A DNA stretch of 64,000 nt from Nitrospirales bacterium (GTDB taxonomy: Bacteria; Nitrospirota; Nitrospiria; Nitrospirales; UBA8639). This document shows positions 1 to 64,000 of this stretch, piece after piece. The position numbers were made by a program, and so were the translations under genes. The stretch spans positions 1 to 64,000 of the forward strand of contig BQIU01000013.1 in the NCBI GenBank assembly GCA_021603905.1, given 5' to 3'. Numbering within the stretch: position 1 is the first letter of the stretch; every line of letters begins with the position of its first letter. The notes below the pieces were generated by a model. The model was not told the origin of the DNA. It searched no databases and saw only the letters and a program-made list of their open reading frames with translations.

Positions 1-1
1 A

Positions 2-331
2 AGGAATGAAGATATTGTGGCGAGAACAAATGATGATGAATTTGCCCTTGCCTTACCGCACTGCAGTGAAGGCGATGCGAAGGCGAAAGTCGATCGTTTG
101 CGTAGTTTTGTGGAAACGGCGAATCCAAGTGGTATTCCAATAACAGCAAGTTTTGGGGTTGTGAGTCTTCCTTCCAATTTCCCCTGTGACTTTGAAGACT
201 TATTTTCTGCCGCCGATCGAGCCATGGCTCAGGCGAAGGTCGATGGCCGAAATCGCGCGGTAAAAAGCGAATTGGTAACTTCAGATTCTGGGCTTCTCAA
301 GGTTGTGCTCAATCAATTAGTCTCTTCGTAA
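2..331 (+). CDS. GGDEF-domain protein, C-terminal end (5' truncated by window)
   Basis: The reading frame is open from the window edge, so only the last ~109 residues are seen. It matches the C-terminal half of a diguanylate cyclase domain: a signature-loop position, then an ITASFGVV strand and the closing AADRAMAQAKVDGRNR helix typical of GGDEF domains. The signature itself is degenerate: where RYGGDEF is expected the sequence reads RTNDDEF, so both glycines of the active-site loop are replaced. In this family that normally removes cyclase activity and leaves a sensing or GTP-binding role (inference). A GTG at 17 could be mistaken for a start, but the domain begins upstream of it. Nothing is visible of the N-terminal partner domains. 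Confidence 0.8.
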   Translation, partial: RNEDIVARTNDDEFALALPHCSEGDAKAKVDRLRSFVETANPSGIPITASFGVVSLPSNFPCDFEDLFSAADRAMAQAKVDGRNRAVKSELVTSDSGLLKVVLNQLVSS

Positions 332-437
332 TTTTCTTACCCCATTTTTAGACGGTTTTCTCTTCGCAATGGCTTTACCAGCCGTGGTGCGCTTTGCATC
401 TCCGTGATATGTGCTAATACATTGCTTCAGTTTCGGG

Positions 438-830
438 TTATGAACCAAATTCAAATATCTTGATCTGGGGTTTTTCTTCTCTGTGAATGTAATCAAAGTT
501 TGTTGGGGACCCAGGACGGTATTTGGGGAACAGTTCAATGCCCGAGTGGGTCGTGCGGTTCGAGGATTTGGAGGATGGTGGAGTACGCCACTCTAATGCA
601 GGTCGAGGTGGGATCCGCCAGGGTAACCCCGGTGATTGTGGTTTTCGCCATTCCGATGATTCGAGAATTGTCTCAGAGAAGTTTGAGCGGTAAGACTCTT
701 CATCAGGAAGGATGACATGTTGGCCTGACTGTTCGATAATCCCTGCTGCAAAGAGAAGCGGGATGGCGAGCATTAGGCCGTAGAAGTATGGTGAGGACCA
801 TTGCACATGGCCGTCAAGACGGTCTGTCAT
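438..830 (-). CDS. hypothetical single-TM protein coupled to the binding protein gene
   Basis: 130 residues, starting at an ATG that overlaps the stop codon of the upstream binding-protein gene in an ATGA arrangement (827-830), which suggests translational coupling and supports this start over a longer frame to 875. One hydrophobic segment lies near residues 15-33 (YFYGLMLAIPLLFAAGI); the remainder is polar and proline-rich with no motif I recognise. It could be a membrane anchor or partner for the binding protein. No ABC permease or ATPase is adjacent. Function unknown. Confidence 0.55.
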   Translation of the reverse strand: MTDRLDGHVQWSSPYFYGLMLAIPLLFAAGIIEQSGQHVILPDEESYRSNFSETILESSEWRKPQSPGLPWRIPPRPALEWRTPPSSKSSNRTTHSGIELFPKYRPGSPTNFDYIHREEKPQIKIFEFGS

Positions 831-1681
831 TCTTTTACTCCAGCGTCTTTTCTCCAGTCCAATGACCTGAACCAATACTTATGAGCCGAGGTTAACCATG
901 TATCGGCTTCACGAGCGATGATCCATGAATTCAAGAAATTTATGAAATCAGCATCGCCCTTGTTGACCGCAAAGCCTGCTTTTGTTGAGAGGAGTGGTTT
1001 CGATAAGGGCGTGTCCACCTTGTCCGGATGATCAAGAGCAAGAAAGGTGGGGAGCGGGTTGAGCTCAATATAGCCATGCACTTTTCCGGTGGTGATGGCA
1101 CGAATGGCCTTTTGGCTGGTGAGAAACGTCTGAATCGTGGCATTGGGGAATACCCGACGAGCCAGGCCTTCCGATACAGTGTCTGTGACGACGGCAATGG
1201 TGCTGGCTGGTTGATTCAAATCTTTCAGGCTGGTAAAGGATTTGGTACGTTGGTGATTGGTGGCGAGTCCTATCCCAGATTCAACATACGGATGACTGAA
1301 ATTCACCTTTAAGGCTCTTTGCGGAGTAATCACCATGCCCGCGATGATGATGTCGATGTCTTTATTGAGAAGTGCAGGAAGAATGTCGTGCCAGGCCAGT
1401 TCATGGAATTTAGGTTCGACTCCCATGTCTTTAGCCAATTTCTTGGCAATATCAATTTCAAATCCGACGAGTTCTCCCTTAGAATTTTTCAATGTCCAGG
1501 GTGTAAACAACGAAACTCCGATGTGTAATTGACCCTTGTTGAGGACTGTTTGAAGTGTGCTGGAATGTTCAGGATGAGAATGCTTGGATTCGGCGATTGC
1601 CGGAGCATTCATGATACAGATGTAGATGACGAGTAACAGGAGAGTTCCGAATATCTGTCTGCCGTGGTGATGAGTTTTCAT
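827..1681 (-). CDS. periplasmic solute-binding protein, family 3 (amino-acid type)
   Basis: 284 residues with an N-terminal signal peptide (hydrophobic LLLLVIYICIMNA near residues 14-26, cleavage around AIAES). The mature part has the family-3 binding-protein layout: LHIGVSLFTPWTL, then GFEIDIAKKLAKDMGV, the DIDIIIAGMVITPQRA region that contacts ligands in this family, and the hinge/second lobe. Such proteins bind amino acids or similar small polar solutes, for ABC uptake or as extracytoplasmic sensors. No permease or ATPase gene lies nearby; instead a one-TM gene follows with a 4-base overlap. That makes a sensing role or a distant transporter possible, but this is inference. Ligand cannot be told from sequence. 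Confidence 0.85.
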   Translation of the reverse strand: MKTHHHGRQIFGTLLLLVIYICIMNAPAIAESKHSHPEHSSTLQTVLNKGQLHIGVSLFTPWTLKNSKGELVGFEIDIAKKLAKDMGVEPKFHELAWHDILPALLNKDIDIIIAGMVITPQRALKVNFSHPYVESGIGLATNHQRTKSFTSLKDLNQPASTIAVVTDTVSEGLARRVFPNATIQTFLTSQKAIRAITTGKVHGYIELNPLPTFLALDHPDKVDTPLSKPLLSTKAGFAVNKGDADFINFLNSWIIAREADTWLTSAHKYWFRSLDWRKDAGVKE

Positions 1682-1821
1682 AGTTCCGCCATGATGAATG
1701 GTTATAGGTGAGCGATAGTTGAATGTACCATAAACTCTTCGAGTCTACGAGGGTTTAGTTGGTAAGAACAAAATCAGGATTTGCTTGGAAATAGGTAGGA
1801 CCTATTGGAAAGGAATGATGT

Positions 1822-3351
1822 GTGATGAGTGATAGTGGAGGTACGTTTCAAACGAATGCGGTTGCGATTCTTGGGACCGGTTCTGATGTCGGAAAAAGTC
1901 TCGTGACGGCTGGTCTCTGTCGATTGTTATATCGAAGGGGACTAAAGGTTGCACCGTTTAAAGCACAAAATATGTCACTCAATTCTTTTGTCACACTTGA
2001 AGGCGGCGAGATGGGACGAGCGCAAGTTCTTCAAGCCGAAGCCTGCGGGATACAACCTCACGTGGATATGAATCCCATTCTGCTCAAACCTCAGACGGAT
2101 CAACAATCGCAAGTGATCGTGCATGGAGCAGTCTGGAAGACTCAAGAAGCGAAGGAATATTTTGGCAATAAGACTGCATTATTTGAATTAGTGAAAGCCA
2201 GTTATGATCGGCTTGCTGAACAATATGAGGTGATCGTCATTGAAGGAGCGGGGAGTGCCGCGGAAATGAATCTACGCGATCGGGACATCGTGAACTGGCC
2301 GGTTGCAGAAATGGCTGACGCTGTGGTGGTGTTAGTGGCGGACATTGATCGGGGTGGGGTGTTTGCGCAAGTCATCGGAACCATGGATTTGCTTGCACCA
2401 CAGGAGCGGGAGCGCGTAATTGGAATTATTATCAATAAGTTTCGTGGGGATGCGACACTCTTTGAAGATGGTGTGAAAATGATTGAAGCGCGAACGGGTG
2501 TTCCAGTGTTAGGAGTGCTGCCATATCTTCGAAATCTTGAACTTGATCAGGAAGATAGTGTCGATGTTGACCGATGCCAACTCACGCCTTTTTCTTCAAC
2601 GACGATCAATGTTGCCGTGTTGTTGTTGCCGCATATGAGTAACTTTACAGACTTTAATCAGTTGGCAGCGGAATCTGATCTTGCGCTTCGATATGTAAGG
2701 AACCCCAAAGAATTAGATGGGGCAGATGTGGTAATTATTCCTGGAACGAAGACCACCATTGCTGATCTGGAATACTTGAAAAACGAAGGGTTTGAGTCGG
2801 CGGTGAAAAGACAGTTACGGCATGGGTCTGAAGTGGTGGGGATCTGTGGTGGCTTTCAAATGTTAGGTGCCCGGATTGCTGACCCGCAAGGAGCCGAAGG
2901 CGGAGGCGAGACCAATGGTTTGGGGCTGTTAGATATGCAGACAACCCTGCTGTCAGAGAAAAAGACGGTTCAGGTTCATGCTCGACCTTTGATTCATGAT
3001 TCCTTCTCTGACTGTCTTATCACAGGATATGAAATTCATATGGGTATGACTGAAATGAAAGGCCTTCAGCCATGTTTTGAAATTCTCTCTCAAAGTACAA
3101 CGGTATTTGATGGAGCCTGTCACGAAGACGGGAAAGTATGGGGAACATATATTCATGGAGTGTTTGATCAACCAAGTTTTCGTAGGAAGTGGCTGAATCA
3201 GGTCCGTGAACGCAAGGGACTCGGTTTAATTGATCTGTCAGTGTCAGTGTTGGTATCTCAACGGTTGGCCAATGCCCAAGATCGATGGGCTGACCACGTC
3301 GCCAAGCACGTTAACATGGAGCCGATTATTTCGAGTCTCCGACTCACATAA
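1822..3351 (+). CDS. cobQ: cobyric acid synthase
   Basis: 509 residues, normal length for CobQ/CbiP, which amidates the b, d, e and g side chains of adenosylcobyrinic acid a,c-diamide using glutamine and ATP. The N-terminal dethiobiotin-synthetase-like domain has the P-loop GTGSDVGKS (about 18-26) and the CobQ hallmark FKAQNMSLNSF (about 46-56). The C-terminal class I amidotransferase domain has its nucleophile in VVGICGGFQML (Cys about 342) and the His in GTYIHGVFDQ. A GTG at 1822 and an ATG at 1825 are both possible starts, behind AAAGGA. The gene stands apart from the main cobalamin operons, 3 kb upstream of the first riboswitch. Confidence 0.96.
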   Translation: MMSDSGGTFQTNAVAILGTGSDVGKSLVTAGLCRLLYRRGLKVAPFKAQNMSLNSFVTLEGGEMGRAQVLQAEACGIQPHVDMNPILLKPQTDQQSQVIVHGAVWKTQEAKEYFGNKTALFELVKASYDRLAEQYEVIVIEGAGSAAEMNLRDRDIVNWPVAEMADAVVVLVADIDRGGVFAQVIGTMDLLAPQERERVIGIIINKFRGDATLFEDGVKMIEARTGVPVLGVLPYLRNLELDQEDSVDVDRCQLTPFSSTTINVAVLLLPHMSNFTDFNQLAAESDLALRYVRNPKELDGADVVIIPGTKTTIADLEYLKNEGFESAVKRQLRHGSEVVGICGGFQMLGARIADPQGAEGGGETNGLGLLDMQTTLLSEKKTVQVHARPLIHDSFSDCLITGYEIHMGMTEMKGLQPCFEILSQSTTVFDGACHEDGKVWGTYIHGVFDQPSFRRKWLNQVRERKGLGLIDLSVSVLVSQRLANAQDRWADHVAKHVNMEPIISSLRLT

Positions 3352-3445
3352 TGTTTCACGTTGCCCAGAGGCTTGAGATGCGGGGCAGTCCTGTTGTGTT
3401 TTTCTATCGTAGCATGGCTAGATTAACCAGTTTTGATCTCCAGAG

Positions 3446-3814
3446 TCATGCTCCGGTGTTAGACCCGGTTGGGACTTTCTTCATGAGTTCAGCAATCGCT
3501 TCTTCTTCAGTCTGATAACAAAGAAACACCTGATCGAGGCGTGTCATTCTGAGGAGGGTCTCAACATTTTTTCTGATCTCGCATAAAGCAAATTCGCCTT
3601 GCTTCTTACTGGCCTTATATACGAGAGCAAATATTCCAAGGGCACTGCTATCAATCATGCTGACTTCATTCATGTTCAGCAATATATGCGGTGGTCCAGT
3701 TTTCAGTAGTTCAAATACTTGCTTTTTGAATTCGTTTGCAATGACGCTGTCTAGCCTAGGTTCTCCAATTGTGATAACACGAACTTGATCAACGGTTTTT
3801 TCTTGCAGATGCAT
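3446..3814 (-). CDS. STAS-domain protein (anti-sigma factor antagonist-like)
   Basis: 122 residues covering a single STAS domain: an RVITIGEPRLDS strand, HILLNMNEVSMIDSSALG and the long following helix. The IDSSALG segment is where SpoIIAA/RsbV-type proteins are phosphorylated by a partner serine kinase, so a partner-switching role is likely (family knowledge). I chose the ATG at 3814 because GAGGAGA stands just upstream; the frame stays open upstream to 3958, but that part has no STAS character and no good ribosome site. No cognate kinase or phosphatase gene is adjacent. The extended frame runs up to the duplicated fragment at 3959-4030. Confidence 0.8.
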   Translation of the reverse strand: MHLQEKTVDQVRVITIGEPRLDSVIANEFKKQVFELLKTGPPHILLNMNEVSMIDSSALGIFALVYKASKKQGEFALCEIRKNVETLLRMTRLDQVFLCYQTEEEAIAELMKKVPTGSNTGA

Positions 3815-3958
3815 AGCTCTCCTCATGCTCATTATGGAACGGAAGGATTTCCCTTTGTACACATATTTCATCGGTGTTCTAGAGGAGGGACTTAAGATAG
3901 GCTTGATACAAAAAATGCTGGACTGGGGAAATGAAGCCAGGCTCAAATACTTTCTCAA

Positions 3959-4030
3959 TCTACGAACTCACATGAGACATCAAAAACGAGCCGAGAGGGC
4001 CGGCGAGGACGGGGCCGATGATGACACTAA
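3959..4030. repeat. 72-bp direct repeat, copy A (fragment of the 5031-6068 gene's 3' end)
   Basis: This segment matches 5030-5101 at 71 of 72 positions (T at 4019 against G at 5090). Copy B is the last 23 codons and stop of the membrane-protein gene on the minus strand; copy A is the same tail without the rest of the gene. The two copies lie 1,071 bp apart and bracket the toxin-antitoxin pair at 4097-4857. Confidence 0.95.
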
Positions 4031-4096
4031 GAACACAGAGGGAGATCGACTCCAAGATTCAACTCTGAAGCGTTTGAATTGCAGATATGCAGGTTC

Positions 4097-4441
4097 TTAT
4101 AGGAAGTCTACAGTGTAGGCTGGTACCCCTAGAGGGTGCATGGTGGCATACTGACTAAGGGCCTTGGCAATTCGACCAAATTGATCACCAGGATAACTAT
4201 ACGGCACGATTAAAACCCCATAGTGGGCTTGTTGCGTATGATAAGCATTGAGGGTTAGTACAATGAAGTCATTCCGATTTCTGGTGACTAGGCACCGCTT
4301 CTGTTTAGTGGCTATTTCAAGCTGTTGGAAATCAGAAAAACCTTCAGCCATGACTTCATGAGCACTGATTGTATCGATACCTCGAGTCCGAAGTCGTTCA
4401 GCAATTTTTTGACTAAGATCTTCATCAAGGTAAAACTTCAT
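4097..4441 (-). CDS. DUF5615/Mut7-C PIN-like protein, probable toxin
   Basis: 114 residues from an ATG that overlaps the upstream gene's stop as ATGA (4438-4441). The N-terminus MKFYLDEDLSQKIAERLR and the following SAHEV, SDFQQLEIA and CLVTRNRNDF blocks are the conserved core of DUF5615 (Mut7-C-like), a compact PIN-related fold with acidic residues (D7, D9, the D of NRNDF) placed like the metal site of PIN nucleases. Proteins of this type are usually the second gene of a pair with a DUF433 protein and are thought to be toxins; the RNase role here is inference. The module sits between two copies of a 72-bp repeat, suggesting it entered as a unit. Confidence 0.8.
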   Translation of the reverse strand: MKFYLDEDLSQKIAERLRTRGIDTISAHEVMAEGFSDFQQLEIATKQKRCLVTRNRNDFIVLTLNAYHTQQAHYGVLIVPYSYPGDQFGRIAKALSQYATMHPLGVPAYTVDFL

Positions 4442-4857
4442 GTCCGATTTATGGCTAACGAGGGGTGTTGTGTCGCCAAGTGTTTTTTTGTCCACTGTTC
4501 ATTGGATGAAATTAGTTCGTCAATTTCCTGTGGGTAGGCGGTGTAATAACCAAGGGCTGCACGTACCTGTGTGGGTTGTAACCAATGATAGGCTTTTGTG
4601 AGGCGAGCATCGTCATGATTAAGACTGTTGTAGGTTGCGATGATCTCCCAAATTTCAAGACCGGTACCAGCAAGATGTGCTCTGCGTCCTGACGGTCCAT
4701 CAACAAAAATAATGCCCGGGCAGCGACGCATTTTCACGGCTTCACCCACGAGTTCGTTCACCATCGAAGAGAAGTCTCGGCCTGAAGCTTTGGCCATTTC
4801 CTCAATTGGTTTAGCCATCTCTTTGGGCATGCGCAGGCTTTTTTGTATCGTGGTCAT
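4438..4857 (-). CDS. DUF433-type antitoxin with N-terminal ribbon-helix-helix
   Basis: 139 residues in two parts. Residues 1-40 (TTIQKSLRMPKEMAKPIEEM... and onward) resemble a ribbon-helix-helix DNA-binding region. Residues 55-120 match DUF433, with GTGLEIWEIIATYNSL, the AYHWLQPTQVRAALGYY helix-turn-helix and YPQEIDELI. This is the usual antitoxin partner of DUF5615 proteins; it would neutralise the toxin and repress the operon (inference). The start has AGAGG 7-8 bases upstream. Having both a ribbon-helix-helix and a winged-helix-like DUF433 segment is a little unusual. The toxin gene follows with a 4-base overlap. Confidence 0.8.
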   Translation of the reverse strand: MTTIQKSLRMPKEMAKPIEEMAKASGRDFSSMVNELVGEAVKMRRCPGIIFVDGPSGRRAHLAGTGLEIWEIIATYNSLNHDDARLTKAYHWLQPTQVRAALGYYTAYPQEIDELISSNEQWTKKHLATQHPSLAINRT

Positions 4858-5029
4858 AGATGTACCTCTTTAATTGAATGACGGAAGATTACTATAGATT
4901 ACAACGTATGACAATTATATGCAACATGGACAAAAATGCCTAATGTTCTTTTTATTGTACAAGTGCATTGATGAATGCGATTTTTCACGACCTTCAGATA
5001 TGTGACGGCGATTGAATGTTTTGAGATGG

Positions 5030-5101
5030 TCTACGAACTCACATGAGACATCAAAAACGAGCCGAGAGGGCCGGCGAGGACGGGGCCGAGGATGACACTA
5101 A
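5030..5101. repeat. 72-bp direct repeat, copy B (native 3' end of the membrane-protein gene)
   Basis: Partner of the copy at 3959-4030, 71 of 72 identical. It covers the final codons and stop of the minus-strand gene at 5031-6068, so this is likely the parental copy and the one beside the STAS gene is the duplicate. Confidence 0.95.
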
Positions 5102-6068
5102 TCTGTGGTAATTGGTCGCCCAGCGTGATCGAAAAATGGTTGTCCTGGAGCCATCTCTGGGGATCTTGGATGGTCCCGGCACGTTGCGCCTGTTCTGCAA
5201 AATTTCGGGCTTTAGAGCTGAGATAACCGGCGGCTGGGCCGTAGGTGGTAATTAACATGAGTGTAAACGTTGCTCCCCAGAACATCGTGACGGAGAGTGT
5301 GGCTCCCGAGAGGGCCGACTGTTCAGTCGGATCAAGAAGTAAGCCGGCCGGCCATCGAAGCCAGGCACTCATATGGAGAATGCCGCCGACCAACAATGCC
5401 GACCCTGCGTTCAGAACGCCTTTTAGGTGCCGCATTTGGGTTGTCAGGTGTTTGAGTTCATCACCATCTTTTTCAGAAGATGGTGCCAATGTGCTCGAAG
5501 CCGCAAGCAGGACAATGCAGGGAACAATCACGGCTAAAGTATTTGCGAGTGCTAGAAGAACGTCTATCCGACCTAAAAAAGCGGTTGTATAAAACCCCGT
5601 GGCTTGAAGTGTGGAAAAGCTAAAGTGATAAATTAACTCGAACATGGCATTTCGGCTCATGGCGCTGTAGAGCAGACTGAGAATGCCCAGCATGATCAGC
5701 GCTCCACCAATCGCTTTGACCATGATCAGACGTCGGCCGGAATGCGAACGGTAGATGATGGTTCCACATAGCACGGCGGCATATAGGCAAACCACAAGAT
5801 TGACGGCGGTTGTCGCAAACCAAATATATCGTGTCTTCATTTCGATCAGTTGGAAGGACAACGCGTTGAGGTCTTGTGCTGCGATATGCGATCCAATAGT
5901 GGTTGGTAGTTTGGTGACATTCGTATTGAGGCTTAATTCAAAAAGAATGGTAGCAAGGAGATAGACGAAGATTGGTGGAAATAGCAGTAAGAGGTAACCA
6001 TGTTTGGTGAGAAATATCGATGTGGAGGATATGGGCATAGGGCATGTATAGAGTGTCGGAAATTTCAA
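5031..6068 (-). CDS. hypothetical polytopic membrane protein
   Basis: Up to 345 residues with about seven hydrophobic segments: residues 23-45, 80-105, 115-135, 165-190, 215-235, 250-275 and the C-terminus. Between the third pair of segments lies a charged stretch (SSEKDGDELKHLTTQM). I recognise no family or catalytic motif. Two starts are possible, at 6068 and at the Met ten codons later (6038). The last 23 codons are duplicated at 3959-4030. Upstream, divergent, lies the cobalamin riboswitch of btuF; nothing links this gene to it. Confidence 0.6.
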   Translation of the reverse strand: MKFPTLYTCPMPISSTSIFLTKHGYLLLLFPPIFVYLLATILFELSLNTNVTKLPTTIGSHIAAQDLNALSFQLIEMKTRYIWFATTAVNLVVCLYAAVLCGTIIYRSHSGRRLIMVKAIGGALIMLGILSLLYSAMSRNAMFELIYHFSFSTLQATGFYTTAFLGRIDVLLALANTLAVIVPCIVLLAASSTLAPSSEKDGDELKHLTTQMRHLKGVLNAGSALLVGGILHMSAWLRWPAGLLLDPTEQSALSGATLSVTMFWGATFTLMLITTYGPAAGYLSSKARNFAEQAQRAGTIQDPQRWLQDNHFSITLGDQLPQISVILGPVLAGPLGSFLMSHVSS

Positions 6069-6221
6069 GGAAGGTCAAGGCTTTTCTGGCTTGTGAGTCT
6101 GATAAGGTCGGTCTTATTTTTGTGGAAATAGGGTGTAATCAACGGAACAGTCTGAGCGGTTTAAGTTTCCGCCATAGAAATATGTCAAGTTGACAATGCT
6201 TGAACTTCTCCCCTACAGTCG

Positions 6222-6502
6222 ATTCCAACATACTACAGAGTGGATGAAGGGAAGTGGGTGTAAGTCCCACGTGGTCCCGCCGCTGTGACTGGGCTATAGC
6301 CGCTTCAATTAACTTCCACAGCTTGAAATGTTTTATGACGCTGTGGCAGTCAATAGAGTTTGACTGGAAATTAGTTGGATTCGCTATAGTCTCGGAAGCC
6401 AGAGTACTTCACCATTCAATGACCTTCTTTCCCTCGTGGGCTGGGGAATGGGTGAGGATGATGAAACGGGTGCAATCCTCAGGGTCTCTTAGGCCTTGGG
6501 GA
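6222..6502 (+). promoter_or_regulatory. cobalamin riboswitch upstream of btuF, interrupted by a MITE-like element
   Basis: The aptamer core is clear at 6247-6290: GGGAAGTGGGTGTAAGTCCC, then GGTCCCGCCGCTGTGAC, matching the conserved B12-box and its partner loops. The closing strand GGAAGCCAGAGTAC is at 6394-6407. Between them, where the variable peripheral arm belongs, lies a 94-bp TA-flanked repeat (6295-6388). An expression platform follows: TGAGGAT (6453-6459) can pair with ATCCTCA (6475-6481), and the latter overlaps the 5' arm of a terminator at 6477-6508. The two pairings exclude each other, as expected for transcriptional control of btuF. Pairings were found by eye. Confidence 0.82.
6295..6388 (+). 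mobile_element. MITE-like element copy 1, inside the btuF riboswitch
   Basis: 94 bp including TA at both ends. The ends are inverted repeats (TATAGCCGCTTCAATTAA against TTAGTTGGATTCGCTATA). Inside are two perfect 7-bp hairpins: CCACAGC/GCTGTGG (6316-6322, 6340-6346) and CAGTCAA/TTGACTG (6347-6353, 6360-6366). As RNA this would fold as one outer stem carrying two hairpins. Related copies are at 27053, 36339 and 50156. No coding capacity; movement would depend on a transposase elsewhere, probably of the TA-targeting Tc1/mariner/IS630 type (inference). Confidence 0.8.
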
Positions 6503-6508
6503 TTTTTT
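6477..6508 (+). terminator. intrinsic terminator of the btuF riboswitch
   Basis: CCTCAGGG (6477-6484) pairs with CCTTGGGG (6494-6501) over 8 bp with two G-U pairs, followed at once by ATTTTTT. Its 5' arm overlaps the antiterminator strand at 6475-6481. Confidence 0.72.
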
Positions 6509-6513
6509 ATTTC

Positions 6514-7509
6514 GTGATTGGCCAAAACATTTGTCACATTTTCGCAGGCCTATTGTGTTGTGCCATGATGTGGGGTTGGAGTGTTCCCCCAGCTATTGCT
6601 TTGGATGAAACCTCTATGAAACGACGGCAACAAGGCATTTTGACTGGGATGCCATTTATGGCCAATCTGGCCCCTCGGACTTTCCTTGATGATATGGGGC
6701 GGAAGTTGTTTCTCGCCAAGCACCCCAAGCGCATTATTTCTCTTGCTCCTAGTATCACTGAAATTCTTTTTGCCATTGGTTTGAATGATGAAATTGTGGG
6801 TGTCACAGAGTTCTGCGATTATCCAGAACGGGCAAAAGAGAAAACCGTTGTTGGGTATACTCAGCCAAATATCGAGCTCGTTGTCTCACTGCAGCCTGAC
6901 CTGATCTTAGCCCCAAAGTCATTTATGCGGGCTGATCTTCTAAAGAAACTTGAACAATTGAAAATACCGACCTTTATTTTGGAACCGCATACGGTTGAAG
7001 AGATTATGGCGCATATGAAATTGTTAGGTCGTATGGTGGGACGATCGGAAGCCGCCAATGAACACACGACGACCTTGCGTAAAAATATTGCGGTTCTGTC
7101 AAATTCTTTGAAGGGAAAAAACCGTCCGAGTCTATTATATGTCTTGAATTCCGAACCGCTCATTACCGTGGGGCCAGGGAGTTTTATTCATCACTTAATT
7201 GAGCTTGCCGGCGGCCGGAATGTGGCTGAACAGGCGACGACTCCGTACCCTCGTCTGACGATGGAGGAAGTGTTGAGGCAGAATCCTGATATCCTCCTGT
7301 TTCCGATCGGTCAGTCAGAAGGCATTCCGCAAGCCGAGCAAGATCAATGGAAACGGTGGACGACGATCACGGCTGTCAAAGAACACAAGCTGTATCAAGT
7401 ACAGAGTGATTTACTCAATCGCCCTGGTCCGCGAATTATTGAAGGCCTGAAGCAATTGGTCCGGTTTCTTCATCCTGAAGTATTTAAAGAAAACATGGCG
7501 ACCGAATAA
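6514..7509 (+). CDS. btuF: periplasmic cobalamin-binding protein
   Basis: 331 residues from GTG at 6514; a TTG at 6496 is in frame but lies within the riboswitch terminator, so the later start is preferred. A signal peptide (HIFAGLLCCAMMWGWSV, cleavage near AIALD) leads into the class III binding-protein fold. Hallmarks of the BtuF/TroA-like family are RIISLAPSITEILFAIG, the TEFCDYPE turn, and SLQPDLILAP. It captures corrinoids in the periplasm for the BtuCD transporter encoded downstream. A small lipoprotein gene separates it from btuC. Expression is very probably controlled by the riboswitch immediately upstream. Related binding proteins for haem or siderophores look similar, but riboswitch and neighbours favour cobalamin. 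Confidence 0.9.
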   Translation: MIGQNICHIFAGLLCCAMMWGWSVPPAIALDETSMKRRQQGILTGMPFMANLAPRTFLDDMGRKLFLAKHPKRIISLAPSITEILFAIGLNDEIVGVTEFCDYPERAKEKTVVGYTQPNIELVVSLQPDLILAPKSFMRADLLKKLEQLKIPTFILEPHTVEEIMAHMKLLGRMVGRSEAANEHTTTLRKNIAVLSNSLKGKNRPSLLYVLNSEPLITVGPGSFIHHLIELAGGRNVAEQATTPYPRLTMEEVLRQNPDILLFPIGQSEGIPQAEQDQWKRWTTITAVKEHKLYQVQSDLLNRPGPRIIEGLKQLVRFLHPEVFKENMATE

Positions 7510-7576
7510 AGACTTCTCAATTCCGTTGTGAGAGCTTCGTCTCTATATTTACTCTTACCTTACTCACGGAGTCATA

Positions 7577-7963
7577 ATGAATCGACTGTGGATTTTTTGG
7601 TGCATGGTGATGATGTTTGCGGGTTGTGCGACATCGGGAAATCCTTCTGTCAATAATGAAGCAGTGACCAAAAAGGTCATTGCAGGAAAAACCACGAAAG
7701 CGGAAGTCACGCAATTATTAGGGGCTCCCAATTTGACATATGAATCGCATGAGCAGGGAAAGGCTGTTGAAATTTGGTCATATGCATTTTCTTCATTAGA
7801 ATCAAATCCTGCATTATATATCCCGATTGTTGGACTCTTAGCATTGACGTCCGATGATGCGATTGCCTCTCACACCAAAGGGTTAAGTGTAAGTTTCAAT
7901 GAACAGGGGACCGTTCAACGGTTAGCCAGAATCAACTATGACAGTCAAACCGGGGGAGAGTAG
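7577..7963 (+). CDS. small lipoprotein, SmpA/OmlA (BamE)-like fold
   Basis: 128 residues with a lipoprotein signal: a hydrophobic core ending in MMFAGC, so lipidation at Cys17 is expected. The mature part KKVIAGKTTKAEVTQLLGAPN is the typical start of the SmpA/OmlA fold (two helices then a sheet with a GxP turn), followed by EIWSY. Such proteins sit on the outer or inner membrane and scaffold other proteins; BamE is one example, but this one is not embedded in a Bam locus. It lies between btuF and btuC on the same strand, so may be co-transcribed under riboswitch control. Whether it has any part in corrinoid uptake is unknown. Confidence 0.78.
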   Translation: MNRLWIFWCMVMMFAGCATSGNPSVNNEAVTKKVIAGKTTKAEVTQLLGAPNLTYESHEQGKAVEIWSYAFSSLESNPALYIPIVGLLALTSDDAIASHTKGLSVSFNEQGTVQRLARINYDSQTGGE

Positions 7964-7973
7964 TCCCCAATAA

Positions 7974-9146
7974 GTGCATTACACAATGATGTCTGTGAAG
8001 CCCACGTTAGAAACTCCGCCCTTGTCCTCGTCTCAGTCGTCAGTAGATGCTGTGTCCCTTGAGGTTGGCCCTCATCATCGGCGACAGGGAGCTCCAGTGT
8101 TTCATTCATTGACGGTCCCTCGTTGGTTGATGTGGTTGGGGATTTTTTTTCTGCTGGCGGTGATGGTGTTACTGGGGTGTCTTCGTTATGGAACAGAAGT
8201 GATCGAATTCTCACGGATCTTCAATATTATTCTCGAGAGTTTGACCTCAGTCTCCTCTCGCGGTGTGGGGGCTGATCCAAGCAATGTCATTTTGCTGCAC
8301 GTCCGGCTGCCCCGTCTCCTGTTAGCTTTTTTCGTGGGTGGAAGTTTGGCTGCAGTCGGTGTGGCTCTTCAGGCATTGTTGAGAAATCCCCTGGCCGATC
8401 CGTTTGTCCTCGGGATTTCAAGCGGGGCCGCCCTCGGGGCCGCGGTTGCACTTTTATTTGGAGTCGGGATGTCGATGTGGAGTCTGTCCGCCTTGCCGGT
8501 GTGTGCGTTTATCGGAGCTGTCGTGTCGTTATTGATTATTTATCGAATTGCAGCGACTCAATACGGATTTTCGATCTATACCTTATTGTTAGCTGGTGTA
8601 GTGCTGAGCGCGATTTTTTCCGCACTCATTATGTTTCTGACGAGTGTGGCTGACCCTAATCGAGTGTTTGGTATGTATGCCTGGCTGATGGGGTCACTCA
8701 CCGGTCCAGATTATCCGACATTAGGTATCTTGATGTTGTATCTTGGCGTAGGTCTCTGTGTGTTGGGTTCTCAAGCACAATCACTCAATTTGTTAACGTT
8801 AGGCGAGGAGGCTGCCCGATCCCTCGGAGTGGAAGTGGAGCGAGTGAAAAAGTTGGTGTTCTTTGCCACGGCTCTAGTAACAGGCGCGGTCGTAGCATTT
8901 AGCGGGCTTATCGGGTTTGTGGGGCTTATCGTTCCTCATGCGGTTCGTCTGGCATTGGGAGCGGATCATCGTCTCTTACTTCCTATCGCTGGGTTAACTG
9001 GCGGGATCTTTCTGATGGTGGCCGATACGGTTGCGAGGACGATCTTCAGTCCGGCTGAGATCCCTGTCGGAGTGGTGACGGCTCTTGTGGGTGGACCTGT
9101 CTTTCTCTATCTCCTCATGAATCGTCGAGCACAATTGGTAACATGA
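7974..9146 (+). CDS. btuC: cobalamin ABC transporter permease
   Basis: 390 residues if GTG at 7974 is used; ATGs at 7986 and 7989 are alternatives. The first ~50 residues are a polar cytoplasmic extension. Then come about ten membrane helices of the FecCD/BtuC family, with the hallmark RLPRLLLAFFVGGSLA, the NPLADPFVLGISSGAALGA loop, and near the end the GEEAARSLGVEV coupling helix followed by SGLIGFVGLIVPHAVRLALG. The protein forms the inner-membrane channel and dimerises with BtuD subunits. Its stop overlaps the btuD start as ATGA, indicating translational coupling. Confidence 0.93.
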   Translation: MHYTMMSVKPTLETPPLSSSQSSVDAVSLEVGPHHRRQGAPVFHSLTVPRWLMWLGIFFLLAVMVLLGCLRYGTEVIEFSRIFNIILESLTSVSSRGVGADPSNVILLHVRLPRLLLAFFVGGSLAAVGVALQALLRNPLADPFVLGISSGAALGAAVALLFGVGMSMWSLSALPVCAFIGAVVSLLIIYRIAATQYGFSIYTLLLAGVVLSAIFSALIMFLTSVADPNRVFGMYAWLMGSLTGPDYPTLGILMLYLGVGLCVLGSQAQSLNLLTLGEEAARSLGVEVERVKKLVFFATALVTGAVVAFSGLIGFVGLIVPHAVRLALGADHRLLLPIAGLTGGIFLMVADTVARTIFSPAEIPVGVVTALVGGPVFLYLLMNRRAQLVT

Positions 9147-9973
9147 TCAACCAAGGCCATCAACCTTCGGTGCCGGCACTGTTTGCGGAACAGGTGACAT
9201 ATCGGTATCAATCGTCTTTTGTCAAAAACTCAGAAGCCGTTTTGCGAGAACTGAATTGTACAATTCAGGCCGGAATCATACAGGGAATTCTTGGACCCAA
9301 TGGATCTGGAAAGAGTACGTTCTTGAAACTCTTAGCTCGAGTCTTCTCTGTTCAAGAAGGCGCCATCAAGCTCTTTGGGCAAGATATTCAGCATCTCTCG
9401 CAAGCTAGTATTGCTAGAACCGTGGCCTTCGTTCCTCAAGAAACGCAGCAAATTTTTCCATTTACGATTGGGGAGATGGTGTTGATGGGGCGCTTTCCGC
9501 ATCATGCCGGGTTGGGCGGCTGGCATTGGGAAGATCTCGAAGATTTGGTCATCGCGGAACGCGCCATGCAGGATCTTGATGTGGCGCATTTAGCCGACCG
9601 CCTGATTACCGATGTCTCAGGCGGAGAACGGCAACGCGCGATTATCGCACGGGCTCTCGCACAGGACCCCAAAATTTTACTTTTAGATGAGCCGACAGCC
9701 TTTTTGGATTTACATCATCAGTTAGATATTGCCAGAATTCTTCGACGAATGAATCAAGACCGTGGTCTGACGGTCGTCCTTGTCTCACATGACCTCAATT
9801 TAGCCAGCCAATATTGTGATCAGTTGATGCTGTTAGATCATGGTCATATTGTGAAAACAGGCACGCCGGAAGACGTGATCAGACCTGATGTCTTAGAGCA
9901 GGTATATGGGTGCGAGGTGTTGGTTGATCGTCATCCTCAATCAGGCATGCCGAGAGTTTCCTTGCCTATATAG
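9143..9973 (+). CDS. btuD: cobalamin ABC transporter ATP-binding protein
   Basis: 276 residues with a complete ABC cassette: Walker A GPNGSGKST (about 51-59), Q-loop FVPQET, signature VSGGERQR (about 158-165), Walker B ILLLDEPTAFLDL with catalytic Glu, and the H-loop VSHD. It powers BtuC-mediated corrinoid import. It starts within the btuC stop (ATGA). The gene is followed by an inverted repeat at 9983-10031 and then by the second cobalamin riboswitch, so this is probably the last gene of the first riboswitch operon. Haem or siderophore importers have the same ATPase type, but location supports corrinoid. Confidence 0.92.
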   Translation: MINQGHQPSVPALFAEQVTYRYQSSFVKNSEAVLRELNCTIQAGIIQGILGPNGSGKSTFLKLLARVFSVQEGAIKLFGQDIQHLSQASIARTVAFVPQETQQIFPFTIGEMVLMGRFPHHAGLGGWHWEDLEDLVIAERAMQDLDVAHLADRLITDVSGGERQRAIIARALAQDPKILLLDEPTAFLDLHHQLDIARILRRMNQDRGLTVVLVSHDLNLASQYCDQLMLLDHGHIVKTGTPEDVIRPDVLEQVYGCEVLVDRHPQSGMPRVSLPI

Positions 9974-9982
9974 CCAAGCATT

Positions 9983-10031
9983 GCTCGTATCTCGTGATTC
10001 GTATTTCGTTGTTTTTCGGCGAGATACGAGC
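9983..10031 (+). repeat. 12-bp perfect inverted repeat after btuD
   Basis: GCTCGTATCTCG (9983-9994) pairs exactly with CGAGATACGAGC (10020-10031) around a 25-base loop that itself contains related TCGTATTTCG and ends beside ACGAGATAC. There is no T-run, so it is not a classical terminator. It may be a dispersed palindromic repeat or an mRNA 3'-end stabiliser. Confidence 0.7.
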
Positions 10032-10146
10032 GACGAGATACCATTAACAATATTTGCAAATAGAGGAATAGGTTTTGTGATGTACAGAAGCTAATTCAAT
10101 CGTTCAACTTTTAAAACAAAGGAGGAGGGGACATTTAAGGAACAGC

Positions 10147-10290
10147 GTTGGTTGTGAAGGGGAAGCTGGTGGAAATCCAGCACGGTGCCGCCACTGTAAG
10201 CGGGGAGCGACTCTACAGAAAGGCCACTGTGGATGCCTTATCCATGGGAAGGCGTAGAAACGCGACGATCCGCAAGTCAGGAGACCCAAC
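10147..10290 (+). promoter_or_regulatory. cobalamin riboswitch upstream of btuB
   Basis: An intact classical cobalamin aptamer. P1 is GTTGG (10147-10151) with CCAAC (10286-10290). The core contains GGGGAAGCTGGTGGAAATCC, GGTGCCGCCACTGTAAGCGG, the peripheral arm with GCCACTGTGGATGCC and GGGAAGGCGTAGAAACGCG, and the closing GATCCGCAAGTCAGGAGACC. The platform looks translational: CCCTT (10311-10315) can pair with AAGGG (10323-10327), which is the front half of the btuB Shine-Dalgarno sequence AAAGGGAGG. Ligand binding would be expected to favour that sequestration (established for this class; pairing here is by eye). Confidence 0.95.
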
Positions 10291-10337
10291 TATCCATTTA
10301 TTCCATAACACCCTTCGTATCAAAGGGAGGTCGGTTT

Positions 10338-12353
10338 ATGTATTCTTGTAATCATCGATTGATTATTAATGCTTTGGGTTTTCTATGTTGGAGTCTCGCT
10401 CTTTTCGTGCCCTCCATACTGCTTGCCGCGGATGATTCACATTCCGAAGATGTACAACAGTTAGACCCCGTGGTCGTCACTGCCACCAAAACTCCGGTCC
10501 CCCTCAGTCACATCACGAGTGCAGTCGAAGTGATTACGACGGAAGACATTCTACGTCGCAACGATCGAACCCTTGTTGAAGCGCTTGGATTGAGCAAAGG
10601 TACGGCGATTTTTTCGAGTGGCGGACCAGGGACGACGTCCTCGATTCGAATTCGTGGTGGACAATCCGAGCAGACCTTGGTGCTTATTGATGGTGCTATT
10701 ATTAACAGTGCCACGGCAGGAGGTGCGAATCTTGGTACGTTGACGACGGACAATATCGAGTCGATTACCGTTCTTCGAGGTGCTCAGAGTATGCTGTGGG
10801 GGGCCGATGCGATGGGAGGGGTGGTCGATATTCGGACTAAACGGGGAGATGGGAAGCCTGTCGCAAGAGTTTTCTCAGAGTATGGGTCATTCAATTCCAT
10901 TCGAGAGGGTGGAAGCCTTGCAGGACAGCTTGGCCCTGTAGATTTTTCTGTGGCGTTGTCTCGTTGGGATATGAGTAAGTTTTCCACGATCAATTATCGT
11001 CGAGGCGCTGCCGAACGTGATGCCGTTCGAAACTGGCAAGGGTCTTCGTTGATTGGGGTAAATACGCCATGGGATGGACGATTGGAAGTTTCGTTTCGGT
11101 GGATTAATAACGATGTTGATATTGATAATTCGAGTACCTTTGGCGGACCATTTGATGTCTACAAAGCCAAGTCAACGAGCCGTCAGTATATCTACAGCGG
11201 GACGTATCATCAGCCAATCACCGATTGGTGGGATCAAAAAATTACGGTAGCACAGTCTCGAGAGACGGGGATTACTCAAGCAGGGACGAATCAGTTCAGT
11301 CTCTCAACAGGGCTCATGAGTGTTCCTTCTGATTTTGGGAATTCAGATATCCGGACGAAGAGTAACCGGATTGAATGGCAAAGTAATTTTTATATCGGGA
11401 AGCCATTCATTGTGACCGTGGGGTATCAGTTTCGAGAACAGCTTGGAAAAAACAAAGGTAGTTTTGCTGAGAAAACTATTTCGAGTCATGCGGGATTTGC
11501 GCAGGCGCAAATGAATCTGTTTGATCGGTTCTTTGCAACGGGTGGTTTTCGTCAGGATGCTCATAATACGGCCGGAAATAAGACCACCTATCGTGTGACC
11601 GGGGGGTATTTGTTAAAAGAAACGGGGACAAAATTGCGGTCGAGCTATGCAACTGGATTTCGAACGCCTACGATCAATGAGCTCTTCTTTCCGAATTTTG
11701 GCAACCCAACATTAGTCCCAGAAACCAGTAAGAACTTTGATGTGGCGATCGATCAAACTCTGTTTCAAAAACGCGTCAAGATGAGTGTCGGGTATTTTTG
11801 GAGCAAATATAAACAATTGATTGTCACGACATCCGACCCAGTTGGATGTGCGCCATTTACCATATTTAATTTTTGTGCTCAAAACATAGGAAGTGCAAGA
11901 GCAAAGGGAGTGGAGGCAAGTCTCAATGTGGTTGTGGTGGAAGACTTGCCAGGGTTCAAACGCGTGAGTTTGGATGGCCAGTATACCTATACCTCGACGC
12001 GAGACTTGATGACGAACACGCGATTAGCACGGTGGCCCGTTCACCAAGGCAGCGCGTCGCTCACGTATCAGCCCACCGAACCGTTGAGTCTGACAGGGAC
12101 TGTCCGCTATGTGGGGTCGAGGTTTAGTACGACTGGGAATCAGCAACCACTCCCAGATTTCTATATATTTAATTTGGCTGCAACGTATCAAGTCAATGCC
12201 CATATCGAGGTGTATACTCGTGTCGAAAATCTCGCTGATAGAAAATATGAAGAAGTCTTATTCTTTGGGACTCCCGGCCGTTCCGTCTGGGGAGGTGTAC
12301 GTATAAATTTTGAAATTCCTGTTCTCTCATCCGAATCTCCTGAAAGTACATAA
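10338..12353 (+). CDS. btuB: TonB-dependent outer-membrane corrinoid receptor
   Basis: 671 residues from ATG 10338, behind AAAGGGAGG (10322-10330); the frame is open further upstream but that part is the riboswitch. A signal peptide ends near LLAADD. A TonB-box-like segment follows (DPVVVTATKTPV), then a plug domain with GTTSSIRIRGGQSEQTLVLIDG and SITVLRGAQSMLWGADAMGG, and a ~22-strand barrel ending in the aromatic-rich C-terminal strand VWGGVRINFEI. The RVENLADRKYEEVLFF motif before it is typical of BtuB-like receptors. It takes corrinoids across the outer membrane, powered by TonB. It heads the second riboswitch operon; cbiA starts at the base after its stop. Confidence 0.94.
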   Translation: MYSCNHRLIINALGFLCWSLALFVPSILLAADDSHSEDVQQLDPVVVTATKTPVPLSHITSAVEVITTEDILRRNDRTLVEALGLSKGTAIFSSGGPGTTSSIRIRGGQSEQTLVLIDGAIINSATAGGANLGTLTTDNIESITVLRGAQSMLWGADAMGGVVDIRTKRGDGKPVARVFSEYGSFNSIREGGSLAGQLGPVDFSVALSRWDMSKFSTINYRRGAAERDAVRNWQGSSLIGVNTPWDGRLEVSFRWINNDVDIDNSSTFGGPFDVYKAKSTSRQYIYSGTYHQPITDWWDQKITVAQSRETGITQAGTNQFSLSTGLMSVPSDFGNSDIRTKSNRIEWQSNFYIGKPFIVTVGYQFREQLGKNKGSFAEKTISSHAGFAQAQMNLFDRFFATGGFRQDAHNTAGNKTTYRVTGGYLLKETGTKLRSSYATGFRTPTINELFFPNFGNPTLVPETSKNFDVAIDQTLFQKRVKMSVGYFWSKYKQLIVTTSDPVGCAPFTIFNFCAQNIGSARAKGVEASLNVVVVEDLPGFKRVSLDGQYTYTSTRDLMTNTRLARWPVHQGSASLTYQPTEPLSLTGTVRYVGSRFSTTGNQQPLPDFYIFNLAATYQVNAHIEVYTRVENLADRKYEEVLFFGTPGRSVWGGVRINFEIPVLSSESPEST

Positions 12354-13733
12354 ATGATGAATTATCCTCGATTATTGATTGCCGGGACGCAGAGTGGTGT
12401 TGGCAAGACGACTGTAACCTTAGCCTTATTGTCCGCGTTTCGAGCGAAGGGACGTCGGGTGCAGCCGTTTAAAGTCGGACCAGACTTTATAGATCCGGGG
12501 CATCACCGAATGGCTAGCGGACGAGAGTCCCGAAATCTTGATGGATGGATGCTCGATCAAGAGATCAATCGAACGACGTTTCTGAGAGCGGCTCAAGATG
12601 CTGATCTTTCCATCATTGAAGGCATGATGGGCCTCTTTGACGGGAGTTCTCCTATGAGCGATCGAGGCAGCGCCGTTGAGCAGGCGAAACAACTCGGTGT
12701 GCCGACTCTCTTAGTCGTCGACGCAAGTGCGATGGCGCGTTCGGCTGCCGCTATGGTCCATGGGTACGCAACGTTTGATCCTACGCTCCAAATCAGTGGT
12801 GTGCTCTTCAATCGAATTAAAAGTGAGGGGCATTATCAACTGGTAAAAGATGCCGTAGAAAATGAAACGAAGGTGAGGGTGGTCGGCTATCTTCGTCCTA
12901 ACCCTGAGCTGACTATTCCCGATCGGCATTTGGGTCTTCAAACAGCGATCGAGGGAAAGAACGAGCAGTTTTATAAGATGTTAGGAGAGTCTATTTCTGA
13001 AACAGTCGATCTTGACCTGATTGAACAACTGGCTCAATCAGCCCCTGAACTGAAGAGTCATGATGAGAGTCAACCAATTCATATTCATGATCGAAAGACG
13101 AAAAAAACCGTCAAGATTGGCGTGGCCTATGATCCTGCCTTTTGTTTTTACTATCAAGACAATCTTGAATTACTCGAAGCTGAAGGCGCGGAGATTGTGA
13201 AATTTTCTCCTCTCGTCGATCACGTACTTCCCGATGTCGATTTGCTGTATTTGGGAGGCGGGTATCCGGAAGTGTATGCCAAGCCATTGGCGCAGAATGC
13301 CGAAATGCGGCAGGCTATTCATCGTTTTGCGGATCAGGGAAAGCCTGTCTATGCGGAATGTGGTGGCTTGATGTATTTAGCGGAAACATTGCGAAATTTC
13401 GATGGAGAAGTTTACGACATGGTTGGTGTGATTCCTGGAGAGACGGCGATGAGTCGATCTCAGATGACACTTGGTTATCGCGAATTGACCTTGACATGCT
13501 CAGGGATACTTGGAGAGCAGGGTATGAAGATTCGAGGGCATGAATTTCACTATTCACGTCTTCAGTCTAAGAGCACTCTCAATTATGTTGGACAGGTCGC
13601 AGATGCGCAGGGCCGGAGTTGTGGGAAAGATGGAGTCAGAAGTGGTAATGTGCTTGCTCTGTACACACACCTTCACTTTATGAGTCATCCATCTGTTGCT
13701 CGAAATTTGGTAAAAGCCGTGAGGCATTCGTGA
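12354..13733 (+). CDS. cbiA: cobyrinic acid a,c-diamide synthase
   Basis: 459 residues, the normal size for CbiA/CobB. Residues 10-20 (AGTQSGVGKTT) are the P-loop of the dethiobiotin-synthetase-like half; PFKVGPDFIDPGHH follows and is the family signature. The C-terminal amidotransferase half has its nucleophilic Cys in YAECGGLMYLAE, preceded by DLLYLGGGYPEVYA and followed by the GHEFHYS region. The enzyme amidates the a and c side chains of cobyrinic (or hydrogenobyrinic) acid with glutamine and ATP. The gene begins immediately after the btuB stop, so it is certainly co-transcribed and under the riboswitch. Confidence 0.95.
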   Translation: MMNYPRLLIAGTQSGVGKTTVTLALLSAFRAKGRRVQPFKVGPDFIDPGHHRMASGRESRNLDGWMLDQEINRTTFLRAAQDADLSIIEGMMGLFDGSSPMSDRGSAVEQAKQLGVPTLLVVDASAMARSAAAMVHGYATFDPTLQISGVLFNRIKSEGHYQLVKDAVENETKVRVVGYLRPNPELTIPDRHLGLQTAIEGKNEQFYKMLGESISETVDLDLIEQLAQSAPELKSHDESQPIHIHDRKTKKTVKIGVAYDPAFCFYYQDNLELLEAEGAEIVKFSPLVDHVLPDVDLLYLGGGYPEVYAKPLAQNAEMRQAIHRFADQGKPVYAECGGLMYLAETLRNFDGEVYDMVGVIPGETAMSRSQMTLGYRELTLTCSGILGEQGMKIRGHEFHYSRLQSKSTLNYVGQVADAQGRSCGKDGVRSGNVLALYTHLHFMSHPSVARNLVKAVRHS

Positions 13734-13746
13734 GGCTTGAGTTTTT

Positions 13747-14253
13747 TTGAAGAACGAAGGGCAGATAGAGATAGTGTCGGACGTTACTATTCGACAAGCC
13801 ACTGGCAGTGATGCATATGCTATCGCGCTTATGGTTCATGAGTTACTTCAAGAAGTTATGCGTGAAACGAACGTGCCTTCTTTCGATGTAAACGTGGATC
13901 TCATGCACACTCAAGCCAGGCAGTATATTGAAAGCAGGCGTTACGTGGTGTTTCTTGCGATTTTCGAAGGTCGAGAAGAACCCCTTGGCCTTTTATCGGT
14001 CTGTGAATGTTGTGCGCTCTATGCGGGAGGAGCGTTTGGGATGATTCCAGAATGCTATGTCCGTACAACGTTTCGTTCAAAAGGTGTTGGTGGAAAGTTA
14101 ATAGCGGCTGTTAAAGATTATGGAAAAGAAAAAAACTGGAGAAGACTTGAAGTGACAACCCCACCTCTTCCGACGTTTCAGCGAACCTTCCGCTTTTATC
14201 AGCAGGTTGGGTTTGATGTGTCTGGTGGAAGAAAGTTAAAGGTGTCGTTATGA
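13747..14253 (+). CDS. GNAT-family N-acetyltransferase within the cobalamin operon
   Basis: 168 residues from TTG at 13747, or about 159 from GTG at 13774, where the domain proper begins (VTIRQATGSDAYAIA). The fold is GNAT: an IRxAT strand, a central strand before GMIPECYVRTTFRSKGVGGKL where acetyl-CoA binds, and YGKEKNWRRLEVTTPP with FYQQVGFDVSGG near the end. The substrate is unknown. The ATG of cobO lies inside its stop codon (ATGA), so it is tightly coupled to corrinoid adenosylation. No known step of cobalamin synthesis requires such an enzyme; it may modify a small molecule or protein, or simply ride in the operon. Confidence 0.82.
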   Translation: MKNEGQIEIVSDVTIRQATGSDAYAIALMVHELLQEVMRETNVPSFDVNVDLMHTQARQYIESRRYVVFLAIFEGREEPLGLLSVCECCALYAGGAFGMIPECYVRTTFRSKGVGGKLIAAVKDYGKEKNWRRLEVTTPPLPTFQRTFRFYQQVGFDVSGGRKLKVSL

Positions 14254-14846
14254 CGGATCAAGATTATCAGTCACGAATGCAACGCCTGAAGGCATCGGTT
14301 GATCGGCGCATTGAAGCTGCGCAAGAAGAAAAAGGCTTACTGATTGTGTATACCGGAGCGGGAAAAGGGAAGACCACCGCTGCACTTGGTATGGCGATGC
14401 GTAGTGTCGGTCACGGGATGAAAATTGCGGTTGTGCAGTTTATTAAAGGAGCGATTGATACAGCGGAAGAACGGATCTTGAAAGGTTTTGGTGAGCAAGT
14501 CACGTTTCTCCGTATGGGAGAAGGCTATACGTGGGAAACGCAGGACCGAGAACGTGATAAGCGTTTTGCCCAAGAAGCCTGGGAGACCGTTCTGACCATT
14601 TTACGAGACGCGCAGTATGGTATGGTCATCCTTGATGAGCTGAATATCGCGATTCATCATGAGTATGTCACGCTTCAGCAGGTATTGGATGGACTCAATG
14701 AACGTCCGCCGATGATGCATGTGGTAATTACTGGACGTGGGGCCAAGGATGAATTAATTGAGGTGGCAGATCTGGTTTCGGAAATGAAAATGGTGAAGCA
14801 TCCCTTTCGTAAAGGGATCAAGGCACAAAAAGGCGTAGAGTTTTGA
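14250..14846 (+). CDS. cobO: ATP:corrinoid adenosyltransferase, CobA/CobO type
   Basis: 198 residues matching the CobO/BtuR family, which transfers the 5'-deoxyadenosyl group of ATP to Co(I) corrinoids. Visible features are the N-terminal helix, the P-loop TGAGKGKTT (about 35-43), VQFIKGAIDTAEERIL, LRMGEGYTWET and the VILDELNIAI strand, then VVITGRGAKDELIEVADLVSEM and KHPFRKGIKAQKGVEF, the usual C-terminus. It overlaps the GNAT gene by 4 bases. A second, unrelated adenosyltransferase (PduO type) is encoded 2 kb downstream. Confidence 0.95.
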   Translation: MTDQDYQSRMQRLKASVDRRIEAAQEEKGLLIVYTGAGKGKTTAALGMAMRSVGHGMKIAVVQFIKGAIDTAEERILKGFGEQVTFLRMGEGYTWETQDRERDKRFAQEAWETVLTILRDAQYGMVILDELNIAIHHEYVTLQQVLDGLNERPPMMHVVITGRGAKDELIEVADLVSEMKMVKHPFRKGIKAQKGVEF

Positions 14847-14868
14847 GCCACACCTATTAATTGAGACG

Positions 14869-15063
14869 ATGGATAGTCAAAGACAGAAGTCGTGTAGCCA
14901 ATGTGGAGAGATGTTCGGGTGTACCTCTGGACATGGCTGTTGGTGTCAGGATGTCTCGTTGACAAAGGAACAACTCCAATGGATTGAAGCGCAGTATGAT
15001 AATTGTCTTTGTCCAGGTTGTTTGACGTCTATGAGCAAAGAGCTCAATCCTGGGCGATTATAG
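14869..15063 (+). CDS. cysteine-rich CWC-family mini-protein
   Basis: 64 residues with eight cysteines. The pattern CSQCGEMFGC ... CWC ... CLCPGCL matches the small cysteine-rich CWC family and suggests binding of one or two metal ions such as zinc, or a cluster (inference). It lies 22 bases after cobO and in front of bluB. A paralogue with the same cysteine spacing is encoded at 20025-20246 between cobS and cbiB, so two copies sit in two separate cobalamin operons. The family has no known function. Its position points to a role in cobalt handling, corrinoid reduction or delivery, but that is speculation. Confidence 0.8.
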   Translation: MDSQRQKSCSQCGEMFGCTSGHGCWCQDVSLTKEQLQWIEAQYDNCLCPGCLTSMSKELNPGRL

Positions 15064-15103
15064 ATATTAATGTTTTACTTTAATTTTTTGAGTATGCGAA
15101 TGT

Positions 15104-15814
15104 ATGAATGTCTCAACTTCAAGAGTGAGTAAAAATGCCTTCTCCAGCATGGAACGCGATGCGGTGTATCGTGCTATCTTTGAGCGGCGTGACGTGCGGC
15201 AAAACTTTTTGGCGAAGCCAATATCTAAGGCGACATTAGAGCGAATTCTCAAGGCATCCCATCATGCGGGTTCTGTCGGATTTATGCAGCCGTGGGACTT
15301 TGTCGTTATTCGTGAGAAGAAGACCAAGCAGTCGGTGAAGCATTTGTTCACGAAAGCCAATGACGAAGCGTCGCAGCGGTATCGTGGGTCGAAAGCGAAA
15401 TTATATCGTAGCCTGAAGCTTGAAGGCATTGAGGAGGCTCCGATCAATTTGTGTGTGACCTGCACGAGGCAACGAGGCGGTCCACATGTGCTTGGTCGTT
15501 CAACTATTCGTGAGACCGACCTGTACAGCACCTGCTGTGCGATTCAAAATCTTTGGCTCGCAGCCCGTGCCGAGGGTATTGGTATTGGCTGGGTGAGTAT
15601 TCTGGACTATGACGCGTTAAAAACTCTTGTCGGTATTCCACGGCCTGTGAAAGTCGTCGCCTATCTCTGTATGGGCTATGTCAAAGAATTTTCTTTAAAT
15701 CCAGACTTAGAGAAGGCCGGCTGGAGAAAACGGCTTCCTCTTGAACAATTAGTCCATTATGAGACATGGGGACGAAAGAATGGGAATTTGAAAAGAACAG
15801 CTAAACGTTACTAA
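15104..15814 (+). CDS. bluB: 5,6-dimethylbenzimidazole synthase
   Basis: 236 residues of the BluB branch of the nitroreductase fold. BluB breaks down reduced FMN with oxygen to give dimethylbenzimidazole, the lower ligand of cobalamin. Visible are YRAIFERRDVRQNF (flavin contact), HHAGSVGFMQPWDFVVI, the long lid segment, CVTCTRQRGGPHVLGR, YSTCCAIQNLWLAARAEGIGIGWVSI and YLCMGYVKEF. The RDVR motif and the insertion distinguish BluB from generic nitroreductases. Because the reaction needs oxygen, the organism is expected to live at least partly with air. Last gene of the second riboswitch operon. Confidence 0.92.
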   Translation: MNVSTSRVSKNAFSSMERDAVYRAIFERRDVRQNFLAKPISKATLERILKASHHAGSVGFMQPWDFVVIREKKTKQSVKHLFTKANDEASQRYRGSKAKLYRSLKLEGIEEAPINLCVTCTRQRGGPHVLGRSTIRETDLYSTCCAIQNLWLAARAEGIGIGWVSILDYDALKTLVGIPRPVKVVAYLCMGYVKEFSLNPDLEKAGWRKRLPLEQLVHYETWGRKNGNLKRTAKRY

Positions 15815-16028
15815 TACACCATTAAATTAGGTGGCAACCATACTCTTGCATGTGCCTAGTTTTCTTTGGCAATTTTATAATTGGCAGAATTACCTTCATG
15901 GCATATTGGTGTATGAATCGTGTGGGTTATGCGTTTCCGTACCGGAACCTCTATGCGATCATTTGAGTATGTGAATAGTCATCGATTTGGTCGGCGCATT
16001 AGTAATCGCTCTTGACGATTCAATGAGT

Positions 16029-16742
16029 TCACAATGATGAGTTAAGCCAATCGGTAAATTTTGATCGAGGCCATGGCTTTTCCATCCAGGATGTATCGGG
16101 TAGAGGCCGCGTCATGGCTTCATTTACCGATTGCCAGCCAGAGGGAAGCGGGACCGAAGCCATGCTGCCTTTACGCGTGATCCATTGGAAGGCTTTGTTC
16201 ATTTCACTACGTTCAGCAATGTTCAATGTCAGATTACAATCTTGGGCCACGTAATCAAGAACCTGTTGGAAATTGCCATCCTTCCACAATTGGGGAGCCA
16301 CTGATCCATCAATGTCCTCTGGTTTACTGAGACCAAGGGCCTTGCCGGCAGCATTGAGTCCGACAGCAAACCCTTTTTCGCAGAAGATGTGAAACAAAAT
16401 GTCAATATGGGTCCGTGCCAAATATCGACATTCATCCCAACGATTGGACTCTTCAGCCAAGATGTCAAAGTCAAACCCGAGTCCGTTGAGCGTGACGATA
16501 CTGTATCCGTTTTCTGTTTGAGTCTGGAGGTAATCGACGAATGCGGAGAGGTCGTGTTGAGTCATCTGGGAGGATGGAGTGCCATCTGGTTCATGAGAAT
16601 AGAACAGTTTGGCAGATTCTTCCTGACTGGCCCATGTTGCCGCACAGCAGATTCCGAGTGGACGATGCGCAAGCAACTCGCCAAAGTCTTCTGGAAGAAT
16701 TTTGGCAGTCTCAATATCAAAAGCCAGGTATTTACGATTCAT
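16029..16742 (-). CDS. predicted 3'-5' exonuclease (RNase H-like, DnaQ/PolB-type)
   Basis: 237 residues. The start KYLAFDIETAK supplies the first two acidic ligands of the DEDD exonuclease fold, TLNGLGFDFDIL the middle one, and DYVAQDCNLTLNIAE the last. This resembles the stand-alone PolB-like exonuclease family rather than a proofreading subunit. It should trim single-stranded or 3' DNA/RNA ends, role unknown. It is transcribed against the cobalamin genes and separates bluB from pduO, so it is not part of that pathway. Its 3' end lies 214 bp from the end of bluB. Confidence 0.75.
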   Translation of the reverse strand: MNRKYLAFDIETAKILPEDFGELLAHRPLGICCAATWASQEESAKLFYSHEPDGTPSSQMTQHDLSAFVDYLQTQTENGYSIVTLNGLGFDFDILAEESNRWDECRYLARTHIDILFHIFCEKGFAVGLNAAGKALGLSKPEDIDGSVAPQLWKDGNFQQVLDYVAQDCNLTLNIAERSEMNKAFQWITRKGSMASVPLPSGWQSVNEAMTRPLPDTSWMEKPWPRSKFTDWLNSSL

Positions 16743-16842
16743 GAAGGGCTCCTGTCAGATAAAAAAACGAATGGTTAAATCTCCTATTCTTTATAGGGGA
16801 TTTGTTCAATAAACAAATTTGCCATATTTAGTCAAATAATAG

Positions 16843-16871
16843 TTGTCTAGACAGAATTGCACGACTATAGT
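16843..16871 (+). promoter_or_regulatory. sigma-70-type promoter of pduO
   Basis: TTGTCT (16843-16848) and TATAGT (16866-16871) are 17 bp apart, 35 bp before the pduO start. A small inverted repeat TTTGTT/AACAAA lies just upstream at 16801-16817. Confidence 0.55.
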
Positions 16872-16905
16872 TTCATCTTTTTGTGAATAGTTTGAGGAGC
16901 CATCC

Positions 16906-17484
16906 ATGCGAATTTCTAAAGTCTATACACGAACTGGAGATTCTGGAAAAACTCGGTTAGCCGGAGGCCAGGAAGTTTGGAAAGACTCCTTGCGGGTTGA
17001 AGCCTATGGAACGGTTGATGAATTGAACTCCGTGATCGGGTTAGCGCGTGTCTTTAATGGTCATGAAAAACAGACTGGAAACGCGGTGACTCGATTAGAG
17101 CGATCGCTTTGCTGGATTCAAAATAAACTGTTTGATTTGGGAGGGATCTTAGCGACCGCTCCGGGAGAAGCGTTTGAGAATATGCCGACTGTGACTGCAG
17201 AGCATGTCCAACATTTAGAAAATCTGATCGATGAATGGCAAAAAGATCTCGAACCGTTGAAGGAATTTATTTTGCCGGGTGGGGGAAAAGTCTCGGGTTT
17301 TCTTCATCAAGCCAGGACGACATGCCGACGTGCGGAGCGCCTGTGTGTCACCTTGGCTCGAGAAGAACAGGTTGACGAACAATTAGTGAAATTCCTCAAT
17401 CGATTGAGCGATGCACTGTTTGTGCTGGCTCGGTGGGTTGCGAAAACTCAAGATGAGCCGGAGTATATGTGGGAACGAGAATGA
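16906..17484 (+). CDS. pduO: ATP:cob(I)alamin adenosyltransferase, PduO type
   Basis: 192 residues, the normal size of the trimeric PduO/MMAB family. The N-terminal KVYTRTGDSGKTRLAGG binds the ATP phosphates, followed by VEAYGTVDELNSVIGLAR; near the end FILPGGGKVSGFLHQARTTCRRAER and FLNRLSDALFVLARW are the conserved active-site helices. It adenosylates corrinoids like CobO but by a different fold. The presence of both in one locus suggests separate substrates or conditions, for example de novo intermediates against salvaged cobalamin or cobinamide (inference). It has its own promoter at 16843-16871. Confidence 0.95.
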   Translation: MRISKVYTRTGDSGKTRLAGGQEVWKDSLRVEAYGTVDELNSVIGLARVFNGHEKQTGNAVTRLERSLCWIQNKLFDLGGILATAPGEAFENMPTVTAEHVQHLENLIDEWQKDLEPLKEFILPGGGKVSGFLHQARTTCRRAERLCVTLAREEQVDEQLVKFLNRLSDALFVLARWVAKTQDEPEYMWERE

Positions 17485-17577
17485 GCAGACGAGAAAAAGA
17501 GGAAAGGTGAAAGTAGAAATTGATGGAGTTCTTGTTTTTGGATATCCGAAAGTTTTTTCTGCTTTACTATACTGACA

Positions 17578-18165
17578 ATGGCACGTGTATCGACAACTAG
17601 AACAAAAACATCTTCTCTCATAAAGAAGCGGTCTGCGCCATCAAAACACAAGAGCGAGTTGATTTTAATTCTCGGTGGAGCGCGGTCAGGGAAAAGCGAT
17701 TTTGCGCTAAAGCTTAGTCGAACGATGAAGCCACGGGCGTTTCTTGCAACGGCAGAACCCTTAGACCAAGAAATGGCTCTGCGGATTCGGAAGCATCAAC
17801 GAAGCCGTCGAGGAGCCTGGGATACGGTAGAAATCCCCGTGAAACTCAGCCAGTGGTTTAACACGAAGGGGAAACCCTATCAGAGCGTGGTGGTTGATTG
17901 TCTCACTCTGTGGCTTAGCAATATTCTCGGTGATAAGACCATTCGCAAGAAATTTCCTTCTTTACTGAAGGATTTACTCAAGTCTGTTCGTCATGTCCCT
18001 GGCCGAGTCATTGTGATTAGTAATGAAATTGGATTCGGCATTGTTCCGAGTGATCCTGTGACCCGACAATTTCGAGATCTTGCTGGCCGAATGAATCAAC
18101 AGGTTGCTGCTGCCGCTGATGAAGTCTATTTGGTGGTGAGCGGGCTTCCACTTCGGCTGAAATGA
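17578..18165 (+). CDS. cobU: adenosylcobinamide kinase / guanylyltransferase
   Basis: 195 residues. The P-loop GGARSGKS is at about 33-40 because a basic ~26-residue extension precedes the usual start; the only ATG is at its head, and a TTG at 17659 could give a normal-length protein. Further hallmarks are FLATAEPLDQEMALRI, HQRSRRGAWDTVEIP with the guanylylated His, VVVDCLTLWLSNIL, VISNEIGFGIVP and FRDLAGRMNQQVAAAADEV. CobU phosphorylates adenosylcobinamide and transfers GMP to it. The cobT start overlaps its stop (ATGATG), beginning a tightly coupled run of genes. Confidence 0.93.
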   Translation: MARVSTTRTKTSSLIKKRSAPSKHKSELILILGGARSGKSDFALKLSRTMKPRAFLATAEPLDQEMALRIRKHQRSRRGAWDTVEIPVKLSQWFNTKGKPYQSVVVDCLTLWLSNILGDKTIRKKFPSLLKDLLKSVRHVPGRVIVISNEIGFGIVPSDPVTRQFRDLAGRMNQQVAAAADEVYLVVSGLPLRLK

Positions 18166-19244
18166 TGGTTGAGAAAACAATGAAGACGATTCTTCCTTTA
18201 GATCCAAGACTCATCGTTCAAGCGCAAGCCAAGCTCGATCGACTGACGAAACCGCGCGGAAGTCTTGGGCGTCTTGAAGAACTCGCCGCACAGTATGTCG
18301 CGATTTCGGGAGAAGAGAGTCCGTTGTGCCCCAAGGCGAGAGTGCTCACTCTTGCAGCAGATCATGGCGTCGTGGTCGAAGGCGTCAGCGCGTACCCGAG
18401 TTCTGTTACGGCGCAGATGGTGACCAATTTCCTTAATGGTGGTGCAGCGATTAATGTGTTGGCGCGTCAAGTTGGAGCGGAGGTGCAGGTTGTGGATATG
18501 GGCGTGGCCAGTCATCTCAATCATCTTGTTGGGCTGATCGACAGAAAAATTGGACATGGCACCAAAAATATGGTCTTGGGGCCGGCCATGTCTCGTGACG
18601 AGGCGATCCGGTCAGTCGAAATAGGCATTGAATTAGTTGAGCGAGCCTTCGATGACGGCGTGCGGGTGGTGGCTACCGGGGAAATGGGTATTGGCAATAC
18701 AACGGCAAGCGCGGCGATTACCGCCGTCATGACGGGTCAGCCAATTTTTCGCATCACGGGTAGAGGAACTGGAGTGGACGATGAAGGATTGAGTCGAAAG
18801 AGACGAGTCATCGAACAGGCTCTTCGGGTCAATGATCCTCAAGCCGGTGATGCGTTTGACGTGCTCTGCAAAGTCGGTGGATTTGAAATCGGCGGGTTAG
18901 TGGGCGTCATTCTTGGGGGAGCAGCGTGTCGAATCCCTGTCGTTTTGGATGGGTTTATCGCGGGAGCGGCCGCTCTGCTCGCTGTGACGCTTGCCCCCAC
19001 ATGCCGAGAGTATCTTATCGCATCGCATCAATCAGCAGAGGACGGTCACCAAGTCGTATTAGAACACTTAGGATTGCATCCGTTACTTGATCTGCAACTT
19101 CGTCTTGGCGAAGGCACTGGTGCCTGTTTAGCGATTGGATTGTTGCAGTCCAGCCTTCTGCTTATGACGCAAATGGCGACGTTTGATGGTGCTGGCGTCG
19201 ATCAATCAGTGACATCCGACCCTGACGACCCTGAAGCGACATGA
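18162..19244 (+). CDS. cobT: nicotinate-nucleotide:dimethylbenzimidazole phosphoribosyltransferase
   Basis: 360 residues, the normal length. The N-terminal LDRLTKPRGSLGRLEELA and ADHGVVVEGVSAYPSSVT, the FLNGGAAINVLA loop, GEMGIGNTTASAAI and the C-terminal LRLGEGTGACLAIGLL with the catalytic Glu are all present. CobT activates the lower ligand base to alpha-ribazole phosphate, using the base made by BluB. ATG codons at 18162 and 18165 and a Met at residue 7 are alternative starts; overlap with cobU favours the first. Its stop overlaps the start of cobS. Confidence 0.96.
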   Translation: MMVEKTMKTILPLDPRLIVQAQAKLDRLTKPRGSLGRLEELAAQYVAISGEESPLCPKARVLTLAADHGVVVEGVSAYPSSVTAQMVTNFLNGGAAINVLARQVGAEVQVVDMGVASHLNHLVGLIDRKIGHGTKNMVLGPAMSRDEAIRSVEIGIELVERAFDDGVRVVATGEMGIGNTTASAAITAVMTGQPIFRITGRGTGVDDEGLSRKRRVIEQALRVNDPQAGDAFDVLCKVGGFEIGGLVGVILGGAACRIPVVLDGFIAGAAALLAVTLAPTCREYLIASHQSAEDGHQVVLEHLGLHPLLDLQLRLGEGTGACLAIGLLQSSLLLMTQMATFDGAGVDQSVTSDPDDPEAT

Positions 19245-20008
19245 AGACGATGTGGTCGTCGTTTTCATTGGCCTGGAATTTTTTAACCATCATTCCCTTA
19301 CCCTTCAGTACTCAATCGAATGTTCCATCACAGACGTTAGCAGCTTCCTTTGGATGGTATCCGTTTGTTGGGTTTTTGCTCGGGACGATTTTGGTGCTCT
19401 GCGATCGATTGTTTATGATGGTCTTGGCCGAACCGGTCGTTAATATGCTGTTAGTGACGATTGTGGTGATGATGACCGGGGCGTTGCATCAGGACGGACT
19501 AGCCGATACGATTGATGGCGTCGCGGGAGGGAAAGATCCTTCTCATCGATTGTCGATCATGCGAGATAGCCAAATTGGAGCCATTGGAGCCACAGGTCTT
19601 ATCCTTGCGATAGGACTGAGGTATACCGGTCTTATGAGTCTTCCTCCTGGAGGCCGTGAATCGCTATTGCTCTGCATGCCGGCGTTTGGCCGTTGGTCAA
19701 TGGTGATTGGATCATATAAGGTTTCCTATCCTCGTCCGGAGGGTGGTGTGGCCGCAGCATTCATCCAGCATCTTTCATTTCGGGATGTCTTGATGGCTAC
19801 AGCTATATTGGGGATTGGACTGGTCTGGGCCATTCATCCTTTGCAAGCGATCCTTTTGTTGCTTGGCATTGTGATCGTGACTCGATTAATGGTTTGGGGC
19901 GCCTCTCGTGTATTTGGCGGCGTGACGGGTGATATTCTCGGAACGATTAATGAAGTCACTGAAATTGTATTCCTTCTTTCAGCTCCATTGTTGATGGGGC
20001 TTGTCTAA
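19241..20008 (+). CDS. cobS: adenosylcobinamide-GDP ribazoletransferase (cobalamin synthase)
   Basis: 255 residues, an integral inner-membrane enzyme that joins adenosylcobinamide-GDP to alpha-ribazole (phosphate). About six or seven hydrophobic segments are visible. Hallmarks are LTIIPLPF near the N-terminus, GALHQDGLADTIDGVAGG with the metal-binding acidic residues, RLSIMRDSQIGAIGA, and FGGVTGDILGTINEVTEIV near the C-terminus. It starts inside the cobT stop (ATGA) and is followed by the second CWC mini-protein gene. Confidence 0.95.
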   Translation: MKTMWSSFSLAWNFLTIIPLPFSTQSNVPSQTLAASFGWYPFVGFLLGTILVLCDRLFMMVLAEPVVNMLLVTIVVMMTGALHQDGLADTIDGVAGGKDPSHRLSIMRDSQIGAIGATGLILAIGLRYTGLMSLPPGGRESLLLCMPAFGRWSMVIGSYKVSYPRPEGGVAAAFIQHLSFRDVLMATAILGIGLVWAIHPLQAILLLLGIVIVTRLMVWGASRVFGGVTGDILGTINEVTEIVFLLSAPLLMGLV

Positions 20009-20024
20009 GCAGAGTCAAGCGAAT

Positions 20025-20246
20025 ATGAAACGCCGGATACCCAAGACGTGTGAACGATGTCAGCAAACATTTATCTGTGGTCTCTTTGGTTGTTGGTGCG
20101 GTGATATGCCGGTCACGGATCAACAATATGGGGAGATCGTTGAACGGTATCATGAATGTCTTTGCCCGGCCTGCCTTTCCGACCTTTCTGGTCATCCTAT
20201 TCCGGCGAATGTGTTAAAGCTGAGTTCTCCTCTCATTGACCAATGA
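20025..20246 (+). CDS. cysteine-rich CWC-family mini-protein, second copy
   Basis: 73 residues from ATG 20025 (a TTG at 20001, inside the end of cobS, is an alternative). Cysteine pattern CERCQQTFICGLFGCWC ... CLCPACL closely follows the copy at 14869-15063, so the two are paralogues. Probable metal-binding protein of unknown role. Its stop overlaps the cbiB start (ATGA), so it is translated with the enzymes that attach the aminopropanol arm and nucleotide loop. Confidence 0.8.
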   Translation: MKRRIPKTCERCQQTFICGLFGCWCGDMPVTDQQYGEIVERYHECLCPACLSDLSGHPIPANVLKLSSPLIDQ

Positions 20247-21190
20247 TTGTTGCATTGAAAGTGATGGCAGCCTGTGGGCTTGATGCGGCGATTGGAGACC
20301 CACGTTGGTTTCTTCACCCTGTGCGACTCATGGGGATGCTTGCGCATTGGTACGAGAAGGGTCTGCTGCGATGGATCCACGGAAAAGGGAGTCTCTACGT
20401 TGCAGGAGGATTCTTGGCGCTGGGTCTTCCCTTGTTATGCTATGTCAGCGCCGAATGGATTCTGCACGTCAGCTTACAATTCAATGAATGGGTTGGGCAG
20501 GTGGTGTGGATTTTGTTGGGCTATACCACGATAGCTGCAAGGGATTTGGCCGACCATGCCAATCGAGTCTACCGTGCGTTACAAGAAGGGTCGTTTGATA
20601 TGGCACGTGTTGCCGTCTCGTCTATCGTCGGACGCGATACAGCGAATCTTTCCGAGCCCGAAGTGATTCGAGCCACGGTTGAAACTGTTGCGGAGAGTAC
20701 CTCTGATGGCGTGATCGCTCCATTATGTTATCTGGCAATCGGCGGCCCATCATTGGCGCTCGCGTACAAAGCCGTCAATACCTTGGATTCAATGATTGGT
20801 CATCGAACAGAGAGATACCAATATTTTGGATGGGCTGCAGCAAAATGTGATGATGTGCTGAACTGGGTTCCAGCTCGTTTGAGTGGTGTCTGTCTTGTCG
20901 TGGCGGCAGGGTTATTACACGGTACCGGCATGCACGCCTGGAAAATCTTGCTTCGAGATGGCGGAAAGCATGCGAGTCCAAACAGTGGACGTCCGGAGGC
21001 AGCCATGGCCGGTGCTTTAGAGATCCAACTTGGAGGCAGCAGCACGTACAACGGCATTCAGGTGACACGTCAATTAATTGGCGACCCTATGCAATCGTTC
21101 ACGCTTGTTCATATTTCACGTGCCATTCAACTGATGACTGTCGCGTATTTGCTTGCGATCATCGTCATCATTGGGATTTTGTGGTTCTGA
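20243..21190 (+). CDS. cbiB: adenosylcobinamide-phosphate synthase
   Basis: 315 residues, a membrane protein of the CbiB/CobD(aerobic) family that attaches aminopropanol (phosphate) to cobyric acid. It shows the signature GDPRWFLHPVRLMGMLAHWYE at the N-terminus, RAVS-type helix ARVAVSSIVGRDTANLSEPEVIRATVE, ESTSDGVIAPLCYLAIGG, AYKAVNTLDSMIGHRTERY and ASPNSGRPEAAMAGALEIQLGG. Several hydrophobic helices are present. It overlaps the CWC gene (ATGA) and cobD (TGATG). Confidence 0.95.
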   Translation: MIVALKVMAACGLDAAIGDPRWFLHPVRLMGMLAHWYEKGLLRWIHGKGSLYVAGGFLALGLPLLCYVSAEWILHVSLQFNEWVGQVVWILLGYTTIAARDLADHANRVYRALQEGSFDMARVAVSSIVGRDTANLSEPEVIRATVETVAESTSDGVIAPLCYLAIGGPSLALAYKAVNTLDSMIGHRTERYQYFGWAAAKCDDVLNWVPARLSGVCLVVAAGLLHGTGMHAWKILLRDGGKHASPNSGRPEAAMAGALEIQLGGSSTYNGIQVTRQLIGDPMQSFTLVHISRAIQLMTVAYLLAIIVIIGILWF

Positions 21191-22317
21191 TGTCCTTGCC
21201 CAGCCATGGAGGCAATGTCCATAAGATTGCTCGGTCTCAAGGCCGATCGGTCAAGAGAGTGCTTGATTTTAGTGCCAGTATTAACCCTCTGGGATTGTCG
21301 CCTGCCGTTCGCCGCGCCATTCAGCAGTCTATTCCTCTTGCCATTCATTATCCTGAGATTGATGCACAGCCTTTGCAACAACAGCTCGCGGAAATCCATA
21401 AGATTCCTGAAGCGTGTCTCGTGATTGGCAATGGGTCAGCTGAACTGATCTCCGTCATCCCTCGTGCGCTTGGGACCCGTCATGGTCTGGTTATCGGCCC
21501 GACGTTTATGGAATTCGAGCGAGCATTAACTCTGGCTGAAGCGCATTGCACCTATGTGCATGCGACTCCTGATGCTGGCTATGCGCCACCCATCGAAGCC
21601 GTGTGTACGACGCTTGATCGACAGGCAGGAACAAAAAGAAACAAGAACAGTGACAATACTGTGCCAGTCGATACGGTCTTTCTCTGTCATCCAAACAGTC
21701 CGACGGGGCAAGTCATTTCTCGGAAACAATTTGATCGGTTAATGACGTCGGTTCAAAAGGCAGGTGCGCGGATCATTGTGGATGAGGCATTTATTGATTA
21801 TTGCGCATCACGTTCCGTTCTGAAGAACGTGGGTAAGATTGAAGGACTCTTCGTGCTTCGAAGTTTTACGAAATTCTTTGCAATCCCTGGACTTCGTATT
21901 GGGTATCTGGGAGGACCGGCAAGTGAAATCAGTGCGATTCGATCGCTGCTCCCTCCATGGTCGGTGAATATTCTAGCGTCTGCTGCAGCTGAGACGGCGT
22001 TTCAAGACAAAGAGTATCAGCGTCAATCCGTCATGTTTATGAATCTGGAACGGAAGCGATTCCGTGCTTGTTTACAACACATTCCACATGTCCAACGGGT
22101 CTACCCCTCTTCGGCCAATTTTCTCTTGGTGCAATTGCCAGTACATTGTCCGGTTTCATTATTGGTCCACGAACTTTGCGAGCAAGGTCTTCTCATTCGT
22201 GACTGTGAGAACTTTGCAGGAATCAATGTGCCAACCATACGACTGGCCGTTCGCCGTCCTAAAGAGAATGACCGATTGCTGAAGGCCTTAACACGTGGGT
22301 TGCTCAAATGGAGTTGA
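21190..22317 (+). CDS. cobD: L-threonine-O-3-phosphate decarboxylase
   Basis: 375 residues, a fold-type I PLP enzyme related to histidinol-phosphate aminotransferase. It makes aminopropanol phosphate for CbiB. The start SLPSHGGNVHKIARSQG is typical of CobD, then LDFSASINPLGLSP, IGNGSAELISVIPRAL, CHPNSPTGQVISR, IIVDEAFIDY, and the PLP lysine in LRSFTKFFAIPGLRIGY. Gene order next to cbiB, and the HGG N-terminus, favour CobD over a HisC. The ATG overlaps the cbiB stop (TGATG); a GTG at 21181 is an alternative. An insertion rich in Lys/Asn (TKRNKNSDN) lies near residue 145. Confidence 0.88.
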   Translation: MSLPSHGGNVHKIARSQGRSVKRVLDFSASINPLGLSPAVRRAIQQSIPLAIHYPEIDAQPLQQQLAEIHKIPEACLVIGNGSAELISVIPRALGTRHGLVIGPTFMEFERALTLAEAHCTYVHATPDAGYAPPIEAVCTTLDRQAGTKRNKNSDNTVPVDTVFLCHPNSPTGQVISRKQFDRLMTSVQKAGARIIVDEAFIDYCASRSVLKNVGKIEGLFVLRSFTKFFAIPGLRIGYLGGPASEISAIRSLLPPWSVNILASAAAETAFQDKEYQRQSVMFMNLERKRFRACLQHIPHVQRVYPSSANFLLVQLPVHCPVSLLVHELCEQGLLIRDCENFAGINVPTIRLAVRRPKENDRLLKALTRGLLKWS

Positions 22318-23030
22318 CCATGCCAACGTCATGGAACACCTCATACCGGGTTGTCGACCGTACACTCGTCGTACCGTTCACGTCCGTTCGTCGGGTTATA
22401 TCATCTGCGGTTCATGGTGGGGGAATTGTTCACGCGAATGGAATCCTCAATCATCAAGTTATCAACGAAAAGTCTCCGGCGAATGATTTTTCCCATGAGA
22501 AGGATCCCAGTCGGTATTTAGGAGAGTTGGCGAAACGCCTAAAGGTACATGGTCGATGTGTTGGGTTGATGACGGCGGTCGATATGCGATGCCTTGTTCT
22601 TCAGCGTGTTGAAGCAGAGGGACTATGGATAGAAGGATTTTTTACCGTCGGGGTGTCGAATGCGGTTCGTGCCGGAGATGCCATTGTGACTCAACTCCCT
22701 ACAAAGACAGAAATCAAAATTGGAACGATCAATATCATCCTGATTACGAATGCACGACTCAGCTCAGCAGCAATGGTCTGTGCTGTTGGCGTAGCGACTG
22801 AAAGTAAAACCGCAATGCTCTTCAGTGAAGACATCAAAAATATGTCAGGAACACATGTGGCCACTGGAACCGGGACGGATGTTGTGGCCGTCGCCTCAGG
22901 CCAAGGCCCGTTTTGTCGGTTTAGCGGCACGCACACTAAAATGGGAGAACTGATCGGCCGAGTTGTGAGTCAAGGCATCAAAAAAGGACTGCAAAAGTAT
23001 AGAGCTTGGAGAAATTCCTCCATGAAATAA
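22308..23030 (+). CDS. cbiZ: adenosylcobinamide amidohydrolase
   Basis: 240 residues of the CbiZ family, which removes the aminopropanol-nucleotide arm from adenosyl-pseudocobalamin or cobinamide to return adenosylcobyric acid, allowing salvaged corrinoids to be rebuilt. Visible features: SAVHGGGIVHANGILNHQV, CVGLMTAVDMRC, FFTVGVSNAVRAGD, GTINIILITNARLSSAAMV, SGTHVATGTGTDVVAVASG and FSGTHTKMGELIGRVV. It overlaps cobD by 10 bases; an ATG at 22320 is an alternative. Coupling to CobD and CbiB, which act directly on its product, fits remodelling to a DMB-type cobalamin. Confidence 0.93.
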   Translation: MELTMPTSWNTSYRVVDRTLVVPFTSVRRVISSAVHGGGIVHANGILNHQVINEKSPANDFSHEKDPSRYLGELAKRLKVHGRCVGLMTAVDMRCLVLQRVEAEGLWIEGFFTVGVSNAVRAGDAIVTQLPTKTEIKIGTINIILITNARLSSAAMVCAVGVATESKTAMLFSEDIKNMSGTHVATGTGTDVVAVASGQGPFCRFSGTHTKMGELIGRVVSQGIKKGLQKYRAWRNSSMK

Positions 23031-23222
23031 TACGCTGTTCAGGGAAAACAAATTGAGTTCTCTATCCTTGTACAGTACCTTTGTTTGACGCTGTTTAGCC
23101 TATGAATTGATTGATTGAGTGACAGTGAAAGATTGCACCTTCTTTCAAGACTTCTTCGCAATGCCTCGACGGTTTGAAAACCTTATTGATGCTCGTTAGT
23201 ATTCGTATTCAGTATTGTGGTT

Positions 23223-23384
23223 ATGCTGAACGTTTCTGCTAATGTTGATGATGTGTATTTACGGGCTCTAGCGCTTGGGGCCAGGTCGTTGTCTGAGCCG
23301 ACAGAAAAGCCATATCAAGAGCGCCAGGCTGGATTTCATGATGTTGCCGGGAATATCTGGTGGATCAGCACATATAAAATATAA
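23223..23384 (+). pseudogene. C-terminal fragment of a VOC (glyoxalase/PhnB-like) protein
   Basis: A 53-codon frame reads ANVDDVYLRALALGARSL ... PYQERQAGFHDVAGNIWWIST, which is the C-terminal half-domain pattern of PhnB-like VOC proteins (DVDAVFARALAAGA ... PYGDRQAGVRDPFGNTWWIAT). The upstream half is missing, so it looks like a remnant. It lies in the otherwise empty stretch 23031-23644 between cbiZ and the GAF gene; I see no other feature there. Confidence 0.6.
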
Positions 23385-23644
23385 CCCAACTGATGATGGA
23401 GGATTAGGTGAAGTCAAGCAGCGGCTCTCAATTCATATGCCCAACAACATGAGAAGAACGCCTAGCTTCATGACTCCCGTAGCGTCTTTAGGGTTAGTCG
23501 AATTAGCTATCCAGCTGTTGATGGTTTTTTGGGTGACCGTACGTTTGAAGCGAGATACGGCATAACGCATGGCAGGTTCTCTTGGCAGGATAACTGGAGT
23601 TCGAATGGAGAGTCTACAAATGTGTTTTCCCTATGTATGCTTTT

Positions 23645-24682
23645 TCATCGCAATTCTTCATGAATCCCTTCGGCAGTCCGCCGCTCATTTCCTGCGCTGG
23701 TTTCGTGTTCCCGCACGGCTTTCATTCGAACATACAGCCGTCTCAGGTGATCTTCGTATTCACCTTTTTTTAACCCGGCATGGTCTCGCTCAAATACGCG
23801 TCCTAAGAGGTATCCAATGTTTTCCATAACGTTGATCAGCTTGTTGTCCAGCTCCATTGCATGTTCAGAGAAGAACTCCATGACCGCTACCACCTTTGGC
23901 CCTATTAAAATAGGAAACGCGAAGCCAGCTTTCAGTCCGATTTTCTCAGCAAGACGAGCGCGAGGGAAATTGGGATCTTTCGTCACATCTTGAATCCATG
24001 CAGCTTTTGTGTTCGCCAGCACCCGTCCTGGTAACCCAACGCCCGGCACAAATTTCGTGGTCTCTGTTATTTGTCGAAACACCTCGAATTGATTTGTATT
24101 ATTGAAAATCCAAATTTTACTGGGACTCAGCAGGTCACTATCACCATCTCGGATATATAAATGCGCCACGGGCCAATCCGTATAATCACAAATTGTTTGC
24201 ATGGATTGCCGTAATACATCTTCCACCGAATCATTGGTATTGGATAACACCGCAATGGCCTGATTCAATTGCAGAAATTGTGTTTCTTGTTTTAAAAGGT
24301 TATACGCTGTTTTTATTTTTTCAGATTCCTTCTGTTCTTCGAGGAAGCGTAGTTGGGTTAAGGCAAACACCACGATCAGCCAGATGATCAATATGGCCAA
24401 CGCCCGATTGGATTCCGTTATCCATAATTCCACGCCAGGGCTGGATATATAGAATCCTTCTAATGTCAGAATGGTCCCCACTATCGCCCCACCAATGATG
24501 AGTCGTTTATCTTTGCTCATGAGGCCAAGTAACACCAAAAGGGCATAGGCTTCGCCAACAGAAACGCCTTGGGGGAGCATGCTATCAATTGTGAAGATAA
24601 ATATGGCGCAGACGACCATACCAATGACATAACCAATGGAGGTTTTGGAAAATTGGGGAATGCGTGTCGAGGAATCGGACAT
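23645..24682 (-). CDS. membrane GAF-domain protein, truncated sensor kinase-like
   Basis: 345 residues. Residues 15-110 form about four membrane helices (MASE-like sensor region), followed by a coiled helix (LRFLEEQKESEKIKTAYNLL). Residues ~140-300 are a GAF domain with WPVAHLYIRDGD, FVPGVGLPGRVLANTKAAWI, DVTKDPNFPRARLAEKIGLKAGFAFPI and VVAVMEFFSE. The C-terminus HLRRLYVRMKAVREH ... GIHEELR resembles the start of a HisKA_3 phosphoacceptor helix (typically REIHDELGQ), then stops right after the His box; no ATPase domain follows. So it is either a kinase cut short, or a stand-alone sensor. Sequence after the stop shows no kinase homology. Confidence 0.75.
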   Translation of the reverse strand: MSDSSTRIPQFSKTSIGYVIGMVVCAIFIFTIDSMLPQGVSVGEAYALLVLLGLMSKDKRLIIGGAIVGTILTLEGFYISSPGVELWITESNRALAILIIWLIVVFALTQLRFLEEQKESEKIKTAYNLLKQETQFLQLNQAIAVLSNTNDSVEDVLRQSMQTICDYTDWPVAHLYIRDGDSDLLSPSKIWIFNNTNQFEVFRQITETTKFVPGVGLPGRVLANTKAAWIQDVTKDPNFPRARLAEKIGLKAGFAFPILIGPKVVAVMEFFSEHAMELDNKLINVMENIGYLLGRVFERDHAGLKKGEYEDHLRRLYVRMKAVREHETSAGNERRTAEGIHEELR

Positions 24683-24759
24683 TAACGTGCCTCGAAATTT
24701 TTTCTCATGAGATGGAAAACTTTACCATAATTCGAGTGTTTGTACAGAGCCATTTTATA

Positions 24760-26478
24760 TTAATCAACTGTGAGGGATGATTTACGTTGAGGCGCTGTGG
24801 TGGTTTTTTTAAAGACAAACTCTTCTTCCAACCATCGCACGCAATCAAAAATATCGTCAAAGATGTGTTCTTCTGGAATGAGTCGTGGCACCAGGTCGAC
24901 TGCGCGCAGCATCGTGAGCGGCTCGCTATGTAGGTTAGCAAGTAAGACTTTAATTCCACGTTTTTGTAAATATTCAAAGACAAGTTCCAACGCATGCGCA
25001 GCCGATTGGTCCAGATAGGGAACGCGATTCATCTCAAAGACAATAATGGTCACAGACGGTAATTGTTTGAGATTGTCGATGAGAAATTGAGAAAATCCAA
25101 AGAAGATAGGGCCTGAAAATGTTTTGATATATACGTGATCCAAATAATCCGGAGGTAACAGAAACTCATCTCGCACGTCACACGGTTTTCTAATTTTCAG
25201 AGAACGAAGTGGAAAGAGTGCAATTTTTTCTTCTCCTATAGCCCCCATTTTTTTCATAAACACAAAGACGGACAGTGTCATTCCAATTCCGACGGCCGTG
25301 ATCAAATCGACAAAGACCGTCATCAACAACACAATACATAGGATGGCGCCTTCTACTCGTTCGACTTTCATGACTTCTTTGAGACCGTTATAGTCGATGA
25401 TGTCTAGCCCAACCGTAATCAGAATGGCTGCCAAAACTGGGATAGGAACGTATTGCACATAACTTCCCAAGCCGAAGAGTACGGCGAGGAGAAAGAGACT
25501 GGAGATCACGCCCGCTAGGGGGGTCCGACCGCCAGCTTTCACATTGACGATCGAAGACATCGTTGTTCCAGCGCCCGGTAAGCCACCGAAGAATGCTGAG
25601 GCAATATTGCCCATGCCTTGTCCAACGAGTTCGCGGTTACTCTGGTGCTTGGTCTCCGTGATTTTATCGACAATCACGGCTGTTAATAGGGTGTCGATAC
25701 ATCCTAAGGCTCCGAGAGTTAATGCTGAACTGAGAATAAACCAAGGCTCTGTCACATCAATGTGCCATAACCTTTCAAGCTGTAATGCGGGCAACCCCTG
25801 AGAGACTTCACCAATATGAGGAACGGATAAGCCGGTACTGAAAGAAATAAGAGTTCCGGCGATCAAAGCCAACAGCGTGGCGGGAATTTTCGAGGTGAGC
25901 AGAGGCGCTGCGTAGAGAATTGCGAGTGTCAGTCCTCCAAGACCGAGCGCTTGTACATTCAGGTCAAGCACGGCTTGGGGTAACCCAAGGATAACCTTAT
26001 AGATCGTCGGAGGACTCGATACCCCTATGAACGGATAGATTTCAAAGAGAATCAAGATAATACCAATACCCGTCATGAAGCCGGAAAGCACAGGGTATGG
26101 GATATATTTCACATTGCTGCCAATCTGCAGAAGGCCGAAAACGATCTGTACGATTCCCGCCAAGATGAAAATTCCCAGTATGGTCCCCAGCGCTTGCTCT
26201 AAGCTTCCTGTAAGGGCAATGGCTTGCGAAATCGTGAGGGCCGCGACAACGGTCATGGGGCCGGTGGGGGTGCTTATGAGTGTGCGAGTCCCACCAAAGA
26301 GAATCGCGATGGCTCCAAGGAAAATGGCACAGTAGAGCCCCGAAACTGGACCAAGGCCGGATTGAAGCCCAAAGGCTAATGCCAAGGGTAAGGTGACAAC
26401 GCCAGCCGTCAGGCCACCAAAGATATCCCCCTTCACATGAAGAAGATTGAACTTGGATTCCGGTAATTCCTGTGTCAT
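24760..26478 (-). CDS. SulP-family anion transporter with STAS domain
   Basis: 572 residues. The membrane part carries the SLC26/SulP hallmarks: FGGLTAGVVTLPLALAFGLQSGLGPVSGLY near the N-terminus, FGGTRTLISTPTGPMTVV, and AFFGGLPGAGTTMSSIVNVKAGGRTPLAGV in the middle, with about 10-12 helices. Residues ~450-560 are a cytoplasmic STAS domain (IIVFEMNRVPYLDQSAAHALE). Members carry sulfate, bicarbonate or other anions in symport with protons or sodium; the substrate cannot be told here. The gene is alone on its strand. A GAF sensor gene follows 77 bp downstream. Confidence 0.92.
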   Translation of the reverse strand: MTQELPESKFNLLHVKGDIFGGLTAGVVTLPLALAFGLQSGLGPVSGLYCAIFLGAIAILFGGTRTLISTPTGPMTVVAALTISQAIALTGSLEQALGTILGIFILAGIVQIVFGLLQIGSNVKYIPYPVLSGFMTGIGIILILFEIYPFIGVSSPPTIYKVILGLPQAVLDLNVQALGLGGLTLAILYAAPLLTSKIPATLLALIAGTLISFSTGLSVPHIGEVSQGLPALQLERLWHIDVTEPWFILSSALTLGALGCIDTLLTAVIVDKITETKHQSNRELVGQGMGNIASAFFGGLPGAGTTMSSIVNVKAGGRTPLAGVISSLFLLAVLFGLGSYVQYVPIPVLAAILITVGLDIIDYNGLKEVMKVERVEGAILCIVLLMTVFVDLITAVGIGMTLSVFVFMKKMGAIGEEKIALFPLRSLKIRKPCDVRDEFLLPPDYLDHVYIKTFSGPIFFGFSQFLIDNLKQLPSVTIIVFEMNRVPYLDQSAAHALELVFEYLQKRGIKVLLANLHSEPLTMLRAVDLVPRLIPEEHIFDDIFDCVRWLEEEFVFKKTTTAPQRKSSLTVD

Positions 26479-27052
26479 ATTATTTGGAGAGTTATGTCTT
26501 AGATTTTAAAATTTTGGCCAAAAATAGAGAGCAAAGGCCATCAATGGCCATGAAGGGATTGAGGGGGTAGTTTAATGTGATCTTCACATTTCTTTTGGGG
26601 CGGGAAGGAATTTCCCGAAAAGATACAGTGTTTCGACCAAAAAGGCCAGACTGTCTTAACTTAAGAAAGCAATAAGTGAGTTTAATGACGAGGCGAGATC
26701 CATGCGAAAGTTCTGGTCAACTAGAAGTGGACCCACAAACGCTTCATTTTTCTGGGATGTCCTTCTTTGTCAAAGGCGTGAGTGATGTCAAAATACACAG
26801 TAGTACTTCTGATATGGAAACAGTCATGAGTCAGTTCGTAAGCCGCCAATTTCATCTTTGCTCTACGGAAAATCTTAAGCGAGCAAGGCATGATTTCTGT
26901 GAAAAGTATGGTTGAGTATGTGTAACAACGGTTCAACCCTTCCTTCTTTTTCATTTTTATCGAGTAGTTTCTCCCTTCATAAATGAATCCATTTTTCGTG
27001 CCTGACTCTAGGCGTATGAATGGAAAGCGTAAGATTTTCTTTTGTGGGGAGC
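26479..27052. other. non-coding stretch between sulP and the TetR-SHC gene
   Basis: About 570 bp with no convincing gene on either strand; short frames of 77-79 codons at 26676-26954 overlap each other and show no family resemblance or good ribosome site. It should hold the sulP promoter on the minus strand, which I could not pinpoint. A MITE-like element begins at 27053. Confidence 0.5.
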
Positions 27053-27147
27053 TATAGCCGTTTCAAATAACGTCCGCATGTTTGAAGTGAGTAATCGCGC
27101 GGGGTTAGTTGGTAGGCCTCAGCTGGAACTTATTTGGATTCGCTATA
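27053..27147 (+). mobile_element. MITE-like element copy 2
   Basis: 95 bp including flanking TA. Ends TATAGCCGTTTCAAATAA and TTATTTGGATTCGCTATA are near-perfect inverted repeats. The interior is closely related to the copy at 50156-50249 (shared AATCGCGCG and GCCTCAGCTGGAAC). Internal pairing CCGC/GCGG and AGTTG/CAGCT echoes the two-hairpin layout of copy 1. It lies 160 bp upstream of the promoter of the TetR-SHC gene. Confidence 0.82.
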
Positions 27148-27310
27148 GTCTTGGTTGCCTCTACGATTGCCACAGATTCATCTACGTTCTAATTTTGAGA
27201 TTGTGACGCCGGTAGTCTGTCAGTCGAGTAATGGACGTTACTTTTCTGTCGAGGATTATATTTGATGTTATTTCTGTATGTTATTGATAAATATTGCTTT
27301 AATTATCTCA

Positions 27311-27340
27311 TTGAAAACTGTACCAGCTAGACGGTATAGT
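27311..27340 (+). promoter_or_regulatory. promoter and palindromic operator of the TetR-SHC gene
   Basis: TTGAAA (27311-27316) and TATAGT (27335-27340) are 18 bp apart. An inverted repeat, ACTGTACC (27317-27324) and GGTATAGT (27333-27340), 7 of 8 matching with an 8-bp centre, fills the spacer and covers the -10. That is what an autorepressing TetR-type protein would bind (inference). The start codon at 27348 is only 7 bases past the -10, so the transcript would begin at or next to the ATG. Confidence 0.65.
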
Positions 27341-27347
27341 CGCGTTT

Positions 27348-29885
27348 ATGCCAACTTCAACTCGTCATTCGATACTTGAGACAGCTATTGATGTGTTAGT
27401 CAGGGACGGTGTCGGTTCGCTGACATTAGAACGCGTTGCCCAAGACGCAGGACTGAGCAAAGGAGGGCTGCTGTACCATTATGAAGGCAAAGAGCAGTTA
27501 CTCGAAGGACTCATCGAGCTACTCGTCAACGAATTCGATCGTGAGCAAATTGGTATGCCTTCTGTAAGTTCTACCTCGTCGCAGCAGTCCCATGCGTTTC
27601 TTTCGACCGATCTTCCGTTAAACGGAGTGGATGACATGCTGGTCGAAAGTCGATCGCTTCGTGGGCATGAGATTGCGGCTATTCTTATGGCGGCCTTTGC
27701 CATCAACCCGGAACTACTTGTGCCTATTCGTGAACGATATCGAAGTTGGCAAAGCCTTTTGCTTGCGGATGAAGCGGCTTCAACTCGTCCTCTTATTGCA
27801 CGACTGGCTTCAGAAGGACTTTGGTTTAGCGAAGCCTTAGGGTTGGCCCCGCCCACTCGTGAGCAACGTGTGGCACTGGCTCACGAGATTCAAGATCTTA
27901 CGCAAGAAGGAGATTCCATGAGAGAGATAGCCACTTTGATCGAACCCTCGCAGCCAGGAGACATAGCTGTCACATTGCCATCAGCCAATGCCGATATAGA
28001 AGAACTTCAACAACGGACACTCGAATCGACACAATTATCTGCACAGACATTGTTGGCTAAGCAAAATGTGCAGGGGTTTTGGCAAGGAGATTTAACGGCA
28101 GATACGACGTTGGAGTCCGACTATGTGCTGCTTTTGCTTTGGCTCTATCCGCCCCAGGCGGGAAAATGGCATGACGACATACAAGCAAAAATTGACAAAG
28201 CGATGCGTACCATTCTGGACCGTCAGCTTGCGGATGGAGGATGGAATATCTATTCGGAAGGTCCCGCTGAAGTGAATGCCACGACCCGAGCCTATGTCGC
28301 ATTGCGAGTGTGTGGTTACGATCCCGACCATCCAATCATGGAGCGTGCGCGACAGCGTATCCTGGCTCTTGGCGGACTTCAAGCAACGAATAGTTATACA
28401 AAAAACAATCTGAGTATGTTTGGTCTGTTTCCTAGAAAGTTTACGCCGAGCGTGCCACCGGAACTCGTGTTAATCCCTGGCAATGTGTTGTATGAAATTT
28501 CCTCCTGGAGTCGTGCCATCGTGGTTCCGCTTTCCATCATTCAGGCGTCCGGTGTGCAACGCCAGGTGCCCGGCAACTGGACCGTTGATGAACTGATGTT
28601 ACCGAATCGGAAATTGATGTTTCCGCGGAAAGATCCGTTTTCTATTATGTTTCATCAGGTGGATAGAGTGTTGAAATTGTGGGAGAAACGTGGATTTAAA
28701 GACATTCGGGCTAAAGCGATTCGTGAAGCCGAGAAATGGATGCTGGACCATATGCGGTTTACGGACGGTCTCGGGGCCATCTTTCCGGGAATGATGTATG
28801 CGCTGATGGCCATGGATGCACTGGGGTATGAGCGTGACCATCCAGACTTTATCGAAACGTTCAATCAACTTGAAGGGCTTATACTTGAGCGGAACGATAC
28901 ACTGCAGTTTCAGCCAAGCTTATCTCCGGTATGGGATACGGCCATTTCCATGTTTGCGTTGGGAGAACTTGGAGTTAGTGAATCGGAAGCCATGCGGCAT
29001 GCAGCGGATTGGTTGCTGAGTAAAGAAGTGCGGCGAAAGGGGGACTGGTCAGTCAAGCGTCCCAGCTTACAGCCTGGCGGATGGCCGTTTCAGTTCGCGA
29101 ATGAATTGTATCCGGATATTGACGATACCGCGATGGTCTTATTGGCGTTTGAGCATGCGAAAGCTTCAGACCCTGAACGCCAGGCTCGTGTCGAAGGGCG
29201 TGCGGTCAACTGGTTATTCGGCATGCAATCCTCTGATGGGGGTTGGGCCGCGTTTGATGTTGACAACAATTGGGAGCTGTTAAATAAGGTCCCGTTTGCC
29301 GATCATAATGCGATGCTGGATCCAAGCTGTCCGGACATTACAGGAAGAGTGGTCGAGGCTCTTTGTCGGCGTGGGTTTGATCATCAGCATCAAGCGATTG
29401 CGCGTGCCGTTCAATACTTGTTGGGGCATCAACAGGCCGATGGGAGTTGGTATGGACGTTGGGGTGTCAACTACACGTATGGGACCTTTCTTGCGGTTCG
29501 GGGTCTTCGTGCGAGCGGTTCCCCGACTGCAACTGCTGCCATTCAGCGTGCCGCCGCTTGGGTCCACTCCGTCCAAAATTCTGATGGAGGTTGGGGGGAA
29601 AGCTGTGCCAGTTATGAAAAGCATGCATTCGTGGAGGCCTCCAGCACACCTTCCCAAACCGCTTGGGCTCTGCTCGCGCTTCAGTCCGCGGGTGATCGAT
29701 CGTCACCTTCGGTTCTCCGCGGAGTCGAGTGGTTGCTCACAAGGCAAAATCAAGAAGGCGGATGGGATGAAGTACTCATGACAGGGACGGGGTTTCCTAA
29801 TGTTTTTTATTTGAAATACCATCTGTATTCGCACTACTTTCCTCTGCTAGCGCTTGGCACGTGGCGAGCCAGCGTCGCGACTTGA
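27348..29885 (+). CDS. TetR-type regulator fused in frame to squalene-hopene cyclase
   Basis: 845 residues. Residues 1-60 are a TetR helix-turn-helix (LTLERVAQDAGLSKGGLLYHYEGKEQLLEGLI); 61-188 fit the helical TetR ligand domain. Residues ~191-845 are a full-length squalene-hopene cyclase: the catalytic DIDDTA (590-595) carries the DXDD acid, QW repeats occur at QLADGGWN, QSSDGGWAAFD, QADGSWYGRWG, QNSDGGWGE and QNQEGGWDE, and the C-terminus has NVFYLKYHLYSHYFPLLAL. The cyclase turns squalene into hopene for membrane hopanoids. An ATG at 27918 (residue 191) with AAGGAGA just upstream could start a free 655-residue cyclase. So one gene may give both a fusion and a separate enzyme. No stop or frameshift separates the two halves. 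Confidence 0.92.
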   Translation: MPTSTRHSILETAIDVLVRDGVGSLTLERVAQDAGLSKGGLLYHYEGKEQLLEGLIELLVNEFDREQIGMPSVSSTSSQQSHAFLSTDLPLNGVDDMLVESRSLRGHEIAAILMAAFAINPELLVPIRERYRSWQSLLLADEAASTRPLIARLASEGLWFSEALGLAPPTREQRVALAHEIQDLTQEGDSMREIATLIEPSQPGDIAVTLPSANADIEELQQRTLESTQLSAQTLLAKQNVQGFWQGDLTADTTLESDYVLLLLWLYPPQAGKWHDDIQAKIDKAMRTILDRQLADGGWNIYSEGPAEVNATTRAYVALRVCGYDPDHPIMERARQRILALGGLQATNSYTKNNLSMFGLFPRKFTPSVPPELVLIPGNVLYEISSWSRAIVVPLSIIQASGVQRQVPGNWTVDELMLPNRKLMFPRKDPFSIMFHQVDRVLKLWEKRGFKDIRAKAIREAEKWMLDHMRFTDGLGAIFPGMMYALMAMDALGYERDHPDFIETFNQLEGLILERNDTLQFQPSLSPVWDTAISMFALGELGVSESEAMRHAADWLLSKEVRRKGDWSVKRPSLQPGGWPFQFANELYPDIDDTAMVLLAFEHAKASDPERQARVEGRAVNWLFGMQSSDGGWAAFDVDNNWELLNKVPFADHNAMLDPSCPDITGRVVEALCRRGFDHQHQAIARAVQYLLGHQQADGSWYGRWGVNYTYGTFLAVRGLRASGSPTATAAIQRAAAWVHSVQNSDGGWGESCASYEKHAFVEASSTPSQTAWALLALQSAGDRSSPSVLRGVEWLLTRQNQEGGWDEVLMTGTGFPNVFYLKYHLYSHYFPLLALGTWRASVAT
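27907..27920 (+). promoter_or_regulatory. internal ribosome binding site and start for the cyclase part
   Basis: AAGGAGA at 27907-27913 stands five bases before an in-frame ATG at 27918. The junction lies exactly where a TetR protein would end and a stand-alone cyclase would begin. Confidence 0.7.
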
Positions 29886-29962
29886 AGCGAGCAGCAGCTT
29901 GCCTGGAGTGAAGACAATAGTCTTCGTTCTCCATCCACCGTTCAAAGGTTAGATATCTATCA

Positions 29963-30640
29963 TTGGCGATTAAGCTTGAGCACGTTGTACCGTTTGGCCG
30001 TTCGTTAGGTGAATATCAGGCCATGTTTGACCTTACTCCGTGTGACTTGTCAAAAAGAATCCTCGGGGTCGGAGATGGGCCTTCCAGTTTCAATGCAGAA
30101 ATGACAGCATTAGGCCATTTTGTGTTGTCTATTGATCCGCTCTATCGATTCACAAGGCAGGAAATTAAGCATCAATTTGACGCTGTGGTTGATGGCATTA
30201 TCGCACAAGTCAGTTCTACTCCGGCCGATTGGGCGTGGACGTATCACAAGTCTTTTGAAGATTTGAAAATCAATCGAATGGCTGTGCTTCAAACATTTCT
30301 CGCTGACTACGTTCAGGGGAAAAATCAGAAGTGATATCAAATTGGAGAATTGCCATACGTATCAGAAGTGACTGATATGTCTTTTGAGCTTGCCTTATGT
30401 TCGCATTTTTTTAATACTCCGATCAACTTGATGTTAATTTCATGAATCCGCGTTGCTGGACATGCTCTATGTTGCCTCCGAGGTGAGAATATTTCCACTC
30501 ATGACATTACAGGGGCAACGCTCCGTTCATGTCGAATCGATAGTGCAGTTTTTACGAGATCAGGGTTACGAGGTTGGCATTCAGAAGGTTCCTTACGAAT
30601 TACAGCGGGGTGGAAATGAAATGTTATGGATACGAAGAGC
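29963..30640 (+). pseudogene. decayed SAM-dependent methyltransferase-like gene
   Basis: Residues 1-123 from TTG 29963 read as an intact N-terminus (VVPFGRSLGEYQAMFDL, KRILGVGDGPSSFNAEM, SIDPLYRFT), which I take as a SAM-binding fold from the GVGDGP loop. A TGA at 30332-30334 ends it, but the same frame continues with GELPYVSEVTD and FELALCSHF. Near the seven-T run at ~30410 the match shifts frame (YSDQLDVNF) and shifts again to HESALLDMLYVASEVRIFPL and KVPYELQRGGNEMLWIRR. One nonsense codon and two frameshifts thus break one ~225-residue protein. It follows the hopanoid cyclase by 77 bp; any link is unproven. Confidence 0.75.
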
Positions 30641-30806
30641 CGTACATATAGGAGAAACTGTCGTGTTCCTTCGACACGTCGCATGTGCTCGTATTTGACT
30701 TTCGTTGCTGTAGGGTGAATAACAGGCGTGAGACTTGAGGTCATCCGATTAATTCTACCTTTGATCTTTACGGGCACCGTGGCCCCCTGATATAGAGAAG
30801 GGACGT

Positions 30807-31247
30807 ATGTCAAAACCTTTACTTTTTTTTCTGGCGTTTATTGCCATGGGCGCACTCTGGGTGTATTCCACTCAACCTCCTCCAGGGACACCATTGCCTG
30901 ATGACCCTAAGGCTCTTGAGGCATTGGAGAGAGTCAAAACCCATGGTTCACGCGATTCTACAACCATTGAACAGGCTCTGGATACGGTGATAGAGGACAT
31001 CGAGAGTCTCGGGCATCCAATTCGAGTTGGTGAGTGGCGGGTAGCCATGGCAGGGGAAAAGGAAAAAGAGACCTATGTCGTCAGCCGGTTGATTCGTGAA
31101 AAAGGCGAGACGGGCTGGATTGAGCGAGATTTTGCGTGGAGAGTGAATTTAAAGGAAAAATGGATTAAGGTGGTGACGCTTGCGGCAAGCAGCATTATGC
31201 CAATCCATGAGCTAGCTCCTCTTCCTCATTCGGATGAGATTTCTTGA
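30807..31247 (+). CDS. hypothetical protein with N-terminal membrane anchor
   Basis: 146 residues. Residues 4-20 (PLLFFLAFIAMGALWVY) form an uncleaved anchor or signal, followed by a proline-rich linker (STQPPPGTPLPDD) and a soluble alpha/beta domain ending in VTLAASSIMPIHEL. No known motif. GAGAAGGGA lies a few bases before the ATG, supporting this start. Its 3' end overlaps the end of the convergent Rieske gene by 22 bp. Function unknown. Confidence 0.65.
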   Translation: MSKPLLFFLAFIAMGALWVYSTQPPPGTPLPDDPKALEALERVKTHGSRDSTTIEQALDTVIEDIESLGHPIRVGEWRVAMAGEKEKETYVVSRLIREKGETGWIERDFAWRVNLKEKWIKVVTLAASSIMPIHELAPLPHSDEIS

Positions 31248-31582
31248 AAATTTTCCTGGATAGGAGGTTGAAGCAAAATTTGAATTTCCCCATTTGTTTC
31301 TCGCGCTTCGTAGCGAGGGACTTTCCACGATTCAACGGGGTTTTTCAGGCAGGTTCCTGTTGGAATATCAAATTTCCATCCGTGCCAGGGGCATGCGACA
31401 TGTGTCCCTTCCACCGTTCCTTCACCTAACGGGCCGCCCGCATGTGGGCAGACGTTATCCAATGCATAAATTTTTCCCTCGATATTAAAAAGGGCAAGGG
31501 TGACATCGTCGAGATCGATGGAACGGCAGGTTCCCGGCTCAAGATCGCCCATTTTGGCCACTGTCACAAACTGTTTTTCCAC
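31226..31582 (-). CDS. Rieske [2Fe-2S] ferredoxin-like protein
   Basis: 118 residues forming one Rieske domain. The cluster ligands are in CPHAGGPLGEG (Cys45, His47) and CPWHGWKFD (Cys64, His67), with the fold strands KIYALDN and VPRYEARETNGEIQI around them. This is the size and pattern of NirD-like or dioxygenase-type Rieske ferredoxins, soluble electron carriers in the cytoplasm. No reductase or oxygenase gene is beside it, so its partner is unknown. It converges with the hypothetical gene at 30807, 22 bp overlapping. Confidence 0.9.
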   Translation of the reverse strand: MEKQFVTVAKMGDLEPGTCRSIDLDDVTLALFNIEGKIYALDNVCPHAGGPLGEGTVEGTHVACPWHGWKFDIPTGTCLKNPVESWKVPRYEARETNGEIQILLQPPIQENFQEISSE

Positions 31583-31756
31583 TTGCGGTGATTTCTTTTT
31601 AGTAGATTTTTCAGAGAAGAGGTAGTCTAGCAGGGAAGAAATGTTGCTTCAAGCGTGCAAAGACAACATATTGATTCCTCATATGTGACGATGCTATAGA
31701 CATGATAGGTTGGGTATTGAGTAAGTGATAGTGCTGAACTCTCATTTTTGATCCCA

Positions 31757-32293
31757 ATGGAAATGACCTTACTTCTCAATGCGACCTATGAACCACTTCG
31801 GGTCGTAGGCTGGCAAAAAGCGATTACCTTGTTATGGCAAGGTAAGGTGGAAGTCCTTGAATTTCACGAACGTGATGTGAGAGGCGTGTCCATCAGCTTT
31901 AAGCTGCCCTCTGTCATGCGACTATTAAAAATGGTCAAGTTACGAGGGAATTACCACGCTGTCAAATTTTCACGCATTAATATTTTCACTCGAGATCAAT
32001 ATACCTGCCAGTATTGCTATAAGCACTTTCGAACGGAAGAGCTGACGTTTGATCATGTTATGCCTATCGCGAAAGGCGGGAAAAAGACTTGGGAAAACAT
32101 TGTGACAGCGTGTTGGCGCTGTAATAATCGAAAGAGCGGACGGTTACCGCATGAGGCGAATATGAAGCTATTAAAAAAGCCTGTTAAGCCTCGGTGGACA
32201 CCTCGTCTCACATTAATGATTGGCATTCGAAATGCGCCAGAAAGTTGGCGAGACTATCTTTATTGGAATATGGAGTTGGATACCGAGAATTAA
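31757..32293 (+). CDS. HNH endonuclease family protein
   Basis: 178 residues from ATG 31757 (MEMTLLLNATYEPLRV), the usual start of a widespread bacterial HNH family. The HNH core lies at residues ~75-125: CQYCYKHF with two zinc Cys, LTFDHVMPIAKGGKKTWENIVTAC with the catalytic His, and CWRCNNRKSGR. These stand-alone proteins are common outside mobile elements; the substrate is unknown. A second ATG at 31748 is possible. No restriction gene is adjacent here (the type I system is 5 kb away). Confidence 0.85.
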   Translation: MEMTLLLNATYEPLRVVGWQKAITLLWQGKVEVLEFHERDVRGVSISFKLPSVMRLLKMVKLRGNYHAVKFSRINIFTRDQYTCQYCYKHFRTEELTFDHVMPIAKGGKKTWENIVTACWRCNNRKSGRLPHEANMKLLKKPVKPRWTPRLTLMIGIRNAPESWRDYLYWNMELDTEN

Positions 32294-32704
32294 TCGTTCT
32301 TGACGGTTCTGCCACTACCACCCTCCCTTTCGAGATTCAATTTCCTCTTCTGTGCCAAGGCCGTCTCCATGGTGTTGATTCAATGCGTGCTTCAACGGTG
32401 ACCGCATGGGGGTGTTGTTTTCGCAGGCCTAAATTCTCAATCCAGAGACCTAGACGACATAGGAAGATTTGTGGAAATGATTGTTGGGCAATAATGAAGA
32501 TTGTGTGAGGCGTTTGAGGGAAGATGAAGGTTGGTCGCTGGGTTTTATCTCGTGATAAGACTGGTCGGTACGCATGTCAGTAGATAAAACCCAGGATGAC
32601 CATTGCTGTTGTGTTGTCGTGTCTCAGTAAACAGATGGAGCAAGGTGTCTATTGAAACTCGCTTTGAGTGATAAGCGATCATAGGCATGGTTTATTTCAA
32701 AACA
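32294..32704. other. intergenic stretch with a 13-bp inverted repeat
   Basis: About 410 bp with no convincing gene. The clearest structure is a perfect 13-bp inverted repeat, CTGGGTTTTATCT (32538-32550) and AGATAAAACCCAG (32582-32594), around a 31-base loop. There is no T-run after it. Confidence 0.6.
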
Positions 32705-32854
32705 TCATGTCCGCACGAGAGGATTTGGTGCTTGCTCCGCTTGTTTGCGTCGACCGCAGTTAATGCAGACGAAAACCATTAAGGCCATGCCGGCTTCCAT
32801 ATCGACTTCACGATCTAGAGTCATCGTGCCTTCACATTTCTCACAACTTCGCAT
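32705..32854 (-). CDS. small zinc-ribbon protein
   Basis: 49 residues from the ATG at 32854, which has AAAGGGA eight bases upstream; the longer frame to 32926 lacks a ribosome site. Two CxxC knuckles, SCEKCEG at the N-terminus and FVCINCGR in the middle, predict a single zinc ribbon. The tail RKQAEQAPNPLVRT is basic. Proteins like this are common and mostly uncharacterised; binding to nucleic acid or another protein is plausible. Confidence 0.68.
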   Translation of the reverse strand: MRSCEKCEGTMTLDREVDMEAGMALMVFVCINCGRRKQAEQAPNPLVRT

Positions 32855-33204
32855 GGAGATATCCCTTTCCTTGAAAAACACTACACGCAATAAATGAATA
32901 AAGAAAAATTCTTTGAAAAAGAACAAGGACCGCTGAGTTTTGCCTCATCTGTTGCCACGAGAAATAAGCCCAAAGCTACCACAGTCAGACTCTCTTATGC
33001 TAGAGCACAAGGTTGTCGGATTTTGGTTGCACCCATTTGATCTGATTGTGATGAGACTGGTGCACGACGAGAAGTTTCAGCTGTTACTCGGCAACATACT
33101 GAAAACGCACAGAAAATATATTTGTCTTGAGATCATTTCTGACATAACATATTTGTAATGCTGTCGAAGGTTCTAGAAAAAATGGGTGCCGGGGAGTCTT
33201 GACG
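32855..33204. other. intergenic stretch, no feature supported
   Basis: About 350 bp. A 49-codon plus-strand frame begins at ATG 32894 but lacks a ribosome site and resembles nothing I know. The end holds GGGGAG (33191-33196), the ribosome site of the next gene. Confidence 0.4.
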
Positions 33205-34233
33205 ATGAACGACAAGAATCATGAACCTGAATGGGTGAATTGGTCTGATGAACAATTACTGAAGTTGCGTCTATGTGATCTTCATGTTCAAATTAAGGGT
33301 ACTCCCCTCGCCAAATTGATTAAGCAGCTTCACCAGGAACTTGCGGCCAATAAATTACAGTTCCGTCCGCATTGTTGGTTGTCGGATGATTGGTATTCTC
33401 CCGATGGTATTCCTGGCATTGCCATCCCGTTTTATATGAGTCATCCACGATTAGCCAAATTAGAGCAGAGTCAGATGTTGGAGGTCGAAGGTGGCACACC
33501 TGAATGGTGTATGCGGATACTTCGACATGAAGCCGGCCATGCGATTGAAAATGCGTATCGGTTGCGCCGGCGTCATCAACGGCAACAGCTCTTTGGTAAT
33601 ACATCGCAACCTTATCCAGACTGTTATCTGCCGAAACCCTACAGTAAGAGTTTTGTGTTGCATCTCGATACCTGGTACGCCCAGAGTCATCCGGATGAAG
33701 ATTTCGCCGAGACGTTTGCCGTGTGGTTAACCCCTGGGTCCGATTGGAGAGAGCGGTATGCGGGATGGCCAGCACTGCGAAAGTTGAAATATATGGATTG
33801 TTTAATGACCGAACTGGCTGGCGTGGTTCCGCCTGTGAAGATCAAGCAACGGCTTGATTCGCTTCCGGCGCTTCGTAAGACACTTGGTGAGCACTATCAA
33901 CAGAAACGGGAACGATATGGATTGGACTATCCAAACTTTTACGATCGTGATATTCAACGATTGTTTTCCAATGCGAAGGAATATCAGCACTATCCAACCG
34001 CTGCGAGTTTTATTCGGCGTTTTCGAAAAGAGATTCGTCGGAAGGTGGCGGATTGGACTGGGGAATATCAATACACCATTGATCAAGTGTTAAAAGATAT
34101 TATCGAACATTGTCGAGAGCGGCAGTTGCGTCTTACGGTTCCGGAAGAACACGCTAGATTGGACTTTACCATTCTGGTCACCGTGCAGACGATGAATTAT
34201 CTTCATGGTGGACAGCATCGAGTCGTCCTATGA
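33205..34233 (+). CDS. putative zinc metallopeptidase paired with an ATP-grasp ligase
   Basis: 342 residues from ATG 33205 behind GGGGAG; a TTG at 33199 also fits. The catalytic motif is MRILRHEAGHAIENAY (HExxH at about 108-112), and DEDFAETFAVWL (about 163-174) can give the third zinc ligand, so this is a gluzincin-like peptidase. The rest is helical and basic (RRFRKEIRRKVADW). The ligase gene begins within its stop (ATGA), so the two are made together. A peptidase and peptide-forming ligase pair suggests making and trimming of a peptide or a cell-wall-related amide (inference). Confidence 0.8.
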   Translation: MNDKNHEPEWVNWSDEQLLKLRLCDLHVQIKGTPLAKLIKQLHQELAANKLQFRPHCWLSDDWYSPDGIPGIAIPFYMSHPRLAKLEQSQMLEVEGGTPEWCMRILRHEAGHAIENAYRLRRRHQRQQLFGNTSQPYPDCYLPKPYSKSFVLHLDTWYAQSHPDEDFAETFAVWLTPGSDWRERYAGWPALRKLKYMDCLMTELAGVVPPVKIKQRLDSLPALRKTLGEHYQQKRERYGLDYPNFYDRDIQRLFSNAKEYQHYPTAASFIRRFRKEIRRKVADWTGEYQYTIDQVLKDIIEHCRERQLRLTVPEEHARLDFTILVTVQTMNYLHGGQHRVVL

Positions 34234-35252
34234 GAAAGCTTCGCGTCCTGACTCTCATGCACGAAGATTTGGTTCCTCCAGTCAATCTTGAAGGCGTTGA
34301 CCTGGCTACGGTGGAATGGAAAACGGAGTTTGATGTCATTACGACCCTCCGGGACATGGGGCATGATGTAAGAGTGGTCGGTGTGCGAGATGAATTAGAT
34401 GTCCTTCGAGAAGCCGTCGCAGATTTTAAGCCACACATAGCCTTTAATTTGCTTGAAGAGTTCAACGGGTTCGGAGGTTTTGATCAAAATGTCGTGTCAT
34501 ATCTCGAATTGGTTGGAGTTCCGTATACGGGGTGTAACCCACGTGGCATGGTGTTGACCCGAGATAAAGGCTGGTCAAAAAAAATTCTCACTTATCACGG
34601 CATTCTATGCCCGAAGTTTGTGGTGTTTTCTCTCGGTCGCCTGGTCAAATGGACTGATGAGATTCCATTTCCCGTGATTGTGAAATCCATCTCTGAAGAA
34701 GCCTCACTGGGAATTTCTCAAGCTTCCATTGTTGACGATACAGAGAAGCTTGAAGAGCGGGTGAAGTTTATCCATGACAGTATTGGCAGCAGTGCTATTG
34801 TTGAGGAGTTTATCGAAGGGCGAGAGCTCTATGTTGGAGTGCTTGGAAATAAGCGGCTGCAGGTTTTTCCGGTTTGGGAATTAATTCTCAAAAATCTGCC
34901 TGATGATGTTCACCGAGTCGCGACGCAGCGAGTGAAGTGGAGCGTGAAGTATCAAAAAAAATATGGTATTACCTCACAGGAGGCAAAGGGGCTGAGCAAA
35001 TCGATGACCGGCAAGATTCAACGTTTGGCTAGGAAAGCTTATGGTATTTTGGGGCTAAATGGGTATGCGCGTTTGGATTTTCGTTTAACAAGCGATGGCA
35101 AGCTCTATTTTCTGGAAGCCAACCCAAATGCCCAGATTGCCTTTGGCGAAGATTTAGCCGAATCAGCAGAACGCGCTGGGCTCTCCTATGAGAACCTTTT
35201 ACAACGCGTCCTCAATCTTGGGTTACGCTGGAAACCTGAGAATGTGCGATAG
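34230..35252 (+). CDS. ATP-grasp ligase, D-alanine-D-alanine ligase-like
   Basis: 340 residues with the three ATP-grasp parts. N-terminal: RVLTLMHEDLVPP and IAFNLLEEFNGFGGFDQNVVSYLELVGVPYTG, which matches the Ddl-like substrate region. Central: FPVIVKSISEEASLGIS, and SAIVEEFIEGRELYVGVLG. C-terminal: YGILGLNGYARLDFRLTSDGKLYFLEANPNAQIA with the metal ligands (D, E, N). It should join a carboxylate to an amine with ATP. No other cell-wall gene is nearby, so it is probably not the housekeeping ligase. Translation is coupled to the metallopeptidase gene before it. Confidence 0.85.
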   Translation: MRKLRVLTLMHEDLVPPVNLEGVDLATVEWKTEFDVITTLRDMGHDVRVVGVRDELDVLREAVADFKPHIAFNLLEEFNGFGGFDQNVVSYLELVGVPYTGCNPRGMVLTRDKGWSKKILTYHGILCPKFVVFSLGRLVKWTDEIPFPVIVKSISEEASLGISQASIVDDTEKLEERVKFIHDSIGSSAIVEEFIEGRELYVGVLGNKRLQVFPVWELILKNLPDDVHRVATQRVKWSVKYQKKYGITSQEAKGLSKSMTGKIQRLARKAYGILGLNGYARLDFRLTSDGKLYFLEANPNAQIAFGEDLAESAERAGLSYENLLQRVLNLGLRWKPENVR

Positions 35253-35634
35253 CCGCATTTTATCTTGCCCGTACGCCAAGCAATTCTCGAAATTCATTCT
35301 TCTTGCGTTGCACTTCTCACATTTGCCTACGACAAATGAACCATATCAAGCTTGAGCAATGGATCGAAACGGCTAGAGACATTACAGGAGAATGTGAGCA
35401 CGCAGATGACACCACGCTCGCGGGAAATGACGGTATGTAGAGGCGTCCTACTGAAAGAAGCCCTTGATACACGTCAACTTTAATGCGCACGGCATGCACC
35501 AGGAAAAAGTATCGATCGCACACCCTTGCAGGCTTCGGCCAATAGAACGGCAATAATCCAAAAGCTTTTGGGTACCGAACAGATCATAAACACAGAATAA
35601 CAAAACTCAACGACCCTTCAACTTCTCCTTTTTC
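35253..35634. other. intergenic stretch, no feature supported
   Basis: About 380 bp separating the ATP-grasp gene from the toxin-antitoxin region. Only one short overlapping frame exists, without family resemblance. Confidence 0.4.
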
Positions 35635-36063
35635 TCAATTCAACATATCCCAATCGGCAAGTAAGCGAATACTTCCCTTCCGGCTAGCTCTTTTGACATA
35701 GTTCTTATCAGCGGTCACATAGACGCCCATAGTCTGAATGGCAAGCGCGTGATTACAACTGTCGTAAAAAGTTACGCCTTTGACTTCCTGCATGAGCTTC
35801 AACACGGCTTGGCAGTAGGTGGGCGTGAGGGGAACTTCTTTCAGCTCATAGTCCAATAGTGCCTTTATCAGTTCATCTGCAAGCTGTGGCTGTTTCAGGC
35901 CTAGAACATTGCCAACCTCATATTTCCACAATGTGGGGACCTGTAGCTCAATCTCACCCGTTAAGAACGCGTCTTGTAACTCTAAAGCAGTGGAGGCATC
36001 ATTCCCTTCCCCCTTTTCCAGCACTCACTTAAGAATGACGGAGGCATCAGGAACAATGATTAT
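35635..36063 (-). pseudogene. inactivated VapC-type PIN toxin
   Basis: The frame reads IIVPDASVILK-stop-VLEKGEGNDAS ... and then a PIN core (LQVPTLWKYEVGNVLG, GVTFYDSCNHALAIQ, VYVTADKNYV). A TGA at 36025-36027 stands where the family has Trp (ILKWVLE). The expected ATG at 36063, which would overlap the antitoxin stop as ATGA, reads ATA. Both changes are G-to-A on the coding strand. The first catalytic Asp (VPDAS) lies before the stop, so a downstream restart at GTG 36024 would give no active site. The antitoxin gene beside it is intact. Confidence 0.8.
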
Positions 36064-36293
36064 GAAGCTGACCGCGAGCGACCTTCTCTGATCGCTTTCA
36101 CAATCTCGCGTCCAGGCAGCGTCGCGCTTCGTTTGCGTAATTGCGTGATTCGGACTGCTGCCAACTGACGTTTCCGATGCAAGAGTTCTTTGCGCAAGGC
36201 TTCGTTAATCACATCACTTCGTTTTCTTGAAGGAACCAATTTCAACAAGTCTTCATGCACATCGTCTTGAAGGGATACATTCACTTTCCCCAT
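36060..36293 (-). CDS. ribbon-helix-helix antitoxin of the dead VapC
   Basis: 77 residues from ATG 36293, preceded by GGGAGG; the longer frame to 36374 runs into a MITE-like element and is rejected. KVNVSLQDDVHEDLLKLV and RSDVINEALRKELLHRKRQL form a CopG-like ribbon-helix-helix DNA-binding domain; the C-terminal tail would wrap the toxin. It ends in TAA overlapping the mutated toxin start. With the toxin broken it may persist as a repressor or an anti-toxin against related modules. A TATAAT at 36312-36317 (minus strand) could be its -10, in sequence resembling one end of the neighbouring element. Confidence 0.75.
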   Translation of the reverse strand: MGKVNVSLQDDVHEDLLKLVPSRKRSDVINEALRKELLHRKRQLAAVRITQLRKRSATLPGREIVKAIREGRSRSAS

Positions 36294-36338
36294 ACCAGAA
36301 TCCTCCCGTGCATTATAGCGAACCCATTCATTTCCAGT

Positions 36339-36431
36339 TATAGCCGATTCCATGAACATCTGTACTCTTGACACGTTGGATATCGAGTTGAAAGTCTACA
36401 TTTCGCTGAAACGTATGTGGGATTCGCTATA
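36339..36431 (+). mobile_element. MITE-like element copy 3
   Basis: 93 bp with TA at both ends; ends TATAGCCGATTCCATGAAC and ATGTGGGATTCGCTATA are inverted repeats. The interior differs from the other copies. An extra partial end, TATAGCGAACCCA, lies in the same direction at 36314-36326, so the region may hold a nested or partly deleted second element. Confidence 0.72.
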
Positions 36432-36532
36432 AATATATAACGTCAAGAAATGCCCCCTATTCAGTATCAAACCTGCGAAAACGGTCATGACGACTCGTCA
36501 TACCAAAATTGAGAATGACTTGCTTCTTCCAT

Positions 36533-36564
36533 AAAGTACTGCTAATTTAAATTAGTAGTACTTT
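36533..36564 (+). promoter_or_regulatory. 32-bp palindrome, probable vapBC operator
   Basis: AAAGTACTGCTAATTT and its reverse complement meet with a single mismatched pair, 15 bp before the vapB start. AAAGGAGGCAGG follows as ribosome site. Antitoxins of the AbrB type commonly repress their own operon at such sites. Confidence 0.7.
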
Positions 36565-36579
36565 TTAAAGGAGGCAGGA

Positions 36580-36828
36580 ATGTCAACATCAACGATGACC
36601 AGAAAAGGCCAGGTCACCATCCCGAAGGAAATTCGGGACCGCTTGGAAGTCAAAGAGGGCGATAAAGTGTTTTTCGTCGTCAGAGGTGAAGAGATAATCC
36701 TGAAAGTGATACGTGGAACGATCCTCGATCTGAAGGGTTCAATTAAACCAACGAGGCATCCAGAAGATTTTGATAAAATCCGTCGAGCAGTGAAACAAGC
36801 ACGCTCGACAAAGGTTCCTCACTCATGA
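36580..36828 (+). CDS. vapB: AbrB/SpoVT-type antitoxin
   Basis: 82 residues. TRKGQVTIPKEIRDRLEVKEGDKVFFVV is the swapped-hairpin AbrB DNA-binding domain in nearly ideal form, with the acidic/basic tail (HPEDFDKIRRAVKQARS) that would bind the toxin. A strong AAAGGAGG precedes the ATG. Its stop overlaps the toxin start (ATGA). Probably represses the operon at the 32-bp palindrome just upstream. Short direct repeats (ACGTCAAGAAATG) lie on each side of the pair at 36440 and 37344. Confidence 0.9.
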   Translation: MSTSTMTRKGQVTIPKEIRDRLEVKEGDKVFFVVRGEEIILKVIRGTILDLKGSIKPTRHPEDFDKIRRAVKQARSTKVPHS

Positions 36829-37235
36829 ATACACGATTCGTCGATACGAACGTGTTCCTTCGATTCCTGACGAATGATGATCCCCAGAAAGCCAAACGTG
36901 CTGAAGTACTCTTTCGCAAGGCGGTCAAAGGAGACATCACTTTAACAACCAGCCTTTTAGTCTTTGCCGAAATCATATGGACCTTAGAGTCATTTTATAA
37001 ACTTGGTAAAGAAGAAATTGCATCAAAGGTCGAGAAAATTTTAAACACACCGAATCTGGAATGTCCCGAAGCCCACCTTGTGCTCATGGCACTGGATCTT
37101 TATGTTCGCGAAAAAATCGATTTCATTGATGCATATCATGCCTATTTTTTGAAGGATATCGCCATCAAGCATATTTACACGTATGACCATCGACACGTTA
37201 ATCGTATCCCCTGGCTCGACATTATGGAGCCGTGA
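36825..37235 (+). CDS. vapC: PIN-domain toxin
   Basis: 136 residues. TRFVDTNVFLRFLTNDD holds the first catalytic Asp, SLLVFAEIIWTLES the Glu, and REKIDFIDAYHAYFLKDI and YTYDHRHVNRI the remaining acids of the four-acid PIN site, so it appears intact. VapC toxins are ribonucleases that cut tRNA or rRNA. It overlaps vapB by 4 bases. It lies 170 bp from the 3' end of the HNH gene of the restriction cluster, which is convergent. Confidence 0.9.
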   Translation: MNTRFVDTNVFLRFLTNDDPQKAKRAEVLFRKAVKGDITLTTSLLVFAEIIWTLESFYKLGKEEIASKVEKILNTPNLECPEAHLVLMALDLYVREKIDFIDAYHAYFLKDIAIKHIYTYDHRHVNRIPWLDIMEP

Positions 37236-37404
37236 ACATCTCCCCTTTCTCTCAAAAATCTATGTTAGAATGAACATCATCGACAAGTCCAAGTGTGGTC
37301 ACGTAGCGCAAGATAAGCAGGCGGCACCGAAGTAACGGCGGCTACGTCAAGAAATGACCCCATTCTCTGACATAAGAGCTTTGTTAATACTTAGATCTAC
37401 CTCT

Positions 37405-38502
37405 TCAAGTCTCCTCGCTGTTCTGGGTGAACAGGCCTGCACGGTCGCAGCCTTCAAGAAAGGCCTTTTTCAGGAAGTTGCTGTCGGCGAACGGGCTTCT
37501 CCCGGCTTGTCGGGACAATGTTTGTAGAAAATTGTCAGGTGATTTGCCATTTTCCTGCCACTCATCAAGGACTTGCGTGAGCCATTACTTACCATCACTT
37601 TCGCCACAACACTTGGCTTTATACCGTTCATCAATTTCGTAAACGTCTTTCCAGGTTTCTAATTCCTCGTTCAAAGACGTTGGGCCAAATTCAATTTCCA
37701 TATCGTTGGGTGTCAGATGTTCGACATCCGACTTCTTTAGCTCAATCTTTATGTCTATATTGTGTCTATGAGCTGCGTAAGGGAAAAACACCTTTCGTCT
37801 GACGACTGCTTGGGCTGGATCTTTGGGTGTATACGCTGGGTCTTGGCTAGATTTATAAGTGCTATTACAGTGGTGACATGCTGGTACTAGGTTTTTGCAA
37901 TTGATCGAGTTAAATGGATACAGGGATTGGGGAAGATAGTGGTCGTAGGCTTCCCGTTTTGAATGGTAGAGGCCATGCATATCAGCTATCCCGCAAAAGG
38001 GACACTTTCCAACGCAATTTTTCTGCATGAAATTCTGATAATGGTCGTCGATGTCTCCGATTTTCTGCTTGAGTGCTGAAAGTTTGAGCAACTGCTGGGA
38101 GTAAAGCCCTTTAAAGAATGCGGCGAGTTGTTCGCTTAATTCTTGATGAATTTGAGCAATATCGACGTACCGAGCGAGGGGTAAAGCTGGATCATTAGCG
38201 CACACGTTTTCGATATCGTTATTGGCCGCGTGCCATTGTTTAAGCTGGTCAATCTGCGGCGTGGTCAATGCCGCAAACAGCCCATAGATGCGTTCCACAT
38301 GCCCATAAAAGAAGTCACCGCCCTGGGTGTGGCCGTAGTAGAAAGTTTCCATTATCTCCTTAAGTTCTGCATTGGCATCGAACAGTGCAAGCCGAAAGTC
38401 ACCGTTACCTGGAGCCTTACACCACACTTTATGAAAAATGAAGTCGATGAATTCCTGCATCCTCTCCAGCTGGTGGGGGACGTATTTGTAGGGAAACAGC
38501 AT
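37405..38502 (-). pseudogene. HNH nuclease gene with an in-frame stop (PtuB-like, partner of the AAA ATPase)
   Basis: The first 305 codons (38502-37588) are open and contain the HNH core: CPFCGIADMHGLYHS, EAYDHYLPQSLYPF with the catalytic His, and NLVPACHHCNSTYKSSQDP. TAA at 37585-37587 ends them after GESDGK, but the same frame continues for 59 codons (WLTQVLDEWQENGK ... FLKKAFLEGCDRAGL) to a TGA at 37405-37407, reading like the true C-terminus. So a ~365-residue protein is cut by one nonsense codon. The nuclease site precedes the stop, so a 305-residue product may still work, or the system may be dead. The 5' end lies 5 bases after the AAA gene. Confidence 0.75.
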
Positions 38503-38507
38503 TAGCC

Positions 38508-40340
38508 CTAGCCTTCCATGCTGTTGAGGATGGTTTTAAGCAAGAGCATCTTTTCTACCGAATCTCCCAGTTGCGAATTAATTTCAGTGATGAGCTGCTC
38601 CTTATTCTCGCTGGGGTTATAGGAACGAGATCTGAAATCATCAAGCATTTTCTGAACGCGAAGGCCGATGGTCTCACGCTTGCCGAAGGTGGCCATGGTG
38701 ATTTTGTTGATGGACGCGCCCAGTGTGTTGTAGTCGGGATGACTTACGGAGACCACGCCATTAGCCTTGTTGAACACTAGTACATTTTCCGGCTTGCTGT
38801 CGGAGATCAGAAACGGAGTGTGAGTGGTGACCAGCATCTCGTGGTCGTTGCTGCCGTTAAAGTTTTGTTGCAAACGAGTGACGAAGTTGGCTCGCCAGTC
38901 TGGGTTAAAGTGAGTTTCCGGCTCATCCAGCAGAAACAGGCTTTGGGTGTTCTTGAACAGCAGACAAAGCCCCAGGGTGTGCAACAACTGGTGTTCGCCA
39001 TCGGAGAAGCTTTTCAGCAAGACAGGTTCCCCTACATCGGACTTGGTCACCCACACGTTTTTGAAACGCATGATGCGTTCATCCGAAGCCAGGGTCGGCA
39101 CCGTCTCGCTGACATAAAGACTGTCCGATTGATAGAGGTCTTTTTTGAGAATCTCACTTGCAGAAACGAGGTTGAGCGTCAGCAGCACTTGGAAAGCCTG
39201 GAACAACGCGATGGGAGACTGATTCACCTCAAAGTCGAAGTTTTCACGGAAGGCCTGTCGAGTTGAATCATTGATGAGGTAATCGAGATAGAGCGTATCG
39301 CTCACTTCGTCCAGGTACCAACAGGTAGCACAGCGTTTCAGGCGGGGAATGACCTTATCGGTCGTGTCGTTGCCGTCCAACAGTTGTACTAGGTTGACGC
39401 GGTAGCGCTTGGTCGACGCCTCTTCTTCAATAGCGACCAGGGCAGGATGACTGCTGACAATTTCATTGTTGATAAGTTCTCTATATCGCTCATCACTTTC
39501 TCCTTTATTCTGGTTACGAAGCCTGTTGATTCTCGCAGCCTTCTCATGTTGCGTGAGTGGATCAAAATCGTCTAACTGGAATTCGTCAATAATAATACTG
39601 CACCGGATGATGATGCGGAACTCTTTGAGCTCCGCAATCTTGACGTCTTCACGGAATGGCTTGATCGCATCGGCGCCATGAAACAGGAGATTGCAAAGCA
39701 GAATAGCCTGACTGAAGCCGGTGTCGAGATAGACCAGCTGCGATTCCGGGCGGCCAGGATAGGGTAGTTGCTGTTTGAGCGCCTGCCAGTATTCGTCGAA
39801 CTGAATAAAGCGCATCTTGAAAAACGGCAGGCTAAGGATTTCGTTTTCGCCGGAGGAGTAGCCGAGAATATAGTCTGGCAGCAGTGAACGACGTATTTTT
39901 TGCCCGTCAGGCAATTCCTCCCAATCGTTTGACGCAACGTTCCACAAGTGCCATTGCGGTGCTTGTTTGGGCTGCTTCAAAATTCTGATTCGAACTTGTT
40001 CGTCTTCGCCAACCAAATCCTTTGGCCGTTTCGTTAGATATTCGATCTCGAAGCCGTCCGGAATCGCTGTTTCACTGCGAAAGCCGTCGGGGTTGGTGTC
40101 TTCATCGTAGCGGAAGGTGTCCGGAAGATTTTCCAGATAGCTGCACTCCAGGTGGTAGAAGATCGCCGCCAACACCTCCAGTAGGTTCGACTTGCCGCTG
40201 CCATTTGGGCCGGTGCAGACAAAAGGGGCAAAGCCCTGTTCCTCCTGCAAATCCCATTCGCTGTGAAATTGATACTCAAAACCCGCTTGCAGGCTACGAA
40301 AGCCCTTGGGGTCAGTGATTTTGAGGCGCAACAGCTTCAA
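38508..40340 (-). CDS. restriction-system-associated AAA ATPase (PtuA/OLD-like)
   Basis: 610 residues. Start is TTG 40340 (KLLRLKITDPKGFRSL); the frame meets a stop three codons upstream, so no other start exists. It is a SMC/ABC-like ATPase: Walker A CTGPNGSGKSNLLEVL (about 43-58), a long insertion, the signature-like SFSDGEHQLLHTLGL, Walker B SLFLLDEPETHFNPDW and TTHTPFLISDS. This is the type repeatedly found with type I restriction genes, and its pairing with an HNH nuclease parallels the PtuA-PtuB pair of Septu. Probably an anti-phage module that senses invading DNA and directs the nuclease (inference). Six bases after hsdS. Confidence 0.85.
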   Translation of the reverse strand: MKLLRLKITDPKGFRSLQAGFEYQFHSEWDLQEEQGFAPFVCTGPNGSGKSNLLEVLAAIFYHLECSYLENLPDTFRYDEDTNPDGFRSETAIPDGFEIEYLTKRPKDLVGEDEQVRIRILKQPKQAPQWHLWNVASNDWEELPDGQKIRRSLLPDYILGYSSGENEILSLPFFKMRFIQFDEYWQALKQQLPYPGRPESQLVYLDTGFSQAILLCNLLFHGADAIKPFREDVKIAELKEFRIIIRCSIIIDEFQLDDFDPLTQHEKAARINRLRNQNKGESDERYRELINNEIVSSHPALVAIEEEASTKRYRVNLVQLLDGNDTTDKVIPRLKRCATCWYLDEVSDTLYLDYLINDSTRQAFRENFDFEVNQSPIALFQAFQVLLTLNLVSASEILKKDLYQSDSLYVSETVPTLASDERIMRFKNVWVTKSDVGEPVLLKSFSDGEHQLLHTLGLCLLFKNTQSLFLLDEPETHFNPDWRANFVTRLQQNFNGSNDHEMLVTTHTPFLISDSKPENVLVFNKANGVVSVSHPDYNTLGASINKITMATFGKRETIGLRVQKMLDDFRSRSYNPSENKEQLITEINSQLGDSVEKMLLLKTILNSMEG

Positions 40341-40346
40341 CCGGCA

Positions 40347-41942
40347 TCATCCCTTTGCCGCTGTGATCTGGACGCGGTTGTGGGCCTCATCATATCCCTG
40401 GGTCAGACGGCCTTGTTCCAGCGCCTCGTAGATCCAGGCCCTGAGTTCGTCGTATTCCGCCGGGCCCCAGTCTGGCAAATCGTCTTCCGCTAGCTCCCAC
40501 AATCGTTGCCGGGCGGCTTCCATGAAAGGCTGAGCGGAAAAGGGCGCATCGCCTAGTTGCTCCACCCAGGTGATCAGCCACTGATCGATCACCGTCTTGC
40601 GACCTTCAGTGGATTGCAATACAGCTAGCTCTGCCAGTGCAGGCAATTCGAACAATGGTTCCATGGGTTGTTTATCCTTTGTATCTAGTTTTTCTTCCTC
40701 TGTTAGTTCAGCGTCTTCTGTCGGCAGCGGCATCCGCGATAAATCCAGTTCTCCCTTGAAGGCTTTTTGGCTTAACGCACCATAGAGGCTTTCCAGATCG
40801 GTGAGGCTTTGCTGATAGCGAGACTTGACTTCATCGATTTTCTTGTGAACAGCGGCAAATTGATCTTGCAGTTCGATTGGAGGACGCTTCAGTTTCGTTT
40901 CTTTGATAAGGCCGAGATTCAGGCCACTCATGATTGCCCCTCGATTTTTGCTCTTGAACTGTTTAAGAATGAAAGGACTAGAGTGAATTGAGTAGGAGAC
41001 AAACAGAGGGTTCGCGATTTCTTTGTTTAAAGTTATAGCTGCAAGATGCTTAGTATTGACGGCAAGCGGAATATCGTCAGGGATAACTGCCGAACGCCCA
41101 ATTGTTCCCATTATCGTGACGATCACATCTCCTGAATAGATTCGATAGTTCTCAAGTTCTTGATATTTCTCGTCGCTAATAAAGCGCCGTTCGCCCCATG
41201 AAAAGCGGTTTTGTACAGCGTTATCAATGCCTAAAACGGCTACATCACCTTCCGTTGTAAATTCACTATGTAGAAGATTCGACCCAAACGGGCCTGTGCG
41301 CATTGCTCCCTTGTGATTTGCTGCAAGGTCTTTGATCTCAACAAGCGACCAGTCAGAATACCCCGGCGCCGTTGGTGCGAACATTTCCAGGAAGACGCTT
41401 TTGAGCAGGGCATCGAGTTGTTGGAGGTGTTGTTTGCGCTGGGCAATCAGCTCTTCCACTTTGCTGAGCAAATGGGCAATGCGGATTTGGTCGTCAAGCG
41501 GGGGGAGGGGGATTTTATGGTTTTCTACCCATTTAGAGCTTAGATTTAATTGAGCTACGCCATTTGAATTATTGATGGCCTGTCTTTCAAAATTATTAGA
41601 ATTCAAATACTGAAAAAGAAAATTATCATTTAATTTATCTGATCGTGGACGTATTAGGCCTAAACGTTGGTTCAACACTGCAGGTAGATGATGCCCCAGA
41701 ATTCTACCTACACGACCAACATTGCCAGTCAGTGAAATTAATATGTCTCCGAGCTCTAATTTAAAGTTGGTTGCTTTGTCGGCAATCGTTCTTGAAATGA
41801 ATTTAGGATCGTCGTCGACAACCATCCCTTTTTGTACATTGGTAATTCTTATGACGCGATAACCGGAGTCGACATAATCACTGCTTTTAAAGGCGTAGCC
41901 ATTTTTCACATCGCAAAGTGTGGAGAGCTTTTCTTTCCTCAT
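40347..41942 (-). CDS. hsdS: type I restriction-modification specificity subunit
   Basis: 531 residues with two target-recognition domains. The first (about 1-150) ends in the conserved PLPPLDDQIRIAHLLSKVEELIAQRK helix; the second (about 195-370) ends in RPPIELQDQFAAVHKKIDEVKSRY, each followed by a coiled helix that spaces the domains. The recognised DNA sequence cannot be told. A ~110-residue C-terminal extension (from about 420: EELTEEEKLDTKDK ... ELRAWIYEALEQGRLTQ) is beyond the usual end of HsdS. Overlaps hsdM by 4 bases (ATGA). Confidence 0.92.
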   Translation of the reverse strand: MRKEKLSTLCDVKNGYAFKSSDYVDSGYRVIRITNVQKGMVVDDDPKFISRTIADKATNFKLELGDILISLTGNVGRVGRILGHHLPAVLNQRLGLIRPRSDKLNDNFLFQYLNSNNFERQAINNSNGVAQLNLSSKWVENHKIPLPPLDDQIRIAHLLSKVEELIAQRKQHLQQLDALLKSVFLEMFAPTAPGYSDWSLVEIKDLAANHKGAMRTGPFGSNLLHSEFTTEGDVAVLGIDNAVQNRFSWGERRFISDEKYQELENYRIYSGDVIVTIMGTIGRSAVIPDDIPLAVNTKHLAAITLNKEIANPLFVSYSIHSSPFILKQFKSKNRGAIMSGLNLGLIKETKLKRPPIELQDQFAAVHKKIDEVKSRYQQSLTDLESLYGALSQKAFKGELDLSRMPLPTEDAELTEEEKLDTKDKQPMEPLFELPALAELAVLQSTEGRKTVIDQWLITWVEQLGDAPFSAQPFMEAARQRLWELAEDDLPDWGPAEYDELRAWIYEALEQGRLTQGYDEAHNRVQITAAKG

Positions 41943-43645
41943 CTAATAATCCCCCGCAATTCCAACAACTCCCCCACAATCCCGCTTTGCACCTTGGCTA
42001 AGGCCTCATCGCTGGCCTCACCCACTTCAGCTTTTAGCAGTTTCTCCAGAATCACCCCCGGCGCTTCATATTCTACGTCTTCAAACACATCTTCCTTGTA
42101 CCGGCTCAAGGAAAGGTCATAGTTGTTCTCCTCACTGACGATTTCCGTCCGAGGCACCATAAAGCATTTCTGTGTACGATCGGTGTCGGTTTCGGGATTG
42201 CGGGCATGGTACTTGGCGACAACATCCTGCAGGTCTCCGTAGTTGTCTTGTTTGGTCCGTTTGTCATCCAGTGAATAGCCGTCGGCAGCCATCTCATAAA
42301 ACCAAACATGTTCCGTGGCCGGTTTGCTGACATTGTCCTTCTGCCCCCAGACCTTGGTAAACAGCAGAATGGCGGTGCTGACCCCGGCATAGGGTTTGAA
42401 CACACCGCTAGGCATGGTAATGACCGCTTTGAGGTCGCAGCGTTCCACCAGTAACTGACGCAATTTTTTAAAGGCACCACCGGAACCAAATAACACGCCT
42501 TGCGGGACGATGACACAACCGGTGCCACCTTTTTTCAATAAACGATAAATGTTTTCCACGAACAGCAGTTCGGTTTTGGTGGTGGCAAGAGTCAGGCTTT
42601 CGTTGATATCGCCCTTGTCGATGCTGCCGGTAAAGGGCGGATTGGCCATAACAATGTCGTATTGCGCTTCTTCGATGAAGCTCTTACTGAGGGTGTCCTT
42701 GTAATCAATTTTGGGATCGTCGATGCCGTGCATCATCAGGTTCATCAACCCCAGGCGCACCATAGTACTGTCAATGTCATAACCGCACAGCGATTGGCTC
42801 AGGATGGCCTGAGATTTTTCGGTGAGACCTGCCGAGACCGAGGTGCGGACAAAGCCGTCTTCATCCGGTTTCAGGTTTTTCGCACCTGCTTGTACGGCTA
42901 ATTGAGTGACGATGTATTGATAGGCCCCCAACATGAAGCCACCGGAACCACAGGCTGGATCGGCGATGCGATGGCCCAGTTGCGGTTGTACTAGCTCAGC
43001 CATGAGCTTGATGATATGGCGGGGGGTGCGGAACTGGCCATTCTTGCCGGCGGTGGCAATTTCGGAGAGCAGCATTTCATAGACATCCCCCTGGATGTCC
43101 TGAAAAGCCTGACCTTGCTCATCTGAGTCTGTTTCCATGATCTCGAAGATTTCGTCGATGGTCTTTACCGCTTCGACCAGTAGCTGAGGTTTGGGAATGA
43201 TGAACACGGCGTTTTTCATGTGGTGGGTAAAGTTGGACTCTGCGCCGTTCATATCCCGGAGGAAGGGGAAGACCTTGGTTTGTACATGTTGCAGCATTTC
43301 TTCGGCTTGCATACGCTTGAATTCGCTCCAGCGGAGCGTACGTTTTTCGATTTCATACATTTTCCCATCAGCCAGTTTTCTGGCCGTTTCTTTTTGCGTG
43401 TCGTCGTCTCGTAGTTTGGCGCGATATTCTGGCGGTATCCATGTCCCTTCGAATTTGGAGGTGTAGTTTTCTTTTGTCCAGTCGGCATCGGCCTGCTTCT
43501 TCTGATCCAGTTCATCCAACCGTTTCATGAACAGCAGATAGGTGATTTGTTCGATGGCCGTAAGCGGATTGGAGATGCCACCGCTCCAGAATTTATTCCA
43601 GAGCTGATCGATTTTGCTTTTTAATTCAGGGTTATTTTGCAGCAT
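41939..43645 (-). CDS. hsdM: type I restriction-modification DNA methyltransferase subunit
   Basis: 568 residues. N-terminal HsdM_N helical region (KIDQLWNKFWSGG, LTAIEQITYLLFMKRLDELD). The catalytic domain has SAM motif I ADPACGSGGFMLGAY and motif IV NPPFTGS, giving an N6-adenine methylase. GRMDS-like helices near the end (EAPGVILEKLLKAEVGEA) contact HsdS. It protects host DNA at the sequence set by HsdS and forms the M2S core with it. The gene sits 42 bp after hsdR and overlaps hsdS. Confidence 0.95.
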   Translation of the reverse strand: MLQNNPELKSKIDQLWNKFWSGGISNPLTAIEQITYLLFMKRLDELDQKKQADADWTKENYTSKFEGTWIPPEYRAKLRDDDTQKETARKLADGKMYEIEKRTLRWSEFKRMQAEEMLQHVQTKVFPFLRDMNGAESNFTHHMKNAVFIIPKPQLLVEAVKTIDEIFEIMETDSDEQGQAFQDIQGDVYEMLLSEIATAGKNGQFRTPRHIIKLMAELVQPQLGHRIADPACGSGGFMLGAYQYIVTQLAVQAGAKNLKPDEDGFVRTSVSAGLTEKSQAILSQSLCGYDIDSTMVRLGLMNLMMHGIDDPKIDYKDTLSKSFIEEAQYDIVMANPPFTGSIDKGDINESLTLATTKTELLFVENIYRLLKKGGTGCVIVPQGVLFGSGGAFKKLRQLLVERCDLKAVITMPSGVFKPYAGVSTAILLFTKVWGQKDNVSKPATEHVWFYEMAADGYSLDDKRTKQDNYGDLQDVVAKYHARNPETDTDRTQKCFMVPRTEIVSEENNYDLSLSRYKEDVFEDVEYEAPGVILEKLLKAEVGEASDEALAKVQSGIVGELLELRGIIR

Positions 43646-43687
43646 GTTTTACATTCCTTAAACATTTTGGGCGCACAGACTGATGCA

Positions 43688-46486
43688 TTATGCAACCAGT
43701 TGGTCAGTCAGTCGCAATATGTCAACAATTTCTGCCGGACTAAACACGCCGCGAATCCCCTGTGGATGAATGACTGTGAACGGGGCGTTTATCAGGTCTT
43801 TCTTTTCAACCTTTTCTCGTTCAACGATGAAGTTTTTTAAGAGATTGAGAAATTCCAGTTGCCGGCTACTGAGATTGGTATGTTGCTGGATAAATTGCTC
43901 AAAGGCTTCGGCCACCGTTTCCGGAAAGCTTTTCAGGATCTCGATGCCGAGGATGTGCCGGATGAACTGGATAAACCGCGCCTTGCGATTCTTATACACC
44001 TGACGCAGCAGATCTTCGGTGATATGCGGGTGTTCAGTGTGCAACAGTTCGGCCAGATCGTCGGCCTCTTTGGGGGCGATCTCCTGGCCATGCTTGATTT
44101 TCAACAGAATGGGATTGTGTTCGGTCAACTCGGTAATGAGGGCTTCCACCATTTCCCGATAGCGGCTGATACTGACGGCCTCGTGCTGTGGGCCGAATTC
44201 GACCCGATCTTTGAAATGAAGGGTGTCGGTCAGGTCGAGATGGATCGGGCATGTACCCGTGATCTCCTCACGGAACTTCATCAAAGGACCAAGCTTAGCG
44301 GTGAGTTCATCCAGCGCGGCTTCATCGGCCTTGGCCCAGTACTGATTGGTTTGGGCGGTTCGAATGAGTGACTCTTCAGTTTTGACGAAATTCACGCTGA
44401 GCGGGAGTTCGCTGATTTGTTCGACGATGCCTTCTTTTAACGTTTCGGCCTGTTCCTTGTTTTCGTTCAGTCTGGCGAGTGAGAATTCCAGGAGGTCTTT
44501 TTCAAAGCGCATGGCTTTGAAGTCAGCCTCGGAAACCGTACGGAACAGCGGCTTGATCTCGGTACGCAGGAATTCCACGCGCTGGTGATTGAGGCTGATC
44601 CAGAAGTTTTCTTCTTCAATCTGATGCAAGGCGGAGGCGGCTTCTTTGATCACAACCGAGCCTTGTGGAAGTTCGGCGATTTGCTTGCGAAGTTTGATGA
44701 CTTCACGTTTGGCAATGTCCTGATGATCGCTATCGATGGCCTTTTCGATTTTGTCGAGTCGTAGGCCGACGAGCCGAACGGGCAACGGTATTTGCGGACT
44801 CAGCTCTTTGCCTTTGGGATTGAGCTTGAAGTATTCGAAGTTATCCCAGCAATCAAGAATGAGGAACACATCTTTTTCGAGACACCAGGGTTTGGGTTTA
44901 CTGGTTTCCAGCAGGCGTGTGCCACGGCCAATCATCTGCCAGAACTTCGTGTACGAGTAAACCGGCTTGGCAAACACGAGGTTGACGATTTCGCGCACGT
45001 CGATACCCGTATCCAGCATATCCACGCTGATGGCGACACGGGGCATGTCGTTATTGATGAACTGATCCAGCAGGCCGCTCTTTCCGTAGACGCGGGGGTC
45101 GTCCGAGACCAAGACTTTGGCTAACTCGCCGTTGTACTCCGGATAGAGTTTGTCAAAGATTTCCTCGATGCGTCGGGCATGGGCCATGGACGAACCAAAA
45201 AAGATGGTTTTCCCTGGCAGTACGCCATTGGAGTCTTTGATGGACTCTTCCATGAATTCTTTGACGATCAGCGTATTGGTGCCCTTGTTGATAACCTGCT
45301 TTTCTAACTGAGAACCTTCGAAGTTGATTTCTTCGATATCCTTACCTTCCAACAACAGTTTTTTCTGGTCCTCAAGCGAAATGGTGCGCTTGCTAATACC
45401 CTCCATCTGAAACTTGGTCTGAATTTTCATGACCTGAAAATTGCAGAGGTAGGGCGGAACATTGTTGACTGCCTCTTCGTACGTATAGGCGAAGGTTGGA
45501 AGGCCATCCTCGCAATGAAAGAACTGGAAGGTGTTATGGTCAATGATGTCGGTTGGTGTGGCCGTGAGTCCCAACGTGATGGTTTTGAAATATTTCAGGA
45601 TTTCGGCGTAGGTATTGTAGATCGAACGATGACTCTCATCGACGACGATGAAATCAAAGAAATGGGGCGAGAGGTGTTGCGAGTCATCCCTGATAATGTT
45701 GAGCATGGTGGGATAGGTCGCCACGTAGATTCGTCGATCCTTGGCGATGAGTTTTTCTCCCACATTGGGCCAACGCGGTTCGTTGGGTAAGTGTTCTTTG
45801 AACGCTGCCAACGCCTGCTCCCTGAGCGCGATACGATCGACCAAAAAGAGGGTTTTCTCGGCATGGCTCGACCGCATGAGGGCATCAACCATGGCAATGC
45901 AGGTACGGGTTTTCCCAGATCCGGTGGCCATAACCAACAGAAAGTCCCGCTTCTTCTGTTCAATTCCTTCCAATACGGCACGAATAGCCCGGATCTGATA
46001 GTCTCGGCCCGCAATGGTGGTGTTGATGAGTTCCTGGGTCAGGGGTTTGCGGTTGCGGCGAATGTATTGGAATCGCTCAAGATCATCGCGAGTGGGAAAT
46101 CCCACAACTTTGCGAGGCGGGTAATGGCCGAGATCCCAAAAGTAGGTTTCATGGCCATTGGTGTAAAAGCAAAATGGTAATTCACCACCAAGTTGTTTTT
46201 GGATATTAACGCAGTATTGTTTGGCTTGTTCGCGACCGATGGCGGCATCTTTGCTCGTCTTTTTGGCCTCAACCACAGCAAGGGGTTTCCCATTTTTCCC
46301 AAGTAGGACGTAATCGCTGAACTGGTGTCCCTCATACCGTGTACGTGGCTCGGCAACCCTTTCTAAGGGCGACATCAGAATGTCGAACTCTTCAACCACT
46401 TGCGTAGGATCATTGACATTCCAGCCTGATCCTTCCAGCTGTTTGTCAATGAGTTCTGCGCGGGTTTGCGCCTCAGAATTTGCCAT
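43688..46486 (-). CDS. hsdR: type I restriction endonuclease subunit
   Basis: 932 residues. An N-terminal PD-(D/E)xK nuclease (FSDYVLLGKNGKPLAVVEAKK, about 57-77) is followed by a two-lobe helicase: Walker A MATGSGKTRT (about 186-195), the DEAH-box variant VVDESHRS, TLGLTATPTD, and motif VI QMIGRGTRL in the second lobe. The C-terminal third is helical and binds the methylase core. It moves along unmodified DNA and cuts at a distance. First gene of the five-gene run hsdR-hsdM-hsdS-AAA-HNH, with a likely promoter in the 500-bp region upstream that I could not place. Confidence 0.95.
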   Translation of the reverse strand: MANSEAQTRAELIDKQLEGSGWNVNDPTQVVEEFDILMSPLERVAEPRTRYEGHQFSDYVLLGKNGKPLAVVEAKKTSKDAAIGREQAKQYCVNIQKQLGGELPFCFYTNGHETYFWDLGHYPPRKVVGFPTRDDLERFQYIRRNRKPLTQELINTTIAGRDYQIRAIRAVLEGIEQKKRDFLLVMATGSGKTRTCIAMVDALMRSSHAEKTLFLVDRIALREQALAAFKEHLPNEPRWPNVGEKLIAKDRRIYVATYPTMLNIIRDDSQHLSPHFFDFIVVDESHRSIYNTYAEILKYFKTITLGLTATPTDIIDHNTFQFFHCEDGLPTFAYTYEEAVNNVPPYLCNFQVMKIQTKFQMEGISKRTISLEDQKKLLLEGKDIEEINFEGSQLEKQVINKGTNTLIVKEFMEESIKDSNGVLPGKTIFFGSSMAHARRIEEIFDKLYPEYNGELAKVLVSDDPRVYGKSGLLDQFINNDMPRVAISVDMLDTGIDVREIVNLVFAKPVYSYTKFWQMIGRGTRLLETSKPKPWCLEKDVFLILDCWDNFEYFKLNPKGKELSPQIPLPVRLVGLRLDKIEKAIDSDHQDIAKREVIKLRKQIAELPQGSVVIKEAASALHQIEEENFWISLNHQRVEFLRTEIKPLFRTVSEADFKAMRFEKDLLEFSLARLNENKEQAETLKEGIVEQISELPLSVNFVKTEESLIRTAQTNQYWAKADEAALDELTAKLGPLMKFREEITGTCPIHLDLTDTLHFKDRVEFGPQHEAVSISRYREMVEALITELTEHNPILLKIKHGQEIAPKEADDLAELLHTEHPHITEDLLRQVYKNRKARFIQFIRHILGIEILKSFPETVAEAFEQFIQQHTNLSSRQLEFLNLLKNFIVEREKVEKKDLINAPFTVIHPQGIRGVFSPAEIVDILRLTDQLVA

Positions 46487-47016
46487 ACTGGATAAACCTC
46501 AATTTAGGGCTCCAGAGGTTTCGGAAGAAACTCGGCTCAACTTTGACAGCATCGTTTTGTCATCCTCAGTAATGTCAATTAAAGTCGAATTGTGCTGATT
46601 TTCTATTTGTGGTCTCTGACATGAATGGCTCAAAGATAAGGGTTAGTGCTTGGAGTAGCATAATACAACTTCCCATTCTAATTATTTGATTTTTTCTTGT
46701 CTTTGCTAGATGCAGAAGTTCTGACTTTGATTTCAGGCGCCATGCTACCCAACCCTTACTAAAAAGTACAGAGATGTTAATTTTGAAATTTTGTTGGTGG
46801 GGTGGATGATGTGGTGAAGATTTTGTGGGGTGGTTTGATCCAGGCAAAATGGCGAAAGCCTTTGAAGATGGCGTCAAACGCATGTGTCATGACAGTATTA
46901 CCACGTCGTTAAAACGTAATTGATTTACCACATAATTAAAAAAACTGGGCAGAGGGATTCAGCCCCAGAAAGAGGAGAGGTTACATCAATTGTGTAAGCA
47001 TTTTCGGGTTACGACT
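46487..47016. other. upstream region of hsdR, no gene supported
   Basis: About 530 bp. A 21-codon minus-strand frame (46681-46746, ending SSKDKKKSNN) and longer overlapping frames exist but nothing supports them. It should contain the hsdR promoter; I see no clear one. Confidence 0.4.
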
Positions 47017-47367
47017 CTAGTTAAATGCCAAAAACCGGTCACATCCGGTGATGATGTTTGAGAGGACAACAAGTCCGCAGAAGGTGACTTCTTTGGGGTA
47101 GCCTTCGGTCGAGACGTTGTGCTGTTGACAGCCGTAGGCACAGACGAAGAATTTCGCTCCTGATGAAGCGAGTTTGAGTAGGGGAGGGTTTTGAAGATTT
47201 TTGACACCTTCATCGATGAGGTAAAGATAGACGTCCACCCCGGAGTTCAGGGCTTCTTCGCTGAGTCGAGTGACGGTGTGGGCGTTCTCGTTTTCCGGTG
47301 GAGTCGAGAGGAGAATGCCGAGTTTCTTCCCTTTCAAAGAAAGCTCTGCTGGAAGCTCAAGTGCCAT
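47017..47367 (-). CDS. DsrE/DsrF-like family protein
   Basis: 116 residues. GKKLGILLSTPPENENAHTVTRLSEEAL is the start of the DsrE fold, VDVYLYLIDEGVKNL follows, and KFFVCAYGCQQHNV holds the cysteine at the position that carries sulfur in TusD/DsrE-type carriers. Such proteins trade persulfides or act in trafficking of sulfur. It lies upstream of and divergent from the moa genes, where a sulfur carrier could be useful, but co-regulation is not shown. Confidence 0.78.
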   Translation of the reverse strand: MALELPAELSLKGKKLGILLSTPPENENAHTVTRLSEEALNSGVDVYLYLIDEGVKNLQNPPLLKLASSGAKFFVCAYGCQQHNVSTEGYPKEVTFCGLVVLSNIITGCDRFLAFN

Positions 47368-47576
47368 AGGTGTCGTGTGGGTTTACAGTGAAAGAAATGG
47401 TTGATCGGTGAATCTACGTGGAACCAGTGGGGCTGTCAAGCGCCAGAAACTTGGCCCTTTGCTTGACGATGTTTTTAGGCCACTTCTATAATGTTGATGT
47501 TCTTACGAAAATCTATCGTTGTTCAATGGCTTGATCGTATCGCAAGCGGTCTTTTTCCTGATGGCACAAGGGTGTT

Positions 47577-48071
47577 ATGGCTGAACTGACTCATTTTAAT
47601 GAAGCTGGACGTGCACGCATGGTCGATGTGACGAACAAGACCTCAACCGAACGGATTGCCACTGCACAAGGAAAGGTCTTGTTGCTTCCAGAAACTCTTA
47701 AAAAGATTCAAGAAGGACAGATTGCAAAAGGGGATGTCTTAGCTGTGGCTCAAGTAGCCGGGGTTATGGGGGCCAAGCGTACGCCGGACTTGATTCCGAT
47801 GTGTCATCCGTTGTTGCTCACGAATGTGGATATCGACTTTAAAGAAGATCCGCAGCCTGACGTTTCGGGGCGATGTTCGATCTCCATTTTTGCGACAGTC
47901 AAAACGACAGGTGGAACGGGTGTGGAAATGGAAGCGATGACCGCGGTGTCCGTGGCGGCCTTGACCATCTATGATATGTGTAAAGCTATTGATAAGGGGA
48001 TAAGTTTTGGCGATGTCTGCCTGCTTTCGAAATCAGGGGGAAAGTCCGGAACCTATACGCGCTCAAGTTAA
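47577..48071 (+). CDS. moaC: cyclic pyranopterin monophosphate synthase
   Basis: 164 residues, normal length. ARMVDVTNKTSTERIATAQG at the N-terminus, AGVMGAKRTPDLIPMCHPL with the catalytic Lys and His, TVKTTGGTGVEMEAMTAV, and the C-terminal ISFGDVCLLSKSGGKSG are the standard MoaC blocks. MoaC converts the MoaA product to cyclic pyranopterin monophosphate. It starts a four-gene molybdenum-cofactor set moaC-moaD-moaE-moaA. Confidence 0.96.
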   Translation: MAELTHFNEAGRARMVDVTNKTSTERIATAQGKVLLLPETLKKIQEGQIAKGDVLAVAQVAGVMGAKRTPDLIPMCHPLLLTNVDIDFKEDPQPDVSGRCSISIFATVKTTGGTGVEMEAMTAVSVAALTIYDMCKAIDKGISFGDVCLLSKSGGKSGTYTRSS

Positions 48072-48102
48072 TCAATAAGACGAACAGGCTTGTCGAAACT
48101 TT

Positions 48103-48360
48103 ATGCTTTCTATTAAACTTTTCGGGATGGTGAAAACATTAGCCCATCAGCAAAAAGAGTTATCGATTGAATTTGCTGATGGCCTGACAGTTAAGGATCT
48201 TGTTGAGGTTTTGCAAGCTAAGTTTCCGGAGATTGGAGACTTAGTTTCAAAGAAGAAGGTCTTGATTTCGGTCAATCACGAAATCTCTCATCCAGATACT
48301 GTCATTTCTACGGCTGATGAAGTCGCCCTCTTGCCTCCATTTGCCGGTGGTTCCGAGTAG
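48103..48360 (+). CDS. moaD: molybdopterin synthase small subunit (sulfur carrier)
   Basis: 85 residues with the ubiquitin-like fold: LSIKLFGMVKTLA, the helix VKDLVEVLQAKFPEI, and EVALLPPFAGG. As a rule this family ends in a bare Gly-Gly that is adenylated by MoeB and turned to thiocarboxylate. Here two residues (Ser-Glu) follow, and the stop comes after GGSE. Either a protease removes them, or the frame has a mutated stop. Located 31 bp after moaC. Confidence 0.88.
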   Translation: MLSIKLFGMVKTLAHQQKELSIEFADGLTVKDLVEVLQAKFPEIGDLVSKKKVLISVNHEISHPDTVISTADEVALLPPFAGGSE

Positions 48361-48388
48361 GAGACCTTTTATTCGGAGGATTTCTATT

Positions 48389-48832
48389 ATGTCTGTTGAA
48401 ACTGAAGAAACGATGCTGGTTCGAGTGCAGGCTGAGGACTTTTCCGTCGATCAAGAAATCGATCGCGTGCGCGCACGATCAACTCGTATTGGCGGGATTT
48501 CGACGTTCTTGGGAACCGCGCGTGACCGCTCCAAAGGTCGCGATGTCAGTCTTCTGACTTTTGAACATTACGAAGGCATGGCGCAAAAAACTCTTCGCGA
48601 AATTCGAGAACGCGCGTTACATGATTTTGATGTCATTGAAGTGTTGATCCTTCATCGATATGGTGCCATGAATATTGGCGATAATATTGTCTTGATTGTT
48701 GTCGGGGCCGAGCATCGTGCCGATGCTTTTAAGGCGTGTGAATGGTGTATTGATGAATTGAAGAAAATTACGCCTATTTGGAAATTGGAAGAAACGCCGG
48801 AAGGCGAAGTCTGGGTTGAAGAACACCCATGA
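48389..48832 (+). CDS. moaE: molybdopterin synthase large subunit
   Basis: 147 residues from ATG 48389 behind CGGAGGA (48374-48380); the frame extends upstream across moaD but that is out of keeping with the family. Features: GGISTFLGTARDRSKGRDVSLLTFEHYEGMA, LHRYGAMNIGDNIVLIVVGAEHRADAF, and the C-terminal KKITPIWKLEETPEGEVWVEEH with the active Lys. It transfers sulfur from two MoaD molecules to form molybdopterin. It overlaps moaA by 4 bases. Confidence 0.95.
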   Translation: MSVETEETMLVRVQAEDFSVDQEIDRVRARSTRIGGISTFLGTARDRSKGRDVSLLTFEHYEGMAQKTLREIRERALHDFDVIEVLILHRYGAMNIGDNIVLIVVGAEHRADAFKACEWCIDELKKITPIWKLEETPEGEVWVEEHP

Positions 48833-49893
48833 TCACATCGAATCAACAAGGCGAATCTCCACGTATGGCTGTCGACACATTGGGACGTCCACTTCGAGCG
48901 TTACGTGTCTCAGTGACGGATCGGTGCAACCTTCGTTGTCAGTATTGTATGCCGGAAGAAGAATATGTCTGGCTGCCACGGGAAACCTTGTTGACGTTTG
49001 AAGAAATCGTCAGGCTGACCAACATCTTTACCTCTCTGGGCGTCGATAAAGTTCGTATCACGGGTGGAGAACCGCTACTCAGAAAAGATCTTCCCGCATT
49101 AATTTCTTTGCTTCGTCAAAATTCTAAAATTAAAGACATTGCGGTGACTACGAATGGCATTCTGCTGAAGGAGCAAGCTCAATCACTCTATGAGGCTGGG
49201 CTGCACCGGGTTACTGTGAGCCTTGATACGTTAAAGGCTGACCGGTTTAAAGCGCTGACGAAACGCAATACGTTTTCGCAGGTTCTTGATGGAATCGATA
49301 CGGTCAGGGCAATCGGATTTCAAGACTTAAAGCTTGACACGGTGGCGATGCAGGGAATTAATGATGACGAGTTGATCGACCTCATTGAATTTGGGAAAGA
49401 CGTTGATGGAGAAGTTCGATTTATCGAATACATGGATGTTGGTGGTGCGACTGATTGGTCTGCTGATAAGGTCTTATCCTGTGAGAGTATTTTACAGATA
49501 TTAAGCCAACATTACGGACTTATTGAACCAATCATTGAAGATTCCTGGGCTCCAGCTAAGCGATTTCGACTGTCTGATGGAACCCGATTTGGAATCATCG
49601 CCTCAACGACGCTTCCATTTTGTTCGACCTGTGATCGTAGCCGTCTGACGGCAGATGGTCTGTGGTATTTATGCCTTTATGCCAAGACGGGTATTGACTT
49701 GAGGCAGCCGTTACGTGATGGCGCAACAGAAAAAGAATTGAGGGCATTGCTTGAGTCAACCTGGCAAGCTCGAGCTGATCGCGGCGCGGAAGAACGTAAA
49801 GAGCTTGAGCGCGTCGATACTCGAGGGCGGTTTGTTGAAATTGAGCGCCTTCGACAAGATCCTCATCTGGAAATGCATGCGCGTGGTGGTTGA
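48829..49893 (+). CDS. moaA: GTP 3',8-cyclase (radical SAM)
   Basis: 354 residues. The N-terminal cluster motif CNLRCQYC (Cys33, 37, 40) and VRITGGEPLLRKDLP mark a radical SAM enzyme; the second cluster is in LPFCSTCDRSRLTADGLWYLCLY. The chain ends in Arg-Gly-Gly, the double-glycine tail that is needed for activity in MoaA. It makes the first intermediate of molybdenum cofactor from GTP. The start overlaps moaE (ATGA), fixing the N-terminus, though a Met at residue 13 is possible. Confidence 0.95.
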   Translation: MITSNQQGESPRMAVDTLGRPLRALRVSVTDRCNLRCQYCMPEEEYVWLPRETLLTFEEIVRLTNIFTSLGVDKVRITGGEPLLRKDLPALISLLRQNSKIKDIAVTTNGILLKEQAQSLYEAGLHRVTVSLDTLKADRFKALTKRNTFSQVLDGIDTVRAIGFQDLKLDTVAMQGINDDELIDLIEFGKDVDGEVRFIEYMDVGGATDWSADKVLSCESILQILSQHYGLIEPIIEDSWAPAKRFRLSDGTRFGIIASTTLPFCSTCDRSRLTADGLWYLCLYAKTGIDLRQPLRDGATEKELRALLESTWQARADRGAEERKELERVDTRGRFVEIERLRQDPHLEMHARGG

Positions 49894-50395
49894 TAAGTCG
49901 CCTATGATTGGGCCTTTACTCTCCTCATATATCTTCCTGCCTTTCTATACGATTGTTCTTGTGTGAACAACCTACACGTTCTCTTCTTTTTGTCTAATCG
50001 GGAAATGTGAATAACGCGAAAATCTAGAGCGATAAATCATGGCGACTGATGCTTCACGTCATGTATTCCTTTACCGCTCTCAGAATCTAATTTTTTTGTT
50101 ATGGATATCTTTCTTGCTGGGACATTGGTCCTATGATAAGGTGCAGACTGCCGGTTATGGCCATTTCAAATAATTTCCGTTGTTTGAAGCGAATAATCGC
50201 GCGAAGTTAATTGATATGCCTCAGCTGGAACGTATTTGGATTTGCTATAACTATTCAACGAGTAGAATTCGTGGTTGCTCTGGGATCATTGGTGGCATGT
50301 TCCGCGAGAGACACGACAGACGGTTAAGCATATCTGAACCATCGGGATCCATCACACCATTCTAACTATAGAGCCTTGAGTAAGAAGGAGTCGTC
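49894..50395. other. intergenic stretch carrying a MITE-like element
   Basis: About 500 bp between moaA and accD. Apart from the repeat element at 50156-50249 I see no gene. The accD ribosome site AAGGAG is at 50384-50390. Confidence 0.5.
50156..50249 (+). mobile_element. MITE-like element copy 4
   Basis: 94 bp with TA on both sides. Ends TATGGCCATTTCAAATAA and GTATTTGGATTTGCTATA. It is the closest relative of copy 2 at 27053 (shared GTTTGAAG, AATCGCGCG, GCCTCAGCTGGAAC). Confidence 0.8.
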
Positions 50396-51235
50396 ATGGG
50401 ATGGTTTAAACGCCAAAAATCGACGGACGATAACGAAAAGTCATCAAAAGTAGTTGAGGGGATGTGGCTCAAATGCAACTTGTGTCGGGCAATTATCTAT
50501 GCAAAAGAAGTTGATCGAAATCTGAAGGTGTGTCCGAAATGTGATTATCATTTCCCGTTATCGGTGGAAGAGCGCATTGAGCTTCTGATCGATCAAGAGT
50601 CTCTCGAAGAATGGGACGAGGATTTGGTTCCTGAAGACCCTCTCGAATTTGTTGATACCGTTTCATATTCAGATCGGCTCTTTGCCGCGCAACAGAAAAC
50701 CGGGAAAAAAGAAGCCATTGTTGTCGGTAAATGTGCCATTGGCGGGCATAGTCTCGGTATAGGAATCTTTAATTTCCGATTTATGGGTGGAAGTATGGGG
50801 TCGGTCGTCGGTGAAAAAATTTGCCGTGGGATTGATCGTTCGTTACAAGCACGAATGCCGTTTCTGTTGATTACGACATCCGGTGGCGCTCGCATGCAGG
50901 AGGGGGCACTTTCCCTGATGCAGATGGCCAAAACAGCGTCGGCTCTTGCTCGATTTCATGAGGCTCGCCTCCCATTTTTTGTTCTGCTCACAGATCCGAC
51001 ATTTGGCGGTGTAACGGCAAGTGTGGCGATGTTAGGAGATATTATTTTAGCCGAACCTAAGGCGTTAATTGGATTTGCCGGACCTCGGGTGATTGAGCAA
51101 ACGATTAAACAGCGGTTGCCAGAGGGATTTCAACGTGCGGAGTTTCTCCTTGAGCATGGTATGATTGATCGGATTGTCCCTCGGAAAAATCTCAAGACTG
51201 AAATGCAGATGTTATTACATCACATGATGGTGTAA
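50396..51235 (+). CDS. accD: acetyl-CoA carboxylase carboxyltransferase beta subunit
   Basis: 279 residues. Zinc ribbon WLKCNLC ... VCPKCDYHFP (Cys27, 30, 46, 49), then the crotonase-like body: AIVVGKCAIGGHSLGIGIFNFRFMGGSMGSV, TTSGGARMQEGALSLMQM, LTDPTFGGVTASVA and IGFAGPRVIEQTI. With AccA it moves the carboxyl group from biotin to acetyl-CoA, the first step of fatty acid synthesis. It is followed by folC on the same strand, a common pairing. Confidence 0.96.
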   Translation: MGWFKRQKSTDDNEKSSKVVEGMWLKCNLCRAIIYAKEVDRNLKVCPKCDYHFPLSVEERIELLIDQESLEEWDEDLVPEDPLEFVDTVSYSDRLFAAQQKTGKKEAIVVGKCAIGGHSLGIGIFNFRFMGGSMGSVVGEKICRGIDRSLQARMPFLLITTSGGARMQEGALSLMQMAKTASALARFHEARLPFFVLLTDPTFGGVTASVAMLGDIILAEPKALIGFAGPRVIEQTIKQRLPEGFQRAEFLLEHGMIDRIVPRKNLKTEMQMLLHHMMV

Positions 51236-51356
51236 GAAACGACCCTCATGTGATCAGGTGTGGGTTGGCCATCTTCTTATCTGAACGCGTCATCATACGA
51301 TGCTCGCGGTATTTCAACGATAGCCTTTTTCAACGATAGCTATTTTGTGACGTGTC

Positions 51357-52640
51357 ATGGACTATAAAGATACGACGGAGTTTCTTTATAGTTTGTATCG
51401 GCATGGGATTAAGCTTGGTCTTGAGTCGATTGGATCAGCATTACACGCCTTAGGAAATCCTCAGCATCGCTACAAGACTCTACACGTTGGTGGAACAAAT
51501 GGTAAAGGTTCGACTGCGGCGATTCTGGCCAAAATTCTTCAGGTCGCAGGGTATAGAGTTGGCCTTTATACATCACCTCACCTCGTTGATTTTCGAGAAC
51601 GTATTCGGGTCAATGAACAGTTGATCTCGGAAAATCAAGTGGTTGCACTCACTCAACAGGTTCAATCAACAATTCCCATTGGCCTCACATTTTTTGAATT
51701 TACGACAGCTATCGCCTTTCAGTACTTTGCTGATGAAGCGGTCGATATTGCCGTTGTCGAAGTGGGAATGGGTGGACGGTTTGATGCGACCAATGTCCTC
51801 ACCCCTCTGGGTGTTGTGATTACTTCTATCTCCTATGATCACGAATCCTACCTCGGTTTGACACTCTCTGAAATTGCTTTTGAAAAAGCGGGTATTATTA
51901 AACCCGACACCCCAGTTATTTTGGGCGACATGCCTGTAGAAGCCGAGACTGTGATTCGAGAGGAGGCCTCTTCTCGTCAGGCGCCGTGTTATGGATTAGG
52001 AACGGAGTTTCACGTTTTCCATGAACCTGGTGAAAGGTTTCGCTATGAAGGAATCGAGACACACTTTTCTCACCTTTATTGTTCTCTCCTCGGGAATCAT
52101 CAAATGAACAATGCCGGTTGTGCCTTAGCATTATTGGAACATGTGAGTAGGAGGGGATTAAATATTCAGGAGGCAATGATACGAATGGCGCTTTCTCAGG
52201 TGGTGTGGCCGGGAAGGTTGGAGATACTGGAAGATCATCCACGTCTGATTATTGATGGGGCTCACAATCCTGCAGCAGGTAAGGTTTTGGTTGATGCCCT
52301 GGTACCGATGCTTCATAAAGATGACGCTCGACTGATTGTTGTCTTGGCCATGATGCGGGATAAAGATTGTGCCAAATTTTTGAAATTGGTGTGTCCGTTT
52401 GTCGATCACTTGATTCTGACTGAAATGTCCATGACGAGGGCAGCGACAGTGCATGAACTAAGGCAGCATGTACCAGAGGGACATTTTACGTTGAACGAAA
52501 CCCCTCAACTGGCCGAGGCTTTGAAGTTCGCGAAACAATTGGCGAAATCTTCTGATGTGATTTGCGTGACCGGTTCGTTGTTCCTGGTTGGTGAAGTGAG
52601 ACATCTCCTCAAAACTAGTCAGTCGTCCTCATCGACATGA
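51357..52640 (+). CDS. folC: folylpolyglutamate / dihydrofolate synthase
   Basis: 427 residues. VGGTNGKGSTAAILAKIL (about 44-60) is the Mur-ligase ATP loop, TSPHLVDFRERIRVN the omega loop, VVEVGMGGRFDATNVL the adenine-binding motif, and IIDGAHNPAAG begins the C-terminal domain. It adds glutamate to folates in the cytoplasm. lptD begins in its stop (ATGA), so an accD-folC-lptD operon is likely. Two TTTCAACGATAGC repeats stand just before it (51312-51339), meaning unknown. Confidence 0.94.
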   Translation: MDYKDTTEFLYSLYRHGIKLGLESIGSALHALGNPQHRYKTLHVGGTNGKGSTAAILAKILQVAGYRVGLYTSPHLVDFRERIRVNEQLISENQVVALTQQVQSTIPIGLTFFEFTTAIAFQYFADEAVDIAVVEVGMGGRFDATNVLTPLGVVITSISYDHESYLGLTLSEIAFEKAGIIKPDTPVILGDMPVEAETVIREEASSRQAPCYGLGTEFHVFHEPGERFRYEGIETHFSHLYCSLLGNHQMNNAGCALALLEHVSRRGLNIQEAMIRMALSQVVWPGRLEILEDHPRLIIDGAHNPAAGKVLVDALVPMLHKDDARLIVVLAMMRDKDCAKFLKLVCPFVDHLILTEMSMTRAATVHELRQHVPEGHFTLNETPQLAEALKFAKQLAKSSDVICVTGSLFLVGEVRHLLKTSQSSSST

Positions 52641-54883
52641 GTATTCTTGTGAGCTGTAGATTGAGGTATTTTCGACATTGGTTTTCTGTGATGGCGGTGT
52701 TGGTCAGTCTTTTCTTTTCCGTACAGGTGAGAGCACAAGAGACAAGTCCAGAGTCCGCGCAGCAGTCCTCCTCTGCGTCTTCTCCTGTCGAGCTTACCGC
52801 TGACAAGCTTGACTATAATCAGGCAACAGAAGTCTATGACGCCGAGGGATCGGTCGTCGTCATTCAAGGTCCCATTCGTCTCACGGCAGATCATGTCACG
52901 CTCCATAAACTTTCTGGAGATTTATTCGCCGAGGGGCACGTGTATCTGCGCGATCGGAATACGGATGTGTGGTCTGAGCAGTTAGACTTGAATCTCAACA
53001 CCGAAGCCGGGGTTATTACCGATGGAGATGTCTTTATGCGAGAGAAAAATTCCTTCATCACCGGGCAACGACTTCGTAGATTTTCAGAAACACACTATCG
53101 CGCTCAAGATGGATCGTTTACCAACTGTGATGCAAAAGACGGAGAGGTGCCCGCATGGCGGTTTACGTTTCAGGATATGGACTTCGATTGGGATGACAGT
53201 CTTTATGGAAAAGGTGTCTGGTTTAACATTAATGATGTTCCGATTATCCCCCTTCCCACTTTTCGTTACCCTCTAGGAAGTAACCGAAAAACTGGATTAT
53301 TGATTCCATCAGTCGGAGTCGACAATGTGTTTGGATTTCGCTACCAACAAAGTTTTTTTTGGGCGATCAACCCTAGTCAGGATGTGACCGTGTCTCCGCT
53401 CATTCTCAGCAAACGTGGAGGAGGAAGTGATTTTGAATACCGGTATATTCTTAATCAGCGGTCTCAAGGTAGCTGGTTGGTCAGTACCTTATACGATACT
53501 CAGCAAAGTCGGGGGCGTGCCGATATCAATGGTGTTCATATTCAGGAAGTGAATCCAGACCTTTCTGTGAAATTGTTGGTCAATTATTCTACAGATCGTT
53601 CGTTCTTGCAGGATTTGAGTAGTGCTGGAACTCTTCGGGCGTTGCCCAGCCAAGAATCGCTCTTGAATATTAATCAACGATTGGATCATGGAAGCTTGTA
53701 TCTCCTTGGGCAATATCTTCAACCATTAGAAACTGGTGGGAGCATGACATTTCAACGCTTTCCCCAGATTGGACATATATTCCCAAGTTATTCGGTGTTT
53801 GGGAGTCCGCTCGCCGTAGGAATGGATTCCACGTTTGTCCACTTTTTTAGAGAAGAAGGCTTTCAAGTTAGTCGTATGGATTTTTTGCCAGGTGCGTCGC
53901 TGAATGGTCTTCATCTTGGAAATGTGTTGGGTATTAAGCCGCAAGTGAAATTTCGAGAAGTAGCCTATACACGAGGGCAGACGTCAAAAAAGGTACAAAG
54001 TCGAGAAACCTTTTGGGCGGCGCTGGAGGCGTACACACATTTGTCCAAACGCTTTAGGCTTGATGAGCAGACACGACTTCGTCATTCAATTGAACCGCGC
54101 GTTATCTACGAGTTTGTTCCTCCAACCGATCAGTCTGAACTTGTGCTGATTGATGCAACGGATGATCTTATCAAAAAAAGTCTGGTAACGTATTCGTTGA
54201 ATTCGCGATTAAGTGAACAGAGTATGACTGGTGGATCTGGCACATGGCTTGATTTGCTAGTTGCGCAAAGTTATCACGTTGGCGATCCACCACCTCTTGC
54301 TAAGCAGTTTTCTGATATTTGGGGACGTGCCACGTTCAATAGACCTGTGAGTTTTACGCAAGTGTTCTCAGATTTCCAAGTTGCAGTTGATGCATTTTAC
54401 GACCCAAATCGTTCAAATTTCAGTCAATGGAATACCGATTTTCGACTACAAGCCAACCAATCTTGGTACGTTGAAGTTGGTCAGCGATTTACGCGTGCTG
54501 GCGCACGAGTGAGACGGGGTGATATTTGGAATTCTATTTCGTTCAATGAGGTCTTGGTTCCTCAACCAAAAATATCATTTTTGACTGCAGGAGGTGCAGT
54601 TCGGTTACCGATGGGACTGTCCGTTGGGGCGAAAGTGTATCGTGATATTCGAACAAATCAGAACTCTGAACTTGATATAGTCGGACTCTATCAAAACCCT
54701 TGTCGGTGTTTTTCCTTCGGATTGTATTACATTGAATTTCCGGATCGAACACAGTTTAATTTTCTATTTAGTCTCACCGGTTTATGGACTGGGGCAGGAA
54801 TCGGACAGGAGTTAATGAGCACAATTTTGGGGCCATTGTTCATTGGTGACGACAGGGGTGTTCCATGGTCCTCTCGTCGTTAA
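52637..54883 (+). CDS. lptD: LPS-assembly outer-membrane protein
   Basis: 748 residues. Signal peptide with FSVMAVLVSLFFSVQVRAQ; then an OstA/LptA-like beta-jellyroll (VELTADKLDYNQATEVYDAEG ... LTADHVTLHKLSGDLFAEG), and a large C-terminal beta-barrel. Cysteines in NCDAKDGE and the C-terminal NPCRCFSFGLYYIE are at the places where LptD forms its interdomain disulfides. It puts lipopolysaccharide into the outer leaflet, showing that the host makes LPS. It overlaps folC by 4 bases and the next gene by 19. Confidence 0.92.
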   Translation: MSILVSCRLRYFRHWFSVMAVLVSLFFSVQVRAQETSPESAQQSSSASSPVELTADKLDYNQATEVYDAEGSVVVIQGPIRLTADHVTLHKLSGDLFAEGHVYLRDRNTDVWSEQLDLNLNTEAGVITDGDVFMREKNSFITGQRLRRFSETHYRAQDGSFTNCDAKDGEVPAWRFTFQDMDFDWDDSLYGKGVWFNINDVPIIPLPTFRYPLGSNRKTGLLIPSVGVDNVFGFRYQQSFFWAINPSQDVTVSPLILSKRGGGSDFEYRYILNQRSQGSWLVSTLYDTQQSRGRADINGVHIQEVNPDLSVKLLVNYSTDRSFLQDLSSAGTLRALPSQESLLNINQRLDHGSLYLLGQYLQPLETGGSMTFQRFPQIGHIFPSYSVFGSPLAVGMDSTFVHFFREEGFQVSRMDFLPGASLNGLHLGNVLGIKPQVKFREVAYTRGQTSKKVQSRETFWAALEAYTHLSKRFRLDEQTRLRHSIEPRVIYEFVPPTDQSELVLIDATDDLIKKSLVTYSLNSRLSEQSMTGGSGTWLDLLVAQSYHVGDPPPLAKQFSDIWGRATFNRPVSFTQVFSDFQVAVDAFYDPNRSNFSQWNTDFRLQANQSWYVEVGQRFTRAGARVRRGDIWNSISFNEVLVPQPKISFLTAGGAVRLPMGLSVGAKVYRDIRTNQNSELDIVGLYQNPCRCFSFGLYYIEFPDRTQFNFLFSLTGLWTGAGIGQELMSTILGPLFIGDDRGVPWSSRR

Positions 54884-55569
54884 ACAGCATGATTAATCCT
54901 GAGGTGAGATATGATGTTGTGACAAGCAATGTTCTGCAACAGATTGCCATAGGTGTGATCGTCAATTTGAGTTTCTTAATGGTTTACCCTTTTTCAACTG
55001 TTTGGTCTCAAGAGCGTATCACTGACCAAGTCGCAGTCACCGTAAATAAGGGGCGAGTATTGGGCATTCACCGTGGAGAAGGTATTGCTCGTATTCCATT
55101 GGCTGCAGGGGAAGATATCGTCGATATTCAAGCGAAAGGTGTGACGGGTTTTGTGCAAACGTCACTTCGACTGCTTGGGTATTCCGGCACGATGCAACGT
55201 TGGAGCCCACTAGAATTAGAAGTGTCTGAACAGGTTGTGAAGTCGTACGTCACTCCACGATTGATTCTGGTTGTCGGTGAACAACGAATTTATGGTTTTC
55301 AGGGAGAAATTGGTCGATGGAAGGTTCAGGAGCTTCGTCCTCGGGAAACGCTTCAACAAGTCATCGTGAGGGATCATGTTGCTGTACTGGTTACTGCAAA
55401 TCAAGCCTTGGGATTTTCTGCATTTACCGGCGGATTTTTCTCTAAAGACCTGCCTCATTCCCAAGATATTATTACAAGCCATGCGAACGATAATATTATC
55501 ATCCTGACTTTCAATGATAGGCAATTACTCTTCAGGTCAGGTCTTGCTATTTGGGCAGAACTACGATGA
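54865..55569 (+). CDS. hypothetical secreted/anchored protein downstream of lptD
   Basis: 234 residues overlapping the end of lptD by 19 bases. A hydrophobic stretch at about 26-45 (IAIGVIVNLSFLMVYPFSTV) is an internal signal or anchor, so a start at the second Met (residue 9) is possible. The rest is beta-rich: VAVTVNKGRVLGIHRGEG, LILVVGEQRIYGFQGEIGRW and IIILTFNDRQLLFRSG look like repeated strands of a propeller-like fold. No known family recognised. The overlap suggests it is made with LptD. Confidence 0.65.
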   Translation: MVLSSLNSMINPEVRYDVVTSNVLQQIAIGVIVNLSFLMVYPFSTVWSQERITDQVAVTVNKGRVLGIHRGEGIARIPLAAGEDIVDIQAKGVTGFVQTSLRLLGYSGTMQRWSPLELEVSEQVVKSYVTPRLILVVGEQRIYGFQGEIGRWKVQELRPRETLQQVIVRDHVAVLVTANQALGFSAFTGGFFSKDLPHSQDIITSHANDNIIILTFNDRQLLFRSGLAIWAELR

Positions 55570-55674
55570 GCTAATAGGAAGTCAACATGCGAGAGGGAAA
55601 CCATATAAAGGAATCAGCCGACTATTTATTAGTCTGACACATTTCATATTTCAAAAGTCTCGAACTGGAAGGAG

Positions 55675-55923
55675 TTAGTTGGAGGAGAGGGTGTTATTCG
55701 TGAGGCCTGCCTGGGTAAGTCCTGGGTAATCAACTCCGATAGGGTTGGTCGAGCAATGGGCTCCCCACCATTCAACAACTTCATGCAAAAATGGATCTTC
55801 TGGACCAGTAGCGAAGAGATGCCCATAGAGATACCCTGTTTTCGTATCAAACAATATGAAAATGGGCATTGAGGTTTTTTCTGGCACCATGGTCTCCTTC
55901 GTCAAATCAGGAATGAATCGCAT
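55675..55923 (-). CDS. small hypothetical protein
   Basis: 82 residues on the minus strand. IPDLTKETMVPEKTSMPIFI then LFDTKTGYLYGHLFATGPEDPFLHEVVEWWGAHC has a plausible folded composition, but I recognise no family and codon evidence is slight. A second short frame (55946-56137) lies just upstream and could form a pair with it. Treat as tentative. Confidence 0.38.
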   Translation of the reverse strand: MRFIPDLTKETMVPEKTSMPIFILFDTKTGYLYGHLFATGPEDPFLHEVVEWWGAHCSTNPIGVDYPGLTQAGLTNNTLSSN

Positions 55924-55945
55924 ACCCTGTTTTTCCTGAGGTCTA

Positions 55946-56137
55946 TCAATCCTTTCGGTCGGTCTTGTTTACTTCTTGAGTTCTCTGAGCACTCAGTTCA
56001 TCAAATATATATGGAATCATGAAGAGTGTAAGTTTCTCCTTGTTTTCCTGAATCAGAGAGGTGAGCTTGGTGATTCGACGGTCAGAGTGCCTTGAATTGT
56101 CTGGGAATTCTTGCTGGCGACTTGACCTTTGTTGCAT
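55946..56137 (-). CDS. small hypothetical protein, tentative
   Basis: 63 residues, minus strand, 22 bases upstream of the frame at 55675-55923. The middle, ITKLTSLIQENKEKLTLFMI, reads like a helix. No ribosome site of note and no family resemblance, so it may be chance. Confidence 0.28.
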   Translation of the reverse strand: MQQRSSRQQEFPDNSRHSDRRITKLTSLIQENKEKLTLFMIPYIFDELSAQRTQEVNKTDRKD

Positions 56138-56224
56138 AAATAATGTTAGCTATCTTGCTATTAGTGTTGTTTTGATTAAGAATTTAGAGAGTTGCTGTGA
56201 AAAGAATCGAAATTAGGAGGGTTT

Positions 56225-57688
56225 ATGGGCTCCTCTGACACACACGCGGCCACGCAAAATCTTTCGCATGCACAGATCTTGCTCGTTGAAGACGAAAAAG
56301 ATGTTCGAGAAGCCCTTAGTGCGCAACTTCAGGATGAAGGCCATCATGTGGTCGAAGCTGAGTCGGGAACCGAGGCGTTCTCTCTGTTGCAACAATCGCC
56401 GTTCGATATTCTTCTCACTGATGTGATGGTCCCCGGCATTAATGGCATTGAACTTGTTGAACAGATTGCAGATCTGCCATCGCAACCGGTCACGATTGTC
56501 ATGACAGGCTTTGGATCTGTGGAGATGGCAGTGAAGGCTATCAAAGCTGGAGCCTTTGATTTTTTGCAGAAACCCTTTTCCGTTGAAGTGCTCAGCGCGA
56601 CGATCGAAAGTGCGCTACGCGTTCAATCTTTACGAAATGAAAATGTCGAGTTACGTCGAACAGTTAAAGGCCAATTTGGATTAGGGAATCTCATTAGTTC
56701 GAGCGAGGTGATGAAGGAAGTATTTCGACTCATTGAATGTGTCGCAGATGCTGAAAGTACAGTATTAATTCTCGGAGAAAGTGGGACTGGAAAGGAGTTG
56801 ATTGCCCAAACAACACACTTCCATAGTAATCGCAGAAAAGGGTGTTTGATCCCAGTCAATTGTGGAGCGATTCCGGAAGCATTGCTTGAAAGTGAATTGT
56901 TTGGTCATGAAAAAGGGGCTTTCACTGGGGCGGTAGCCACGAGGGTTGGACGATTTGAATTGGCAGCTGGTGGGACCATTTTTCTTGATGAAATCGGGGA
57001 TTTAAGCCCACCATTGCAGGTAAAAATACTCCGTGTGTTACAAGAAAAAACTTTTGAGCGTGTGGGGGGCACTCGAACGTACAAGGCCGATGCCAGGGTG
57101 ATTGCTGCAACCAATCAAGATTTGGAAGAGTTGGTTGCGAACAAACAATTTCGAGAAGATCTCTACTATCGACTCAATGTGGTCCCAATCGTAGTTCCGC
57201 CTTTACGACATCGTTCAGAAGATATTCCGTTGTTGATTGAGCATTTCATGAATATATTTAATGAGAGACGATCGTCAAAATTAACGGGAATTTCTCCAGA
57301 GGCGATGACATTGCTTTGTAGCTATCAATGGCCTGGAAATGTTCGAGAACTGGGAAATATCATTGAACGGATGGCCATTTTGAAACGCGATGGGCAAATT
57401 GATCTGGCTGACCTCCCTGAGAAAATTCGATCTCCGCATGCCGTGTCAGCAGCCAATGTCTCTGCCGCTATTCCAGTTGGCGGGATCAATCTCTCAGGTA
57501 CAGTTGAAGAATTCGAAAATCGCTTGATTATTGAAGCACTTGAACGAACGAATTGGGTCAAAAGTAAAGCGGCTCAATTACTCCATATCAATCGTACGAC
57601 CTTGATTGAAAAACTTAAAAAGAAATCCTTAGCCGAAATTGTAGCGAATCGAACCGGACAAGAGACGAAGTCCGTCACTTCCTTTTAA
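56225..57688 (+). CDS. sigma-54-dependent response regulator, NtrC family
   Basis: 487 residues. Receiver domain with LLVEDEKDV, the phospho-acceptor in ILLTDVMVPG (Asp66) and FLQKPF. AAA+ domain: Walker A GESGTGKELIAQ, the sigma-54 contact loop EKGAFTGAVATRVGRFE, and IFLDEIGDL. Fis-type helix-turn-helix at the end (NWVKSKAAQLLHINRTTLIEKLKKK). It turns on sigma-54 promoters when phosphorylated. AGGAGG lies four bases before the ATG, a tight spacing. Its place ahead of the flagellar regulators and rod genes suggests a master regulator of FlrA/FleQ or FlrC kind, but the target is unproven. Confidence 0.93.
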   Translation: MGSSDTHAATQNLSHAQILLVEDEKDVREALSAQLQDEGHHVVEAESGTEAFSLLQQSPFDILLTDVMVPGINGIELVEQIADLPSQPVTIVMTGFGSVEMAVKAIKAGAFDFLQKPFSVEVLSATIESALRVQSLRNENVELRRTVKGQFGLGNLISSSEVMKEVFRLIECVADAESTVLILGESGTGKELIAQTTHFHSNRRKGCLIPVNCGAIPEALLESELFGHEKGAFTGAVATRVGRFELAAGGTIFLDEIGDLSPPLQVKILRVLQEKTFERVGGTRTYKADARVIAATNQDLEELVANKQFREDLYYRLNVVPIVVPPLRHRSEDIPLLIEHFMNIFNERRSSKLTGISPEAMTLLCSYQWPGNVRELGNIIERMAILKRDGQIDLADLPEKIRSPHAVSAANVSAAIPVGGINLSGTVEEFENRLIIEALERTNWVKSKAAQLLHINRTTLIEKLKKKSLAEIVANRTGQETKSVTSF

Positions 57689-57772
57689 TCTACTTGATAT
57701 TTTCCAGCCCTTCGACTTCTGCCTTTTTCTCTCATATTTCCATTCCCTAAAAAGACGATGTTTTGACCTTAC

Positions 57773-57788
57773 CGTCAAGCATTTGACG
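57773..57788 (+). promoter_or_regulatory. palindrome upstream of the TPR gene
   Basis: CGTCAA-GCAT-TTGACG, a perfect 6-bp inverted repeat, with a wider GACGATG (57754-57760) and CATCGTC (57796-57802) pair around it. Possibly an operator or a hairpin; no binding protein known. Confidence 0.4.
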
Positions 57789-57869
57789 AAAAAGTCATCG
57801 TCGTTCCTCATTGGTCATTTCATATATTTGTCCGTGTTTCCAATATGTTGACTCGCATAATGAGCTTGA

Positions 57870-59990
57870 GTGTTCGTAAGTAATACTCTCGGTCTAGTTT
57901 TTGCTATTCACCTTCATACTAAGAATTATCAAGGGTCATCGTCTGTGTATTGGATCTATATTGTTGCGAGTCTTCTTATGTCGCCGAATTTGAGTTATGC
58001 CTCATCTTGTTCGGAATTCGAGTGGCACTATCCTTCTGAAATGGCCGAGCCAGAGATGTTTCGAAGAGCTCAGCAATCGATGGTCGATGGAGAACTGGTG
58101 GTTGCAAGAGAATTGTTTTTGAAATTTTTACAGGAACAACCGGAAGGCGTATTTGCTGAAGGGGCCCAATACGCAGTGGCATCCTTACCAAATCCTGAAG
58201 ATGTTCCGGATGCCAAAGTCCTAGCGATGATTAAACGTTTATTTGCACAACGGAAGGAACATCCTCAGAGTCCCTATGCGCCATGGGCACTGTGTCGTGT
58301 GGGTGAACTTTTTGATCAAATGGGATGGGCTCTTGAGTCCAACGGGGTCTTCGAAGAATTTTTGAGCACCTATCCTGACCATCCGCTGGCCGGTGGGGTG
58401 TTATTGAACGCAGGAATAAATTTTTTAGAAGAAAAAAAGTATATCGAAGCCTCTCTCGTTTTTCGGCGGTTGGTTCAGGAGCCAAAGTGGACTCAGTACC
58501 ATCTGGAAGGCGCTCTGGGATTAGCCGATGCGACAGCCTTTTCGCATGCTTGGGATCAAGCCTATTATTGGTATCAAGTCGTTGATGTTGAACAGCCTCA
58601 ATTGATTCGGTCATCTGCGGCTTCCGCTTATCATTATGGATTGAGTATCGCTCAGGTGGGAAACCCTGGGCAGGCGATGAAGTGGTATCTCACGACCTAT
58701 AATCTTCATCCAGAGAAAATTGAAGCCGGGTTTGCATTAAATAACATTGCTCAGTATTTGCTGGAACGCGATCATGAAATGGCGGCACTTTGGTTTTTTC
58801 AAGAAGCCTCGCTTCGCTATCCACAACGTGAACCTGGACGTCGCGGACACGCAGCCTTGACGCGATGGGTTTTTTCGTATTTAGGTTCCGACCATTCTCA
58901 AGAAGCATGGAAAACTCTCTACGATCGTTTGAATGCACTAGAGATCTATTTGTCGGTGTCGTGGGATGGAGTCGTTGAGTCTTCCAGGGAGTTGGCGCAA
59001 GCCCCTGAAGCTGATGTGGCAGATGAAGCGCAATTCTGGCTAGCGAAGGGATATCAAGAAATTGGAGATGAGGGGGGGGGCTTGGCGGCCTATAGCCAAT
59101 TGCTGCTGTTCGGTCAGACTGAACCTTGGAAAACGAATGCTCAAAATATTCTCACTCTCAAGGTATCGCAAACCTTCCAATCCCATTATCAACAACAGCA
59201 ATGGGTGGAACTCATTCGATATTATGAGCAGCAACAATTGCTCGTACGTTCTCTCCCCCAAAACCTTGAGTGGATGCGAATGTTGGCAGAGGCCTACCGT
59301 CAGATTGGTCTTTCAAAAGAGGCGTTGAAGTGGTACGACAACATGTTGAAGGAAAATCCTACTAAAAAAATCAAAGAACAAATTCTTTCGACACAAGTCA
59401 TCCTGGCACATGAACTTGGTGAGATTGATCGGATTCGTCAGGCCGCAAAGGCCTATATCCAGGCCTATCCCAAAGGTCAGTTCAGGGACGATATTTTCTT
59501 GACTCTTGGACGCGTGGATGTCTCTGAACAAAAATTCACGAAGGCCATTACGCAATTTACGCAAGTGATAGAGCATGGCGCAGACAATCAGAAGCAACAG
59601 ATGGCTCGTATTGAACGGGCTCATACATACGAGGCTTTGGGAAAATTCGGTCTAGCCATTGAAGACTATCGCTATGTGCTGGAGCATCATCCTACTTCAA
59701 TTGGTGCGCAATTATCTTTGGCTGATCTCTTGTATGAGCAGAAACGCTATGCAGAAGCTGAGAATTTGTATCAAGTGATTGGAGAGTCGGAAGCAGTGGT
59801 TGAAGTCAAAACGTGGGCGCAGTTTCGCTTGGCATTGTGTTTCCAAGAAACAGGAAAGCAGGCTGCGGCAACCCCACTCTTAGACCGTCTTCGACAACCT
59901 GGTCAAAATGATGCGGAATTAGAATCCACGATACGAGCTGCGGCGTCTGCCGTACTGGATGAATATCATCGAACCAGTAACGCCTCGTAA
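57870..59990 (+). CDS. periplasmic or membrane-anchored TPR-repeat protein
   Basis: 706 residues. A hydrophobic stretch near 28-43 (WIYIVASLLMSPNLSYASS) looks like a signal peptide with cleavage after YASS. The rest is built of repeated helical pairs of TPR/Sel1-like type, e.g. AEGAQYAVASLPNPEDV, GVLLNAGINFLEEKKYIEA, EALKWYDNMLKENPTK, AIEDYRYVLEHHPTSIGAQLSLADLLYEQKRYAEAENLY. Likely a scaffold in the envelope. The kinase gene follows, its start beyond the stop by 13 bases, so co-transcription with a flagellar-type two-component pair is probable. Confidence 0.8.
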   Translation: MFVSNTLGLVFAIHLHTKNYQGSSSVYWIYIVASLLMSPNLSYASSCSEFEWHYPSEMAEPEMFRRAQQSMVDGELVVARELFLKFLQEQPEGVFAEGAQYAVASLPNPEDVPDAKVLAMIKRLFAQRKEHPQSPYAPWALCRVGELFDQMGWALESNGVFEEFLSTYPDHPLAGGVLLNAGINFLEEKKYIEASLVFRRLVQEPKWTQYHLEGALGLADATAFSHAWDQAYYWYQVVDVEQPQLIRSSAASAYHYGLSIAQVGNPGQAMKWYLTTYNLHPEKIEAGFALNNIAQYLLERDHEMAALWFFQEASLRYPQREPGRRGHAALTRWVFSYLGSDHSQEAWKTLYDRLNALEIYLSVSWDGVVESSRELAQAPEADVADEAQFWLAKGYQEIGDEGGGLAAYSQLLLFGQTEPWKTNAQNILTLKVSQTFQSHYQQQQWVELIRYYEQQQLLVRSLPQNLEWMRMLAEAYRQIGLSKEALKWYDNMLKENPTKKIKEQILSTQVILAHELGEIDRIRQAAKAYIQAYPKGQFRDDIFLTLGRVDVSEQKFTKAITQFTQVIEHGADNQKQQMARIERAHTYEALGKFGLAIEDYRYVLEHHPTSIGAQLSLADLLYEQKRYAEAENLYQVIGESEAVVEVKTWAQFRLALCFQETGKQAAATPLLDRLRQPGQNDAELESTIRAAASAVLDEYHRTSNAS

Positions 59991-60003
59991 GCGACGACTC
60001 ATT

Positions 60004-61173
60004 ATGAATCATTCTTCGATGGAGACGATACAAGATTATTTTAAAGATGCTCACCAGAGTGTCCTTGATCGAGTGCAACACCTCGATCTCGAATTACAAG
60101 CCGTGTCTATTGGGCTGAAAAATAAGTTTGCAGAAACACAAAGACTTCGTGAGCAAATGAATCGGTTTTTCGAGTACCTTCCGATTTCGGCGATACTCAT
60201 GAATCACGACCGAACTATTCAGCAAGTGAATCGAGCCGCCAGAGCAATTCCGGGACTTGGAGAAATTATGGTGAAAGGACGGTCTCTCGATAAGGCTTGG
60301 CGACAATTAGGATGGCCCTCAGTTCCATGTATGCACGTGGCTCATCATGGACGCACCTTGAACTGTTGGGAGGAAGTCCTGGGGCAGCCAGGAACCGTGC
60401 CTTGTTTGATCGTGCGATTTATTTGTGAAGATCAGACGGCACCTGTTTCGACTCAGATTGCGAAAGACGAACGTATGCGAGTAATGGGAGAACATGTGGC
60501 CAAAGTTTCACATGATCTTCGAAACTCATTGGCGAGTATTGAGTTATTTGCTTCATTAGTTGAGCGACGTATGTGTAACGACGCTGAACACCAACGAGTC
60601 GGTCATCATCTTGTTCAATCAATACGAACTCTTGAGCAGTTTGTGGATGATTTGTTGGCGACAGCAAAAACACGTGAAGCCAGAATTGACAAAGTCCAGG
60701 TTCATACCCTGTTTGATCAAGTCGAACTTCTCCTGACCCAGCCTTCTCAAGATCGGCAAGTGACGATAAGAAGGCGAGTGGCTGTTGATGCCGAAATGAT
60801 TGAAGGCGATCATGTGCTACTTCAGCAAGCCTGTCTCAATATTTTACATAACGCAATTTCGGCATCACCTCAGGGTGCGGATATCGATATTGAATGTCGG
60901 AGGGTGAGGCGAACACCGTCCAATGGTCAATTACAAGAGGAAAGCCATGATGTCCACATCTGTGTTCGTGACTATGGCTGTGGGATCAACGCGGATGAGC
61001 TTCCCTACGTGTGCCAACCCTTTTATTCAAAACAGAATCATGGAACAGGACTTGGACTCTCCATTGTCAAAGATGTGATGGATGCACATCATGGAACGAT
61101 TGATGTACGAAGCCGGGAACAGCAAGGGACTACCGTGTCCTTATGCTTTCCACAACAGAGGAGACCTGCATGA
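60004..61173 (+). CDS. two-component sensor histidine kinase, flagellar FlrB/FleS-like
   Basis: 389 residues from ATG 60004; an ATG at 59959 lies within the preceding gene. It is soluble. A PAS-like region (about 55-150, FFEYLPISAILMNHDRTIQQVN) precedes the HisKA box KVSHDLRNSLASIELF (His about 170) and the ATPase boxes LNILHNAISASP, CVRDYGCGIN and GTGLGLSIVKDVMDAHHG. Cytoplasmic kinases like this phosphorylate NtrC-type regulators for flagellar rod and hook genes. The regulator starts within its stop (ATGA), and flgBC follow. Confidence 0.9.
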   Translation: MNHSSMETIQDYFKDAHQSVLDRVQHLDLELQAVSIGLKNKFAETQRLREQMNRFFEYLPISAILMNHDRTIQQVNRAARAIPGLGEIMVKGRSLDKAWRQLGWPSVPCMHVAHHGRTLNCWEEVLGQPGTVPCLIVRFICEDQTAPVSTQIAKDERMRVMGEHVAKVSHDLRNSLASIELFASLVERRMCNDAEHQRVGHHLVQSIRTLEQFVDDLLATAKTREARIDKVQVHTLFDQVELLLTQPSQDRQVTIRRRVAVDAEMIEGDHVLLQQACLNILHNAISASPQGADIDIECRRVRRTPSNGQLQEESHDVHICVRDYGCGINADELPYVCQPFYSKQNHGTGLGLSIVKDVMDAHHGTIDVRSREQQGTTVSLCFPQQRRPA

Positions 61174-62552
61174 CCCAAACGGAATGGTATGACAAACAAC
61201 CCATTTTAGTGGTGGAAGATGATGTCCATTTACAAACGGCGTTATCTCAAACCTTAGGCGGACATGGGTATTCAGTTTCGGTCGTGAATGACAGCCGCGA
61301 AGGCCTGGAATGGCTTCAACGGAATGGGGCCAGCCTGATAGTGGCTGATGTAAATTTGCCAGGGAAAAGCGGTATCGACATGTTACGCGATATCAGGTTG
61401 TCTGGAAATCAAGTGCCGGTCGTGATGATGTCTGCTTTTGGTTCAGTCGAAACAGCAGTGGAAGCTCTCAAGTTAGGAGCGACCGAGTTTCTTCAAAAAC
61501 CATTTCGGGCTGAAAAATTGGAGGAAATTGTTTCGCGGATTAAAAGTAATGTACGAGAACATGTATCCGGTAGTTCGTCCGAAGCTGGTCACGATGCCGA
61601 GTCGGTTGGATTTCTCACTCGGAACGAGCGTGTCCTGCAGACCTTAAAGACATTAGAGACCGTTGCCGCGAGTCAAGCCACGATCCTTATTCAAGGCGAG
61701 AGCGGGACAGGAAAGGAAGTATTGGCTCGCTATGTTCATCGAAACAGTCCACGAGCCAATCAGCCCTTTGTCGCGGTCAATTGCGCAGCACTTCCGGAAG
61801 GTCTCCTTGAAAGTGAGTTGTTTGGGTATGAAAAGGGCGCGTTTACCGGCGCGCTGGCTCGTCGGTGCGGAAAGTTTGAACTGGCTCATCAAGGCACACT
61901 TTTATTGGATGAGATTGGCGAAATGACCTTAGGCCTTCAAGCAAAATTATTACGTGTTTTGCAAGAACGTGAAGTCGATCGCTTGGGGTCCCGTACACCG
62001 ATTTCTGTTGACGTACGTGTGATTGCCACGACCAATCGAAATTTGATGCAAGAAGTGCAGGCTGGGCGATTTCGAGAAGATGTGTACTATCGTCTGAGCG
62101 TGATGCCGGTGACGATTCCGTCACTGCGCGAACGTCCTGAGGATATTGAAATGTTAGTCGACCATTTCGCTCAACAGTCTTGTCAGCGTAATGGCCGTCC
62201 GAGTGTCAGTATTTCTGAAGAAGCTATGAGCTATCTGAAGACTCGTCGATGGCGTGGAAATGTGCGTGAACTTGAAAATGTGATCGAGCGGGCTGTGTTG
62301 TTATCAGATTCAGGCCCCTTACGTATGGAGCATGTCACATTTGAAGAACCGACATTGAGCGCCCCCACTCCGTCGTCACAATCGACAGGCTCGATTTGGG
62401 AAATGGAACGTGACCTCATTTTTCGCGTCTTAGATCGACATGGAGGAAACCGAACGCATGCCGCACGGACCTTAGGGATTAGTATTCGTACCTTGCGAAA
62501 TAAATTACGTGAGTATCGGCAGTTAAATGGGGGAGAGGGGCTAGAACCCTAG
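61170..62552 (+). CDS. sigma-54-dependent response regulator, flagellar FlrC/FleR-like
   Basis: 460 residues from ATG 61170, overlapping the kinase stop. Receiver: ILVVEDDVHLQ, Asp60 in LIVADVNLPG, FLQKPF. AAA+: IQGESGTGKEVLARYV, YEKGAFTGALARRCGKFE, LLLDEIGEM. C-terminal Fis-type HTH with GGNRTHAARTLGISIRTLRNKLREY. It should be phosphorylated by the coupled kinase and drive sigma-54 promoters, one of which lies in front of flgB (62777-62793). Confidence 0.94.
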   Translation: MTQTEWYDKQPILVVEDDVHLQTALSQTLGGHGYSVSVVNDSREGLEWLQRNGASLIVADVNLPGKSGIDMLRDIRLSGNQVPVVMMSAFGSVETAVEALKLGATEFLQKPFRAEKLEEIVSRIKSNVREHVSGSSSEAGHDAESVGFLTRNERVLQTLKTLETVAASQATILIQGESGTGKEVLARYVHRNSPRANQPFVAVNCAALPEGLLESELFGYEKGAFTGALARRCGKFELAHQGTLLLDEIGEMTLGLQAKLLRVLQEREVDRLGSRTPISVDVRVIATTNRNLMQEVQAGRFREDVYYRLSVMPVTIPSLRERPEDIEMLVDHFAQQSCQRNGRPSVSISEEAMSYLKTRRWRGNVRELENVIERAVLLSDSGPLRMEHVTFEEPTLSAPTPSSQSTGSIWEMERDLIFRVLDRHGGNRTHAARTLGISIRTLRNKLREYRQLNGGEGLEP

Positions 62553-62776
62553 CAACATCCGAATGGTCGTCGATGAGTATGCTGGAGAAATGCTCTGGAA
62601 CGAAGGGTTGGAATTGAGTGAACGAGTCGGCAAATACTGCCTTATAGGAAAAAATGTCTTAATGATTTTTTTACTCTGTCTCTTCTTGATGTCATATATT
62701 GACCAGGAAGATGGTCATTGATCGTCCTGAGTCATCAATACGGTCATTTTTCAGACAAGGCGGCCTATGAGAAACA

Positions 62777-62793
62777 TTGGCATCAGGGTTGCT
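62777..62793 (+). promoter_or_regulatory. sigma-54 promoter of the flgB operon
   Basis: TTGGCATCAGGGTTGCT matches the -24/-12 consensus: GG at 62779-62780 and GC at 62791-62792 with exactly 10 bp between. Transcription would start near 62804, about 60 bases before flgB. It fits the two NtrC-type regulators encoded upstream. The rest of the 62553-62862 gap holds no gene. Confidence 0.8.
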
Positions 62794-62862
62794 GAAATTA
62801 GGACAACGTGAGGGAAGACATCCACGGGGTTCGTTGCGAGTTCATGGAAAAGGAGAGAGCGT

Positions 62863-63276
62863 ATGGTGAGTTCTATTTGGGATAGCGGGTCAGTACTGTA
62901 TGAACGGTCGCTCAATGTACGAAGTGGCATTCATGAAACCATTGCCTCCAATTTAGCCAATGAAGAAACTCCTGGGTATAAAAATCGTATTCTCCCCTTT
63001 CACGAAACGCTTTCAGCACTGCAGCGAGGAGAATCGCCATTGGACACCAGACGGACACATCCGCGACATCTTTCAATTTCGACTCCAGGAAATCAAGTGT
63101 TTCAACATGTCAATGTTGTGAACTCTGGAGGCGGTCTGGATGGTAATACCGTCAATTTGGAAGAAGAAATGACACAGATGGCTGAGAATACCATGATGTA
63201 TATGGCGGTGAGTCAATTTTTGAAAGGTCGATTTGATGGCTGGCGTGCGGCGATTGGTGAGGGCCGTAATGGGTAA
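62863..63276 (+). CDS. flgB: flagellar proximal rod protein
   Basis: 137 residues. The start SSIWDSGSVLYERSLNVRSGIHETIASNLANEETPGYKNR is the rod-protein N-terminal helix with the ANxxTPGYK turn; HPRHLSI and the TVNLEEEMTQMAENTMMYM C-terminal helix are typical of FlgB. It builds the base of the flagellar rod in the periplasm. GGAGAG lies just upstream of the GTG/ATG start. First gene behind the sigma-54 promoter. Confidence 0.93.
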   Translation: MVSSIWDSGSVLYERSLNVRSGIHETIASNLANEETPGYKNRILPFHETLSALQRGESPLDTRRTHPRHLSISTPGNQVFQHVNVVNSGGGLDGNTVNLEEEMTQMAENTMMYMAVSQFLKGRFDGWRAAIGEGRNG

Positions 63277-63360
63277 AGCCGGCGTCACTTCAGTGAAACA
63301 TGAGTTCCAGGTGAATGCCATGAGGTGTTCAGGGTTGCCTTTGCGACAGGAGGTTTTCGT

Positions 63361-63804
63361 ATGAATGTTGATCGTTTGTTTAATGTCGTCGGATCGGCGC
63401 TGAATTCTCAACGTCAGCGGCTCAATATTATTGCAGGGAATCTTGCGAATGCCGAGTCGACAAGGTCGCCAAATGGTGGTCCTTATGTCCGAAGGGATGT
63501 TGTCTTTCGGGCTGAATCTCCCTCTTCTCCATTCATGTCGGTTTTTTCTCAGGCCTTTGGACGGTCAGCAGAACCCAGTGGCGTTCATATTGAAAAAGTG
63601 GTGTTGGATGAACGCCCTTTCCGCAAAGTCTATGACCCTCTGCATCCCGATGCCGATAGCAAGGGATATCTTGAGTTACCGAATGTGAATGTCATTGAAG
63701 AAATGACCAATATGTTATCAGCGTCTCGTGCGTATGAAGCGAATTTGGCCGTGCTGGAGACTGGAAAATCAATGACCATGCGAGCTTTAGAAATGGGCCG
63801 ATAA
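63361..63804 (+). CDS. flgC: flagellar proximal rod protein
   Basis: 147 residues from ATG 63361, with ACAGGAGG at 63348-63355; the longer frame from 63325 has no ribosome site. VGSALNSQRQRLNIIAGNLANAESTR is the N-terminal rod helix, PYVRRDVVF follows, and the C-terminus has YLELPNVNVIEEMTNMLSASRAYEANLAVLETGKSM, the standard FlgC ending. Adjacent to FlgB in the rod. Confidence 0.94.
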   Translation: MNVDRLFNVVGSALNSQRQRLNIIAGNLANAESTRSPNGGPYVRRDVVFRAESPSSPFMSVFSQAFGRSAEPSGVHIEKVVLDERPFRKVYDPLHPDADSKGYLELPNVNVIEEMTNMLSASRAYEANLAVLETGKSMTMRALEMGR

Positions 63805-63831
63805 TAGTCCCTTGCCTTGAAGGATACGCCA

Positions 63832-64000
63832 ATGGAAAACTTTTCAATTCGGGGATTTGATCCAGTTCTTGAGTCGATTGCGAAAGATGCGCTTCGAGGA
63901 CCGGCACAAGCAAATGGGGCAAGTTTTGGAGAACTGCTGAAAGGTGCGGTCGAGGCGGTGAATCATTTGCAGCACGAATCCGGTCGACTTGAGGATTCCG
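63832..64000 (+). CDS. fliE: flagellar MS-ring/rod adaptor, 5' part (cut by window)
   Basis: 56 codons are visible from ATG 63832, behind GAAGGA. SFGELLKGAVEAVNHLQHES is the FliE pattern (FGDLLKxAIxxVNxLQ). FliE joins the MS ring to FlgB, and flgB-flgC-fliE is the usual order. The rest is outside the window. Confidence 0.85.
   Translation, partial: MENFSIRGFDPVLESIAKDALRGPAQANGASFGELLKGAVEAVNHLQHESGRLEDS

Follow-up and report, generated by a model that had tools for sequence, protein, structure and literature searches.

Within a 64,000-nucleotide stretch of a Nitrospirales genome (hereafter, the window), positions 27348-29885 form a single uninterrupted frame of 845 codons, the product of which is a complete TetR protein joined at its C-terminal end to a complete squalene-hopene cyclase (SHC). 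The features of this gene and of the region directly upstream are as follows:

27311..27316, + strand: −35-like hexamer TTGAAA, a putative promoter element
27319..27338, + strand: candidate operator TGTACCAGCTAGACGGTATA, symmetric at 14/20 positions
27335..27340, + strand: −10-like hexamer TATAGT, overlapping the candidate operator and 7 nt before the start codon
27348..29885, + strand: TetR-SHC fusion gene, 845 aa
27372..27506, + strand: TetR_N helix-turn-helix (HTH), residues 9-53 (Pfam E 5e-9; dN/dS median 0.057)
27666..27902, + strand: TetR_C_28 domain, residues 107-185 (Pfam E 7e-18; dN/dS median 0.113)
27907..27912, + strand: internal Shine-Dalgarno sequence AAGGAG, holding the only invariant third base in 120 fourfold columns
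27918..29885, + strand: internal start M191 and free-cyclase reading frame
28038..29867, + strand: SHC domains, residues 231-840 (Pfam, TIGR01507)
29115..29126, + strand: catalytic DXDD motif, here DIDD, residues 590-593

The flanking frames, named by eye, are MoaA/MoaC-like, AccD-like, Rieske-like and ATP-grasp-like, and judged in this way none adjoining the fusion is recognized as a hopanoid gene; the next downstream frame, 29963-30334, has no Pfam match.

The first half belongs to the TetR family by its Pfam scores, 36.2 bits for TetR_N (gathering threshold, 24) and 65.2 bits for TetR_C_28 (26.4). Modeled alone with AlphaFold (mean pLDDT 65.6), it shows an HTH of high confidence and a C-terminal part of low confidence, and a PDB comparison finds TetR-family regulators with low TM, three of them at E ≤ 0.001; AlphaFold block means fall to about 28-56 in the TetR C-terminal part and the junction. 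The model of the entire fusion has a mean pLDDT of 75, and its best PDB matches are the SHC structures 1sqc and 2sqc, with a TM of 0.86-0.87 of target.

Hopene is a sterol-like lipid, and its cyclase is a membrane enzyme. In the second half of the fusion, Pfam places SQHop_cyclase_N at residues 231-516 and SQHop_cyclase_C at residues 525-840, and the NCBIfam model for squalene-hopene cyclase, TIGR01507, scores 617.5 bits against a cut-off of 431.1. We checked 22 positions that we take to form the active site and find 18 of them, DXDD included, identical to those of A. acidocaldarius SHC. The four that differ (V375I, Y420F, F437H and H451R) are all found in other SHCs: F437H and H451R are common to all other SHC rows aligned, and Y420F is common to the Acidobacterial rows and absent from the canonical Nitrospirales rows. 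No sign of lost catalysis is found at these 22 positions; by these sequence measures, the SHC half is a predicted squalene-hopene cyclase.

This cyclase is not alone in its genome, as a separate canonical SHC, 44% identical, lies at G000:C132 (G and L numbers denote genomes and loci, respectively). One other genome, G030, has three SHC-like genes, the fusion plus two copies at 46% and 40% (G030:C70 and G030:C189), and two SQS_PSY genes are present in 8/8 genomes tested, with or without the fusion. Both shc and hpnH are reported in cultured marine Nitrospirales in the survey of PMC10579370, of which the main text does not contain the word TetR. A different long frame, at L195:1058-4450 (G007:C22), lies directly downstream of a P450 gene and codes for a squalene epoxidase-type FAD domain (PF08491) fused to a domain resembling oxidosqualene cyclase, which scores under the cut-off of TIGR03463. 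Similarly matching frames of about 1,130-1,190 aa occur in eight genomes of genus g4, the domains being those read from the G007 copy, and sterol synthesis by a fused epoxidase-cyclase is a possible reading of the G007 frame.

We find the same TetR-SHC frame in 18 genomes of two phyla, 16 from Nitrospirales and two from Bryobacterales (Acidobacteria). The TetR half, searched against 48 genomes of the window's family, returns 15 fusions, distributed as 3/5 genomes of the window's own genus, 12/20 of a second genus and 0/23 of the remainder. All 15 TetR matches above 200 bits in these 48 genomes lie inside a long fused frame, with three weaker TetR matches outside, and no split tetR/shc copy of the fusion is found among them; three of the 15 genes (G034, G028 and G066) are cut by contig ends. 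The full fusion protein, searched against 59 related genomes including its own, matches 11 frames from residue 1, the ten from other genomes being 75-96% identical to it. In a sample of 295 genomes of the phylum, the window's family is the only one in which fusions were seen. A scan of genome contigs yields 18 loci, comprising 14 fusions (12 Nitrospirales and two Bryobacterales, the latter ~60% identical to the window's fusion) and four unfused SHCs; one fusion, L099, differs from all 15 family copies and is the 16th from Nitrospirales. These 16 span at least two genera, and the copies of G018 and G020 lie in single-contig genomes. The search of the Acidobacterial class covered 399 genomes from a larger group, with at most two candidates scored in nearly every genome; as these are best matches only, more fusions may exist, and the count does not take in L112, L127 and L133, Acidobacterial frames in which SHC has a long extension on its upstream side.

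The in-frame fusion that the initial annotation had proposed, together with a search for it elsewhere in Nitrospirota, is borne out by the 845-codon frame, by the Pfam and TIGR01507 matches and by recurrence, including in the two single-contig genomes. The window comes from a draft genome of which the contamination is put at 7.54%, and an artefact of assembly or sequencing is rejected as vanishingly improbable because the same frame recurs in 18 genomes of two phyla.

Both halves are, as judged from substitution rates, under purifying selection, and their connectors are loose. The NG86 dN/dS medians, from non-saturated pairs (56 to 92 of 105 usable, by region), are 0.057 for TetR_N, 0.113 for TetR_C and 0.051 for SHC, compared to 0.445 for the inter-domain linker and 0.323 for the junction, which makes the HTH the most conserved portion of the TetR half.

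At the junction, an ATG at 27918-27920 is in frame (residue 191), and the AAGGAG ends five bases upstream of it. The unfused SHCs L104, L116, L120, L126 and L129 start with MRE or MRD, and L124 with MKE; the window's segment from M191 starts with MRE, and ATG 27918 corresponds to the start codon of these unfused relatives. The junction ATG is present in 13/16 Nitrospirales and 2/2 Acidobacterial fusions, and in the 13 it is preceded at 5 nt by AGGAG (12 cases) or AGGAA (one). Across these 13 fusions there are 120 columns of invariant fourfold-degenerate residues, and the third base is constant in just one of them, Gly188, the codon of which is the GGA of the internal Shine-Dalgarno sequence; with the 11 complete genes alone, 6/183 fourfold columns are invariant, Gly188 included. 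That the sole invariant column of 120 falls here argues that internal initiation is selected, and on this codon-level evidence the 13 fusions with an internal ribosome site keep it under selection.

A subclade of three members, G030, G066 and L099, has Thr at the column of the junction ATG, the codon in G030 being ACA, and AGGAG is absent there. The TetR tree pairs G030 with G066 as its sister, and L099 is nearest to G066 (87%) and then G030 (82%). G066 and L099 do have an alternative in-frame ATG five codons upstream, that of L099 with AGGAG 12 nt before it; a short product in either is unlikely. With the internal site gone, the fused form is probably the main or sole form of the cyclase in this subclade. 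The earlier proposal of a retained internal ribosome site that gives rise to two products therefore holds as a selected site in 13 of the 16 Nitrospirales fusions and fails as a general rule, since the other three lack both the ATG and the Shine-Dalgarno sequence.

Directly 5′ of the fusion start codon lies the candidate operator, a 20-bp inverted repeat. The pattern ACCnnCYRGACGGTA is exact in 22/22 genes, comprising 15 Nitrospirales fusions, two Acidobacterial fusions and five unfused tetR-shc pairs, and L099 carries it too. In 15/15 Nitrospirales fusions the pattern is flanked by TTGnnn and a TA-rich hexamer, which are 17-18 bp apart, such that a bound regulator would be expected to block a promoter there. 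The initial annotation's choice of 27311-27340 is supported to the extent that a candidate operator and putative promoter lie there, with a conserved pattern and −35- and −10-like hexamers. The symmetry of the repeat is 14/20 here, 10-12/20 in nine genomes of genus g9 and 14-18 in the others, and by itself is no proof, since 240 of the 63,980 20-mers in the window score 14 or more. A leaderless fusion mRNA is possible. The −10-like hexamer lies 6-8 nt upstream of the ATG in 12/15 Nitrospirales fusions and 21-29 nt upstream in three; the 1 nt that separates the two in both Acidobacterial fusions is at odds with a leaderless start. In the promoters of G018, G028 and G032, parts of the operator or of the −10 element recur as short tandem copies upstream of the start codon, and a 22-mer, TGTTCCACCCGGATGGYATAGT, recurs in G004, G018, G020 and G067.

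When 11 genomes are searched at up to three mismatches, the best operator match is at the genome's own copy of the gene in 11/11, which suggests that the TetR half is an autoregulator dedicated to this gene; in the window's genome, the sole sites are the two strands of the fusion-gene site. The pattern occurs 60 times in these genomes, compared to 48 for a reversed control, with the excess seen in G733 (11 vs. 1), G020 (8 vs. 4) and G067 (5 vs. 1). A wider regulon is disfavored by the best matches, although these totals leave room for one, and there may be further targets beyond the own gene, most of all in G733.

Unfused kin of the TetR half share the operator-like motif. In 257 genomes of the order to which G335 belongs, a TetR match at E ≤ 1e-12 is found in 17, at loci that comprise two fusions, the tetR-shc pair of G733 and 14 others where the surrounding stretch contains no SHC; the motif, at up to two mismatches, is present at 17/17 of these and at 6/6 TetR loci from another Nitrospirales family. 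For unfused kin, 23/23 loci examined have it. Flanks were viewed at 12 kin loci, and Pfam, run on the neighbors at eight of them (L082, L177, L180-L184 and L187, with L083-L085 outside this set), identifies efflux components at 8/8: five have OEP and the remaining three HlyD, which in one case is accompanied by ACR_tran. No efflux frame is evident by eye in the flanks of L179. As these regulators lie beside efflux genes, the signal of the TetR half may be a lipophilic compound; the report on squalene or hopene supply suggested in the initial annotation is one conceivable role. The eight efflux-adjoining kin share a TACCGTCCGGACGGTA-type repeat, and their targets are easy to read.

The Acidobacterial class search returned 30 loci, of which one is the G335 fusion and five have tetR directly before shc. 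At L120 the tetR stop abuts the shc start in the same frame (TAG|ATG), a single in-frame TAG short of a fusion, and the other four junctions overlap, as TAATG in L124, TGATG in L126 and L129 and ATGA in L116. Two separate genes in relatives had been put forward as a point against the fusion; such genes are indeed present in some Acidobacteria, where they represent the ancestral gene pair and do not refute it.

In an SHC tree of 63 rows (L104 and L108 being one gene), the Nitrospirales fusions form a clade (100/100) nested among SHCs of Acidobacteria; the Acidobacterial fusions and the unfused L104 adjoin this clade, and the canonical Nitrospirales SHCs lie at a great distance from it. The tree as found requires two changes for the fusion, and a single clade of fusions is compatible with the data (p-AU 0.208). 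The TetR tree joins the Nitrospirales and Acidobacterial fusions (98/96) with L116 next (91/88), with the caution that long branches meet at that point. These trees would fit either a single fusion, after which L104 lost its tetR, or two fusions, and are most simply read as transfer into Nitrospirales from Acidobacteria.

Taken together, these comparisons favor, with a probability of roughly 0.6, a self-regulated (autorepressed) second hopene cyclase made both as a regulator-enzyme and as free enzyme. An efflux-lineage TetR regulator would have come to precede shc in a two-gene unit with abutting or overlapping ends, of the kind found in Acidobacteria today, and loss of a stop or of the frame difference would have fused the two; the unit or the fusion would then have reached Nitrospirales by horizontal transfer, as the trees support, with one fusion event or two in all. 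Presumably as a dimer, the TetR half would bind the inverted repeat lying across its own promoter and repress the gene, as operator conservation suggests, and a lipophilic ligand of TetR_C_28 would lift repression to allow hopene synthesis above what the canonical SHC supplies. In most species, selection on the internal site points to two products, a regulator-cyclase of about 94 kDa from 27348 and a free cyclase of about 73 kDa from 27918. The enzyme thus probably helps to control its own gene.

A plausible, if somewhat doubtful, alternative is that the fusion is incidental, the halves acting as the former separate proteins did and their link having no function of its own. Ancestral pairs one stop codon or frame away, a loose junction and linker, the retained internal start, and a cyclase in L104 that exists unfused are all as expected if so; this account does less well in explaining why all 16 Nitrospirales copies are fused with no split copy in the 48 family genomes, and why the fusion persists in the subclade that lacks the internal site.

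The cyclase half might instead be the sensor. A speculative and rather unlikely version is a membrane-gated transcription factor, in which the cyclase would quit the operator on engaging squalene or the membrane and the second start would set the ratio of sensor-enzyme to plain enzyme; if true, an enzyme would read the supply of a sterol-like lipid and write its state to its own promoter. We regard as unlikely a trigger enzyme of the PutA type, where binding of squalene or membrane would pull the protein off its operator and gene expression would track enzyme occupancy. In its favor, a DNA-binding domain is N-terminal to a membrane enzyme, as in trifunctional PutA (PMC5293562); the fusion is kept across long divergence with both halves constrained, and the one subclade that lost the internal start keeps the operator and HTH. 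Retention of a complete TetR_C_28 suggests the usual ligand route instead, and in 13/16 fusions the selected internal start would give an enzyme without the DNA-binding part.

Very improbable is a TetR half that has lost DNA binding and serves dimerization or membrane positioning, for despite the poor models of its C-terminal part and junction and the weak operator symmetry in nine g9 genomes, its HTH has a dN/dS of 0.057 and the operator pattern is exact in 22/22 genes of two phyla.

TetR-SHC is a new domain combination relative to the literature covered, and comparative sequence evidence lends strong support to a self-regulated hopene cyclase. Among the best matches in literature on TetR, SHC, hopanoids and fused enzymes, titles and abstracts hold no TetR-SHC fusion, most subscription papers lying outside this coverage, and nothing was found that pairs TetR with a terpene cyclase. 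The fusion gathers into a single gene an enzyme, a ligand domain and their candidate operator and promoter, and would offer a direct handle on bacterial hopanoid control. The extant series, from efflux-type regulator to tetR-shc pair to fusion with and then without an internal start, spans two phyla and shows how an enzyme can acquire its own switch.

Compared to the SHC of A. acidocaldarius (TIGR01507; 1sqc/2sqc), the fusion shares the whole domain, the DXDD motif and most active-site residues, and differs by its N-terminal TetR protein. With TetR efflux regulators (CgmR, 2yvh; MtrR; NalD) it shares the HTH and a TetR-type C-terminal domain, and the same inverted repeat adjoins the gene in unfused kin (L082-L087, L177-L190); in contrast to these regulators, its candidate target is a lipid cyclase and no pump, to which the regulator is covalently joined. 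The Acidobacterial pairs L116, L120, L124, L126 and L129 have the same TetR and SHC subfamilies and operator, yet encode two separate proteins. Trifunctional PutA, an autogenous repressor in which an RHH domain is fused to a membrane-associated flavoenzyme (PMC5293562), is the nearest functional analogue: the fusion, a putative switch, has an unrelated DNA-binding fold and enzyme and retains an internal start, but resembles PutA in that its DNA-binding domain precedes, on the N-terminal side, a metabolic enzyme associated with the membrane, and in that its own gene carries a candidate operator.
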